A stretch of DNA of 64,000 bases, from the NCBI GenBank assembly GCA_914767715.1, contig OU612071.1, positions 22,937,681 to 23,001,680 of the forward strand, written 5' to 3'. Positions 1-64,000 of this stretch are shown here, in pieces. The notes beneath the pieces were generated by a model. The model did no database searches. It worked only from the letters and a program-made list of their open reading frames with translations, and was not told where the DNA came from. Position numbers and translations under genes: made by a program. Every line of letters begins with the position of its first letter. Positions within the stretch are counted from its first letter, which is position 1. Source of the stretch: Membranipora membranacea. Lineage: Eukaryota > Bryozoa > Gymnolaemata > Cheilostomatida > Membraniporidae.

Positions 1-1597
1 ATGGCCGAGAAGACGGAGTTTATCATCGTCATATCCGACCCCCCTCACTTGCTCAAGAAGCTGAGGTACGTAACACACATATTAGAATATCACCCATCAG
101 TTTATTGATCCAAAGTTTGAGAAAACAGAGGGTTTAAGGAATCATTTCCACAAGGCCATAAGGGAGTCTTACTTTAGCGCATCATATTAAGATTTAAAAA
201 TATTCTATTTATTTTACAGAAACGCTCTGAATAACAGTAGAACTGAGAAAATATCTACACGCCACATGATCAGGGAAGGCGAACGGCTGGTATGGTCTCA
301 TGTAGAAGCCATCAAGGATGCCCCACGAAGTATCGGGTGGAGCATGTCCAGGATACCCAACAATGCTGTGTACCTGAATAACTTCTCCAAAATGAGAATC
401 CCACTCATGGAAAAGGTGAGTCTTTTTTTCTGCCCGAATAGGTGTCGACTGTCGAAGGATATATAATAATATAGTAAAGAGAAAACAAGAACAAATTTAA
501 AATTGAACATTTATCTTTGAATTTAGCAATGTATGAGCCAGTCTTGAATCCAATTATATACAAGAGGTTTGAATATTCATTTTGATTTTCAGGTCATCAA
601 TGAACAGGTCGCAAATGAGCTAGAGAAGGCTGGATACGAACAGACAGGTCTCTTTGTTAGAATGTGTGCACATCTGTGGGGTATCATGAATACCAGAACG
701 GTGGTGAAAAAAGACGAACTACCACAGTTCAAGCGGGTAAGCAGCTTTTCACCAAAGCAGAACACATGCAATCTTTCTTCTTCACAGACAACAATAAAGA
801 CCAGCTCAAAATCTTTTTCTGCTAGCTCCTAAAACACACTTCATTATTCACAGACCTAATAAATCAGGACATTTTAACATATTTTTACTCCAAGTCGATA
901 ATTATCTTACCATTTCAAGTTGATATTCATTTGGTTATAGAAACTCCAGCCCATACTGGACTACTTCACTGCCTGGGATCATGACAGATTTGACCCACAC
1001 AGCCCTAGAGTGCCAAGCCCATCTGATGTGCCACCTGTAACAACGCTGAGTGATCTAAAGACAGCCTGCAGAGGATTTGCTGCCCTGTGTGACAAAGCTG
1101 TTGAGCTAGGTCATGGACTAATTCCTCACCGAGTTAGCCAAGACGTGTTGGAGAACTGGTTCGGTCACCAGAGGCAGGCTTGTGGATCCAACAGCAACAT
1201 GACAGGTCAGCGCTATAACATTGCAAAAATATTAGTCAACTGCTATTGAAAGAGGCAGCTATATTATGCCAGGTGTGGTGTTCCATTTTAGAAAATCGAA
1301 TTAGATAACCAGTGCTTCGGTTAATATGATCAATCAATGTATCGCATAAAGTTTGACAGTGTGCCTACATCACAGATTGAATAGGAAAGTGAAACGTCCC
1401 CAGCATCTATATTTGTAACAGGAAACTCAATAATTCCTAATTCTCATTTATTTACAGTCTCAACATATGGTAGCAACACAGTTAACATTCAATTTATGAA
1501 TGTTGCTGCAGGGAGTTATCACCAGGACTGTGACCAGCTTGTAGCCAGGCCACGTGAGAGCAACCGGAAGCTGCCGTGGATCACTCTTGATGAGTAG
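1..1597 (+). CDS. P-element/THAP9-like transposase, 3' part (5' end outside window)
   Basis: I read five exons (1-65, 220-415, 593-736, 941-1205, 1458-1597) joined by GT-AG introns. Reading-frame phase is kept across every junction, giving 269 residues to a TAG at 1595-1597. Visible P-type features are DPPHLLKKLRN early on (the conserved Asp and HLLKxxRN region of the catalytic domain), then NFSKMRIPLMEKV, which matches the conserved 'FSKMxVxLAxQV' stretch in the inserted GTP-binding part of the family, and near the end QDVLENWFGHQRQ followed by GSNSNMT, the usual ENxFGxxRxxGGxNxNPT block. The THAP DNA-binding domain expected at the N terminus must lie upstream of the window. Exon 1 begins exactly at base 1 with ATG, but this is probably internal. 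Known role of the family: cut-and-paste DNA transposition. No break is visible in this part, so the copy may be intact or a domesticated gene. Confidence 0.8.
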
Positions 1598-1820
1598 CCG
1601 TGAGTATGGTTTAAAAGAGGCGGCCTCGAGAGGCGACGAAGGGTGCATGAGGGCGTTAGACTCCCCCGTTGTCGCTGAGGTGGCGAGCCAGCCGGAAGTA
1701 GGGGAGGGAGGGAAACCGCTGAGCGAACTGAAACCGGAAGGGGGGCTCCCGTGTCAGGTTTCACGTGCCGCCCCCTGTAAGTACTCAAATAGCATTGATA
1801 TGACCATCATTTGGCAATGA
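1598..1820 (+). other. GC-rich open stretch after the P-type transposase stop
   Basis: Bases about 1615-1775 are clearly richer in G and C than the surrounding sequence and stay open on the plus strand from 1554 to 1820 in a frame different from the transposase exon. A donor-like CCT|GTAAGT lies at about 1777. It could be an alternative exon or a CpG-rich terminal part of a transposon. I recognise no protein family in it. Confidence 0.3.
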
Positions 1821-3347
1821 AGGCAAGCAATCAAAGGGCTTGTGATTGGATTAATTGAACATTGATGACATTATTCAAGTAATAGCATATAAATGCTATT
1901 TGAGGAAACTGATGGACACATATCTGTATGTACCTGTTTGTTGTTGTATCTCTTGCAGTATCGCTGGCACATACATGGCAATCATCACAGTTTATGACAG
2001 CTTAACATCAACTCTTTGGTAGTACCTGTCTAGGGCCTGTAAAATAAGAAAGAGTCTGGGCTAGGGATAAGTCCAATGTTTGTTGAGGAAGACTGGTAGG
2101 CCTATGTAACAAAAAAATTACCTCCTAAATTAGGCCCACATCTGATTATAATATCATTATTCTTTTGTAATGCAGAATAATTAGCTGATGTTTAGGATGT
2201 AGGACAATGTATTTGTGAAATAACATCAAGTTAGTGCCACAACACAGCTACCAAGAGGGTATCTTGCAGGAAATTGATCAGATTTTGAGGTAAAATGAGG
2301 TGTGTTCATCATAAGCCAGAATAAAAGAAGCACATTTCCCTAAAGCATTGTCAATAAGTAATTTCCCAGGCTCAAACATGTGTAGAACAAATATCCATCA
2401 TCAATTTTTGAGTGATCACATTAACCAAGTTGCAGTTACATTGCATTTAAAAGAATTCAAATTGAAATTTCATCAGTATAACTTGTCACATTAAAGCTTA
2501 TGACTCAGCACAAAATCAGACAGTCTCAACATATCCATCATACAAGGGCAAGCAACAGAGACCTAATAAACATTCTAAATGGTTTTAAAGACCAACTAAG
2601 TTAACAGCAACAGTCTGACTTTAAATTTAAAAATTCAATTTTTCCAGCGAATATTCAACATTTACCACCTCATATTTAGCACATAATTATGATGTGAATT
2701 CCGTTTCGTAGGTTCTTACAATCAAGATAAATCGAATCTCCAGTCTCTCTTCTCTCTGTATAGTCATTTTCAAGTGTATTAAGCATGATCAAGTAGGTAA
2801 AATGTCATTGCATCATGAAATGACATTTCAAAAAAATTCAGCTCTTTGACTTTTATATGTAGTCTGAGACCGTTGCCAACCCCTACCCTTGATTCATCTG
2901 CTTCCGTAGGCATGTTAAAGTTCAGTAACGACTGACCATGAGAATAAGACTTCCCCTTCTGAATAAGATAACGGCCGCATGTGTTGAAGCAGAGGTCATT
3001 GTACTGCTCTAATCCGATCAGTGTAACGAAACCAGCCCATAGATGTCGAGTGTGTAATCGTTTCTAACAATTTTATAAGCGTTTTATATACAAACTTTAT
3101 TATTATTATTAAGTTCAGTTAACATTAAAAGATGAAACTAAAATTGGACTTAGGAGTCTCCTACTTTTTGGTTTAGTTTTAGATTTTTGTTGGTTCTCAC
3201 AAGTCCTGTTCGGCATTTCTGGGCCACACTCCCTTTCCATTCTGCAAACTTAACTCCCTCGAGAACTTGACTCGGTTGCCTCCAGCAATATCGTCCTGTG
3301 TTTCAATGAGCATCTCAATAAATTTTTCGGAGGCAAACTTATAGTGT
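1821..3347. other. intergenic, AT-rich, no gene recognised
   Basis: I see no long ORF, repeat array or RNA gene here. It may hold the non-coding 3' end and inverted repeat of the P-type element, but I could not pair a terminal repeat because the left end lies outside the window. Confidence 0.4.
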
Positions 3348-3956
3348 TCAATAGCAGCTATATGCAATTATATCTTCGTTTAATTGGCCTGCAGTATCTT
3401 TCCAGGAGAGAATTCTCCCTCTGTCAAATCCTCTTTCTGACTGGTCATGTGTGTACAGACTCACAAAGTAATTATCGATTACAGAGTTGAGGGCATCGAC
3501 CAATGTAGCTCGTCTTCCTTTGTATACCATTTCATCAGCTGACCTTCTGGTTTTCTGCTTCTTGATAGTGTCCTGGTGCTTTGTTCCATGCTCATAACGA
3601 TTATAAGCCTTCTCCATAACCTACCCAATGTACAGTTCATCACAAGCTCTCTGATGGAAGTATCAAGTGACATCGGTAGATGAAGTTATCAATACCTTGT
3701 CAATGAATTTCGTCAATGATAACCATAATCTATTACAAGCTTGTAAATAATAAAGTTTAGCCCTCAATACGAGGTAGTGAGGCTTCAGCTTAAGACATCT
3801 AGTCTGCCTCTTCTGGATCAGCTCCTCCAAGCTGCCATAGCTTGGTCTGGTCGATGCCTTAGTAAGAGGCTGCCAGGTGTTCAATTCTGGTTTGGTTTGT
3901 GACATGACATTCAAGCTCGAAAAACAAGTCTTGTACATAATGTGTAAATGTAGCAA
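3348..3956 (-). pseudogene. decayed minus-strand coding fragment (repeat family Y), unknown function
   Basis: Two overlapping minus-strand frames (about 3663-3956, then 3348-3617) read a charged, helical protein: a KRQTRCLKLKPHY section, then HGTKHQDTIKKQKTRRSAD and VDALNSVIDNYF. The frame changes near 3660, so the copy looks broken. A second, more decayed copy at about 45950-46260 has the same order on the same strand (HGTRNKDTIKKRKARSAEG). Recurrence of the same charged block suggests an old transposon-encoded protein, not a host gene. I do not recognise the family and assign no function. Confidence 0.45.
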
Positions 3957-6900
3957 AATAAAGGGTAAAAATGATCAGAACGAGACTATTTAATTGACAT
4001 AAAATTTGGCCTGCAACTTGTGTTGGTTATGATAATTTACGGTTACTACTAACAATGTCGTCTCATGCTTTCATCATGGTGTTTCACAGATAACTTGGTG
4101 TAATACATTCCATCTTCGACATTATACCCTAAACACTCTCTTAATACAAGGATATATGTGAATAACTTCCTGAGATATAGGTTGAAAAGAAATCCTCCAG
4201 ATTTTGTTTTGTCATGATGGCTTACCGCAAGCGGTAATTTTGGAAATTTCGGCTGTTGCGATAAATATAATCACAAATATAATCAAAACGAAATTTAGTG
4301 GAGGACTGGTCATATTAGCGTACAGAATGGACAGGCAACTTACAACAAGTCCAATCCTCCTTGAGTGTGACTGCCTCGACTACCCGAGTGGTAACCATGT
4401 TCTGCGACACCTCAAATAGGGGGGTTCCTTCCTTCTTTAAATTTATTGATCGTTGGCAGTTTTCATTATCACTTTTAACGACTGTACTCTATAGAAAAAA
4501 AAGTTTAGTATGGAAATTTTCTTCAACATGAACTAGATTGCAGGTTTGGTATTGGAGGTACTTACCAGTGTTATTTTCTCTCATTGGTCTCAAGAGCAAG
4601 TGTCCCTCACCTTGAAGATTGTCCATGGTAGCTGAAACCTTCAATCTTCGGCGCATGGCAAATAATATCAGAATACAAAGGCTCTAGCTCTGATGTACAA
4701 AACTCGCCTGACATCCCAATAGCCTTCAGCAGTCTGTCATTCAGGAGAATGTCCTCTCCATCTTTATGTTATATGGCCCTGTAAAAGAATCACCGCTCGA
4801 CAGTCTGTGAGAGTGATAATGCTTACGCTTACAAGGCATTCCATATCCAGCACAAGAATGAGAAAAAATAACATTGCATAACAAAATGTTCTACTGAATT
4901 ATTAAGGCACCCGGTTTAACCTACGGGAAACAAATATTTGCAGTACTTCTAACCTGTACACATACCGTATATTTTTAGCCTGTCACAGAAAACAGAGAGT
5001 TTTGGCTTAGATTATGTACTCAGTTAGGTCTAAAAATTAGATTATTGGCAAATACAACAAACGGCAACAAAACAGACCCTATTTCCAGGATTTCCCGACT
5101 CGTACTAAGAGACAATAATATTTTTATGGATGCTCGTGAATCGTACAAAAAGTAATTTAACATCTTACCTTCCCATCTGCTTTGTCTAATTCAAGTATGT
5201 CATCACATCCTCATCCAACTAGAAACACAAATAAATCGATGTTCCACCAGTCACAAGATTATTAACTGAACATTGGCAGGAATATTTAGGTTAGTGTATG
5301 TTGTGGTCAAATTTTGCTTTTCTAAAGACAGCTCCCTAATTATTGGCTTCAAATTTATCATAATGATTAATGCCTGATAAAAAAATATTTGTATAGAAGA
5401 AATCATTCACTGTGTGTGAAAATTATCTACCTTACGCTCTCTGATAATAACATCCCCTTCCCCAGACATGATGGGGAACGAACATGTCGGTATGCAAAAA
5501 GTTAACAAGAGGACAATTCCTCTCACTAGTCATTGAGAGAAAAGGGTATAAAAGGGCTTTATATCAGGTTGATGAAATTGTGTAGCAAATAGACAACTGT
5601 TCTTGAAGTGCTATCGGCATAGTGGAGTAGCTTATCGCACATAATTATTTTTTTCGTGTTGAAAAACATATTATAACATTGCCCAAAAATCTCTTTAATG
5701 ATTTGCTGTTTAGGTTAACAAAATCTGGATCTTAGAGTGAAATAATCCGCAAAAGCCTACTCGGCAAGAAAAAGTTGGTGAAAGTAACAATACTTAAATA
5801 TTTTCCTGCCTAATAAAAACATATGAGGTAATTATTTTCACTAAGTATACCAATCAATCGATAAACACTATATCATTTAATAAATTTACAGTGTTAGAAG
5901 TCCAAATATTTTCGAGGTACATGGTGGGTTTAAATCTTAGGAAACGAAATAGTAATGCATTTCACAATTAGGTATATGCACAGCAGTACATTATTACAAT
6001 AAATTATACCTAAGAGGTAGAAAAAATTCTACTTGTTGTGAAGTTTGCATTTCCTATATTCTACTGGAAAGGTAGACACTATGATGGTAAATCTACACAT
6101 TGAGTTAAGTAATGCAATTACATAGAAAACCTTGCAATGATATTTACAACAATACTAGTCTTCTCACTGATCTCTAGGGAAGCTGAGCCACTAGGCAAAA
6201 TCCACATAAATATATCAGCAATAGAGAAATATTGCTGTATTAATGTATTACTGTATTCTCGAAATACCTGTTACAGCTTCACAATTAAATAAATATACAC
6301 TTATATTATATTCTTTCTTCAAGAAAACAAACATTTTTGCCCAAATTAATTGTTTTTAATTGAAACAACACTTTGAGAGTGGATGACATTTCAAACATCA
6401 ATTCTTCCTGTAAATACTGCAGATGCAATCAATTTCACTTTTTCAAGAAAATACTCTTGGTATTCAGCCTTAGCCTTTAACCAAAACACTTTATCTTCTT
6501 TCCACAGAACTTCCAAAATACCATCCTGTGTTTACCAGTGATTCACCATGTTAACTCCAAAATTTGCCTGCAAACAGAGGTACTTTTTTTTCCCATGTTT
6601 TAATTTAAATAAAATAGAATACTACTACTACTACATAGGCTCAATATTACTGCACCACTTTAAGAGCCAAAGTCAAAAGACTCAGAAATGGCACCAAATT
6701 CAACTCTCATATGAAATGCTATTTATTAGTACTGAATTAATACTTTAGTGTTTTCACTTTGCTGCTCTGCCACATAAGCTATAGGCAGACTGGTTCACAC
6801 ATTGTTATACAGATGAGTGGTAAATGCAAGGAGAAACAGGAGACTGTTACTCCTCCGTAAACAAATGTAAAATAAAATAATAATGGACCTCTTGAGCTGT

Positions 6901-7734
6901 CACTGTTTTCAAACAAGGAGTAACACATTTACTCCTTTGTTGGAGCAACCTAAGAATGATACTCCTTGCTCCAGTGGGCAGTGTGTGGTTGCTAGTGAAA
7001 GTCTGGCTGGTACTAAGCCAAATGCTGCACCCTTGCCATCTCTCACTCATTGGGACTACCTGTATTCGGCCAATGATGAGTATGATATTTGCCCCATTCT
7101 GTCTGCAATAAAATCATATATTATAATTGTAATCATCATCAGATTTGTTTCAATTATATAAATATGCAGGCAGTGAAACATTTTCATAGTAATCCACAGC
7201 CAGACCTTAAAATCATTCGGGATGGCGATCGAGGTCATCAAGGGGTGGGAGGGAAGCTAGGCGACTTTATTGTTTGTAATTTATCACTTTTTTAACTTGA
7301 GCACCAGTTTACAGCACATTTGTCTCATTCCATGAAGTTCTAACCCTCATTTTCAGTTTCCTCATACCCAAAATAAAATAAATGTGCAGACTTGTTAATG
7401 GTTGTCTTCTCCCTTCAGACACGGCACTTTGTGGAGACTTGAAAATGAATCTTGTCAATGTAGGCTCGCTAGTAATATACCTTAGGCTATGATCTATTTA
7501 GCGATCCAAGATTGTCATCCTTTTGCCTTTATTTTCCCGCGCAGCCTAAGGCGTCAAATATCTCGCTGCCCATGCTTCGAGTCGAGACAAGTGATATGAC
7601 CATATGATCATTAAAAATTTTTAATCAACCATACCAACTCAACAATAAACTGGCAGTTCCAGTAGGCATAAACACCATGGTTGGTCTGTGGTAATGACAG
7701 ACAACACTCTAAGCCATAAATACACTGACCTTTT
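3957..7734. other. intergenic, no gene recognised
   Basis: About 3.8 kb of AT-rich sequence with only short open frames (up to about 90 codons) and no recognisable motif, tandem array or RNA gene. Short frames at 4204-4419, 6548-6748 and 6883-7161 have low-complexity or mixed composition and I treat them as chance. Confidence 0.4.
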
Positions 7735-8970
7735 GTGCTCAGACTCGAAAATCTGGTTCGAAATTGACCTTGACTAATGATGTAAGCATCTTGGTCATAA
7801 AGCTCAATGTTGCTTGATGCACATCCGTCACATATCATATCTCGATGTTCCCATCTACCACCTATGACAAAATAAAGGTGTGCACATAAAAGCGTCAGGT
7901 AAAGAAAGCTCTTAGAGGCTCACCATGCCAGCAAACGTTCCCAATAATGTTTTGCCTAGCCTCGGAAACAAATTTAATCATAGGGTGGGCTCCACATAAC
8001 TGAGGCAATAGCATTTTGGTAAAGATAGGGATCACTGCTATTTCTTACCACAATACTGGAGTAATCTACCTGTGTAATAAGGTTTGTCTCGCTATTATTG
8101 CCAAAAACAATTGGGCTGACAGTATGACAGCATGAATGACACAGAATTCAAAGCAGCAAGCATAATATTATTGTTATGAGTAAGAGCAGGGGTACAATGT
8201 AGCCAAACCATTACCATGATAATTCTTTGACAGCAGTGGGAAAAGCAACTACACACAATCCTTACCTAAGTCAGGACATTGCTCAATGGCTTTCCATCCT
8301 TTCTCAAATAAATTGGGTAGATCTTTTCTATGGTCAGCCCACTCTGCCTCACTGCTCTCTATAAAAGTCGTCCGTCTCTTTCTACTACCGTTAAGTTCTA
8401 AAAAGTAAGACAATGAACTAAATACAAGCAAAATCAAAGTATTATTTGTCTTGTTTGTTACCAACTAGGCTTTTGAGGTCTAGATGTACTCCAATATATG
8501 GACATTTTTTGTATCAATGTTGACAAATAAAATGTTCATACTGCCAAAAGATGTGAGCTGCGGCTATTATGAAATACTGTCACATCTGTTCAGCTCTTTT
8601 GTAATTGTAAGATTTAAGATGAACGAAACTCAATATTGTTTACAAAGACTAGCAAGCTTTCTAACCCTGATATTATCATTATCATACTGAGGTACAGTCA
8701 GTTATAGCTAGCGGTTTGCCAACATACCAAAACAGTGATGTTCGCACCAGGGCTAAAAAAAGTGCCTGCAGTTTGTCCTAAGCACACCTAATATAAACAA
8801 CTAATCAAAATTTTCCGCTTACTGTGGTCGATTCATCTAGCATGAGAGCACCAACCTGTGAGCAAGTCCTACATAGCAGGCGCCCTTCAGCGTTAGACGT
8901 GAGCCACAGATACTCCTGACACTTCAGTGTCCACTCTTCTGAACTATATACTGGTGGGCATTTACTCTGC
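7735..8970 (-). CDS. minus-strand multi-exon fragment with zinc-finger-like segments
   Basis: Three exon-like segments lie in minus-strand order. About 8970-8821 is preceded by a pyrimidine-rich acceptor and followed by GTAAGC; it contains EYLWLT, then GRLLCRTC, a WL...LxCxxC pattern like the TTF/ZNF862-type zinc fingers found in hAT-related proteins. 8397-8262 reads RKRRTTFIESSEAEWADH. About 7852-7735 contains WEHRDMICDGCASSNIEL, the start of a ZZ-like HxxxxCDxC finger. The junction 8262/7852 keeps phase (split Gly codon). The junction 8821/8397 does not fit directly, so an exon may be missing. This may be part of a larger gene or an old transposase. Function is not assigned. Confidence 0.35.
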
Positions 8971-10110
8971 AGAAAGAAAGTAACACAGACTTTTTTTAAG
9001 TCAAAATGCACAATAACCCTGTCCTGTGATACAATTTGAATAACAACTATGAATATGATTTTGTAAGGGCTCAGGTAGTTGAAGGTGTTTGAATGCACTA
9101 TTCAAACTGGATTGATGAGTTTCATCTATCACAATGAGGAAATCACACACAATTTGAAACATTAATGGTAAGATGTGAGAGCTTTTTCACCAGCAAAGTT
9201 AAAAATCTGTTTTTCTATCGCTACTTTATTTTCCAAATTCTGTTCCCCATTATAGTGGAAATGATGGAATCACAGTTCTCATCGTACTTACAAGTACGAA
9301 TGCTAGTCTCAGCACCATGATCGCTGCTAAACTAGGTTTATTTAGGGAACTGTACTTTTCAACACCTCCAGTTTCACCACATTTAGACGAGCGAATGAAG
9401 CAGAGTAATTCAAATAGTATCAACAACATATAGCCTGGTATCATATATATGTGCGTCAGGCTTCTGATATGAGAGCTAAGTAAACCTTTCACTACTAGAT
9501 ATTGAATACTGTTGACATAAGAATATCTTATCAGTGTGAATATAATAAGTAGCCAAATTGGACTAAGCCGTGTCTCTTGCGTTACCAGCTCCCAACTATC
9601 AAACTAGATTGGACTGAACATTCTGATAACTGGAGAAGACAAGGAGAGACAACCTTGGCAAACAATTATTTACCCTGTGAATAATTCAATTATTCCTGGC
9701 ATCTTTTGTTATATCCATTGCCATTCTCATAAAGATAGGAGGAATGCTCCTATACTTGACTGTCATATAAAGCCATAGTAAACAGTAAATATGTGCCTAT
9801 GTAAATTAGTAATTCCCGAATTGTCCGCTCTCTCGATAACTGTATCATATTATTGTAGGGATTCGGTAAAGCTGATCATGCAGTGACTTGTGAAGTCAAA
9901 TAGTCTAAATGATCAGACTATAAAGTCAGATGGAAAACGAGGGATTCTAGAGACAGGTGATTCTCCCTCTGCTGTCTCACTATATGGGGCTAATTTGGCT
10001 GCCAGGTTGTGAAACAAAGATGGTCAAAATACTCTTGGGATGAAAATAATATAAGGAAGAAATGACTATAAAAACAATATGGAATGATAAGGAATACATA
10101 GATTAGGTTG
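8971..10110. other. intergenic, nothing recognised
   Basis: AT-rich sequence with no convincing ORF, RNA gene or repeat array. The minus-strand frame at 9250-9492 is hydrophobic but has no splice or family support. Confidence 0.4.
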
Positions 10111-10434
10111 TCCCCCTCAGCCTATCGTGTATTGTCACACCACATCGGGCTAAAGGTTATCCCCCTCAGCCTATCGTGTATTGTCACACCACATAGGGCT
10201 AAAGGTCCCCCCTCAGCCTATCGTGTATTGTCACACCACATCGAGCTAAAGGTCCCCCTCAGCCTATCGTGTATTGTCACACCACATAGGGCTAAAGGTT
10301 ATCCCCCTCAGCCTATCGTGTATTGTCACACCACATAGGGCTAAAGGTCCCCCCTCAGCCTATCGTGTATTGTCACACCACATCGAGCTAAAGGTCCCCC
10401 TCAGCCTATCGTGTATTGTCACACCACATAGGGA
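10111..10434 (+). repeat. minisatellite, 7 units of 46-49 bp with trimeric higher-order structure
   Basis: The block CCTATCGTGTATTGTCACAC starts at 10121, 10170, 10217, 10263, 10312, 10359 and 10405. The spacings are 49, 47, 46, 49, 47, 46, so a 142-bp trimer is repeated (10121 to 10263 to 10405). Unit differences also repeat with the trimer, for example 'taaaggttatcccc' against 'taaaggtcccc' linkers and 'catcg' against 'catag'. The last unit is cut short by different sequence after 10434. Confidence 0.95.
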
Positions 10435-12039
10435 GGGCTGAAGGCAAAATAAGACTGAAAATTAGATATTGTGTCCCATTAGTAAGACTAATGAGGACAG
10501 ATCTAGGTGTGATGAGAAGCTGGTTAGACTGGAGTCCCATCTACATGTTTCACCATGTCTTGTCTCTTAAGTTAAACCTAATGCGAGAATTAAATTATTT
10601 GATTCATTATTCTTCTTGAACTGATGATTTTATCAGGGAAGCGCTTAATATTGTGTCTCACCTTCCTCAAAACCAATTATATATAAAAGCATAAAATGCC
10701 ATCATATTTGGTCAAAACAAATTTCCAAAACTTACTCCCAAATAATACATAAATCTACACTGTGTCTACTCAATGAACTAGTTGGTCTACTTGGTGCTAT
10801 CTTTGTGGTTATAGAGTTGTCCCTCTTTAGTCAAAGGGGCAATAACTCACAACTGTTATACTTTTTTCGTTTCTCTGCTACACAAATTATGGATAAGCCT
10901 TATTCATCATTCCTCTCAGGAAGCTTTTAGGTGGTATTACCTTACACAGTGATGTATTTTGATGACATTAGTCACACGAAACTTCTAATACATCCTACTG
11001 AGTTTCAACCCTTTTAATATTGCAATGTGTATCTCAAGGTGCAACTGCGGCTTTGTTTTAATCCACACAATGTTCAAGTATGTATCTTTAGTATCATATT
11101 GGTTTGTTAGCGCTGCCAGAGCACTTAGAACACTCTGTATATTTACTTGTTTCGGTGCCAATTTTTGATGAAACTGTGTTATAATGTGTGCCCCTATCTG
11201 TGTTAGGGGTACAGAAGTAACGAGTTTGTGTTTTAGGATACATTATTCTAGATTTCTATTGCATGTAATAAAGTATGCTTGATAGCTATACAAAGGTCTA
11301 GCAAAGACTGAATCTAACAGGCAGAATATAATATAAACAGAGACTGCTGCAGCTGCAGTGTTGACAGCTTGACAGTTGTTATGTCACACAATATAACAAA
11401 CTGATACAATGATCACTATTACAAGACACAAATTAGTGTCATTCATCAGCTTTGACCTTAAGTATTTTTCAGGATGTTAGTTTTATCAGACGATGATTTA
11501 TTTTATAAACTAATAAAACCCACATGACCCTGTGACCTCCTAAGTAAACACGTCTGATACGATGACAGTTTACAGAATCTCTTATAGGTTTGTGTTTCTG
11601 AGAGGTTTGACAGCTGTTGAGTTTTGTCCAGGCATGAACCTTACATCGCTTGTGTGTATCTTACATCATCTGTGTGGAACATGACGTTTATTATTTATCT
11701 GTTCTCCGTGTCGTGAGTCATCGAGTCGGCAGCTCTTTCTCTCTACTAGTAAGAGTAGTCATCGAGTATAAAACGGTTTTTTTGTTGTTGCCAAACATCA
11801 CATGATAGGATCTATTGCTCTGGTGTAGTGTAAAGCTGGAAAAATTGACAAACGTATGTTAACAGGCTGTGTCGATTGTGAATTTAAGTTTGCATTTGAA
11901 CCCATGAGAAGATCAGTTGACTTGTTAACAATAATCATATGACTTCAATGGGAAATATCTGATTTTGAATTTAATTTTATAGTGCACAGATTTGCGTACA
12001 AGCCAATTCAGAGAATAAACCCAGTGAAGGTATTTAGAT
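10435..12039. other. upstream region of the lectin receptor gene
   Basis: No ORF of note. The region probably holds the promoter and 5' untranslated exon(s) of the downstream receptor, but I could not identify a specific promoter element. Confidence 0.35.
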
Positions 12040-15000
12040 ATGGAGACTTTCCATCTGGACGGAGACGGGTTTGATGAGCCTTTTGCCTCTGATGAATGCA
12101 GCACCAGCTCAAGCCAATCTTAACTCACTAGTAAGTTACTAAGCATCTTCAGTTTGTACAATCTTAGGTGAAAATGAAAAGGAATCAGCCAAATCAACCA
12201 ATGAATTGTAAAATTTGTTTGGCCAAGGAGTAAGAGTTTGTTGAAGCTTTTGATTGTTTACCCTCCATCAGCCCCACCCATTTCAAACAGCACAGACCTG
12301 ACAACTTCTATCTATTAAACTGAACCAAGCCAGCACTTTACTTCTACAGGTTATAGTAGAAGAAGAGGAGAAAATCCTTGTGTGATCTCCAGCAGACCAG
12401 CTGTGATTGTAGTAGTCTTACTACTTATAATTACATGTGTGTCTACAGTAGTCACTCTGATCTATGTAGTAAGTGAGATGAAGGATATGAGGGGACAACT
12501 CACTGCCCTCGGCCAGTCTGCACCAGCAGGTAAGCTCTAAAGTGTGAAACTAGAACAATGCATGTCCAAGAAATAATTGATAACTATATAGATCATTCAA
12601 GCGCAAAAAATCTTAAAAAATATTGTAGACCAGGTAGGAGTTGCCTACCTAGTCTACAAGAGGAGATAACTAGTGTTTGTAGCATTGATCAATCAGGGAG
12701 GATCCCTGGATCAATCAAATCGAAATTTTGTGAAGGATTGCTCTTGATTCATGACTGGTGATGTAATCTCTGTGCTGTCTTGACCACTAATGAGTGTTGC
12801 CATATTTACAGAGGATGAAGCGAGTTCGGGTGCAGTCCAGTCGGAGGCGATGACCAGCCAGCGCAATCGTAGCACAGGACGAGGAGAGGCTCACTCCAGT
12901 ATCGGCACATACATGAACCAGACCTTATCTGATAATCAGGGACTTCTATTACTATCTACTGAGATCAGAGATCTGCTCCAAACTGTAAACCACACCACAC
13001 AACTCATCATACAGACTAACGCTGATGTAAGAGCTAACGGTGATAACCTACAGCTTCTCAAGTCTACTGCTCAGATACTGAGGCAGAGTCTGAGTAACCA
13101 GACTGCAGGTCTGAACAGTTTAACTCAGCAGATGACAAATGGGCAGTCTGAGATTTCAGACTTCTTTTCACGTATCCAGAGTAAACTAATGGTCGGTACA
13201 AATGTACTACAGCAGACTTTACTGGCAGGTGAGAGTCTTAACTGATGTGTTTTTTCATACTTTTCTACTGCTCACTAATCAGACCTGCCAACAAATATCA
13301 ATGTTTGTCTTTAACTCAGAGGCTGATACTTGCCAAGATTTCAGCGTAATTTGCTTCCAATTTTATTGGGCTGTATTACGCCACCCTCTCCTTTTATGAA
13401 ATATGCTAGCAAATTCCTGTTTTTCAAAAAATTCTGGTCAATTCTGACCTTGTGACCCATCAAAGATGTGAAAACACATCAATCAGCTTTTGCTTCACTG
13501 TCAATACACTGCTCTTAATCTATTAATCTTCAAACAACAGGAGCCTGGAATGTCACAGAGAGTAACAACCAAAAGGTGGACACTTCTGTAAGTGTTCTAC
13601 GCAACGACATCACCGAGGTCCGTAATCAGATAAGGTCGGGTTCAGCATCAAATCTACAAAAGTATAACAGTAAGATTGACGACCTTAAGTCAGAGCTCGG
13701 TGTTATGTTCAAGCAAGTAGTGGATAATATGACAGCGTCAATGATGCAGATAGCTCAAGGATTTAATTTACCTGATCTCTCTCCTACAAGTGAGTTATCT
13801 CCACTCTCCACAAACATTCCGCATACTATTATCAGTACAATCACTGACAGGTATGATAATGAGATTCATCGATATGGTGTGGTAGTCTGCTTGTTTCAGA
13901 GAAGGTCCCTCAGTTGAACAATCTACTGTTGTTGAGTATTGTATTCATTACTCTATGGAACCGTCTAACGATGGCTCAGACAATGACCTTCTTCATTCCA
14001 TGTTTTGTAGCCACCACAGCTCCGACCTGCCCCAGTACATATGTACTAAAATCAGACACATCTACGTGTATAAGGCTAGCTGGATCAGGATATAACTGGA
14101 GCAATGCCAAGTCTCGATGTGAGACAGAGGGAGATAACTTAGCTGTATTTACTACTCACACTTCTCTAGACTGGATCAAGGATTATGTTAAAAACAGAGC
14201 ACCGTCAAGTAAGTGACCGAGTCAAACCAAACACTCTTCTTGCTTAATTAACTTGAGTTTCACAACCAATAGGCCTATCGTTTAAAAAAAAACTGATGAC
14301 TGACTGGAAAGTACGGCTCGCTTCCGGTTATGCCAGAGTTGTCTGTTACTGTAAGCTTAAAGACTTTGTTTGAGGCTGCTCTTTTGTATCACATCTTATT
14401 CTCCATATTTTATTCTATCATGTGAGCGATTTTCAGCTTTATAATCCAAATATTGAGGAAGTTATGGCCTCTCAAACTTCCAAGGTGATGGCAATTTATC
14501 GGCAGTAAGAATCAGCCGGCAATCCCTAGGGTACGTCACTAATATTGATGATCAAAATGTTCAAATTTGTAACGGTCTCGAACCCAGGTACAAATGGCTT
14601 TGCAGGCGACGCCGCTAATACTGAGCTATATTGTCTACTGGCTAACCTAGATGGTCCAAGTGGCGTGATGGTAGCGTCGTTGCCTATAGGTATTGGGACA
14701 CGGATTCGATTCCCACCCAGGTCTGAATTTTGCTCATCATCTTATCTGTGTGATTATTAGTGTATTAACTAATAACTCATAATTGTGACATACCCCAGGG
14801 GAAAAATCCGCTCATTCCCAATGCCGATTGAAGGCAATCACCTTGGAAGTTTGAGAGGCCATAACTTCCTCAATATTTGGATTATAAAGCTGAAAATTGC
14901 TCACATGATAGATTAAAATATGGAGAATAAGATGTGATACAAAAGAGCAGCCTCAAACAAAGTCTTTAAGTTGTATTTGCAGATAGTGTATTATATAAGT

Positions 15001-15421
15001 ATTCTTGGATAATTAGATCAGAAAAACTGAACAAATAATATTGTTCTTTTGTGAAGAAATGACTCGTTTAGAAAAGATATAACACGAAATGCGGACGATT
15101 ATCAAGTGTCACAAATCTACAGGTTGCTACCCGAGGGCACTTTTGTCATCCATGTCATTTGTAAATGGGTTTGTGTTTTCAGGCTGGAGACGTAATTGTC
15201 ACTGGATAGGGTTAAGACCCAACAGTACAGGGTGGTACTGGAGAGGTAGAGAGACGTCACACCTCCCTAACTCCTCCCCCCTGTGGGAGTGGGAACCACA
15301 TGAGAGTATCGGCTCCTCTTGTGGCTGTATCTGTATGCAACAATCAAGTTACACCAAACTACACGACTGTGGCTGTGGTCATACCCAGCTTCTATCTCTC
15401 TGTGAGCGGCCAGCTCAGTAG
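12040..15421 (+). CDS. type II transmembrane C-type lectin-like receptor (first coding exon has a TAA)
   Basis: Six exons (12040-12130, 12350-12529, 12812-13228, 13541-13789, 14011-14208, 15183-15421) are joined by five introns, all phase 1, to a TAG at 15419-15421. Exon 1 gives an acidic cytoplasmic tail (METFHLDGDGFDEPF). Exon 2 has a basic stop-transfer sequence, then a single hydrophobic segment (VIVVVLLLIITCVSTVVTLI). Exons 3-4 form a long, hydrophilic, Asn-rich stalk with heptad-like spacing and several N-x-S/T sites. Exons 5-6 form a C-type lectin domain: CPSTYV, TCIRL, NWSNAKSRCE, then CHWIGLR, GWYWRG and the final Cys block. The EPN/QPD sugar motif is replaced by EPH and no WND is visible, so calcium-dependent sugar binding is doubtful. 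The frame that joins exon 1 to exon 2 contains TAA at 12121-12123 (codon 28), so as modelled the protein stops early. An alternative first exon, a null allele or a sequence error would each explain this. Confidence 0.75.
14352..14974. repeat. head-to-head inverted pair of tRNA-derived SINEs in the last receptor intron
   Basis: Arms 14356-14504 and 14822-14970 are nearly perfect inverted copies (149 bp). Between them sit two divergent tRNA-like heads. The left one reads on the minus strand, with a B box GGGTTCGAGACC (complement of 14574-14585) and an A box TAGCTCAGTATTAG (complement of 14615-14628). The right one reads on the plus strand, with an A box TGGCGTGATGG (14661-14671) and a B box GGATTCGATTCC (14702-14713). 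The weaker head-to-arm linkers also match (GTGACRTACCC..AGGG), so each half is one SINE: head, linker, 3' body. Confidence 0.75.
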
Positions 15422-18400
15422 ACGACAGTGTATATCTAACTGGCATCACCGTCATACCAGGTCGAAAAAAAACAGCGAGTAAAAAAGTTAGTATGTCCCA
15501 CTGATATCTACACACCCTTATATCTACAGATCACCTGTTGACTTATCGTTGAATTCATCTTTTTTACAAATGAGAGCTCATAGTGTTTTAAATCTGGTTC
15601 ACAGATCTGCTAATATTGTGTCCTCACTTTTAGGTGAGCTGTTACCAGTAGATAAATATCACAGAAGCTGACCAGCTGTGAAGGGTGGAAGTTCTGTATT
15701 ATAAACGCTATTAACAAACCAGTCAAAACTTTGCTTTGCTCAGTGGAAATATATTGTGGTTATTTTGTGATTCTCATCTAGTGTGGTTAATCAGTTTATG
15801 AACTAAATTTTATTGTTTTATATTCTCTACTCCCCTTGATAGTATAGTCTTATATAATTATACAGTAATGCTTCTACAGCAGTGTGTTGAGTTACAGAAA
15901 TAGTTTTTGAGGCAGAATTATTGGCGAGATGGCTAGATGGGGCGATCGGTTAGCACGCTTGGGAGGGCTTCAAAGGTTGATTGCTTCAGCCCAGCCCCCA
16001 GTACTCTCTTGTGTAAACCTCTCTTGGCAGAATTTTTGCTTTACAAAGGACTTGCTGATCATGATGCTGTAACATATTAAATCAGAAGGAATTTGGAGAA
16101 TTTTTGAATGACATGTTACAAAGATTGGAGTTGTCCAAATTACTGGTGTATGCAATGAATGATACAATAATACTAATTTGGATTACTAGAGTATCCTGAT
16201 GATTTTCCAATGGTTTGCCTTGGTCTGGTTTTTCTAGGGTTTCCTGAGATAAGGATTTGAATTGGTGACTCAAACCTAGGAGTTAAATGTCTTTAACTCC
16301 TTGCTCAAACCATCCTTGTAATCAGCACCGAGGTGATGTATGAAATTCTGTAAAATGCATTGATGATAAAAATATCATCGAGTTAATTTTTCAGTAAACA
16401 CTAAATCCTATTACATTGCAAGAAGCTGCTGACTCTATAGGAATTTTGAATTAGGAAAATTGATCACAGAGTGTGGCCAAAACAAGTTGTAATGCTCTGA
16501 TCTCTTATAACTTCAAAATCCTCAGGATCAAGTTGCACTTCCCACTTTGACTTTAAATACTCTGATTTGAATTCCCTTCTTATGCCGCCAGTCCCTCCCC
16601 CAAGACTTTGAGAAAGACATGCAAAAATTGGAGTTGTCTGCAAATGTACTAGATTTCATTTATTGTTGGGATAACTTGTTGTCCAATCAGATCGATCGTT
16701 AGATGTGTGAACTTTGACATTCTGCATTGTGCTGTGAGCATGGATTATACCAATAGGCAATAATGACATACCACTGGGCTCAAGTGACAATCAGACACTG
16801 CAGGTTACTGACTGACTGACGTGGATCGTGTATTTGTGGAGCAGCAAGAGGACTTATTGATGCTGTATAAATAGTACATGTGAGTATTTACTAGTATCTG
16901 ATGATTAATTGGTTATTATTTTGTGTGATGAGGTGTGTAAGTAGTAAACTAAGTGTGTATAGCGATAGCAGGTCACCATTTTTTAAAGAAAGTCAGACAA
17001 CACAACAGTCAGGCAATGTCTTGTGCACAAGCTTTAGCTGTATCATTTGATAGGGGTAGATGAGCATTGGTGGTTCCTGTGCATGCAAAATACTGGATAA
17101 GCTCAGCTGCAATATTTCAACTCAATGGTTTGTTGTGTTTCCCGCTGGTACTCCAATGGCTGATGGCAAGTCCCAACGTCTTGATCAAAGCCACTCGGAG
17201 TATTATTTTGGCCTTTTATAGAAAACACTTAATAATAAGATTATGGTACCGTCACGTTGCCTTTCACTGGGTGATCTGCATATCACATGTGTTTGGTGGA
17301 TCGTTCGATATCCTTAGGCCTCACTCCTTTCCTGGTGGTGGCTGAAACTTGTTAAAACCCTGCAGAGTGTGTGTCATCTAGATTCAGAAAAGGCCATCTT
17401 TATCAATCACTCAGTGCAGGAGCAGTTGTCAATTAGTTATAGCTATCTATATGAGTAACGAATTGTAAACCCAATATGATAATTTATGAATGTATGTCAT
17501 AAATCTCATGGATAGGCCTATAAAATGTTACATAACACAGTGCTTATATTCAGGACATTATAGGAACCCATCGTGTTTGTCAAACAGCAGAACAATAAAC
17601 AGATAATCTTCTTAAAATATTAACTGTCTGTATAGTTTACATTGGTTTATTTGTCACAGGCAGTCAACGAAATCAACGGAACATGACAGGAGCTCTGAGT
17701 CTGACAGTGTGACACTCTGGCAGTCTGACAATTAGATGATGTGTGATTAATTTTCAGATATACACAGAGGAACAAGGCTGCACAACGACAGCAGGTGTGT
17801 AACTAATGGTGATGTTTGATAACTTTATCATTGTCTAACTTTGTGATGGTGTTAGGAGACATGGGTATGCTAAGTGCTGAGGTGGATGTTTGTTACAGCT
17901 ATCTAATACCTGTAGGCCCATATGGTCAGAGATGGGCAAACACCAAAACTGTGGTTTTTCAGCCCGCAGGTAAATTTGTAACTCAGAATGATGCTGCCAT
18001 TATCTTAGTAAAACTCAGGTTAATTAGCTGGCTGTGACTTGTTAACGACCGGCTAAATTGTGGTTATATACATCAGCAGCTGAGTAATACATGATGGCTT
18101 GTTGTGACCATACATCTCACACTTGTTGTATACTACCAGTACAGCAGATATTTATTGTGATGATCTGATAATTACCTCATGTTTACAATGCCACCAGCTG
18201 TCCTTATTGTTATAATATGTCTGCTGCCTGTCTGCAGATTTGGGATTTATCAGTCATTGTCTCCCCTAAATATCAGCTGGCCTTTCAACTGTCAAACTGA
18301 GCTTGCAGGTCTTCTTTGGTCAGAAGGCTCAACCAATTTAACAACCACATCTATTCAACCAATGACTATTTGAGTATGACCAATGAGTATTTATAATCTT

Positions 18401-18654
18401 TGATTCAACTTCACCAGGGTTTTTCTAACTATTACCAGCTTCATTGTTGTAAAGATTAATTTTTAAACCTTCAGTGCAAAATCTTTCATGTTTATAATTT
18501 TTATGGTACAGCAATTTTCATCTTATTGTGACATTGAGTCACCACTTTTCTATAGTATCAGTTATTTTGACAAACTAATCTAAATTTAGAAATTGAATTA
18601 AAACATAAGTTTAATCTCAATGACTTGTTAACCACAGCACTCAATTGATGACAC
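15422..18654. other. intergenic, with a possible tRNA-SINE head near 15920
   Basis: No gene recognised. At about 15920-15995 the sequence GGGGCGATCGGTTAGCACGC resembles a tRNA A-box region and is followed by a weak B-box-like GGTTGATTGCTTC, so a SINE fragment is possible. Short frames at 17067-17345 and 17816-18037 have no motif or splice support. Confidence 0.3.
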
Positions 18655-18657
18655 AAT

Positions 18658-18680
18658 CAGTGGCTTTCCACAGCTCGAAT
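18658..18680 (+). repeat. left terminal inverted repeat of the Harbinger element
   Basis: A 23-bp sequence starting CAGTGGCTTTCC, an exact reverse complement of 23632-23654. The 3 bases before it are AAT. Confidence 0.92.
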
Positions 18681-18891
18681 CCACACCGAATTGGGGCAGC
18701 ACGGCGTGTTGGGCGAGTAATGGAAAAGGCCGAATTCGACTCGAGGCAACTCGACCAATTTGTATCGAATTTAGGGGCGACTCGATTCATGGGATAGCCC
18801 AGCACGGTCATATTCGAATTGCTCTCTTGAGAAAAAAGTCAAGAAATTTAGCTCTCTTCATTTCTTTTACAAATTACAAACTGAAAACATC

Positions 18892-20865
18892 ATGGCAAAT
18901 TTTTCTCACGATGAGATCCTTACTTTCATTGCTTTTGTGAAGGAAAAAGATATGTACAGATTTATAGATGGCAAGACTGCCAAAAACGAGCATGTGTATG
19001 CTGAGCTGGGAAGACTTGTGACTGAGAGTAAGTTGTTGAATTCATCTTTTTTAATATTATTTATTGAATCTGATTGTGGCATAGATAGATAGGCAGGGTT
19101 GGTGACTGTCTGACATCCCTGTGAAGTGAGTTACATCTTGCTCAGGGTTGAGGTAATAAGTTGATAAGTTCAGTCAATGAGTAACCTGTTACTCTGGTAC
19201 TCTGTTTGTTACTCTGTTTGTTACTCTGTCTGTTACTCTGTTACTCCTTTGTTCAGATGAGTCTTTTTATCTCAATCTACTTGTATGTATGTTACAGTGA
19301 GTGTATGATATGTATAGTATCAAGGAGGAATAGAACTCCTTGATAGTATATAATAGTATAGTATGATATATATGGTGTAACCTACCAACCTGCCTGTGAT
19401 AATATTGATGATTTTTTTTTGGCAGGATTTCCTAACAACAGTGCAAAGTCGACCACGCAGTGGCGTAACAAGTGGAAGTTACTTAGACCAAATACACCAC
19501 TCACAGAAAAATTGCCGAACGGTCTGGAGAAGGTATGTACTTTTGAATTGTGGGCTCACTTAAGCTCCTAATTGGGGGTCTTTCGATAAGAAACAATCAA
19601 AATTGCAATCAAATCACTCTGTGAGTAAGCAATACCTGCTAGGCTCTCGCTTTCAAGTCACTCAGGCATTGATGGAACGATATCAATTCTTAGTGAGCGA
19701 TTTGGGAGTGAGTTGTCTAATTTAAAGACCAAGTCAGTGATAATTTTGATTGTTGTGGTAGTGATAACTTGCTTTAGCATCGCTCTTTCTAATTGGAAAA
19801 CCCTCCTGACTCACTACTTGTGATCAATCTGCTTTAAATTAATGTGACAAGCTTCAAATCAATGTCTAAAACTATTAATTAATAACTCTTTGCTTATATT
19901 TTAGAAGCAGTAACATGGCCTTACTTCATGCCCCTGAAGGAGATTCTGGCCTATTCAGAACGAGGTCTCTTCAAGGTTGGCAACCTTAGAACGAGCACCG
20001 GAAGGTATGTTGTGTTATTGTCTTCTTGATATTTTCTCTACATTCTCTACTCCCTACACACATACATACATACATACACACATACATACAAACACGCATA
20101 CATACATACATACACACATACATATATACATACACACTTTCCTGTCAATCATCACTGCCTATTTAAAGGGGTGCATGAGGATGGATGATTAAAATCGCTA
20201 TCTATCGTGTCAATGCTAGCCTCTAGCGTCTGAATAACTCCAAGCTGTCTACTAAACATATCAACAATATTTGTTGATATGTTTGGAGTTGTTTTTTTCT
20301 GAAAGATGTAGTATTATGACTAGTTATTTGTCTCCTGATTACAGATGAGCCAGTAGAGGAACAGGCAGCAGGGACATCAACAGCAGAACGAGCAGGAACT
20401 CCTCAGAGTAGGCCGGAGACTCCGCAGAGTGAGACAGGAGCCAGCAGCAGCAGGAAAAGAAAGCACAGTGGCACAGATGATGTGGCTGCTATCCATGCAA
20501 AACATCGTAAAGAGTTGGAACAAATTATTACCAAATCTAATGAAACGTTACTTGCTGGTATGCGAGGGCTGTTTGGGGATTTTATGAAATTGCCGATTTT
20601 TCAGGTCCAGCCCAGCTCATCTGCCCAGCCCGCCCCACCCCCAGCTTTCCCATATCCCCAAAACATGTCGATTCCCCATTCTAATCACTTCCCTAACCAA
20701 ACACAACCCAACATGACACCGCTTATGCCCCTCCAACTAAGCCACAACCGCCAGTACGCCCCTTCCTCATCCTCTCAACCTAGCGCCTCTTACGTCTCAG
20801 CTACCAGCCACCCAAGCACATCATCCGCCCCTAATGAATTCATGAACATGCTCAATAAAAACTAA
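18892..20865 (+). CDS. Harbinger-associated SANT/Myb-like DNA-binding protein
   Basis: Four exons (18892-19027, 19426-19532, 19959-20004, 20345-20865) keep phase throughout and give about 269 residues. The ATG at 18892 follows a purine-rich context and is the first in frame. The N-terminal 70-80 residues (HDEILTFIAFVKEKD ... TTQWRNKWKLLRP) form a trihelix/SANT-type domain with the spaced Trp residues of the last helix. The middle is Ser/Thr/Glu-rich with a basic SSRKRKHS nuclear-signal-like stretch. Then comes an amphipathic segment (HRKELEQIITKSNETLLAGM) likely to be a coiled coil, and a Pro/Ser/Gln-rich tail ending MLNKN. The gene converges on the nuclease gene inside the same terminal repeats, the usual Harbinger layout. 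No break is visible, so this half of the pair looks functional. Confidence 0.8.
20062..20136 (+). repeat. (CATA)n/(CA)n microsatellite
   Basis: An imperfect CATACATA/CACACATA run lies in the third intron of the SANT/Myb-like gene. Confidence 0.9.
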
Positions 20866-21368
20866 ACCTTATTAAACTTTTTTTATGCGATCTCAATCAG
20901 CTGGAAATCATTTTATTAAAATTTGTGTTAGGGTTGTCCACAGCTGTGTATAAAGAAGACAACTATTGTTCATTTTTATCCCTACCTCCCTCCACCCTCC
21001 CTTCACAGTATTAAAATTGTCAGTAAACTGGATTTCTGTTTTATCTTTAGTCTTTATCATACTCATTATACACCAATTTTATTTACATTTACTGTACAGT
21101 TACATATAAGTATTAATCTTATTTTAATACATATTATTCACAAATAGACATGAAATATAAATTTATACAATTCACATTCTATGATGCAACTTGATAACGT
21201 AGTTTTCACAAATTAATATAAAATATCATTTCATATAATATACAATGTATGATGCAACTTTTTAACACAGTTTTCACAATTAATATGATATATAAATATA
21301 CGATATATACATTATTATGCAAGTGTCGAGTAGTTCCATAAAAAAAAGATGATATATAATAAGTAAAC

Positions 21369-23479
21369 TTAATGTAAATGGAAAGAGCGTCTGAGCGGGT
21401 GGTTCGCTCCAATGAAACTGGCGATGGTGTCTCTTATCTCCTTTGCCTCATTGTCCACATGTCTGTCAGCTGGTTGTTCGGGCTGAGGGTATGGCCCAGC
21501 ATCTGCGGCAACAGCCATCTCCTGTGGGACTCCTATACCATGTTCTTCACATATGTTGTGCAAGATACAACAAGTAGTGATGATCTCCGGTGCAAAACGA
21601 TAGTCGAGATCCATTCGTTTTTTCAATATCCTCCATCGGCTCTTTAGCCTGCCAAACACAATCTCGACACACATCCTGGCACTGCTGTGGTAAACATTGA
21701 AGCTTTCCTGAATGGGTGACAAGTTGCGTCCCACATACCCTTTAATGATTGCAGGTGATAATGGATATGCTGGGTCTCCCAAAATGTGAAGAGGTACAGT
21801 GTGGCCATCTATAACTCTATCATTTTTGGGCATTGAGCGATTTATTGTCTCAAACAGAGGTGAGCGCCTCCACACAGCAGCATCATGTGCAGACCCTGGA
21901 GTGTTAGCATACGTATCCCTGAACTTGAGGTTGACATCTACAACAGCTTGGAGTACTATTGATGGATACATTTTTCTACATATAAAGTCAGCGTAACCAT
22001 CAGCTGGAGGTGTGATGGCAATGTGAGAGCCATCAATAGCCCCTATACTTTGGGGATATTTATACTTGGCTTCTGTTCTGGTGGCGATGTTGATAGCATC
22101 TTCTGTTGTGTACCATTTGATATACTGCCGCTTCCGTGCAGACATCGCTTCGCAAAATAGGTAGAGGCATCGATGCACCGAAGTGATGCTGACTCCAAAT
22201 GCTTTAGCAACAGCACGATACTCTCCACAGGAAGCCAGTTTGTATACAGCTATACATATCCTGAAATAATAAAAAATAAATATAATTATTAATAATAGAA
22301 AAGCACGCTTATAGGGCTACACCAGAGGCTGGGTTAGGAACTTAACATGACTCCTAGTCGTTTGGCATATACCACTACCTTTTCATTGACAACACCAACA
22401 TCAGCCACAGAGGGAGAACGACCAAACACCTCTAAACTCTTTAGCAGAGATAATTTTAATCTCGATATTCTAAAGTGCATCACTGAAAGAATGGATAAAT
22501 CAGCTGCCAATTTTGTTTCAGATGAATGTCATATCCTCAATAGTTGTAACAGCAAGTCTCGTAAATATTTTTCTACATCATAAGTGTATACTAAACATTT
22601 TCTTCATAGTTTTATACCCCAGAGTATTCAAGCCTTGAACAGTATAAGTATGACCATATGACAGAGCTTTTCAGTCAACACATTGTAATTTGTCTTCGAC
22701 AAAATTACCGAATAAACTGAATCCTGTGTTGCAGGTCTGTAAAATACAATATTTACTGTAAGGGGGACTATACTGCTGGTGAGTAGGGGGAAAGTCTGTA
22801 TATCACCTTTTGAAAGTAGGTATCGGCTGTCGAACTGCCATATCACTCGGGGCCATAGCAGGCGCCACCTCTTCTGCTAATCTTTCGATCACTGACTTTG
22901 GAATTCTCCAGCCATAGCCTGTCATCTGTTGATTCCATGAGCACATTGTCATACCATGAGGGAGTTACCTAAAAATAGACACATTATACTATAGCCTAAG
23001 AGTCTTGCTATATACACCAAGTAAAACTTACTATTCAATCATTGAAATCAGTAGTATGATGTTAGGGAGCAGATATTTGATTATCATTCACCCACCCACA
23101 CCAGCTTGATTGGTCCAGTCCATCACTGTAGTGTAGGGTCTTTGGCCATCTCAATGTAACAATCTGACACATGTCTAATGCTCTCTTTGCTGTGACCATC
23201 ATTAATAACAATACTGACATACAACTTCCTTACTACTAATAAGGAGATACTCCAGTCCTTGCTACAAACTGAGCTAACTCAACTTACACATTGAAGTGAC
23301 ATCCATTCTTTGGGGCTCTTTCTTTTCCTCCTTGCTCTGTTGAGAGCCTCTATCTCTGCTTCAAATCTATTTAAGCAATCCAGTAGCAGTATATTTCGTT
23401 GGGTGATTGAAATAAGAACAAGATTAAACATCATAACTAGCATTATAAGAGCAGCAGCAGCTTCATTCACTTGCGCCAT
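21369..23479 (-). pseudogene. HARBI1-type DDE nuclease (Harbinger transposase), one small frameshift
   Basis: Minus-strand exons are 23479-23288, 22968-22807 and 22260-21369. Exon 1 starts MAQVNEAAAALIM and ends WMSLQC in phase 0. Exon 2 begins TPSWYDNVLMESTDDRLWLE, then near 22898-22910 the protein-like frame jumps to PKSVIERLAEEVAP. That frame joins exon 3 in phase through FKR/ICIAVYKL, followed by a helix-turn-helix (YRAVAKAFGVSITSVHRCLY). The DDE_4 nuclease domain follows with IGAIDGSHI (first Asp), LGDPAYPLSP (second Asp), CVEIVFGRLKSRWRIL (Glu) and CCILHNICEE. Without the frameshift the length would be near that of HARBI1-like proteins. The break removes a few bases of the conserved segment between the WYDN and IERL motifs. 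Translation could still start from an ATG at 22952 in exon 2, giving 345 residues with the full nuclease domain. Confidence 0.85.
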
Positions 23480-23631
23480 CTTGGTTATTTAAGCTAGTAA
23501 ACAAACTCCCTAGCAATACCGACACGGTCTGGATTCGGCCAATGGAAAACACTCAAAGGGCAATTCGACCGTGCAACTTCGGCCCATGGAAAATGTCATC
23601 GTGTCGGAGTTATTTGCCATCGCATCACCAG

Positions 23632-23654
23632 ATTCGAGCTGTGGAAAGCCACTG
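23632..23654 (-). repeat. right terminal inverted repeat of the Harbinger element
   Basis: Exact reverse complement of 18658-18680, followed by the AAT target duplication. Confidence 0.92.
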
Positions 23655-23801
23655 AATGTTGTCTGGGGTGGGTGCTTGGTTCTAGGTTCCTTTGTGTCGT
23701 GGGCCTTTGTAGTCTGCTCTAAGCTGATCAGACTTCAATTGGCACAAAGTTACAAAAGAAGCCAACTCACTGGAAACTATGACATCGAAGTTTAGTAATA
23801 A

Positions 23802-24058
23802 ATTATCTCTTGTCTATTCTCTTCTACAGGTAATTAAAGCAATGAACTCCCTCTCCTTCATTGGTTACAGAGCAGACAGTAGAACATGGCATGAGATCAG
23901 ACGGAGGATAGACTAAGCTAGTCTGACAGGGCGCAGATGTGTGTTAGACTCACATATATACTCAAAGAAACAAGTCACTGTACAATGACAGGTAGGTGAA
24001 AGTGGTTGTTTGCTGTTTGTTAACTGTATTTGTGCTGGTGTACCTGTAAACCAGGTGA
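23802..24058 (+). repeat. first copy of a 257-bp tandemly duplicated exon block
   Basis: Nearly identical to 24391-24647 (offset 589 bp). Each copy contains a pyrimidine-rich acceptor, a 29-codon open exon ending in TAA, and the same downstream sequence. This exon (23830-23916) reads VIKAMNSLSFIGYRADSRTW and ends RRRID. The length and spacing resemble the last helix of a Myb/SANT domain of the Myb_DNA-bind_5 type, but I could not attach upstream exons. The block lies 148 bp beyond the right end of the Harbinger element. Confidence 0.6.
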
Positions 24059-24390
24059 AAATCGTTTGGGAAAAAATTTTAGTATTTGGAGAGTCAATTA
24101 TAGCATTTTCTACCTGTTTTGCGGACAATTTGGCAGACTTTTTCATGAGTTTCGTCACAAAAATTAAGATTTATCAACATTATCAAGCCTCCAATGATTT
24201 GGAAACCCTGTCTCCCAGGGTTTTCAATGGTGCAGACTCTGAATCAAAACTCATTTTTATCCTACCATAGGCGGTTTTCAAGATAACCCTCTTTCAGCAG
24301 GTTTTTCCTATGCGGCGTGGGTTAAAAGTACCAAACTGGAGAGAGGACAACTCCGAATCGAGGCATAAATAAGAGCTCAGAAAACTGTCT

Positions 24391-24647
24391 ATTATCTCTT
24401 GTCTTTTCCCCTGTGCAGGTAGTTAAAGCAATGAACTCCCTCTCCTTCATTGGTTACAGAGCAGACAGTAGAACATGGCATGAGGTCAGACGGAGGATAG
24501 ACTAAGCTAGTCTGACAGGGCGCAGATGTGTGTTAGACTCACATATATACTCAAAGAAACAAGTCACTGTACAATGACAGGTAGGTGAAAGTGGTTGTTT
24601 GCTGTTTGTTAACTGTATTTGTGCTGGTGTACCTGTCAACCAGGTGA
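24391..24647 (+). repeat. second copy of the duplicated exon block
   Basis: The exon 24419-24505 starts VVKAMNSLSF and ends EVRRRID with a TAA. It differs from the first copy by two conservative Ile to Val changes, and its own acceptor is kept. Preservation of the frame in both copies suggests either a recent duplication or selection. The sequence between the copies (24059-24390) is unique. Confidence 0.6.
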
Positions 24648-26104
24648 AGGTTTTGTTATTGTGAGTAACAGTCTTACCTTCTAACTCTCCTACTGAGTAG
24701 TAAGAATTTGTCCACAACTACCCAACAATGAGTTCATTGGACCCAGCATGGATCATCATTAATCCTGATATCAATAATCTCTGGATGAAACTCAGTATAA
24801 TTCTATTCCAATCAACATAGTATGACATTATGATAGTATGACCAGAGACCATAGATATATATCTATAGTCTCTGGTATGACATTATAACTATTAACTTTG
24901 ATGGCTGGCTGTGCCCACAGCGGCCAATTTGTGGTGAACACTGAATTAGATTCTTCTCATAGAATGGAAATAGTATCATAGCGTTATACGGTTAGGACAC
25001 TAAACACAGGCACCCATCTGACTGTGATCTGATTGGCTGTCCCTAGTAGTATGAATAATTAGCCTGAGAAATTGTCTTGTTTACAAAATTGCAAACAGTA
25101 ATTATACCCCTACAGTGTCGATGATTTGGGCATTTCTAGATTGCTACTAGGGACTGGCTATTTTTGCAAGCCCTTGGTTTTGCAAAAGAAAGCTAATGAT
25201 GCTACTCCAGATATGGAATTCAATGGTGGTGAATTACTTCTGAGTTACCAATTAAGGTTCCGTTGAAGAAAAAGGTCTAACTCTTTTATGCTTTTTGCGA
25301 TGAAAAAAACATTCTTTTCATGGTGTCTATGATTGTTGTATTGGTGATACTAGAGATGATGCTCACTTATAGAATGTGATCATTGCTGGCTGATATAGTA
25401 CGCTGATATAGTACGCTGATTTAGTACGCCCACTTGTCTGCAGTATATGATCGTTCACTTATGGTTTTACTTAGAAGACCTCTTGTGTAGTTTTGCAGAT
25501 TTCAGTGCACATACTTACTTACATACTTACAATTGAATATTCATGTCTGACAAAACGACTGGCTGTGGTTCGTTTAGTAATAATATGTCCTTTCAGTGTG
25601 TTTTGCTCTGGGGAAGGGGGTGGGGAGGTTGAACTATAGACAGACAGATCAATATCTGATCGGCTGCTGTGACACCCGCAAAGTTTAGACAGCTTTTTAA
25701 TTTGTTGGTTTTCATAACAGCGTGTTTTTGTAGACCTCTTGTTTTATTTACAGACAGAATTAGCACAGCTCCTCAGTAAGGCACTGTTGGGTTAAAAACT
25801 AATTGTTGTAACAAGAAACAGACAATCTGAGTTGTTCCCTTGGGATAAGGTGAGTGGACAATCAATTATGTCGCGAAGGAAAGCTCACAAAACTTTCTGC
25901 TACAGATTTTGGCATCCAGTCACCTCACCTTGCCTACCCATTGTTTGATAAACTTGGTTAGGATCGCGTACCTTGGACTCATATAGACCTTCTCAGTATT
26001 AATTATCCTCTGTGACCATTAGTTAATTGGCCTTGAGATTATATTTTATTTCTTGTTACTAGATTTGTTTATGAAATATTTGTAAAATTGTTCCCACCTG
26101 TACT
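24648..26104. other. intergenic, no gene recognised
   Basis: Apart from the palindrome at 24841-24876 and a short GTACGCTGAT direct repeat near 25400, I see no coding or RNA feature. Confidence 0.4.
24841..24876. repeat. short near-perfect palindrome
   Basis: ACCAGAGACC pairs with GTCTCTGGT around a TATATAT centre. TATGACATTAT occurs on both sides, so it could be a tiny hairpin insertion with a duplicated flank. Confidence 0.5.
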
Positions 26105-28230
26105 TAAAGTGGCTCGACCGGTATATAGGCCAGAAGCAGCTATAGCATAAGTTTTGGCATTATATGCGTGGGGAAATAACTCCTATTCTGTGTAGTCTAA
26201 CTAATCTAATCATCAGGGAATTCCAGGTTGAAATTGCATTGTCGGATTTGTTGACATGGCAATTAATTCACGAAGTAAACTTGTAGAGAAGTCTGATCGT
26301 ATAAGACCAGCACAAATTGAAAAATTTCAATTGAATTATGTCAAACTTCTTATGGGACTAGTACCATATTGTATGGTCTTAAGACCACTGTCTTGGGGCA
26401 ATTACCGACAACATTTTTGATGTTTCAATTGCCTCTTATGTCATTTTTCGGCTGGATATCGTTTGTATAACACATGAGCAAAGAGTTCAATGAGTACCTC
26501 ACTTTTCAGCAAAGAAACCCAACTGTCAGAGTCTGAAAAACTTAGATATGCCAGCTTCGTATACTTTCCTAACATGCTAATGACATGATATGGGGATATG
26601 CGGTAGCGCTGTCACTCACCAACCACCCCATGCAATGAAAAACATACACAATGTAGAACCCAGGACTATAGTGTTCACTTGTGTCAACTGCATCAAACTC
26701 TTGACTTCCTACTAATCACATATCGATAGTGTGAATATTTGGGATATGCAGTAGTGCTGCGGCTGACCTCTTGACACACTTTTTTCCTACATCTTGTCTC
26801 ACGTCTAGGCTGCTTTTTGTCTTGTTCTCATTGAGATGTAGTGCTGTCGCTGACCACCTTTTAAGATGATGTGATAGAATATCTTGTTAAAATCATACAT
26901 ATAGTCATGTTTTCTGCTGACCATATTAATCACTTAACATTTCACTTACCTAACCGATTGTGAAGAAAATTGCAGGTATGCTGCCGCGCTGCCGATGACA
27001 TGATTGCTGCAAAAGGGTACACTCTCAGTTTTAGATTCAGCACGTTGTTCTACCCTAGATATACCCTTGTTTAAAACTCAAAACATTTCACTTATTATAA
27101 GCGATTTTGAGAAAAATTGCAATATGCTGCCGCGCTGCCAATCTTCCGCTGACATGATTGCTACGACTGGGTACACTAGACCAAGTTTGGTCCATTTGCC
27201 TGCATTCCGAGTGGCTTCCAATCCACTGGTCGGTGTCACCAGTGGATCGGGAGCAAAAGGCATGCGGGCAATTGGATCAAACATGTTCTAGGTTACACCC
27301 TTATTTCTTTATATTCAGCACGTTATTATACCCTTGAAACACCTTTTATTTAAACTCTTAATATTTCACTCATTAAAAGCAATTTTAAGAGGAAATGAGG
27401 ATATGCTGCCGCGCTGCCGCTGACATGATCGCTACAACTGGGTACACCCTTAATATTGGATTCAGCACGTTGTTCCACCCTAGAAACACCTTTTATTGAA
27501 TTCTTAACATTTCACTTATTAGGTAAATTCGCGCCCTTGGTAACTATATTAAATAAACATTAATTATAATCATTTTCATGGGGAAATCCAACTGAATCCA
27601 ACTTGAATCCAAGTTGTCTCCCTATTAACAATGAGGAGATAATTCTAAGTTTCATGTCAATATTGGTAATAGGGAGACAACTTGAATTCAAGTTGGATTC
27701 AGTTGGATTTCCCCATGAAAATTATTATAATTAATGATTATTTAATATAGTTACCAAGGGCGCGAATTTACCTATTATATGCAATTTTGAGAAATATTGC
27801 GGATATGCCGCCGCAAGACAGTATCATACTAACCTCATAAAGATCTGACATTATACTAATTGAAACTTTTAAATTTGTCCTGATCTAACACGAGCAGACT
27901 TCTGCAAGTAAGTTTACTTGGTAAATAAATTGGCAAGTCAACAAAATCCCCTCAATGCAGTTTCAACCTGGAATTCCCTGAAGATTAGATTAGTAATATT
28001 ACACAGAATAGGAGTTATGTCCCCACACATATAATGCAAAAACAAAACACCTTTTAATTTCTAAATATGACCACTGCAACTGGGTACACCCGGTGAATTT
28101 TACAGAAGAAACATCAATGAAGTATAATATGCGATCGGATTCCTGCCATCAAAAATTGTTCGTGCCATTTTGTTATAGAGCAGTTACAGCTAGGCTGCTT
28201 CTGGCCTAATTAAAGGGCCAGTCAATGTAA
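26105..28230. mobile_element. foldback-type element with internal tandem repeats and a nested MITE
   Basis: The left arm (about 26127-26385) and right arm (about 27815-28200) are diverged inverted copies. Examples: GGCCAGAAGCAGC near 26128 against GCTGCTTCTGGCC near 28196, and GGGAATTCCAGGTTGAAA near 26217 against its complement near 27972. The interior (about 26590-27520 and 27774-27815) carries degenerate tandem units with a GATATGC...GCCGCGCTGCCGCTGAC core at about 26592, 26745, 26835, 26972, 27120, 27400 and 27802. A palindromic MITE (27521-27773) is inserted in the last unit. No transposase gene is present, so the element is non-autonomous. The outer ends are approximate. Confidence 0.7.
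27521..27773. mobile_element. palindromic MITE, 253 bp, with ATT target duplication
   Basis: The ends AGGTAAATTCGCGCCC and GGGCGCGAATTTACCT open a near-perfect hairpin of about 110 bp per arm around a short unique loop (about 27635-27665). ATT lies on both sides (27518-27520 and 27774-27776). Removing the element with one ATT restores CACTTATTATATGCAA, which aligns with an uninterrupted sister repeat unit at about 27087 (CACTTATTATAAGCGA). That gives an internal empty-site check. Confidence 0.88.
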
Positions 28231-28962
28231 AGCGATCACCCAGCCATATCAAATTCCAACGGGGTTAGCAGTATTCAAATTCCTCCTGCTATTTCGGAAT
28301 TAAGAGGAGAAGCAGTGAATTATTTTTAATGGGAATCAGACGTGCGGATGCGGAATTCTGTGATACACATGCCCAATAAATTTTCATTCCAATAATGGCA
28401 TTGGAAAGTGGTGAAAATATGACTGATGTCATACGAAATCGCCCAGTTCCGATGATTTCAAATCATCCGCTTCAAAATATACGAGCTCTTATTGGTCAAT
28501 TTTGACGTTATGATTTTAGAGGTTGCCTAGATACCGTTGTCAAGATTGAAATTGACCGTTGTAATTAAACCCTATTATCCCAAGTGTGATGAGCCAACAC
28601 AACAATAGCTATATCATACACTTCTATTCAACTTTATTCATGGGTGTCTGCGAATCACAATTTCTTATATAACACATTTGACCACTTGAGAACGCAACGT
28701 GGACTGGCTGTTAGAGGCGGAGACCAAGGCCATTCTCCGCCTCTAATTACATTGATCAGCCAATGGTCTTGCCTGTCACTTCACATGATTAATCCCGTGC
28801 ACCCCCTTCGATTCCTTCCTCTTTAAGGAAGATTACTTTTTAAATTCTAAGCCCATCATTTGCTTTGTCAAATTTTCTAACTCAAACAACACATGAATCA
28901 TAGATATATAATGATATGAGACCTGTATCCTGTCTATCTATCTAACTCTGTGGTTTTTTCAG
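28231..28962. other. intergenic, no gene recognised
   Basis: Contains a short hairpin around 28712-28744 (TTAGAGGCGGAG pairing with CTCCGCCTCTAA). Otherwise nothing is seen. Confidence 0.4.
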
Positions 28963-29092
28963 TGAGGTTTATCTATCTGTGAGTTCCAGGAATCATCAGC
29001 AGTATGTAGTGGCTTATTCTCATTCAAAGCTACCGGCCAATCACAACACAATATACTACCCACCAATCACAGCACAGTATACTGGTGTCATG
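28963..29092 (+). CDS. isolated exon-like open segment, unknown
   Basis: A T-rich acceptor (ggttttttcag) is followed by an open stretch starting EVYLSVSSRNHQQYV and ending TAQYTGVM at ATG|GTGAGT. Both splice sites are good, but I find no neighbouring exon and no family. Confidence 0.25.
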
Positions 29093-30034
29093 GTGAGTTA
29101 TGAGCATTTCTACATCCTCCTAACTGTAAGGATATAAAACTATAAGGATGTGTATCTCTGATTGTAAGGGTTATTCTGGTCTGTCTATATTTGCCCAAGC
29201 TTAATTCAAATTTTTTCCTACTATTAAATACTGCTGAAGGTACTCATGCTACATGAATTTGTCTCTGTGCTGTCAACCAGCGATATACATATAATGGTAC
29301 GGAATGTGAGCAGAATGCCCAAGCCCATATAGTTCAAACTTGAGGGCAGCTGATAGCTACAAACAGGAAAGTACTTCAGAAACTTGTTGTAGATATTACT
29401 ACTAGTAGTGAAGTCACCTCCACACCGATCACCTGTTATACTTTTGTATGTATATCTCTGACTGATAGAGTATGTAGCTTGAGAGTACCACCTGAATGAA
29501 TGATTGTTACCAGATTTCAATCAGAGATACTCATCCTAACCTTGCAATTTTGAACTCAGTGTGGTGATATCACAACATTATCATTCTAAAAATTGGTTAG
29601 GTAGTTCCTACCTGTATAAAAGCCAACTACATCCCCTACCAACCTAGAAAAGTCCGAGTTCTCCTCTTCTTTTATCTTTTGATGTATCTATCGGATACGC
29701 TGAGGGTTATCCCATCTTTTCATAATTGAGCACAACTCTAAGTTGCCAATTTCCATTTCTAGTAGGCTATATGTTTCTCTTTATTAGGGCTATCCACATT
29801 TGATTTGAGGGGTCCCGCTGAAGTACATTTCCCTCTACCCTAACCTTTTTTTTGTCATTTATACCCCACTCATTGATCATTTGACAAAGTCATCATCGTG
29901 TATTTTCCTTTTCAATTTTTTTCTGTTGGAAGATTGAACTGGTCTAACTTAATCTCAAATGTGTCCTGTCCTCAGCCAACTTGGCCTATTTCCCATCTAC
30001 TATTGACAAGTCTGGCCTGTTGCAGATATTGTAG
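29093..30034. other. intergenic, no gene recognised
   Basis: The minus-strand frame at 29224-29520 has no motif. Sequence after about 29640 resembles the edge of repeat family X (see 30035-33337) but is too diverged to delimit. Confidence 0.3.
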
Positions 30035-30174
30035 GTTAACCAAATAAGCCGCGTCATGGTATCCATGATATCGTTTGCAACTCTAGTGCTGTTTGGGCAG
30101 CAAGTGAGAATCATCTCCATGAAGCCATTCTTTTGCTGCTTTAGATCGTAACAGTCGGTAAGAAAAGGTTCTCG
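30035..30174 (-). pseudogene. family X transposase-like exon, decayed copy
   Basis: After an acceptor-like TCATCAG on the minus strand, the sequence reads REPFLTDCYDLKQQKNGFME followed by an NSTRV motif. It parallels the better-preserved exon at 56119-56325 (EPFLTDYCDLSKQKDGFMEK). This copy loses similarity after NSTRV. The NSTRxxxEKAF pattern in the sister resembles the N-x-x-x-S-x-x-R-x-x-x-E-x-x-F block of Harbinger nucleases, but that assignment is tentative. Confidence 0.4.
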
Positions 30175-33100
30175 CTGATGATATCCAATGATACAGGTTT
30201 ACATGGCTGGTCGTATCTCTGACCAAATCATTTTGCTGTCTGAGGTTGTCCTCAGCAGTGTTTGTTCGATCCATCGTTTAACTCACAGAGAAACCTCCTC
30301 TCTGAGAAGAATAAGAGGGGATGGTTGTGTGTTTAATCAATCTTTTCTGCATCAAACTTTTCTACTCTGAATCAAACTTTACCAGGTAAATCGATATCTG
30401 TCACCATATAATGAGAAACAATCAAATTTGAGAAGTATATGTTCATAATACTCACGTGTAAGAGTACCCGAAGCCATGATATGGCTCTGAGAGCACCTCG
30501 GCAAACTGCAATGAGATATAAAAGTGTAGGTTGAGGGCTGGTTATAAAAAATTATATTGATTTCTTTGCTAGATAAACCGCAAAGTGGCTCTTACCTCTA
30601 GCAGTTTGTTACTTCGCTGGACAGTCAGTAAGAATTGTCCCTCTAAGGTTATGAAATATAGCTGGCAGATTTGTTAAGGAATACTGTTTTTACCTCAGAA
30701 ATAATGCTTGAAATTCCATCTCTTTATCATAATCACTGATAATATGTATCACATTTTTGCCCTTTGATGACTCTGCATGTGTAGGCTTAGCTTAGAACTT
30801 AGTGACTTTTGTTCAGTCTTGGCTGCCTTGTTGATGCAGGGGGTGGGGCCCTCTCTGGTGTGGGACCCTCCCTGGTTGATGTGGATGCTTATGTCAGACA
30901 GACTCTCACTATCAGATCCTGCATCAGGTCGGTCAAATTCTTCGTGATTTCCTGTAATGGACATAGCTGAGCGTACAAAAAATTACTCTTGAACCATACA
31001 ATTAGAACTACTAGTATGCATGTACATGTATATTGGTCGGTAAAAATTTGATTCGCTACTTTTCCAGATTTTGGGATGTTACTGGCAGTTTAAATCTGAT
31101 GAGGCAAATTTGTTTCGTTTGCTGTCAGTGGCAGCCCAAATACGCATGACCTAATCGCACTTGTCTTTCATTATTTTTTACAATGGTTTATCAAGGAAAA
31201 AATCAAACACTTGTTCTACTAGTTGGTTTCAGTTTTCCCTTTTTATCTTCAGTGCTGAAATCTCTATTTAAACAGGTACCAGTCTTAACAGTATATACCC
31301 TCCATTTGCTTGCACTCTACTTCTGCCCCACTTTTTAATATCAAACACTGGTGCCTTCACGACCTTTCCAAGTCTCCCTTCCAGTGTATTTGTCTACCAC
31401 ATATCAACACCGGCCATGATGACACTTTTTCTCACCAACTAGCGCACCACGTAAAAGCGGTTATAGTCAAATTTTTGATCAAGCCATTTTTAACTTTCTA
31501 TCGATTCCAGTTGAGGTTTCTTCACAGGCACCCGTGTCTGTACATCAGGAGCCTTTCTGTTGGTCACTGCAATGAGCCGTGAGTTGTGTAAAACTTGTCA
31601 GAAGTTTTGGCGGCCTTGAATTTCAAGGGTAATCTTCTCTGTCCATGAAGGAGGACAACTCCATATTTTTCTTTATTTTAGGACTTCGCATTAGCCCTTA
31701 CATTTTTATTTTCACTATGTACCATTCATTGATCTTGGTCGAGCAAATTGATGCCAACTTTTTTTCATTTTTTTTTACACAGTAGTTACCCTGGTCAAAG
31801 ATGTGAAACTCTTCTGGCAGAATAATAAATGATGATTTCTGCTCCCATTGTGATTGTGTGTAAGCTGAGGGTTCCTCTCGCTTATTCATTGCTTCGTGCC
31901 CTCTATCCTAACCGTTTCAACATTCAACGACTTTTTTAAAACATGGCTTTTGTTTATATAATATTTTTATACCTTGATTGACAAACGATTTATAGATTTT
32001 TTTCTTGTGATATAAGGCTAGATCTGAGTGATTGTGTTCTGTAGTAAGTCCTCCTCCACAATGCAGCTATAGTCTGGACTTGTTGTTGATCTCTGGTGGT
32101 GCCAGCTGTTCCATTTTTGTGTTGTTTTGTTGATGACATGACATTCAATCTTCATTAAAAAAAAATCGTAATCTGTAATCGTAGCAGAGGGAACAATGTT
32201 TAGATTGAGACAATTGATTGACTTTACCTTTGGCCTGAATCTTCTGTCTGCTATGAAAGGTAAAGGAAACCACTTACGCAGCCACTACATGCTCTGCGAC
32301 AAGGTGTGTCACTCCTGACCTTGTCTGTCACCCATCCCCTCAATCACCTCACATTTTATGTATGTTATTAATTTGCCCTCTTCAGTATTTCTCCCTGGAT
32401 AATCTCCTTTTTCTCTTGTAGGGCGTTGTTCTCACTTCACCAATATAACCCTGCAATTAAAAAAGGTTATGAGATTTTATAGAATGTTGTTGTGCTGAAT
32501 GTCACTCAGGCAAGTGGTAAGAGAGGATCAGTTATTTTCAACTTCATAAACTCTCCCCCCATACCACTCACCATATCTGGGTTTCCAGAGAAACTTCATC
32601 CATTCCATCTTCATAGTATGACTTAATCATGACTCTACATCATGTCAGCCATGAAGCATTAATACAATAAACATCTGTCGTATTAATCATGGAGTCGGCA
32701 ATTAATATCCTTTCTGTGAGGAATATTTCAAGTTCGTCAGTAGCTCTCTCCTTATGTTAATTTAGCTCAACTGCTGCTAGTATATCTGGTGTGAGAACCT
32801 TCAGATCTGGTCCTTTGCTCCGGAGAAATACAAGTGTTTTCATAGCCGTAAATATCTGTCCTATAGAGCTATTCCTTTGTCTGTTGAGTGATATTTTCAC
32901 CCTATAAAAACTCTAACAACAACTCTGATGTCATATTGCTTCAACTTTCTCTCCTGACAATTTACGTTTCCTTTAGCTATATTCATAAAAATGGCAATGA
33001 AGGTTTGAAACAAAATATATAGTGACCAGTCAACGATCAGAATACATACAAAATAACCTAGTTACAAAACAACCTAGTTACACAGGAATTCTGTGGTAGA

Positions 33101-33337
33101 AATCTCTGACCTGGTTATTGTGGGACAAAGCAAGAGTCAGAGTAAAATCAACTAGAAAGAAACTTTAAGTGAGTAAGCAAGATAAAAATGGTCATGCTTC
33201 ACATGTGCCAGCTATCATAAAAGTGGTTTATATTTTTTCCGGCTCCCTCCATGATTTTCCTTATGGCTGCGTTCCTATCTGTGGGTGACTAATGTCAGAA
33301 TAGGAGTTTAGTCTTGACAGCATTCAAGCATCTCTTC
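30175..33337. repeat. repeat family X, copy 1 (left part, interrupted by the LTR element)
   Basis: Several blocks match other parts of the window in the same orientation. About 30485-30600 matches about 43585-43690 (GAGAGCACCTCGG..TGCAATGAGA). About 31620-31680 matches about 44355-44395 (TTATCTTCTCTGTCCATGAA). About 32630-32890 matches about 57620-57860 (CCTTCAGATCTGGT). About 33140-33337 matches about 43735-43912. No gene is readable across it apart from the exon at 30035-30174. The LTR retroelement is inserted at 33337/33338. Confidence 0.6.
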
Positions 33338-33662
33338 TGTAAGGATGACATCAGATGTGAATAGACAAATTCATATCATCATCATTAATGTCATCATGTT
33401 AAGAATGTGCCAAGATTCATGACTGATTGTGCTGTCATCGAAATTAATTGATTGAATATTCATTTGCTCGCTGTATCCTGATTACATTTTGTTACCATCA
33501 TATGAACTGCTGTATTACTATTGGTTTAGATATTTTATGTCTCATATATATATATAAGTTTTACTATCAAATAAACCAGTTAATAAGTTGCAACGAAGTA
33601 GCGTAGTACTTCTAAATGATCACAAATACCCACCACAACTTGTAAGGACAGCAGACCCTTAC
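33338..33662 (+). repeat. 5' LTR
   Basis: 325 bp starting TGTAAGGATGACATC and ending GCAGACCCTTAC. Contains a TATA-like run (CATATATATATATAAG, about 33543-33558) and a polyadenylation signal AATAAA at 33570-33575, consistent with U3-R-U5 order. It matches the 3' LTR base for base over 325 bp by eye. The final A of the 3' copy is T here. Confidence 0.95.
33544..33558 (+). promoter_or_regulatory. LTR TATA-like promoter element
   Basis: ATATATATATATAAG lies upstream of AATAAA in the LTR. It is the best candidate for directing the genomic transcript. Confidence 0.5.
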
Positions 33663-33665
33663 TTC

Positions 33666-33683
33666 TGGTGTCAGAAGTGGGAT
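33666..33683 (+). other. primer-binding site (tRNA-Leu-like)
   Basis: TGGTGTCAGAAGTGGGAT starts 3 bases after the LTR. Its complement ends in CCA and matches the acceptor stem plus start of the T-arm of a metazoan leucine tRNA (..ATCCCACTTCTGACACCA), so reverse transcription is probably primed by tRNA-Leu. Confidence 0.8.
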
Positions 33684-33695
33684 TTGAAAGTTGAG

Positions 33696-35200
33696 ATGGA
33701 TCCTGGAAATCTCAACGAAAATGACGGTGGCGAGGAGGTCGACCGCAACGAATATGACGGTGGCGAGGAGGTCGACCGCAACGAAAATGACGGTGGCGAG
33801 GAGGTCGACCGCAATGAATATGACGGTGGCGAGGAGGCCGACCGCAACCTCGAGGAGGAGGAAGAGGAGCCAGTAGACGAGGCTCTTCAACAAATGTATG
33901 ATGACATGGAAGTTATCAGGCAGGATATGCAGGCCCAGGAGGAAGCGAGGAAGGAGGAGCTTGTGCAGTTAACACTAACATTTGCTGCTCAACAAAAACA
34001 GCTAATGAAACAGCTCACTGAGCAGATGACAAAGCAAATGGATGAGATGGGAAAACAGATGATGACAAAAATGGCAAATGAAAGATCAAGGACAGCAATG
34101 CAACGGATGGCTACAACACCAGTTATCAATACACCCCTGAGGACACAGCCACAGCTGATCGTTAAACAAACACCAACCCCAGGTAAGAGTTATCCTTCAG
34201 CAAGCAGTAATTCAAATAACTCAGGAAAGAAAGATTGGGTAAAGTTTGGTCTCAAATTTACTGCAAAGTCAGATGAAGATGTAGAATCTTTCCTGACCCA
34301 ATTTGAAACATGCTGCTTGCTGAATGACGTGCCTACGGAGCACCATGTTATGTTACTAGGCTTGTATGTTAAAGATCTTGCAGCTACCTATTTAAGAGAA
34401 GTAGTGAGGGAGAATGCCTCAGGTAGTTACAGTTTAATCAGAAAGCTATTCAGCTCAAAGGTCAGAGCTGGTAAAGGGGGCGAGCAGGCTGCCATGGAAC
34501 TGGCAAACATGCAGCAACAGTCAAATGAAAGCGTGGGAACCTATTTTGAGCGCTTTCGTAAAACTGTTGCTCAAAGTGATTTAGATGAGACATCTCCATT
34601 CATTTTGCTGTATTTCAGAATGGGATTAAAAATGGGCATCAAGGAGGCAGTTATGCCATTGACCAATAAAACTCTAACTGAGTTGTACCAGGCTGCCAGC
34701 GGGGCAGAAACTGGTCTAAAAGCTTCACAGCTGAACGTAAATGCATTTGATAGTTATAACAGAGGATTCAACAGTAACCCTAATCAAAATTACCGGGGAG
34801 GGTATAACGGTAACACTAGTCAAAACAAACAAGGACAAAGGCGCTGCTTTGTTTGCAATGCGCCTGACCACTATGCAAGGGAATGTCCCAAGACATACTA
34901 TCAACAGAGTCAACATAATAATAATAATAGAGGTTATAATCAGTCTAGGGGACGCGCACATGGTAGAGGCAGAGGCAGAGGAGGTCGTGGTGCTCACACT
35001 ATGGCCAATTCTCAGGTCCCTCAGGAGCCTCCAGATCCAGATATTAATCAACCATCTGAAAATACAGACAACATGCATTATGACGAGTTTGACAACTGTT
35101 TATTTGACACATGTGCTATTGATATGATTGATGACACGGACCATAACGACAGTAATGTGACCACTGAAATTTCAAGTGACACGCCACAGGGTGTGTCAAA
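33696..35200 (+). other. Gag region of the polyprotein
   Basis: Acidic repeat N terminus, helical capsid-like part (for example VESFLTQFETCCLLNDVP, typical of retrotransposon Gag), CCHC zinc knuckle at 34845-34886, then an Arg/Gly-rich stretch (about 34950-35000) expected to bind RNA. Confidence 0.85.
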
Positions 35201-38200
35201 GAAAACAAGGACTGGAACAAAAATTTCCAAATCGAGACAAACATCTGGACTGGGTTTTGTCAGCTTAGCTATTTGTATGACCCTCTTAGGTTTTTTCGGT
35301 AATGTGGATACAACAACACCAATGATATGCAAAACTGATCATCCGGTTGCTAAATTCAGACTGCCAAAACTATCAGGTTGTGATCTCAAACGTGGCCACA
35401 TGGACTTGCATGCACCAATAGACCAGGATGTGACTTTGTTCAAACCAAATCTGATTCAATATAAATCCAAGGCACATCACTGTAAAATAATCAGAACTGA
35501 CATCACAACACATGCAGGATTTTTTGGTGAGAATAGAAATAGGACAACTACACACACAAATGAACTTGTGACAATGGAAACTTGCAGAAACATGGTACAA
35601 TTTAAAAGGGCACCTTTTGGTGACATGACTGAAATAGGTGGAATATACCAAACTCAAATTACAACTGATTTTGAGTATCACACAGGATTTAAGTGCTGCA
35701 CTGATTATGAATTTTCATCAAAGAATGCTTTTCTCTATGAATCTGTGGTATTTATCAGACATGGTAAAGATGAGGACATGCAGAGTCCTGTGGGTAGCAC
35801 AGCTCACTGTGACTACCATTCAGGTTTTTGTAATTTGTTTGATGAATCAGGACTGTTGTGGACACAAAATGAAAAAGAAAAATGTCTCTACTTACCGCAT
35901 ATATTCTATCAAGGAAAGCTACAGGACAGGACTTGGCTATCAAATGACGGGGAATTGGCCTTGACTTTTGCAAACCCAAAGCGTATTCAGCAAAACGAGG
36001 ACTGTGGCGGGTTTGTAGACATAACTGACCAGGGTGTTGCAGTTAAAGTTGGTGACCTGACTAAGACAAGGGAGAAACGACAGATAGAGGGGACTGTTTT
36101 AGCGACTGAATTGAATTCTAGACTACAGGCAATTGAAATACATGTTTCACAGAATTTTAACCAGATGTTTCACACGACATTTAGGCTAACTTGTCAAAAT
36201 ATGATGAAGATGGCTGATCTTTTACTTGTATCACTTGATGAACATCCTATTCTGGCTGCGAGACATCTGTTGAATAATTCATACATTTATGCACAGAAAC
36301 TACATGATTTCATAACCATCTATCCTTGTCAGCCAGTAGACCACTATGAGATGATCTCTTCACCAGAACAATGCACGAAAAGAATTCCAATGGCTGTTTC
36401 ATTAGGTGTCACCAACAGGACTATGTGGTTAAACCCTCATAACAACATTCTACATGACACTCCAAGCCTCATTGATTGCGCATTAAATCAGGAGATTCCA
36501 ATGGTAATTGATGGAGAATTATTCTTCTATGCACATGTTGATGGGACTGTCAGGAGGGCCAGTGGCATTGACAAGCTGAATACGATAGCACTTGATTTTT
36601 CTGATTTGGGAAACGATATTGGTCAACCTGTCATACATAAACTACTATTATATGATTGGCATTTATTTAGAGAAAAATTTACATTGAATGACTTGACAGG
36701 TGCCATGCAATATCAACATAAGATACTTGGGAATTTGATAGGCATTACAGACAATACTAATGACGAATATCAGGGTGGGCAATCACAAGTCTTTTCACAT
36801 AATGTGGTCAAAGACGGTTTATTTTCATTCCTTTCTGGATTGGATGTTGTTGATTGGAAGCAGATATGGATTTTCTTTTGCTGTTTACTAGTAACATTCA
36901 GGCTTTGTTGGACATTAGTTAGAATGTGTACTGGCGCAAGACAATTTGTAGGGGATCCTAAGGATAATTTGAATCGTTATTTCTTTGGAAATTATCATGG
37001 AAAAGATAACAAACCGGAGCAGTCTAACATCAATGTCAATGTTACACAGCAAACTAATCCCCAACCTGGACCCTCCCATGAGCAACCAGAAATTACAGAA
37101 CCCAAGCCAACTGTTGTTGTTTTAAATGAAATTTCATCTGCCAGTGGTAGAGTAAGACCTAGGGCAAGACCTAAAACCTTGACAAACACTAGAGTCACAT
37201 TGGCAGCTGTACGGCGGGCGAAAGCCAGGGCAGCTAGGAAAATATCAGTTGGTGAAATGTTATGCAATTTTCAACGGATACGTCATGAATCGATCATTCA
37301 ATTAAATATTGACAACGGCTTGTACCAATGCTTGTTTGACACTGGTGCACAACTATCGACAATCACAATGAAAATGTGCAAAGTCTTAATGATTCAGTGC
37401 AGGATAACAAGTACCATGAGATCCATAAGATCAGTTTCGGGTAGTGTGGTTAAAGGAATTGGGGAGGTGTATTTGATTGTTTCATATCCAGGGTTGAGCC
37501 CAATCAGGGCCAGATTTTTAGTGATTGGGGAATGTGAATATCCTATTATACTTGGTGCTGATAATTTGCGCCACTGTGGGAAGCTTGTGCTAGATTATAG
37601 CACTGGTAAGTTACACCTCACGCCATTCAATGGTGAGGAAAGGAAGTCTGGACAGGTCACTTCTGGTGATGATTTATCAATGGATGCTGTGGAAAACCGT
37701 GAGTACTGCAATGTGTTTGCGGACAGGGATGTTATATTCCCTCCAAAGTCTGATAATAAGATTTGTTTTAAAGGACCGCAGTCTAAAGTACAGCTTATGT
37801 ATGAACCTACCTTTGTACATGGTGGTCTTATGTTTGCCAAAACTATGAATCCAGCTGATGGAATGATCAGATGTAGAGTAATAAATGTGTCCGACAATTA
37901 TATCAAAGTGTATCAAGGCACACCACTCGGCACAGTTACTCAACAGCAATCTGTACAAATAAAGGATAGTAATCTGAATGAAACATTGAATGGCAAAGTC
38001 AAAGAAGACAATAAATCAGAGACTGCGGATCCAATTTCTAGAATTGATTTAGCTAAATCACCGTTGAACACACATGAACGCAAGCGTTTTCTTTCTTTTC
38101 TAGGTACTAAAAAGTCTGTGTTCGCCTTTCACAAGTATGATGTTGGTGAGGTAAAAGGATTGACTGGACGGGTTTGTGATACTGGTGATGCTAGACCTGT

Positions 38201-40967
38201 TAGATCCCAACCTTATAGAGTGCCTGTAGCTTATAAAGATGCTCTGAATAAGGAAATTGACAAAATGCTGAAACATAATATCATTGAAAAGGCACCTAAT
38301 TCCAGTGTTTGGGCATCGCCTTGTTTGCTTGTTAAAAAGGCTGGGACTACTGATTTGAGAATTGTGCAAGATTATAGAAAGGTCAATGCCGTAACACATA
38401 CCCTGTCATTCCCATTACCTCACCCAGATAGTATCAAGGAGATGTTAGCCGGTCAGAGTGGATTGTTTACCACTATTGATCTCATTAAGGCATTTTGGAA
38501 TTTGAAAATGGAAAATCCTGAGGATAGGGAGCGATCGACATTTGTCACTCATAAAGGTACGTATCGTTATTTGAGAGTACCTTTTGGCTTTTGTAATTCC
38601 AGTATTATTTTTCAGAGAGCAATGTCCGTGATTTTATCAAACCTTCAGTGGGTGACCTGTCAATGTTTTCTTGATGACATTGTAATATTTAGTGATAGGA
38701 ATTTAGACAACCACATGCATAGAGTTGGGCAAGTTCTTGATAGGCTGATCAAACATGGCGTAAAGATCAATCCTGCAAAATCAAAATGGGCTAGATCTGA
38801 GGTGCAATATTTGGGAAATGTGTACAATGAATTTGGGTGCAAGCCTGCACCCGGTCTGGTTGACAAAATCAACCGTTATCCAGAACCAACTGATATAACC
38901 CAACTCAAGCGCGCCCTAGGAGCTATGTCCTATTATCGGACATATATTCACAAATTCTCAGATTTGGCAAAACCATTGTTGGAATTGACTAAGAGTGACG
39001 CTACATTTGACTGGACGCGATCTTGTTCTGAAAGTTTCAGAGTTTTGAAAGATAAACTCTCAACATATCCTGTTTTACGCTATCCGATTTTTGATAGACC
39101 TTTTCACATCCACACTGATGCATCGAACTTTGCTATCGGTGCACAGCTATGTCAGATATTTGAGGATGGCTTACATCCAATCGGTTATTACAGTCGTGTA
39201 TTGAACAAAAGTGAGAAAAATTATTCTACTTATGAAAAAGAAGGGTTGGCGGTGGTTGCAGCTTGCAAGCACTTCAGGCATTTTATATTAGGACACGAAA
39301 CCATTGTCACAACTGATCATTCACCTCTGCGTTGGTTGTTAACATGCGACCACAAGAACTCGAGACTGGCCAAGTTTTCATTAAAACTTCAGGAGTATAA
39401 TTTGAGAGTGATTTACAAACCTGGCAAGGAAAATTATGTGGCTGGTGCTCTCTCTAGAATAGAAGTAGCTGATTCATGTGTCATAGGGCTAACTGCTGAG
39501 TGCTTAGCTAGTAGTAAGGATGATTTGCTGCAATTTCGTGAACAGCAAATTACAGATCCATTCCTCAAACAGATTATTGAGTTGCTGACAGACGGTGCAA
39601 ATCCAATCAATCTTTCTCCAGTAGAGCACAGGCATATCTTAGCTCAGAAACGCTATTACGTTAGGCAAGATGGCGTATTATATTATAATCCGCTGGATGC
39701 TCTCAGACCCTTACTATGTGTCCCTGAAATAATGAAATTTGACTTGTTGAATGTGTATCATAATTCATTATTTGGGTGCCATGTGGGGAGAAATCGTTTA
39801 TACAAAAGACTAAGTAGGAAATATTATTGGCTTGGGATGAGTAAGGATGTTGCGGAATATATAGCTGCTTGTATCCAGTGCAATCAGAGGAAAAGGGGCC
39901 CTTTCAACCCTATCTTTCCTCTACAACCATTAGAAACGGAGGACAAACCATTCGCCAGGGTACATTTTGACATACTTGGTCCGTTGCCTTTAACAGAGAG
40001 AGGGAGTAAGTATATTTTAGGATTACAGTGCTCTTTTTCCAAATTTGTAATCATGAGGCCAATTTCTGATCACAAAATGGAGACTGTGGCTGATTGCATG
40101 ATCGAGTATTTGATACTTCCTCATGGATGTCCAAATATATTGGTCTCGGACAATGCGGCTGAATTTGTTTCTGGTCTAATGAACAAACTGGCAGAGACTT
40201 TAAACATCGACAAGCGCACCTGCACTCCCTATATGGCAAGCACTAACGGGCAGGTGGAGCGCTCTTTTCAGAGTTTCTCCAATCTGATGGCTACAATGAT
40301 TGATAAGGCGCAGACTAATTGGGATATGCTTTCCAAATATGTTGCTCATAGCTACAATAACACTGAGAATGCTTCAACAGGCTTTACACCAACGTATCTG
40401 AGTTGCGGAAGGGAAATAACTATTCCCTTCGAGCTGGCTGTACCTGTTGTAGATCGTGTGTGCTATAATGAAAACAAAAACCCCGTTGAGGAAATGCATG
40501 ATTCCTTGAAGGTTGCATGGGCATTGGCAAGGGATAACTTGGAATGTGCGCAAACTAACTATAAATACTACCATGATCTTAATACTAACGGACATCAATA
40601 TAAGGTTGGGGATGTGGTTTACGTCAAGGTTCCCCATGTGGCAGTTGGCAATGTGAAGAAATTTTCTTCTTCATATCAAGGGCCTTATCTGATTGTTATG
40701 TTGAATGGGTTAAATGCTGATGTTAGGGCACTAGGCACAACTGGTTTGCCAGTGGGAACTCAGTTCACTACCCACCTGGTACGTTTGAAGAAAGCTAAGG
40801 CACCTTTGACATCCGACTTTACTCCTGCCAGCTATGTATCTGTAAAGAGGAAACCAGCAACTAATCCTGCTGTGGCCGTTCCGGCTTCTAACTCCGCTAC
40901 ACCAGCTCAGGATGACTCTACTAAGACAAGTTCCCATGGCTATAATCTACGAGCTAGGAATAACTAA
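33696..40967 (+). CDS. Gag-Env-like-Pro-RT-RNaseH-Int polyprotein, 2423 aa
   Basis: The frame is open from 33588, but that ATG lies inside the LTR, before the primer site; ATG 33696 is the likely start. Residues are numbered from it. Gag: acidic 11-residue repeats (7-50), a Gln/Met-rich coiled coil, capsid-like helices, and a CCHC knuckle (CFVCNAPDHYAREC, 384-397) followed by an RG-rich tail. Envelope-like part: hydrophobic segment 519-535, Cys-rich domain with N-x-T sites (615, 860, 907), furin-type REKR at 792-795, transmembrane segment 1057-1075, basic Pro-rich tail. Pol: protease DTGA (1215-1218) with LGAD (1286-1289); RT DLIKAFW and FLDD (1658-1661); RNase H Asp 1808 and 1874; integrase HHCC (2022, 2029, 2059, 2062), catalytic D2092, D2152, E2188 (35 residues between the last two), GPY at 2329-2331. 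No stop, frameshift or lost catalytic residue is visible. Having all products in one frame is uncommon. Confidence 0.93.
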   Translation: MDPGNLNENDGGEEVDRNEYDGGEEVDRNENDGGEEVDRNEYDGGEEADRNLEEEEEEPVDEALQQMYDDMEVIRQDMQAQEEARKEELVQLTLTFAAQQKQLMKQLTEQMTKQMDEMGKQMMTKMANERSRTAMQRMATTPVINTPLRTQPQLIVKQTPTPGKSYPSASSNSNNSGKKDWVKFGLKFTAKSDEDVESFLTQFETCCLLNDVPTEHHVMLLGLYVKDLAATYLREVVRENASGSYSLIRKLFSSKVRAGKGGEQAAMELANMQQQSNESVGTYFERFRKTVAQSDLDETSPFILLYFRMGLKMGIKEAVMPLTNKTLTELYQAASGAETGLKASQLNVNAFDSYNRGFNSNPNQNYRGGYNGNTSQNKQGQRRCFVCNAPDHYARECPKTYYQQSQHNNNNRGYNQSRGRAHGRGRGRGGRGAHTMANSQVPQEPPDPDINQPSENTDNMHYDEFDNCLFDTCAIDMIDDTDHNDSNVTTEISSDTPQGVSKKTRTGTKISKSRQTSGLGFVSLAICMTLLGFFGNVDTTTPMICKTDHPVAKFRLPKLSGCDLKRGHMDLHAPIDQDVTLFKPNLIQYKSKAHHCKIIRTDITTHAGFFGENRNRTTTHTNELVTMETCRNMVQFKRAPFGDMTEIGGIYQTQITTDFEYHTGFKCCTDYEFSSKNAFLYESVVFIRHGKDEDMQSPVGSTAHCDYHSGFCNLFDESGLLWTQNEKEKCLYLPHIFYQGKLQDRTWLSNDGELALTFANPKRIQQNEDCGGFVDITDQGVAVKVGDLTKTREKRQIEGTVLATELNSRLQAIEIHVSQNFNQMFHTTFRLTCQNMMKMADLLLVSLDEHPILAARHLLNNSYIYAQKLHDFITIYPCQPVDHYEMISSPEQCTKRIPMAVSLGVTNRTMWLNPHNNILHDTPSLIDCALNQEIPMVIDGELFFYAHVDGTVRRASGIDKLNTIALDFSDLGNDIGQPVIHKLLLYDWHLFREKFTLNDLTGAMQYQHKILGNLIGITDNTNDEYQGGQSQVFSHNVVKDGLFSFLSGLDVVDWKQIWIFFCCLLVTFRLCWTLVRMCTGARQFVGDPKDNLNRYFFGNYHGKDNKPEQSNINVNVTQQTNPQPGPSHEQPEITEPKPTVVVLNEISSASGRVRPRARPKTLTNTRVTLAAVRRAKARAARKISVGEMLCNFQRIRHESIIQLNIDNGLYQCLFDTGAQLSTITMKMCKVLMIQCRITSTMRSIRSVSGSVVKGIGEVYLIVSYPGLSPIRARFLVIGECEYPIILGADNLRHCGKLVLDYSTGKLHLTPFNGEERKSGQVTSGDDLSMDAVENREYCNVFADRDVIFPPKSDNKICFKGPQSKVQLMYEPTFVHGGLMFAKTMNPADGMIRCRVINVSDNYIKVYQGTPLGTVTQQQSVQIKDSNLNETLNGKVKEDNKSETADPISRIDLAKSPLNTHERKRFLSFLGTKKSVFAFHKYDVGEVKGLTGRVCDTGDARPVRSQPYRVPVAYKDALNKEIDKMLKHNIIEKAPNSSVWASPCLLVKKAGTTDLRIVQDYRKVNAVTHTLSFPLPHPDSIKEMLAGQSGLFTTIDLIKAFWNLKMENPEDRERSTFVTHKGTYRYLRVPFGFCNSSIIFQRAMSVILSNLQWVTCQCFLDDIVIFSDRNLDNHMHRVGQVLDRLIKHGVKINPAKSKWARSEVQYLGNVYNEFGCKPAPGLVDKINRYPEPTDITQLKRALGAMSYYRTYIHKFSDLAKPLLELTKSDATFDWTRSCSESFRVLKDKLSTYPVLRYPIFDRPFHIHTDASNFAIGAQLCQIFEDGLHPIGYYSRVLNKSEKNYSTYEKEGLAVVAACKHFRHFILGHETIVTTDHSPLRWLLTCDHKNSRLAKFSLKLQEYNLRVIYKPGKENYVAGALSRIEVADSCVIGLTAECLASSKDDLLQFREQQITDPFLKQIIELLTDGANPINLSPVEHRHILAQKRYYVRQDGVLYYNPLDALRPLLCVPEIMKFDLLNVYHNSLFGCHVGRNRLYKRLSRKYYWLGMSKDVAEYIAACIQCNQRKRGPFNPIFPLQPLETEDKPFARVHFDILGPLPLTERGSKYILGLQCSFSKFVIMRPISDHKMETVADCMIEYLILPHGCPNILVSDNAAEFVSGLMNKLAETLNIDKRTCTPYMASTNGQVERSFQSFSNLMATMIDKAQTNWDMLSKYVAHSYNNTENASTGFTPTYLSCGREITIPFELAVPVVDRVCYNENKNPVEEMHDSLKVAWALARDNLECAQTNYKYYHDLNTNGHQYKVGDVVYVKVPHVAVGNVKKFSSSYQGPYLIVMLNGLNADVRALGTTGLPVGTQFTTHLVRLKKAKAPLTSDFTPASYVSVKRKPATNPAVAVPASNSATPAQDDSTKTSSHGYNLRARNN
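33714..33845 (+). repeat. four tandem 33-bp units encoding acidic repeats
   Basis: Units start at 33714, 33747, 33780 and 33813, each encoding NEnDGGEEVDR with N/Y alternation at the third residue. The unit length is a multiple of three, so copy-number change keeps the frame. Confidence 0.95.
35250..36962 (+). other. envelope-like glycoprotein region inside the polyprotein
   Basis: A signal- or anchor-like hydrophobic stretch (35250-35300, LGFVSLAICMTLLGFFG) is followed by about 520 residues with many Cys, N-glycosylation sites at 35538, 36273 and 36414, and a furin-type REKR ending at 36080. After that come a long helical segment, a further Cys-bearing domain, and a strong hydrophobic segment (36864-36920, IWIFFCCLLVTFRLCWTLV) with a basic tail. 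This is the architecture of a cleaved viral type I glycoprotein. The fold class and nearest viral family cannot be fixed by eye. Nothing similar appears downstream of pol, where env normally lies. Confidence 0.75.
37290..37640 (+). other. aspartic protease domain of the polyprotein
   Basis: CLFDTGAQLSTI (Asp codon at 37338) is the active-site loop, and IILGADNL (37545-37568) is the second conserved strand. Length fits a retropepsin-like protease acting as a dimer. Confidence 0.88.
38100..39470 (+). other. reverse transcriptase and RNase H domains
   Basis: RT motifs: PYRVPVAYKDALNKEIDKML, ASPCLLVKKAG, FTTIDLIKAFW (Asp 38478), PFGFCNSSIIFQRAM and FLDDIVIF (38667-38690). RNase H follows with FHIHTDASNFAIGAQL (Asp 39117), YEKEGLAVVAA and TTDHSPLRWLL (Asp 39315). 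Confidence 0.95.
39740..40850 (+). other. integrase domain with GPY/F module
   Basis: The zinc-binding HHCC (His codons 39759 and 39780, Cys 39870 and 39879) precedes the catalytic core (Asp 39969, Asp 40149, Glu 40257) and a SYQGPYLIV GPY motif (40680-40688). No chromodomain follows. Confidence 0.93.
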
Positions 40968-42790
40968 TCCCTTCGCACATACACTTATGACAGCTTATGC
41001 AATTATTATTCAATTTATAAATGTATCTAACTTAATAATAACCGCTATAAACTAACTGCTTCATTGCTATGGCATGGGCATATACAATAACATTGGTGAT
41101 GTCTGGCTGAACGATGTGTTATTCAATTGACATCTAATTGTGCAAAAAAAAAAAAAAAAAAAAAAAAATTATTACCCACAATTAATATCCAAAATTATCA
41201 CATGTGCTTATTACAAAAAAAAAAAAATAAATAAAAATAAAGGAAAAGAGAATTGGTATCTAAGACGAAATTGGTCCCACCTGAATATTTTGAGTGCGTT
41301 TTGAGTTGTTGTGCACTCTTTTGGCTGGCCACTTGGATTGAGCAGTCTCTCTTCTGTGGATCTAGAGTCTTGATGCTCTATGGAGGAGTGGTATGGCGTA
41401 TCCTGGACTGGAAAGTTGCTTGGATGGAAACATTGCACACTGTGGACATGGAAAACAGTGCTGCCTGGATTTGGAATCTTCACACTCTATGGACGAGTGG
41501 TATGGCGGGACCTGGACTGGAAGATTGCTTGGATGGAGACATCGCACACTGTGGACATGGAAAACAGTGCTGCCTGGATTTGGAATCTTCACACTCTATG
41601 GACGAGTGGTATGGCGGGACCTGGACTGGAAAATTGCTTGGATGGAGACATCGCACACTGTGGACATGGAAAACAGTGCTGCTAGGATCTGGAATCTTTC
41701 TTCTGACCTCACCGAGTTCAAAGAGATGGTCGTATATAGGATAAAGAAGCCAGAGGAGTTTGGCGCCTCCTACTACTGGTCTGCCGAAGACTTCCATCTC
41801 TGGTGTGTGTCACAGCTCTTGATTGTCAAGATGGGCTGTACCTGTGTGCATTCAGCACCTGGATTTCCGATGGAGTGAAGGATGAATCGGCATGGTAGTG
41901 GAATGTGAAGGACATTGTAATGGATGGTCTGAGTGATGAAACCCTCTAGTATGACTGGATCGGAGAAGAGATGGAGTGGAATAATAACCCTTAAGTTAAG
42001 TTTAAAGATATGACATATTGACATTGAAACTTGAGAGGGGAGGGATACATTCTATTGATAGACAACCATAAAAACAAAAAGAAATTGCATTCCTCATGTA
42101 TTTAGTGGCGTGAATCACCTTCATAATTAAATGATCTATAAAATTTTAATATCTTTATATCGGATACAACCAATGCATAACATAATATTCTTTACATTGA
42201 ACATTTACATGTAGATTAGCTGATTAATATTTTTAATGAATACATTTTATTACTTTCAGAGACAGAATAGTCCTTCGGACTTTCTTGAGTAAAACCATAC
42301 TAGTGCGACTGATCCCTATGATGGTAACCGAAAGTAATCCAGTATACACAGCGGAAGCGTTAAACCCTGAGTTGAAAAGGCAGTACAATTTTAGTGAAGT
42401 ATGGCACAAACAATGAAGTCTACCCAACCTAATAACCTTCATTACACAACTAAGACAAGTCATGTTCTCCTACAGTAAAAGAGGACAACTCCTGATACAT
42501 CAACAGAATGCACCAGAGATGAACACTGAAGGCTGATTAAGAATCAACAACACCACATCAACAAACAGCAGCCTCATCAACAACCAACATACCAAGAAAT
42601 CCCCAACAACACCAAACAACAACAAAGAACAATCTAAGCTGAGAGATAAACCTACAAGAACCAAAACTCCCCCCCCCCCTTACCTGACCACAATAGATCT
42701 TCACCAACTACATCATCGACTACCAACTACTCAACAAATTCCAGAAGCTAACATTACGACAAGATACAACAAACTCTATCGGCTTCGCCT
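40968..42790 (+). other. non-coding 3' region of the retroelement
   Basis: Between the polyprotein stop and the polypurine tract are an A25 run (41144-41168), an A-rich patch at 41215-41240, a 109-bp tandem array (41360-41702) and about 1.1 kb of unique AT-rich sequence, with CAACAACA-rich sequence near 42540-42770. No transmembrane or env-like ORF is present. Confidence 0.7.
41360..41702 (+). repeat. 109-bp tandem repeat, about 3 copies, in the element's 3' region
   Basis: The block TGGASGAGTGGTATGGCG recurs at 41381, 41490 and 41599. Because 109 is not a multiple of three, the same repeat is read in three frames; this alone explains the overlapping ORFs of 100-163 codons on both strands here. 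I do not call them genes. Confidence 0.93.
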
Positions 42791-42801
42791 GAGAGGGGAG
42801 G
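42791..42801 (+). other. polypurine tract
   Basis: GAGAGGGGAGG lies directly before the 3' LTR and would prime plus-strand synthesis. Confidence 0.85.
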
Positions 42802-43127
42802 TGTAAGGATGACATCAGATGTGAATAGACAAATTCATATCATCATCATTAATGTCATCATGTTAAGAATGTGCCAAGATTCATGACTGATTGTGCTGTC
42901 ATCGAAATTAATTGATTGAATATTCATTTGCTCGCTGTATCCTGATTACATTTTGTTACCATCATATGAACTGCTGTATTACTATTGGTTTAGATATTTT
43001 ATGTCTCATATATATATATAAGTTTTACTATCAAATAAACCAGTTAATAAGTTGCAACGAAGTAGCGTAGTACTTCTAAATGATCACAAATACCCACCAC
43101 AACTTGTAAGGACAGCAGACCCTTACA
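42802..43127 (+). repeat. 3' LTR
   Basis: 326 bp, TGTAAGGATG...GACCCTTACA, identical to the 5' LTR over its 325 bp, with the polyadenylation signal AATAAA at 43034-43039. Followed by CTTC, the target duplication. Confidence 0.95.
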
Positions 43128-43131
43128 CTTC

Positions 43132-45900
43132 AGTCCCTCTAATTCTATAGCAGGATTATTCTTAGCTGGTTTCTTGCTACAAATAAAACATAACATATAG
43201 CATATTCGAAGTAGAGTCATGTCATTTATAAGTATTGGAGAGGACAATAGTAACTGTATCTTATTTTTGTGGAGCATTTTAAGGGGGTTTACCTAAGGCT
43301 GTGAGACCCACCAAAGCCACCACACACTTTACCCATCTTACTGAGTACGCTGACACTCTATACTGAGAGAAAAAACTCTATCTTATCTGGAAATAACACG
43401 AGTGCGCCAACTCTATCTTACTGGGAGTAGTATTGATCTGACTTATTTATCAACCAAGACAAATAGGGGGGGGGGGGGAGGGACTTTGACAAATTGATAT
43501 CAACCGCCCTGTATTATATATTACGAGAAATAAACGGATTTGAGCACCCAAAGCTTATATATGACTCTGACCAGGGAGCTCCCTGCTCTGACAGCACCTC
43601 GGGAAATGCAATGAGAAAAAATTGTGGGTTGATGGCTGGAAAATTGATTGATTGCTTTGCCAGATAAGCTGCTAAGTGGCTCTAGCCAATTATTTTCATC
43701 ATCACCATAGTAAAATCATAGAGAAATGTACTTGAAGTATGAATGAGTAAACAAGATGAAAATTGAAAGATGGAGTTATGCTCACATTTGACCAAGTGCC
43801 AGCTATCAAGCGGTCGATATTTCCTTCAGTCCCCTCCAGGAATTTACATATGACTGCATGCCCATCTGGCACTAATGCGAGAATAGGGAGTTAAGGTTTC
43901 AGGTATTTCTTCAATCCCTCAAATTCTGTAGCTTGATCATTCATATCTGTCTCTGTTTCTTGTTACAAATATAATATATATATCATTCTCAGAGTGGAGT
44001 GCATATCATTTATTAGTTTTTGAGTCAGCTGTGGTTGTATCATAGTTTGTTTATTCCGCAATCAACAAGATAAATATACAACTCTGACATCACAGGGTCA
44101 CAAATCTGACACCTTCATAATATGCAGATGTAATGGAGATATCAAATCTGTCGTCAAATAGCCTCTCAACCCATTCCTTGTCGATAAACCTATCTATGCA
44201 ACATTTCCTTCAATATCAATCCTGTCATGAACCAGTCTTCACTTGCAGAGTGAACACTATTAACCCTGCGCTCCGCCTGAAAACTGGCTGTACGTGCATA
44301 GTCTGAGTTATCTGTTTAATTTTTCTTGCTCAAAGAAATCCATCAGGTACATCAAGAGTTATCTTCTCTGTCCATGAAGGATGACAACTCCGTATTTCTT
44401 TTTCAAATAATACATTTTTAGGATGCTTTCCACTTGGCCTATGCTTAAGACCTTGCATTGACCCTAACTCTTTTTTTTCCACTTCGCTCCATTCATTGTT
44501 GTTGTTGTCGTTGTTGATCAAATTGATACCGACTTTTTTCAGTTTTCTTTCGACAGCAGTTCAGCAGTTCATGTCAAAACTCATCACTACCATACCTCTT
44601 GACAAAGTCATCTCCCCTTCTCATGCTCTTGGGTGTTCGCACCGGGGAAAGAGCGGTTCTGTGTGCTTGTGTTTGTTTCCTATGTGGTTTAGCAGCGACC
44701 TCCACTTAACTTCTATTAGGTAGAGATGTGTTAACTGATGTTGGCACCCAATACATGTGATTGATGTTCGCTGTAATCCATTCTTGCATTCTAATTCCCT
44801 TGCTATTGCTGCTCCCTTCTGTTTTAGTTGCATTTTTCAAACCTTTTGTAAAACTTAAACTATATGTGCAGAAAATAGAGTCCTTAAAGTGTTTGTAAAG
44901 GAAGTTATTTGGTCTGGTAGGTTTGGGGGTTATAAGCTAACAATATTGAGTTGCCTACTCATGCACCGCCCAACTAGTCCAGGCGATTTGTGATGAGCCT
45001 GTTATTGGGGAAATACTGTAACATTAGTGACTACTGTGGTTAGATAACAACTTTTGCAAATAAATGACAAAGTCACTCACAAGTCTGTCTGATGACATAA
45101 AAGTTCAAAAGAAAGTTCTATAATTTGTATACACACTATTTGATGAGTTGAGACCGCTAATCAAAACAACCATTACATCTGTTATGAGCCCATGTCGAAG
45201 AAAAGATTAGAAGAACCACTGTACATTACAATCAATGACTATGACTTGGACGCATTCCCTGTCCGCTGTTTTTCAAGCATGAAAATGAGTGATTATCATT
45301 TCATACCGATGCGCTTGTTTGCTCTGTTAAAATAAGATTATAATGGAGCAATTGATTCTTCCTGCTGACAAAGCCTTGCTTATTTCAGATTCACCAAAAA
45401 ATGGTCCATGCAATGCTTTAAAGTTTGTACCAAATCTTGCAATTTACCCAACACTAGCCTCCCAAATCAGATGGTGTAAATCTTTGAACTCTCAAGTTCT
45501 TTTTTTTTGCAGAGGCCTCTCTTTTTTTTACAAAACCTGTTGTGGTGCACCACAAGGCCGTATTCTCTCATTGATTGTCCTCTTGGAGTCTCAGATTGTC
45601 TTGTGGTACCAAGTGATACCAAATTTATCTCAGCGATTGTCTTTCTTGGAGAATTCATGTGTGCGCTTGTTGATATCTATTTAAATGAAAGAGGTAACCA
45701 ACTATGCATTAAGAAACAGGCTCACAAATCAGGCAATGTTATGTTTGATATCTTAGGGTATAATAAGTTGGTCGGATATTCAGATATTCTAATTGCAGAC
45801 TCGGAAAACATAGACAATAATATACCACCACCAGTGGAAATAGTATTTAATTGGAAGATACTCTACCAACAAACAAATTGCATACCTTTACAGAACCATC
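43132..45900. repeat. repeat family X, continuation of copy 1 plus a second copy
   Basis: 43128-43300 resumes the sequence broken at 33337. About 43560-44045 and 44335-44480 are a further copy of the same family. The stretch at about 43905-43950 (TATTTCTTCAATCCCTCAAA) is the uninterrupted equivalent of the LTR insertion point. Near 44175 the minus strand reads EWVERL, as at about 59650 (EWVEQHL). A G12 run lies at about 43467-43480. The plus-strand frames at 45343-45905 show no family. Confidence 0.5.
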
Positions 45901-45949
45901 ATTGAGCCACTGATTCTTGTAGGTCTTAACACTCTCGGACTCATCTGTC

Positions 45950-46260
45950 TGAATCTTGCTTTTCTGCATAATACCTAGAGAGTCAGCTATTGCAGACATC
46001 ATCATCACTGTTTCCTCTTCTTTGTCAGTTTGTGATCTCCTTTGGCAAAATCTCTGCTTGTCTTCTGTTGTATAACACTCCTTCAGCTGACCTGGCTTTG
46101 CGCTTCTTTATAGTGTCCTTGTTTCTCGTTCCATGCCCATGCTGAGCTGTATGATGGTCAGAAGCCTTCTCTATCACAGACCCAATGCCCTTGCATTCTT
46201 TGTTGGATGAACGCTCAGAAGTGGTCTCAAGGAGCTGCTCCTATATCTCTCATTAAAAGC
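45950..46260 (-). pseudogene. second, more decayed copy of family Y coding fragment
   Basis: On the minus strand about 46190-46040 reads an IEKASDHHTAQHGHGTRN segment followed by KDTIKKRKARSAEG. It parallels EKAYNRYEHGTKHQDTIKKQ at 3617-3480. Stops interrupt the frame on both sides. Confidence 0.45.
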
Positions 46261-47685
46261 TGTCTGATGTGTTGCTGAAAGGAGCAGCAGCAGGAGCGGA
46301 GGTGCTGCATTTCAAAAACATTAATGAAACTTAATTTATAATAATTTAACACTGCCCACAGAAAGTATGTTGCCTCTGCTCATGTTTTGAAAGCTCTGCA
46401 AACGTGTCTGAATGAAATGAGATTTATAAGATCTGTCCTCTGCAATATGTAAAACATTGATGCATGACGATTTACAGAGTAGATATATGTATTTATTTAT
46501 TCAGCTTTTCATCCGGAATACCGCATAACCTGAAGCGTGTTACTGTGAATATAATATGCGTAGGGCAAGAACCAACATTGATTTCTGTTGGCCATTCGGT
46601 CTTGTCCACATGCTTGAGAAATCAAAATGAAAAGTTCCATCCTCGGATAGACATCATCTCGGCTCAAGATTAATTTTTTGATATTATTTGTATTGGTCGA
46701 ACCAATGCTCTGCTCTGAGCCAGTAAAGAAGAATTTGTGCATTATCATATTGGAGTAGGGGTTCATCCAGTCAGAGCATCTGTTAATCTTGCCTAGGTTT
46801 GTTCATTTTAAGCATAGCTGGTGGGGGAGTCATGAGGTTGTCACGGCCAAAAAATCTCGGCTGTCCAGAACCAAACTCAGGATATATACTACTGTTATCT
46901 TGAACGAATTCAAATGTCTCCAGGGTGGGACCCCATTGCCTCTGACATATTGCTTGCTGGTTAACAAGCAAGTTATAGAGTTAAATGATGTGTCTGTCTT
47001 TCTGTTTGTTAGTGTCATTATCAATTTGTTACACTAACATCTATATCGAATTGTGAGTTAATGTAAAAACAAAAGCCGTTCCATTTGGTTGAGCCGTCTT
47101 GCACAATCACTCTACCTCCTTCCTCAAGCAGAAAACTCGCCAAAGGACTATGGTTGCTGTAATCCATTCATCGTAACTCAGTACCTGAGTATCTCTGGCT
47201 TCTCCTGTTGACCTGGTTCTTTTCTCATCCAAAACAAATAAATTCAAAACAAATAATAAACAACCCAATTGACACCGACTACAATATACTCCTCTCATCA
47301 TGTATGTCTTTTGTGGCTAGGTAGCTTAGCTATGTAAACCAACTATCCAATACAGGTGGTGGTTAGCTTCTCGTTAACAAAGAGTATTTCTTGCATCTTC
47401 TTTTCTTTGAATGCAGTTACCCTGTGAGATAGAAAAATAATACTATCTCTCTTTCATATTTATTCGATGCAACCGTAACGCATGTGCCTCAGCTTACCAG
47501 CTGGAATCATGGTTGAGTCATCTCAATAAAGTTATAACGTATTATTAATATGTATTATTAATCTTTAAATATGCAAGTTTTCATCCAAGCTTGTCAAGAC
47601 AGGCCACCTTTGAATAAGCTAACTGCTATGACAAAGTAAAAGTCATTTGCATTCAATCTACTGTGTTACATGCTCTCAAAAACGA
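46261..47685. other. intergenic, no gene recognised
   Basis: Only short frames (up to about 85 codons) with no motif or splice support. Confidence 0.4.
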
Positions 47686-47855
47686 TCAAACCAACATACT
47701 GAGTGCTGTATTCCTCATCCTATTTGCTACTATACTCTGGTAGTCACTGCTGGAGGACGAGAAATAAAAGCTATCATCTTCAGACGAATCTGGTGACAGC
47801 TCACCTTCACTGTCATAGATTTCTATAGGAGGCTGTAATCTACAAATATCAAATA
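47686..47855 (-). CDS. possible terminal exon with acidic Ser-rich tail
   Basis: After a T-rich acceptor (tatttgatatttgtag), the minus strand reads RLQPPIEIYDSEGELSPDSS, then EDDSFYFSSSSSDYQS, ending at a stop at 47686. Composition looks like a real C-terminal tail (acidic/Ser cluster, possible CK2 sites). No partner exon was found. Confidence 0.3.
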
Positions 47856-50198
47856 CAACTGGTCTTACGCCTGTAGCATAATAATTATTGTACCAAAACC
47901 AGAGGGTTACCGATCTCTTCTGTTTCAACAGTTTGCCAGGGTTGGCTGCTTTCCGGCCAGCATTTCCTGCTGCCATGGAACAGCCCAAGGCCCATTCAAA
48001 AAATCAACAAAACACTTTCTTATTTCACTTGCATTGGCCTCCCAGTTATGTTAATTTGTGGCCTCAGCCTATGGAAGACCAGCTTCCTGGCACCAGACGC
48101 TATTCTGGCCACTAATCCTTCACCAACATCATTTATGGTGTCTGCCACACCAGGAGGCAAATCCCTTCTGTCTTTATTCATTAATAGATAGTTTTACAGG
48201 ACAGTCATCGCAGCAACTATTTTTCAATGTTGGTAGGGAGTCTTTTGTTAGTTTGTTTTAATGTACACTCTTTATCCAAAGATGCTAACATCGAGATAAA
48301 AATGAATTATGAGATAAAAACCCCCTTGTCTGATCATTAGCTACATCAGGGGAGTCAACCGCTGTGTCAAAATGCCTGACAAAGCAATAATTATATAATG
48401 CGCAATAAACCAGTCATGGTCGTGTGAAGGATGGTGTGAGTGCCCACAATTACTGGCGTACTGAGTGTGATTTAGTCTTCGTTCAACCATGGCACACATA
48501 ACACAACACAATGCAACCGATCTAACAGAACATGCATACCAAAGATATCTTCCTGTGCTGCTGTGATAACTACTCTTGCTGGTTCTCCGTCTGGTTCTGA
48601 AGACCACAGCTGACCTCGAGCAGGCTTGCTCAAAACCGTACATTCCTGAGTAAAATCACTCAGGTGTTTTTCAAATATTTAAATAAGTTTCAGAATCAGG
48701 TTCCCAGGTATTGTCAATGTTAAACTTCATAAATTAATTTTGTTTTCAAAAATATGGAGTTGTTAACGTTCGTTCATTGGGAAATGTATACTCTTCATCT
48801 TCACTGTCTGTGAAACCGTGGACATCAGAAATATAAAAACTGGAAACAGGTCACCCAAGAAAAATGATGGCATTAAGAAGCGTATCTGCTAACTTCATCG
48901 GACTTCCTGGAGAAATGCCTCACATAAAGGCCAGAAGGACTCGTAACTCTGCTGATGGTTATAGCCAATAATGCGGGGCAAAACATATGTTATGCACTAG
49001 CCTGACATGGCACCTCCCTTTTTTACGCTGAATGTCATTGAGATTGATCAGGTTTTTTTATTTTAATATAATGCTACACCTAATGTCATACATACACTCC
49101 TCAGTTGGCTACTGATCTGTTTTGTCTGGGAACCTTGTTCAGGTATTAAAGTAGTCTAGTTTCTAGCTGCATAATACTGTGCGCAATAATTATCACCATT
49201 AACCTGTTTTTTCAACATACTACTATGTGGTATGTGGTCTGGAACATAGTGACTATCACCTGCATCTTGTTCCAACTAACTATGTTTGAGTATAGTTGTC
49301 AGCAGACTTGTATGCTCCAGAAATTCTATAACGGCGGTCAAATCAATATCTGTCTCCCTTTGGTACTGTTACTCTGGTTACATGTATGGAAGTGAATATG
49401 TGAAAAGTGCAAGATGTGATCACATGATGAATATTACACACTTACTTTTGTCAATACAAAGCTAAGGATTTCTGGGAGTTCTTAGGTCTGTATTGGTGTT
49501 TCTGCCAAATCACATCTGTATTTGAAACATCCATTTGACTTAAACATAATGACCATGTACCTGGAAAATCAACATGTAGAATTGGAGAGGGATGCAGTTA
49601 TAAACACTATAAAATTGTTTCATGAAAAGAAAAAAAAACCACCAAAACAATTTCCAACTTGGTAGTGTAGTAGTTAAATGCTGTAAGCCTGACCAGGGGG
49701 TCATCCTGAAGGAAAGATAACCAAGTAAAGATTATCTTACTTCAAAACTTCTGTTACAGGTGATTTTTCCTCACAGGATGGTCACACTCAGAGAGCCCCC
49801 TTCCTCCCCCGATCCCTCAATACCCACACACTCTAATATTGAGTATGAATGACATGATGTTTGTGATGTTATGTTTTAATTGTTGTTAGTCCTACAAATC
49901 CTAACCCTCAGTGACAGAAACTTCTTCAGAGTTTGAGAAGATAACTCTTACATATAATTCTTTCTCTTCATGGCAAAACTTGTGATGAAAGTGTTATGAC
50001 TGGAAAAAATTTGGAGATTTCAAATCTGTACCCATGAAAAGCTAAGTAGACCAATATTGAATATGAAATTATTGCAAATTCGGAGCTATAAACATACATT
50101 ACAAACATTTGTTTGTTTTCATACCTATCAGAAATCATGACACCAAGACAAAGTAGATTAATAATCATCATCCTCCCAACTTCAATCACTAAGTGGCA
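47856..50198. other. intergenic, no gene recognised
   Basis: AT-rich, with no family, tandem array or RNA gene recognised. Confidence 0.4.
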
Positions 50199-50423
50199 TC
50201 ACATGTGACTTGGCGTTATTAGCCCAAAAACAAATGTGGTATTATGATATATTTTGATGTAGGCCGCTCGTCTCCTCCTCTCTGACACTCCCATCAGAAT
50301 GGCCTCTTGGGTATCTCTAAAACTCCTGTTGATCTTATTGTGGAAACCTAGAAATAGATGAATTCTAACATGCATGGCTTTTTTTATACGATACACAAAT
50401 GTCCAGGCTTTCAGCTTCGCCAA
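50199..50423 (-). pseudogene. MULE-like transposase, C-terminal fragment
   Basis: Reads AKLKAWTFVYRIKKAMHVRI, then FHNKINRSFRDTQEAILMGV and RRRRAAYIKIYHNT. The W-x-F-x-x-x-x-K pattern after a lost HP, followed by a long helical basic tail, is usual near the C terminus of Mutator-like transposases. It lies downstream, in minus-strand order, of the exon at 50896-51073. Confidence 0.45.
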
Positions 50424-50895
50424 GGATGAGGAGAATGAATGTGAGCCAAAACATTTTAGTTGTTTAAAACACTCTTAGTTGTTACTGTTTTTTGAGGTCT
50501 ATCTGGCAACTTCCCTGAGATTAATGGGAGAACCTGGGTTGTGATTGTATTTTAATGATTCTACTTTGTCGACAGCGACAATAAACATATGTGCGATAAT
50601 ATCAGAAGAAGATATTGAGAAAAAAAAACTGGAAGCTATCAAGGGGTTATGATGGGGATACTTTGAGGGGGAGTGAACAATGGCTTTGGAAGAATAAGTC
50701 TACCAATCGCAATCATAAACAAAGCTAAAAAGTAATATCTGTCAACTGCTGTTGTATCACTTCAAGCCTACAACCTGACAAAATGTAGGATTGATACTCG
50801 ACACCCATTCAACGTTTTATCTTATACATTCACCTTCTGTGACGTTATTTGTACAGATCTTTCTTCCATACACAGAGATCCCTTCCGCTCCCTAC

Positions 50896-51073
50896 CTCAC
50901 AATCCAATAGTGCTCGTGAAATTCCAGAAGTTCATCTCCTACTGGGCCGCTTGAGATAGACTTCAGCTTCTCCAGCCCCTCCCGCATAAACTTAGGAGGA
51001 AGTAGGGCTAGTCCTATGACTAGCTGCACAAAAAGTCTTGCTTTTTCAAGGATGCAGTATTTTGTGATCCAAC
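50896..51073 (-). CDS. MULE-like transposase exon (post-catalytic helical part)
   Basis: Bounded by a good acceptor (TTTTTGTATTTAG) and GAG|GTAGGG. Reads WITKYCILEKARLFVQLVIG, LALLPPKFMREGLEKLKSI and LLEFHEHYW. The 'aLxxLPxxxxxxgxxxL' spacing followed by an aromatic Y-W end is seen after the catalytic core of MULE transposases. Together with 55275-55458 and 50199-50423 it suggests one minus-strand MULE gene. Confidence 0.45.
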
Positions 51074-51313
51074 CTAAATACAAAAATATCATCGTGAGAA
51101 TGTATCTTTGCTTGTACTGCATAGATGAGGTAATTCATGGGGCTATAATTACCAGTCAAGCCATAAAAAAGTTGTATTTGCAAGATCAGACAGATTTTAT
51201 ATTAATAAACCGCAACTTACTTCAATCTCATGTCTTGCTGTAGCAATCGCAGGTTCGTGATGTTTTATGTCTTGGCATGAACATTAATAGACACCAAAGC
51301 CAGTCGAAAAGCT

Positions 51314-51574
51314 ATGGATCGGTATGATCATTTTGGGTGCATGATTGCTGCGCATGTGAGAAATCTGCCGACAAACTTCTTACGGAGTACAGCAATGTTA
51401 AAAATCCAGGAGTCAATAAATCAGGTTGAATTTTCGCCCCTGTCACACAGCTCCGCCCTGCCATCTCACAATCAAACAATCACTGCTAGTGTGGTACCAC
51501 ATAGGCCTGCTGAAACCATGCAGCGTCAGCAACAGATGTCTTCAGATACCACCGGAGAATTCACTACATTATAG
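51314..51574 (+). CDS. MADF/BESS-type C-terminal exon (second Harbinger partner protein)
   Basis: Reads MDRYDHFGCMIAAHVRNLPT followed by KIQESINQVEF and a Ser/Gln-rich tail to a stop at 51574. The D-x-F-x-x-x-(V/I)AA-x-x-R-x-L...IQ-x-x-I pattern is the C-terminal dimerisation-type (BESS-like) motif of MADF/SANT proteins that pair with Harbinger nucleases. It points toward the minus-strand nuclease at 52980-55012, the same convergent layout as in the intact element at 18.7-23.7 kb. Upstream exons carrying the DNA-binding domain were not found. Confidence 0.5.
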   Translation: MDRYDHFGCMIAAHVRNLPTNFLRSTAMLKIQESINQVEFSPLSHSSALPSHNQTITASVVPHRPAETMQRQQQMSSDTTGEFTTL

Positions 51575-51659
51575 AGTATCAGTTCTCCAAGTTCTCAGTA
51601 CAACGTCCCTGCGGATTGGTACCACTAGACCCTACATTTTACTTTAGACATTATACTTG

Positions 51660-52020
51660 GTATGCCTACTCGAATATCAAGCGTAAAGCTTACAACTGTT
51701 TGTTGATTTGTTGAAATCAAAGCTGTTTTATTTTTTTTTTTCTTAGCAAACATCTTTATTTTATTGGTTATAAAATTGGTTATGTCAAACATTTTACTCG
51801 ATACTCCATGTGGATCTCAAACCTAAGGCTGATAACTGTTTGTGGTTTTCGAAGTTAAAGCTGTTTTATTTTTATATTTTTCTTAGCAAAGATCTTTATT
51901 TTATTGGTTATAAATTTGGTGATGTTAAACATTTTACTCGATACTCCATGTGGATCTCAAACCTAAAACTGATAACTGTTTGTGGTTTCCGAAGTTAAAG
52001 CTGTTTTATTTTTATAGGTT
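51660..52020 (+). repeat. tandem repeat, about 139-bp unit, 2-3 copies
   Basis: AAGCTGTTTTATTTTT recurs at 51720, 51858 and 51998 (spacings 138 and 140). The intervening TTTACTCGATACTCCATGTG block is conserved. Confidence 0.92.
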
Positions 52021-52304
52021 TTATAAATCTTTAATAGAATAAAGGATAATTTGTTAACATTTTTCTCAAAATTAAAATAAAATTTGCAACCAAGTAACAG
52101 GAGTTAATCCCTAATGTAAGACTCATCAGCCTAACCGTCAACATTGGCCATCCTGTTCTGCCAAGGCACAGCCCCAACACCATTAACATAGTCACAAATG
52201 CTTTCCCTTATGTCAGACGCTCTTCCACCAGGCATATCTCCGTTGCGAACTATAGAGGGCAGAGCATCATCTGTAGTTGTTTCTGTCGGCTCTGCGTCTG
52301 GTTC

Positions 52305-52485
52305 TCTGCCAACAGGTGGTGACTTTGATTTCCTGAACGAACAAAAGAAAATATTACTGAAATCAAAAACAGTAAATTTGACTCAAGTTTTGGTATTGTC
52401 AAATTATTTCGTCTTTCAATGCTTACGACCGGACTGCTACCATGGCCATGATAGCAGTCCGGTCGTGGACAGCCCGAGCCTAGTG
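52305..52485 (+). repeat. repeat A (first copy) ending in a hairpin and CTAG
   Basis: Matches 52805-52985 at an exact 500-bp offset. Contains a perfect 15-bp stem hairpin (52425-52439 with 52452-52466, ACGACCGGACTGCTA). CTAG then T follows 13 bases after the stem. Confidence 0.9.
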
Positions 52486-52487
52486 AC

Positions 52488-52807
52488 TGCAAATCGGAGG
52501 AGTTGTGGCACATTGCTATCAACTCCTCTCCTCTTCAAAAGAGTAGAGTAGTTGATGATAACAAGGTGCCACAACTCCCCGATTTTCAGTCTGAGGGCTG
52601 CAAAGAACCGCTCTCGAATTACCACGCGCATGTGCAAAATTAACAGTATAACTTTCCAAGTCATGGTTGTATAATATTATATAAAATGGGCTTGGAAATA
52701 ATATAATAAATAAAGAGCAGCCTGACCAACCAAACTGGTCATTCGAACTACACCAGCTAAGCCATAGCACTATGGTTAATATATAAATAAGGTTGTCCAC
52801 CCCCTCC
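52488..52807 (+). repeat. repeat B (first copy), 320 bp
   Basis: Matches 53698-54016 with very few differences. Its left edge folds: AATCGGAGGAGTTGTGGCAC pairs with GTGCCACAACTCCCCGATT about 60 bases later. Confidence 0.9.
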
Positions 52808-52985
52808 GCCAACAGGTGGTGACTTTGATTTCCTGAACGAACAAAAGAAAATATTACTAAAATCAAAAACAGTAAATTTGACTCAAGTTTTAGTATTGTC
52901 AAATTATTTCGTCTTTCAATGCTTACGACCGGACTGCTACCATGGCCATGATAGCAGTCCGGTCGTGGACATCCCGAGCCTAGTG
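52805..52985 (+). repeat. repeat A (second copy)
   Basis: Same hairpin (52925-52966) and CTAG-T end as the first copy. The stop codon of the minus-strand nuclease (52980-52982) lies within its last bases. Confidence 0.9.
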
Positions 52986-53697
52986 ATAATAAGATTTGTG
53001 TAGCTGCCTGACAAGATTATGTAAGCAGCAGCACGCTGGAGCTAAGACTTTAACTTTGTCAGGTTCAAGATCGATCCTGCGGTATAAAATCCTCCAGGTT
53101 GATGATAAAATCCCAAACGCATTCTCAATGAGCCGTCTGCACCGTGACAATCGGTAGTTGAAAATCTATAAGTGAAGACGATTTAGAATTAGAACTACAG
53201 GTTTAAATTTTTGAAGAGTTGGATAAGATGACAGGAGTCGGGTTCTTGCTAGATTGAAACTATAAAAAACCATCGAAAAGTAAACGAAAACAGGTAGTTT
53301 GATTGACTTTGACAAATACGATCAAAGCTTTACATGTTAGAAAACTTACACGTTTCTGCTTGTTCAGGACTCTTTGCGGGTACGGTCTCATGAGATAAGG
53401 TTTTAATGGAAACGCTTCATCTCCTAACATACAGTAAGGCAACGCTGTGTCAAAGCCTGCCGGCTTACGATCTTGGGGCAACTGAATGACCCCATTCTGT
53501 ATTGCTCTGTCTAAAGAACACCGAGCATAAACTCCTCCATCGGAAGCTCTTCCCTGCGCTCCGATATCGACAAATGTGAAACTGCAAAAAGAATTGGGTA
53601 TCAAATCGATGCCATAAAGGTAGCACAACTTTCCAATTCCAGCATATATTTTGATATTGTTTTCCTACTGCCGCTATCATAGTACAAGCCCTCAGAA

Positions 53698-54016
53698 TGC
53701 AAATCGGAGGAGTTGTGGCACATTGCTATCAACTCCTCTCCTCTTCAAAAGAGTAGATTAGTTGATGATAACAAGGTGCCACAACTCCCCGATTTTCAGT
53801 CTGAGGCTGCAAAGAACCGCTCTCAAATTACCACGCGCATGTGCAAAATTAACAGTATAACTTTCCAAGTCATGGTTGTATAATATTATATAAAATGGGC
53901 TTGGAAATAATATAATAAATAAAGAGCAGCCTGACCAACCAAACTGGTCATTCAAACTACACCAGCTAAGCCATAGCACTATGGTCAATATATAAATAAG
54001 GTTGTCCACCCCCTCC
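53698..54016 (+). repeat. repeat B (second copy) inside a nuclease intron
   Basis: 319 bp, nearly identical to 52488-52807. The flanks (CCCTCAGAA / TTCACAGG) differ from those of the first copy. Confidence 0.9.
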
Positions 54017-54202
54017 TTCACAGGACAAGCGAAACTACTCTCTCGTCGGGGCTGAGGCGAGGCATTGTATTAAAATTACGCACCTGTAATTGGCGTCACA
54101 GAGGGCCATTAGTATGATCGATTCCTGACCTTTATAGTTGTGGTATTCAGAGCCGGCATTGTATGGCTTAGTTGTCACCAAATGTTTCCCGTCGATTGCT
54201 CC

Positions 54203-54644
54203 TACAATTACAAACCTACATAAATAATGTCACACCAAATTAAAAGACCGCCCAACCTCAACAATTAATGATTTTTAATTTTCAAATGAATTCAATGTCA
54301 CATAAGTCACAATGTCGATAAGTTGAGAAGTAGGCCTATGTGACATTCAAAGTTAGAACAAACCATACATGATTAATTAATTACTAGTGATATTTATGTT
54401 TAATTATTATTTTCACATTCAAAACGCTTTGTCTAAAACAAGGCTTGGTCAAAGCATGCACGGATGCTGAATTTCAGCCCCACATGTACTGCCACTGCAA
54501 GAGTAAAACAAGTGAAGAACTTAATATCATATAGTTTAGTAAACAACTAAACATATAGCTATAATTTTATAATAGGTAACATATAATCAAGGGCAATCGT
54601 TCATCGGACAGTAACATCGAGATTTAGAACCTTAGTACACCAAC
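54203..54644 (-). other. intron of the second Harbinger nuclease gene
   Basis: Sequence between the DDE-containing exon and the upstream helical exon. AT-rich, nothing else recognised. Confidence 0.5.
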
Positions 54645-55274
54645 CTATCGCATTTGGGAAATTCCAAATTTTCCTCGAGAGTATTTGAGATCGCCAGCCA
54701 TTCGTCTACAGTAGTTGGGGTTGAAAGAAGCTCATGCTTCAGACTGTCATAGATGGCTGCACATGTTTCCGGTATTATAGATGACAAGCTTGCTACCGAC
54801 ACGCACCACTCATAATGCAGGGACGTCGTCGACGATCCGGTAGCCAGGTACCGCAGCGTCACCATGAGTCGCATTTCAGGGTTTATACACTCCCTCATCT
54901 CTGTGTTCTGTTTTTGTATTAACGGACTTATTTTGTCTAGCACATAATTAAATTCAGTCGTACTAAGACGGAAATAGTTTCGAAATGTTCCAACTCGATT
55001 GTCGGCTAGGTCGTCTGTTCTACTTTAGTCATATCTTCATGTCTTCTGAGTGAAGTGGACATTAAAAGTGTCAGCAATTACTTAAGGTGAAGTTACTTTG
55101 CTATCACCAGTATCAAGACATGGGGTGATGAAATCAGCAGATTTATCACGGTTGAGAATTTTGTTGTTCCATTTTCATTGGTATTTGATTTACACTGTTA
55201 ACTGTACCCAGCTATGATATGCTTAAAAAGGAAATTAGCGTATAGTCAAACAATTGATGAATCATTCCACTAAC

Positions 55275-55458
55275 CTGGGAATACCTCTTTTGCTGCTTTT
55301 TGGTAGGCGGCACTGTCATCCATCATGATAAAATGAGGAGAAAAGCAACATATCCCTTTCAGGTGATTCATCATTGTCTTTACGGTGTCTGCTGTCTCAT
55401 CCTTGATGATGGCCATCATCACCGGCTCATAACCGCAGTTAGTCTGCACTGCCACCAT
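55275..55458 (-). CDS. MULE-like transposase exon (part of catalytic core)
   Basis: Reads MVAVQTNCGYEPVMMAIIKD, then ETADTVKTMMNHLKG and FIMMDDSAAYQKAAKEVFPG up to CCCAG|GTTAGT. The pattern 'vavqtnxGyEPvxxal..dE', then '(M/T)DD..Ay..A...vFP', is the conserved middle of the MULE transposase domain. The Asp of MMDD corresponds to a catalytic position. A TAA lies in frame just upstream of the first Met, so the start may be a broken splice junction. Its downstream partners are at 50.2-51.1 kb, on the other side of the second Harbinger. Confidence 0.6.
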
Positions 55459-56118
55459 GAAATGTTATCTGTGTCATCAATGAATATGATAGCAACGAGA
55501 CGAGACAAATCCCGTTCTTGCGGGACTTGTCTCGTCAAGTATGTTTTGTTAAATATGTCTTAATGCAGACGAATAAATATCTCTCCAAACTCTGATAATA
55601 TACAGGGATCCACTCTGTAAAAAGAAGTGAAGAATGAACTGTTTTCCAAAATGCTTAATATTCTCTTAGGGTTCATAAAGGAATGAATATAAATAGCAAA
55701 CCTATTCAGATAAATGCAAATAGTAAATTGTGCCAAAGAATTGCCAGACATCTAAAGCTACTGTAAATGTTTTAGGGGAAGGAATAAAGAATGAAGAATG
55801 AATTGCAATTTTCAATATTTGATTTATGAAAATAATTCCGTTGTTCACTAGCAGGTAAATGCCCTTTTTCAAATGAAAAATTTCTTTCGACATGAAGGCT
55901 GAGTAGAGACGATGAATCAGCTCAAATGGTTGAACCTGATTGAAGAAGCGAATGCGCTCTACACATTAGACGGTATTTATAATAAATTTGATAGCGTTGC
56001 TGTTAAAAATATAATTTGTGAACATTTTTGGCCCGGTATAGTATTCAGCTAGAGGACAAAGTTCCCAAGAGCCACTCTTAACCGCAATATTCAAAATCTT
56101 AGGGACTAAAAAGTTACC
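55459..56118. other. intergenic, no gene recognised
   Basis: Short hairpin around 55500-55535 (GAGACGAGACAAATCCCG pairing with CGGGACTTGTCTCGTC). Otherwise AT-rich with nothing recognised. Confidence 0.4.
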
Positions 56119-56325
56119 TCAATGTAATGCCAGTGCTGCATCTTTCATGAATGAAGGCAAAATTGGGGAAAAATCTCTCATTTTCTCAGGAAAGTTGTCT
56201 TCAAGTTGTTTAAACGCCTTTTCCATGACAATTCTAGTGCTGTTTATGCAGCATATTAGGAACTTCTCCATGAAGCCATCCTTTTGCTTACTTAGATCGC
56301 AATAGTCGGTGAGAAAAGGTTCTGG
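56119..56325 (-). CDS. family X transposase-like exon (better-preserved copy)
   Basis: After acceptor GATATCATCAG, the minus strand reads PEPFLTDYCDLSKQKDGFME, then FLICCINSTRIVMEKAFKQL and FPEKMRDFSPILPS, to a TGA at 56119-56121. A GAG|GTAACT donor overlaps the stop, so the frame may continue by splicing. The NSTRxVMEKAF block resembles the Glu-containing helix of Harbinger-like DDE nucleases. The family is not certain. It is related to 30035-30174. Confidence 0.45.
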   Translation of the reverse strand, partial: PEPFLTDYCDLSKQKDGFMEKFLICCINSTRIVMEKAFKQLEDNFPEKMRDFSPILPSFMKDAALALH

Positions 56326-57658
56326 CTGATGATATCAAATGATAGAGGTTGATGTGGCTGCTATCTCTTTTTGGCGTCTGAGGTTTGACCTTAGCAGCGT
56401 TTTTGTATTTTGTATAACTCACATAAAGACCTCCCCTTGGATAAACCTTGCTTTTCCACTCAGAAAAGAATTAGAGGGGAGGTGTGTGTGTAGGGTCGTT
56501 CTTGTGGGGTAGGGGAGGGGGTGCAAATGGATCTGGTCAAAGGACAGATTCAAGGGTTAGTGTAACATTCACTCATTTGTTTCAAGGGGTGAGGTCTGAG
56601 TTTCCACTCTGAGCCATTGTATAACCATTCCAATAACAAGTGAAATGTTGCCAGGTATCGAAATATAATGTTTTGTAGACCTTGCGGGTGCAGGGGACAT
56701 ATAGAGTGTGGAAGTTGTAGTAGGTGCAGTTAGAGTGGTTTTTCTTTACGGGAGTCCCAAGTGAGTTAGGTATGAGCTGTACATCACTGTAGAAAACATT
56801 CTGAAAAAGAATTGATCAGACATCCTGTAACAGCAAAATCAAGATTGAAGTTTCCAGGTGCTTGGTCACAGTCTGAAAACCAGTTTCCACATAAATGATA
56901 TCCTACAGTGACAATGGTACAATCAACAACTTCTCAAATGGATGAGCTAGCTGATTTTAGACTAGTTGATGTTAGCCATGTCAATAGATACAAAAAAGGT
57001 CTCGATCAAGTTGGGGAGACATTCAGATGCAAAAATGGCATCTTCCAAACATATTTTTATCCACTGTATTCAGGTCTAATCCATAGTCTTTCAAACTTCG
57101 GGAGTCGACACAACAACACATCCATTCTTCAATTAGCGTTTGTGGAATAAACCAAGCGGCTATTTTAAACAACATAGGTATTTGAAGTGATGGTGACAAG
57201 GAAGGGATCATTCGTCGTGACTCCACAGTCGATCTTCTCCATCCCAAACTTGTCTCCTCTCGCCAGCTGCTCTAACTTCGTTCGTTTCACCTTTCGCCCG
57301 GAATACCTGGCTGGTACTGGGGTTCTGACATTTTTCTCCTGACACATTTACGAGTGACCATTTAAGATTGCTCGCTTAAAATGCAACAAGGGTCAGAGAG
57401 CTCCAAACATGAGTTGTGACAGCCCCCTAAAACTGTTCATCAGTCCAGAGACGCACATCAGCCAGCCTGACTGCCACCGATCACTGAACATCAAGCTCTC
57501 CTAGGGAGGTCTTAAGCGTGCTCACCTAATTAGTTAGCAGCGGTACAAAACACTTATCTTTTTCCCTCTTCAGTTTTGACCCTGATTGATTTGACAGGGG
57601 TTTTAATATACTTTCTCGTGTCATGGTGTGACATGTAGCCGTGGAGCATTAGAGCCAT
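56326..57658. other. family X sequence with a possible basic exon at 57165-57347 (minus)
   Basis: The minus strand at 57347-57165 reads VPARYSGRKVKRTKLEQLAR, then KFGMEKIDCGVTTNDPFLVT, a basic open segment without a known motif. The rest shows no gene. Confidence 0.3.
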
Positions 57659-57767
57659 AAACCTTTGCTAGGTTTACCACGGAGTCAGCTATTCTATTTT
57701 TCAAGTGAGGAGTAGGTAAAGCCTTTCAGTTGCTCTATGCTTATATTGAAAGATCTCTACTGCTGCT
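57659..57767 (+). repeat. left arm of a perfect 109-bp inverted duplication
   Basis: AAACCTTTGCTAGG...CTACTGCTGCT is identical to the reverse complement of 59422-59530 over 109 bases. The surrounding 57620-57860 also matches 32630-32890, so this arm is in its ancestral context and the other arm is the derived copy. Confidence 0.95.
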
Positions 57768-58534
57768 AATACACTGGTGGGAGAGCCTTCAGATCTGGTT
57801 CTTTGCTCAGGAGAAATACAAGTGTCTTCATAGCCATATATATCTGTCCCATATTTATTCCTTTGTGCTCATTTGTCAGTTGTCTATATTTCTTTTAAAG
57901 TAACCCAAACTCTCACGATCCTTTTTACTTAAGATTAAGATTTCACACCAGCCCTTAATTTTTGTAACACTATGTACCATTAATTGGTCGGTATTGATCC
58001 AACCGGTCTGATTTTTTTCAGTTTTTTTTACAAACAGTAGTAATGTTACTCTGCTGGAAGCTGTGAAGCCCATCTAACTTATAAGATGGATTGTGTTGAT
58101 CTTGCCGCTTGTGTGGTTCCTCGTTTTATTGTATTTGTATATATAACAATCAATAATTAATCTCCTCCGACAGTTACTTTCTCCTCATGAAAGTGAGGTT
58201 TCCAATAAAAAATCTCGTTCATCTCGCTTTTTTAACGCTTAATATCAAGTATAACCTTGTCATTCAAGGACAACTCAACTCCTGACCCTAAAATGTCTGT
58301 TAATACAACAAATTTGGTGCGATAAAAGTGGTAAAAAAGGGATGCTCAAAAAATAAAAGTGTAATCATTATTTGCATGTTAATTCACATAACTCTGATGA
58401 AAACGAAAATCAAGTTCATCGATTGCAAAATATTAAACAGCAAAATAAACAGAAGAACCCCTTGTGATTTCTGTTCTGAGGGTGAAATACATAATATAAC
58501 ACTTCTACTCAATAATGTAAGTTCCAAGCACTTA
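57768..58534. other. family X sequence, no gene recognised
   Basis: 57768-57860 continues the similarity to about 32790-32890. After that AT-rich, with no motif. Confidence 0.4.
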
Positions 58535-59440
58535 TGACGGAACCAGTTGGTACACCTAGGACACAGAATCCACCTGTCACCATCGTTATCACTTGAATCA
58601 TCTTTCTGACATATTCCGCAGTTCTCATTATTTGAATTGGTTTCTTTTCTGCGTTTCGTAGCAGCCCATACCTAAAGAAAAATAAATTAATATGAGAAAG
58701 GTTCTGGAGTACTAATCCTCAAACTTGTAATTTTTTTAACAATTGACTTTTTATTTACGCATAGTTATTTACCTCCACTCTCCGTGATTTTTCTTCTCCA
58801 CATTTTCGTTGGTTGCCTTTCTGAATTCTCTTCCTGATGTATTTATGAAGGCATCGATCACCATACTATAGATCTCTGAAATGAATAGAACAGAACATGA
58901 AAATAAGACTTATGTAGCTGATCTCCTTCTAAAGGCGTTGGTAATGGAAAATGTGTGGCGGTTTCGAACATTATTTTCAAGAATACTTACCTCTCTTCTC
59001 GTGATTTGGTAGTTTACCATCCAGGGCAGAGAACTTGGCTTCTAATTCTTTTGAAACGAGAAGTAGGTCTATAGAGAAATTTGAGCATGTTTACAAGAAT
59101 AAACTATTGCAATCCGGCTATCTGAGTCCGCAAATACGTGGTGGGCACATTTTTTGGCCCAAGCTTGCAGATACTATGTAAGTAACCATTAGCATTTCAT
59201 TTGTCAAAAAGTGTTCAGCTTAGAGTACTAACGGCAATGGACTGCTGTCAGGTTAGTTGTACAGGTTGCCATTTAACAAGAATTCTCGGAGGAGAGAAAA
59301 CTAGAGCGTGCTTCACAACTCTCCATTATTTAATTACCTTTCATAGCTTTTATTGAGTCAGCTTCAGTTGGTGAGAAGTTTGACCACCAGTACCGATCAA
59401 CATCAGGCATAAATTCGGAGCAGCAGCAGTAGAGATCTTT
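58535..59440 (-). CDS. spliced minus-strand gene fragment with PHD-like zinc finger
   Basis: Exons about 59440-59338 (SEFMPDVDRYWWSNFSPTEA), 59068-58991 (DLLLVSKELEAKFSALDGKL) and 58875-58773 (EIYSMVIDAFINTSGREFRK) join in phase with consensus GT-AG sites. A fourth exon, 58671 to about 58535, contains CGICQKDDSSDNDGDRWILC followed by PRCTNWFRHKC. This CxxC...CxxCxxWxxxxC arrangement is PHD/RING-like, as often found at the C terminus of pogo/Tc-type and other transposon proteins. The phase from exon 3 to the zinc-finger frame is off by two, so either an exon is missing or the copy is broken. The first exon starts inside the right arm of the 109-bp inverted duplication. Confidence 0.5.
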
Positions 59441-59530
59441 CAATATAAGCATAGAGCAACTGAAAGGCTTTACCTACTCCTCACTTGAAAAATAGAATAG
59501 CTGACTCCGTGGTAAACCTAGCAAAGGTTT
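59422..59530 (-). repeat. right arm of the perfect 109-bp inverted duplication
   Basis: Reverse complement of 57659-57767 with no mismatch by eye. The spacer between arms is 1654 bp. Confidence 0.95.
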
Positions 59531-59730
59531 AAATTTGTGTGAGTGAGCCCAAATCTTTGATTTTGGTGGTGTTCGACCTCTCGGTTGCTTGGCTCATCAA
59601 ATACTTCCTTCCTCCTCGCCATCAAATGTTGTTCCACCCATTCCCTCATTGCAACCAGTGTGGACATATTTTCCACTCTTGATTTCTGCCTGATCTTCGA
59701 TCTCAGCGTATCAACTACTCTGCGGAGCAC
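59531..59730 (-). pseudogene. family X basic coding fragment
   Basis: The minus strand reads MLRRVVDTLRSKIRQKSRVE, then TLVAMREWVEQHLMARRKEV. A related EWVERL segment occurs on the minus strand near 44175. Charged, helical, no recognised family. Confidence 0.35.
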
Positions 59731-60021
59731 ATAACGTCCTATGGTGCGGTTGTGACATCAAACGAATCATACCTCAGACTGGAATGAACGGACTTCACAT
59801 TATCCGATAGTTTAGATTGAAGATAGATCGGGAAGTGTTGGTTAAATTTACACTAACATACATTTAATAAATAAAAATAAAATAACAAATAAATGTTTGC
59901 TAGTTATGAATTTCATTTTTTCAAGCCTGTGTGGAATGGTGAACTTTCTCTAGGATTTAAAATTAGATTTAAATTGTAACATTGCAGTAATCAGACATGA
60001 CTAATATACCTGATTTTGCTG

Positions 60022-61660
60022 TCATTGGATTTGGACTTTGTACGCTGAAGTTGCAGAACTGCCAGGTGATGGTATGACGTTATGTACTGCTGCAAAATCC
60101 CTTCTAACCTTTAGATACGCGTCATACGCATCCACTCTTCCCACTTGTGCCACTATATCACTGAAGGATTTGGTGTAGACGAATGACTCCAAACTAGAAT
60201 GATGATAATTAATGATGATCAAAGGATGAACAAAACTGGGTGTCAGGAGGTTTAATGGCATTGATCTGATAATGTACGGTTTCCATTACTTGGTCAATTT
60301 TCTTCTGAATATTTTTTTGTGTCATAAGTTAATTGTCACAGAATTTATACCACTCCAATTAAAAACATTATTTCAAAGCTGTATATGAGGGTTAAAAAAA
60401 TCTTATTGGTCAAATATTGTGTCAGAATAATGGAGAGTCTACTATGGATGGGCAGCGTGACCCACCCATATACCTAACCTAAAATGCAAACTTTCACATT
60501 TTTCCTGTTCAAACTGCTGGGAGCAACAACGGACAGAATGTTCAATTGAGATCAGATTACATATTACAGCCTTACTTACCTGCTAGTATAGGATTTACTC
60601 CTGTCCTTCAGACTCATTGCATGTTCTCTAAAATAAGCCAATCTGTTCCAAATGATCCTCACATAACTGTCTATTCCCGGATATGGTGACCCAAGAACTG
60701 GCGTAATGCAGCATTCTGGTTGGTTAGCTGGAGGCGTACTGACAGCTGGTGACATACAGCTTACTGTTACTGTTCTACGAGGTTCCGGCTGGACATATGG
60801 CTGTAAAGTTAATAACATTGTCCACGTAAGAGGGGGGAAGATGAAACGAGAACAGCTAATTTTTTTGAGGGATTACTATTACAGAATAAAGCATTATAAT
60901 TATTATTATTGTTGTACAAATATAAACTGCATCAGATTGTATAATACACGATTATATCAGCAGTTTTTTTTCATCTCTATCACAAGATGCCATATAGAGC
61001 TTTGGAGGTTCGATAATTCGGTTCCACATTATACAGATTGGAGAATTCATGATTCTGTATTACCAGCACCTTACCTCGGTAAGTGAACTGTAGAAAAACT
61101 TGATATCACTTCATTTAGGCGGGGATGAAGAGACCCGCTCAGCAACAGAAGCTCTGAATCTGACGTTCTGCTCAGTGCTACCGACATTTGACCAGGTTGG
61201 GTAATCTTCGCACAACAAACAGGGACAGTAATAGTCTGGCTCTGAGTCCTATGCACTGTCCGTGCCCACGACAGTTTGAGGGGGTACTGTTTTCAGACAC
61301 CCCATTTAGAGTTAATCATGCCCAAATCTGACAGAGATATACCTGTTTTACCAGATTTTACTTTCCCTGCAATTGACAAGGCCGCTTCTCACATGTATAT
61401 TAGTAGTCAACATGACAGGTGCCCCAGTTTTCAGTGCAAACCTGTCCAGATTTCCCTTTTTGTCCTTGTCGTCTGCCCCGAGTGTGATTTGGGTGCCTGG
61501 CAAATTGTCTAAACAGTACTGATTTATGAGGTCTACCTCTTCACTCCTGCCATAAATTGTAGCGGCTATGGATAGGGGAGGTGGAGGTCTGCCACGCAGA
61601 GTGGAGAGAAACCCTTTTGTCTGCGAGGACAGAATTTCTTTGGAGACTTCCACGACTACC
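60022..61660 (-). pseudogene. PIF1-like helicase C-terminal part with downstream exons
   Basis: The minus-strand exon 61660 to about 61336 reads SIAATIYGRSEEVDLINQYC and LDRFALKTGAPVMLTTNIHV, ending GLVNC. The next exon, 61286-61076, reads QYPLKLSWARTVHRTQSQTI and PGQMSVALSRTSDSELLLLS. Both are diagnostic of the last motifs of PIF1-type 5'-3' DNA helicases ('GAPVMLxxNl..GLVNG', 'yPLxLAWArTIHKxQGxT', 'GqxYVALSRv'). The KSQG of motif VI is RTQS here, so activity is doubtful. Two further exons, 60800-60580 (PYVQPEPRRTVTVSCMSPAV) and 60193-60022 (KSFSDIVAQVGRVDAYDAYL), join each other in phase but not to 61076. They may belong to the same gene with a missing exon or to a neighbour. Helitrons and related elements carry such helicases; walker motifs are not in the window. 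Confidence 0.65.
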
Positions 61661-61699
61661 CTGTAATTTGAAATAGCATGGTAACATAACAAAATCAAG

Positions 61700-62405
61700 G
61701 TTATTAGACGGCAATGCCAGTGTTACATTAAGGCCCAAATATTTCCAAATTACAGGTTTCCATTTTTTTCCTAATTTAGGTACTCAGAGACCAACGTATA
61801 CCTCAACAGTTTGCACATTTGGTATCAGCATCAACTTATTATTTCGCCCAACTTTCTAAGCAGCTGTTTTGACAAACTAAATACATGGTGGTAGCTGTTG
61901 TTTTACGGCCTTTTACATTTTCCTTCAGTATCAAATTTTTAAATTCAATTTCATTGTTACAAAATTGGTCATCAATTTCGAGGACTGCCTGAAGTCTGCA
62001 GGGGGTGATGACAACCACCAACTATCTAATTTTTTAACCATTACTGAAATTGTCTAGACCTGGAATAATTAACCATGATTCCATGATGAGACTGAATCCT
62101 ATCATTTCATTCCATGTTGATAGTTGATTGTTGAAAAATGGCGGCCATGTTTTGACAGCGCTCCAAATTCTCTCGCTATCTATCAAGTTTTACTAACAGC
62201 CTGGCACACTACCAACAGACTGCTGCCTCAAAATCGATAAAAATACACTCCTAGCTATTGGGAGGAAAACAAAGACTGTACAAAAGGAGCTGTGGACCAC
62301 TAAATATAGAGAGCTAGTCAAAGGTCAATCACCTGGACTTATCCGGAGTAAGAAAAGAGGCAAAAGATTGCTGCCTAGGTATTTTTAAGATATTGTCAGA
62401 AAGCC
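61700..62405. other. intergenic, with a 16-bp hairpin at its right edge
   Basis: No gene recognised. GCTGCCTAGGTATTTT (62370-62385) is perfectly inverted at 62417-62432, just inside the LINE fragment. Confidence 0.45.
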
Positions 62406-63790
62406 ATGTTTCAGTCAAAATACCTAGGCAGCAGCAGCGTTCTGAGCCGATATTGGATCATCAGGTATGATAGAGACAATAAGACCACTAATAAAAATCA
62501 AGGCGGTGGATTATTAATCAATATAAATGATAAGTGGAGCGATCAAGGAACGATTATATCGACCCACTCAGAGCCGACCCTAGAGATTATGGCAGTCAAA
62601 CTACGGCCATACTGGTTGCCAAGGGAATTCCCTTGCGTCATCATTCTCGTAATCAATACTGCACTATATTTACATCACCAACTAGCAGTGTTACCAAGGA
62701 AGCCAACCAGAAAATCCATGATGTAATCACAACACTAGAAAGGGGAAACCTTCAAGCAGTGATTATTGCCCTTGGTGACTTCAACTGTTCAGCAATCTCA
62801 CTACCTCACTTCCATCGGCAAGTAGAATGTACTACCAGAGGTAACAAAACACTAGACAAGTGCTATGTCAACATAAAGCATAGTTATAAAACAACCAAGA
62901 TGCCAAACCTAGGTAACTCGGATCATGAATCTGTGTTCGTCCTACCAATATATAAACACAGAGCTCAAACCACCACCCCAGGAACAGCAACCAAGTGTAT
63001 ATGGAGTGAAGCCAACACTGATTAACTGCTGAGCTGCCTAGACGACACCAACTGGTCCAACCTGTTCAACCTAGAGACTGATGTAGATAAAGCAGCTGAC
63101 TCCTTTGTCTCGTACCTTGACTTTTGCATAGATGAATGCATACCAACTAAGCAGGTGAGACTATATCTCAGAGACAAAGACTGGGTAACTCCTGAAGTTC
63201 GTAGGTTGACTGAGCAGAGAAATTGTGCCTTTTTAAACAATAGAAATGATTACCGTAAACTGAAATCTCAAACTCAGAATGCCATCAGACGTGCCATAAA
63301 AGAACATGCTCATGAAATAGAGCAAAATATGACATCAAACAGTAGAATGGTCACAGTTGAAAAGTATTTTAAAGATCAAGTCCAATGTGACAGGGTGCTC
63401 TCTCGATGAAAACACTTTGAATCAGTTTTTTAATAGATTTGATAAGCCATGTGATGTACCTGTTTTACCATCTCTTTTGCCATATTGTGATGAGTTTTTT
63501 AGTTTTGCCGAAGTGTTTTCCACTCAGTGCAGCTTCAAACTGAACAAGAGCCCAGGGCCAGATAAAATCACAGCCCGTCTACTCAAATCATCAACGCCGA
63601 CCCTTGCTCGACCACTCACTGACCTGTTCAACATGTCGATCAAAACAGGGATGCATGCCTACAGTGTGGGAAATGGCAAGTATCAAACCAATACCTAATT
63701 GTGCTGAACATAAAGACTTTAGACCGATTTCTCTAACATCGATTGTTGGTAAATGCCTAGAAAAACTAGTTATTTAAAGAATGTTATAGA
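62406..63790 (+). pseudogene. non-LTR retrotransposon (CR1/jockey-like), frameshifted, 3'-truncated
   Basis: Endonuclease: GGGLLININDKWSDQG and LEIMAVKLRPYWLPREFP in the frame 62406-62726. The frame then shifts near 62650 to TLERGNLQAVIIALGDFNCS and NLGNSDHESVFVLP (GDFN and SDH catalytic blocks of APE-type nucleases). A stop at about 63022 is followed by a linker in another frame (VTPEVRRLTEQRNCAFLNNR). After a further shift near 63400 come SFKLNKSPGPDKITARLLKS and PLTDLFNMSIKTG, then FRPISLTSIVGKCLEKLV, the first RT motifs. Similarity ends near 63775, before the catalytic YADD region. At least three breaks make this a dead copy. Confidence 0.8.
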
Positions 63791-64000
63791 TGGATTATTT
63801 AGATGAATCATCTGAAGGTATTTTGTTTTCAGTCGAGATTCGCAAAGTTCATTTATTGTTTTGGCTGTTTGTGCCACTAACTTTGAAGGCTATACGGACC
63901 TGACAGTTTAGATCTTTAAGATCATTGGCTGTTAGGTGTTTGAAGGTTTGCAAATTGAATGATATGGCACTCTCAATTAATGCCTCGTAGACTAGCTTGA
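63791..64000. other. end of window, nothing recognised
   Basis: AT-rich sequence after the LINE truncation. No ORF or repeat seen. Confidence 0.4.

What the first reader, a model, noticed from the sequence alone, without database searches (positions are those of the whole stretch)
35250..36962. Envelope-like glycoprotein encoded between Gag and protease of an LTR retroelement
In retroviruses and env-bearing Gypsy, BEL or errantivirus elements, env is downstream of pol and is usually made from a spliced RNA. Here a region with a leading hydrophobic segment, about 520 Cys-rich residues, N-glycosylation sites, a furin-type REKR site, a transmembrane segment and a basic tail lies in frame between the CCHC knuckle and the DTGA protease. 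I know of no characterised family with a gag-env-pol order in one ORF. The arrangement is topologically coherent: a first hydrophobic anchor and a second one would place Gag and Pol on the cytosolic side and only the glycoprotein in the lumen.
Basis: partly seen in the sequence, partly recalled or inferred. Interest (0 to 1): 0.92.

Follow-up and report, generated by a model that had tools for sequence, protein, structure and literature searches.

The report
Gag-envelope-polymerase LTR retroelement lineage
A young jumping element in an invertebrate genome carries a virus-type membrane-fusion protein in the middle of its single long protein, between the shell protein and the enzymes, and distant relatives in the same genome share this unusual order.

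Summary
One open frame (33588-40967; 2423 aa from ATG 33696) encodes Gag-CCHC, then a glycoprotein flanked by the polyprotein's only two strongly hydrophobic segments, then PR-RT-RNaseH-IN, between LTRs identical over 325 of 325 bases with a 4-bp TSD and a tRNA-Leu primer site. The middle segment matches Pfam Monjiviricetes_fusion (PF24664) above cut-off; a divergent relative also hits herpesvirus gB (below cut-off), suggesting a class III fusogen. It is no one-off: four near-identical copies sit on four chromosomes, and relatives at 20-27% glycoprotein identity keep the order. In 14 of 14 places where listed glycoprotein and PR/RT matches lie together, the glycoprotein is upstream. In a 13-row pol tree the bearers fall on one side of a branch (93/94, not decisive). 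Two divergent families (four loci) have an in-frame stop after the glycoprotein, a third after the protease, in readthrough-like contexts. So Env is apparently built as part of Gag(-Pol), much as flaviviruses place capsid and envelope before replicase. Corrections: N-glycosylation sites are not above chance, and the AlphaFold model is poor. Order, homology and recent mobility are shown; processing, fusion and infectivity are inferred. I found no such order in the papers searched.

The parts
33334..33337 (.). 5' target-site duplication CTTC
33338..33663 (+). 5' LTR, 326 nt (TGTAAGG...CCTTAC plus one base); first 325 nt identical to the 3' LTR
33666..33683 (+). primer-binding site, 18 nt complementary to the 3' end of tRNA-Leu(CAG) plus CCA
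33696..35249 (+). Gag: Retrotrans_gag domain, CCHC knuckle at 34845-34886, basic linker
35250..35306 (+). first hydrophobic segment (residues 519-537), putative internal signal sequence
35250..36962 (+). fusion glycoprotein (PF24664), residues 519-1089
36069..36080 (+). furin-type REKR site, residues 792-795
36864..36920 (+). transmembrane segment, residues 1057-1075
37299..37571 (+). aspartyl protease; DTG at 37338-37346
38331..38816 (+). reverse transcriptase (RVT_1), FLDD motif
39012..39398 (+). RNase H
39720..40232 (+). integrase (H2C2 zinc domain and rve core)
41357..41698 (+). 109-bp tandem repeats in the untranslated region after pol
42790..42801 (+). purine-rich tract TGAGAGGGGAGG before the 3' LTR (putative plus-strand primer)
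42802..43127 (+). 3' LTR
43128..43131 (.). 3' target-site duplication CTTC

Best explanation
This is a recently mobile Ty3/gypsy-type LTR retroelement belonging to a diverse lineage that has a viral fusion glycoprotein (Monjiviricetes/gB-like, probably class III) inserted between nucleocapsid and protease. Shown: domain order, one frame, homology, conservation of the order across families, recent insertions. Inferred: genomic RNA is translated from ATG 33696. Gag is made in the cytosol. The first hydrophobic segment opens the translocon as an internal signal. The ectodomain enters the ER lumen and is cut at REKR by furin. The second segment stops transfer, so Pol is made back in the cytosol. 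The element's protease then frees Gag, the Env tail and Pol at the membrane. Env thus needs no spliced RNA and is made in fixed ratio with Gag. In relatives a leaky stop after the glycoprotein or the protease would make Gag-Env the main product and Gag-Env-Pol the minor one. The likely use is budding of Env-bearing particles that carry the element between cells.
For: One frame and the domain order. PF24664 in 9 of 10 rows of a divergent alignment at E<=0.01, 5 of 10 over its cut-off; one row also gB PF00606 at E 2e-8, below that family's cut-off. 31 PF24664 matches in the genome, 25 over the cut-off, against 0 of 14 control genomes. Four copies at different sites with perfect 4-bp TSDs and 0-1 LTR mismatches, in frames of 2469 codons. 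Gag and/or CCHC upstream and PR or RT downstream of the glycoprotein in L039, L040, L041, L042, L043 and L045, L042 with broken frames. 14 of 14 paired places have the glycoprotein upstream of PR/RT (lists, compared by hand). Relatives P0005 and P0009, on other contigs, join gag tail-glycoprotein-PR and glycoprotein end-PR-RT, 68-69% identical. Hydrophobic segments on both sides of the ectodomain in L039, L040, L043, L045, L046. dN/dS 0.09 for the L040-L046 glycoproteins. Bearers on one side of a pol branch, 93/94. CAA-stop-CAA-TCA and similar contexts.
Against: No RNA, protein or particle data. The window element has no stop, so it would make Gag, Env and Pol 1:1:1, unusual for particle assembly. 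The structure model is poor, mean pLDDT 35.6. N-glycosylation sequons are not enriched. A 25-row RT tree on 148 columns needed five gains or losses of the glycoprotein, and its well-supported branches alone forced three; three of its 'lacking' labels were later found wrong, but it was not rerun. One of the six 'lacking' rows of the 13-row tree (L089) rests only on the absence of a listed match nearby. An RXXR site at the REKR position is seen only in the closer relatives (P0005-P0007, L042). L043 gives no Pfam hit on its own. In L044 the frame between the upstream ORF and the glycoprotein is broken, and L046 ends after the glycoprotein.
Confidence: 0.68

Rival explanations
1. Same element, but Env and Gag-Pol are separated by splicing or internal initiation; the common frame is kept only because readthrough is tolerated.
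For: Retroviruses and errantiviruses make Env from spliced RNA (established knowledge). A one-to-one Gag:Env:Pol product is awkward. In L044 the frame before the glycoprotein is broken.
Against: The frame is open across all junctions in the four copies, and the part upstream of the glycoprotein is in frame with it in L039, L040, L041, L043, L045 and L046. The readthrough-like stops lie after the glycoprotein or the protease. Splice signals were not tested systematically.
Confidence: 0.15
2. The glycoprotein no longer mediates fusion; it is retained as a membrane anchor that sends Gag-Pol to internal membranes.
For: Fusion is untested; sequons are not enriched; the non-autonomous family keeps an ectodomain without the membrane segment and still multiplied.
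Against: 13 conserved cysteines, homology over the whole ectodomain and dN/dS 0.09 in one pair point to a constrained folded ectodomain, not merely an anchor.
Confidence: 0.12
3. One-off capture, assembly error or decayed insert with no role.
For: Some copies are broken or internally deleted.
Against: Four copies on four chromosomes with distinct TSDs; divergent families with the same order; purifying selection in one pair.
Confidence: 0.01
4. A cellular membrane protein captured by the element.
For: Signal-type segment, ectodomain and membrane segment alone would fit.
Against: PF24664 over cut-off; 29 of the 36 viral-library Foldseek matches at E<=0.001 are named glycoproteins, mostly of nyami-, chu- and rhabdo-like viruses (that library holds viral proteins only, and the model is poor). 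No library of cellular predicted structures was on hand.
Confidence: 0.02

Closest known systems
Anakin, mosquito BEL/Pao elements with a chuvirus glycoprotein (PMC7642597; passages seen)
   Same: LTR retroelement with a Jingchuvirales-type glycoprotein; the authors' models used type B glycoprotein templates
   Different: BEL/Pao, not gypsy-type. The position of the glycoprotein in Anakin was not given in the passages I saw. PMC10084718 (results section and passages seen) reports no clear capture of such glycoproteins by Gypsy elements in its mostly arthropod survey.
Errantivirus-type gypsy elements (gypsy, ZAM)
   Same: Ty3/gypsy-type pol with an acquired env; probable cell-to-cell spread
   Different: env follows pol, comes from spliced RNA and is baculovirus F-like (recalled; listings and starts of abstracts seen)
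TelKA of bdelloid rotifers (PMC5408684; passages seen)
   Different: Env is ORF3 and a paramyxovirus class I F protein; the paper describes ORF3 as lying downstream of pol
Flavivirus polyprotein (analogy, recalled)
   Same: Capsid, then membrane glycoproteins, then replication enzymes in one membrane-threading polyprotein
   Different: Unrelated virus; no reverse transcription

Membership tests
Ty3/gypsy-type LTR retroelement (Metaviridae) | Paired LTRs with short TSD and tRNA primer site | tested here: met
   4-bp TSDs in 4 of 4 copies; tRNA-Leu primer site in the window copy
Ty3/gypsy-type LTR retroelement (Metaviridae) | Gag plus PR-RT-RH-IN order with gypsy-type Pfam domains | tested here: met
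   (protease hit below its cut-off, DTG present)
Ty3/gypsy-type LTR retroelement (Metaviridae) | RT placed among named Metaviridae clades | not tested
   No reference set used; trees hold only this genome's elements
Errantivirus-type env element | env downstream of pol | tested here: not met
   Glycoprotein lies between CCHC and PR; longest ORFs listed after pol are 163 and 161 aa, over tandem repeats
Errantivirus-type env element | baculovirus F-like Env | tested here: not met
   PF24664 is the only Pfam family hit by the window segment at E<=1
Anakin (BEL/Pao plus chuvirus glycoprotein) | BEL/Pao pol | tested here: not met
   Gag, protease and RNase H Pfam hits are those usual for gypsy; no BEL-type domain among hits (which Pfam names mark BEL is recalled)
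Monjiviricetes fusion glycoprotein | Profile match over the curated cut-off | tested here: met
   36.3 bits against 27; 25 of 31 genome matches over the cut-off
Class III fusogen | gB/G-type fold | tested here: inconclusive
   gB profile hit in L046 only, below cut-off; AF2 pLDDT 35.6; Foldseek matches with TM about 0.1-0.3
Troyka | CG...CG termini and 3-bp TSD (PMC12440569 abstract) | tested here: not met
   TG...CA termini and 4-bp TSDs

The most novel reading that the evidence does not exclude
An old lineage of animal retroviruses organised gag-env-pol, in which Env is co-translated with Gag as a membrane-threading structural polyprotein (flavivirus-like), Pol follows by readthrough of a leaky stop or in one frame, and no spliced env RNA is needed; some members are mobile and perhaps infectious today.
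Probability: 0.45. Interest if true: 0.92.

Novelty: new variant of a known kind. Interest (0 to 1): 0.8.

Why it matters
Acquired env genes in reverse-transcribing elements normally follow pol and are expressed separately (recalled; also stated for ORF3 in PMC5408684). Here the order, the frame and the apparent control point differ, and the arrangement is kept across families whose glycoproteins share only 20-27% identity with the window's, so it works well enough to persist. It shows a second way for a retrotransposon to become virus-like, makes testable how Gag, Env and Pol are balanced and cut when Env sits inside Gag-Pol, and adds an apparent capture of a negative-strand RNA virus glycoprotein by gypsy-type elements.

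Tried and rejected
AlphaFold of the glycoprotein with five rows gave pLDDT 35.6; its Foldseek matches are used only as weak support. A PDB fold search was never accepted. Sequence search of the PDB gave nothing useful. IMG/VR: the alignment query was not accepted and the single protein found nothing. Phage records: no match. A second protein-database search with the ten-row alignment found the same five proteins. Splicing as the source of the family-B deletions was looked at: the gag deletion has GT and AG at its ends in the window element, but the joint in the deleted copies holds extra bases, and the glycoprotein-pol joint looks like a short-homology jump; left open. A one-off capture, an assembly error and a cellular protein were considered and rejected. 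The whole-genome search with Gag never got an answer and was dropped.

Full report
What is there. The window lies in a 339,339,785-base genome of 18 contigs. Contigs C1-C11 add up to about 339.2 Mb (lengths), which fits the bryozoan Membranipora membranacea (339 Mb, 99.95% in 11 chromosomes; abstract of PMC10290214 in the listing); this is an inference. One frame, 33588-40967, is open throughout. From ATG 33696 it encodes 2423 aa. Pfam gives, in order, Retrotrans_gag (E 1.2e-5), a CCHC knuckle, Monjiviricetes_fusion PF24664 (E 2.1e-9, above its cut-off), an aspartyl protease (below its cut-off), RVT_1, RNase H and integrase. Two direct repeats, 33338-33663 and 42802-43127, are the LTRs, identical over 325 of 325 bases, with TSD CTTC. 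An 18-base primer-binding site follows; its complement is the 3' end of a tRNA-Leu(CAG) gene found on C11, plus CCA. Of three places with that tRNA end that were fetched, ARAGORN calls a tRNA gene in one. The 15-base pattern occurs 49 times in the genome and its reversed control once.

The finding's details. The two stretches above the hydrophobicity threshold in the whole polyprotein are residues 519-537 and 1057-1075, flanking the segment. REKR is at 792-795. The segment holds 19 cysteines; 13 of them are cysteine in every row with a letter there in a ten-row alignment. The claim of N-glycosylation sites carries no weight: 3 observed, shuffle mean 3.7. No second env is seen after pol.

What the segment is. 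Of ten glycoproteins scanned together, nine match PF24664 at E<=0.01. Singly, P0002, L040, L041, L046 and P0006 are over the cut-off, L039, L044, L045 and P0007 are below it, and L043 has no match; L046 also matches the herpesvirus gB ectodomain at E 2e-8, 34.4 bits against a cut-off of 43. L043 is nevertheless clearly related to the window's glycoprotein (tblastn E 2.5e-58). In the whole genome PF24664 has 31 matches, 25 over the cut-off, and none in 14 control genomes. AlphaFold with five rows is poor (mean pLDDT 35.6, pTM 0.22). Foldseek against viral models nevertheless lists 36 matches at E<=0.001, of which 29 are named glycoproteins: nyavirus first, then orino-, nyami-, chu- and rhabdo-like viruses, and gB of a herpesvirus at 4.4e-4. 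TM-scores are about 0.1 to 0.3, so this is local signal in a library of viral proteins only.

Copies. Searching the genome with the segment gives 83 matches, a lower bound. Four copies (window, C4, C5, C8) are 100% identical over 571 residues in frames of 2469 codons counted stop to stop. Each has its own perfect 4-bp TSD (CTTC, GTTT, TTTA, GTGA), and 5' and 3' LTRs differ by 0, 0, 1 and 0 bases. So the element moved recently with the glycoprotein in place. Of twelve other window-type loci compared, nine (L013-L018, L020, L022, L024) share a deletion from the glycoprotein to the end of pol that removes the membrane segment, PR, RT, RNase H and most of IN. Eight of these nine also lack the middle of gag with capsid and CCHC; in L024 that part was not held. 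Four have frames of 1018-1071 codons (L014, L015, L016, L018). This is a non-autonomous derivative. The other three (L019, L026, L029) hold the whole glycoprotein followed by only the first 70 bases or so of pol.

Conservation of the order. In the lists, compared by hand, 14 places have a glycoprotein match and a PR/RT match on the same strand within about 1.2 kb; the glycoprotein is upstream in 14 of 14. In sequence: L039 has Gag-CCHC-glycoprotein-PR-RT-RNaseH-IN in one open frame; L040 has Gag-CCHC-glycoprotein-PR-RT; L041 has Gag-CCHC-glycoprotein-PR up to the end of its open frame; L043 has CCHC-glycoprotein-PR, TGA, RT-RNaseH-IN, with no Gag domain found by Pfam; L045 has Gag-CCHC-glycoprotein, then stops, then the PR/RT match; L046 has Gag-CCHC-glycoprotein, then stops and no RT found by the window's queries; L044 has glycoprotein-TGA-PR-RT, with the frame broken further upstream; L042 has CCHC-glycoprotein-PR-RT-IN with broken frames. 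Gag, CCHC and PR hits in these are often below Pfam's cut-offs. L041 also has weak RNase H-like hits (best E 8.5e-5, below cut-off) between CCHC and glycoprotein, so that subfamily may hold one more domain there. Identity to the window's glycoprotein is 20-25% and 22-27% for L039-L041 and L043-L046; L042 is closer, 32-35%. Outside this genome, P0005 (69% identical) joins a similar gag tail, glycoprotein and protease, and P0009 the glycoprotein end, PR and RT, on other contigs of unstated origin. Hydrophobic segments before and after the ectodomain recur in L039, L040, L043, L045 and L046; L041 was cut before its end, L042 has one in each of its two pieces, and L044 shows only the later one.

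Selection and descent. dN/dS of the glycoprotein is 0.09 between L040 and L046 (dS 1.56), 0.39 between the window and a family-B copy; the other pairs are saturated or nearly so. A tree of RT to integrase with 13 rows (7 with, 6 without glycoprotein) puts the bearers on one side of a branch, support 93/94, in 94% of bootstraps; four rows are under half filled, some branches are long, and the tree is unrooted, so a single gain or a single loss would both fit. Five of the six rows without glycoprotein had their upstream DNA checked (L054, L075, L076, L078, L082 for L084, L087, L085, L086, L088); L089 was not. An earlier 25-row tree on 148 columns needed 5 changes, 3 of them forced by well-supported branches. 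Three rows labelled there as lacking the glycoprotein (L053, L060, L066) proved to be deletion derivatives: L079 and L080, upstream of L060 and L066, match the glycoprotein profile, and L053 starts in a glycoprotein tail like L042's. That tree was not rerun. Eight other elements examined (L054, L075-L078, L081-L083) show no glycoprotein match in the upstream DNA held. The glycoprotein tree shares with the pol tree the split of L039 and L040 from the window, L043 and L044/L045, and the L044-L045 pair (L090 and L091 in the pol tree).

Leaky stops. L044 has CAA-TGA-CAA-TCA between glycoprotein and protease. L045, L079 and L080 (one family) have CAA-TGA-CGC after the glycoprotein tail; L045 also has a TGA at its membrane segment. 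L043 has CAA-TGA-CTA between protease and RT. L054, without glycoprotein, has CAA-TAG-CAA-TCA between Gag and protease. CAA-stop-CAA-YYA and TGA-CTA are known readthrough contexts (recalled). Readthrough is inferred. The window element itself has no such stop.

How it most likely works. See the best explanation. The sequence gives a polyprotein that would thread the membrane twice, leaving Gag and Pol cytosolic and the glycoprotein lumenal; relatives have A-x-A sites after the signal segment (P0005, P0008). Signal cleavage, furin cleavage, release by the protease, fusion and particle budding are inferred.

What is known. Anakin is a BEL/Pao element with a chuvirus glycoprotein (PMC7642597, passages). 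A mostly arthropod survey found no clear capture by Gypsy elements (PMC10084718, results section and passages). Rotifer TelKA carries a paramyxovirus-type env as ORF3 (PMC5408684, passages). Troyka has no env and different termini (PMC12440569, abstract and passages). Passages of PMC8672886 and PMC13269885 held nothing on such an order. Ten searches of the open-access library gave no report of a gag-env-pol order in the papers listed; several matched hundreds of papers of which only 10 to 20 were listed. The phrase search matched one unrelated vaccine paper. Subscription papers and preprint servers are largely outside that library, so priority is not proven.

Noticed in passing
L044:2882-2884; L045, L079 and L080 stop after PSLQ; L043:4565-4567; L054:1659-1661: Single in-frame stops in CAA-TGA/TAG contexts resembling programmed readthrough, after the glycoprotein or the protease, and between gag and pol in an element without glycoprotein.
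   Followed up: partly
L013-L018, L020, L022, L024: Non-autonomous family made by shared internal deletions; keeps part of Gag, the ectodomain and the end of integrase, and has multiplied.
   Followed up: partly
L041:3-2957, residues 769-859: Weak RNase H-like Pfam hits (below cut-off) between CCHC and glycoprotein, in addition to the usual pol; perhaps an extra captured domain in this subfamily.
   Followed up: no
G000:C7 about 200-205 kb, 973-978 kb, 1.79-1.80 Mb, 2.08-2.09 Mb: Repeated stretches on C7 hold a decayed window-type glycoprotein near a second, divergent glycoprotein piece: perhaps nested insertions copied by segmental duplication.
   Followed up: no
window 33680-33877: Five overlapping copies of a 33-bp-spaced repeat near the start of gag, giving acidic repeats; copy number seems to differ in family B.
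   Followed up: no
window 41357-41698: 109-bp tandem repeats in the untranslated region after pol.
   Followed up: no
G000:C5:17402999 and other places: The tRNA-Leu primer-site sequence also lies at the edge of an element without glycoprotein (L078), so this primer is probably not special to the glycoprotein lineage.
   Followed up: no
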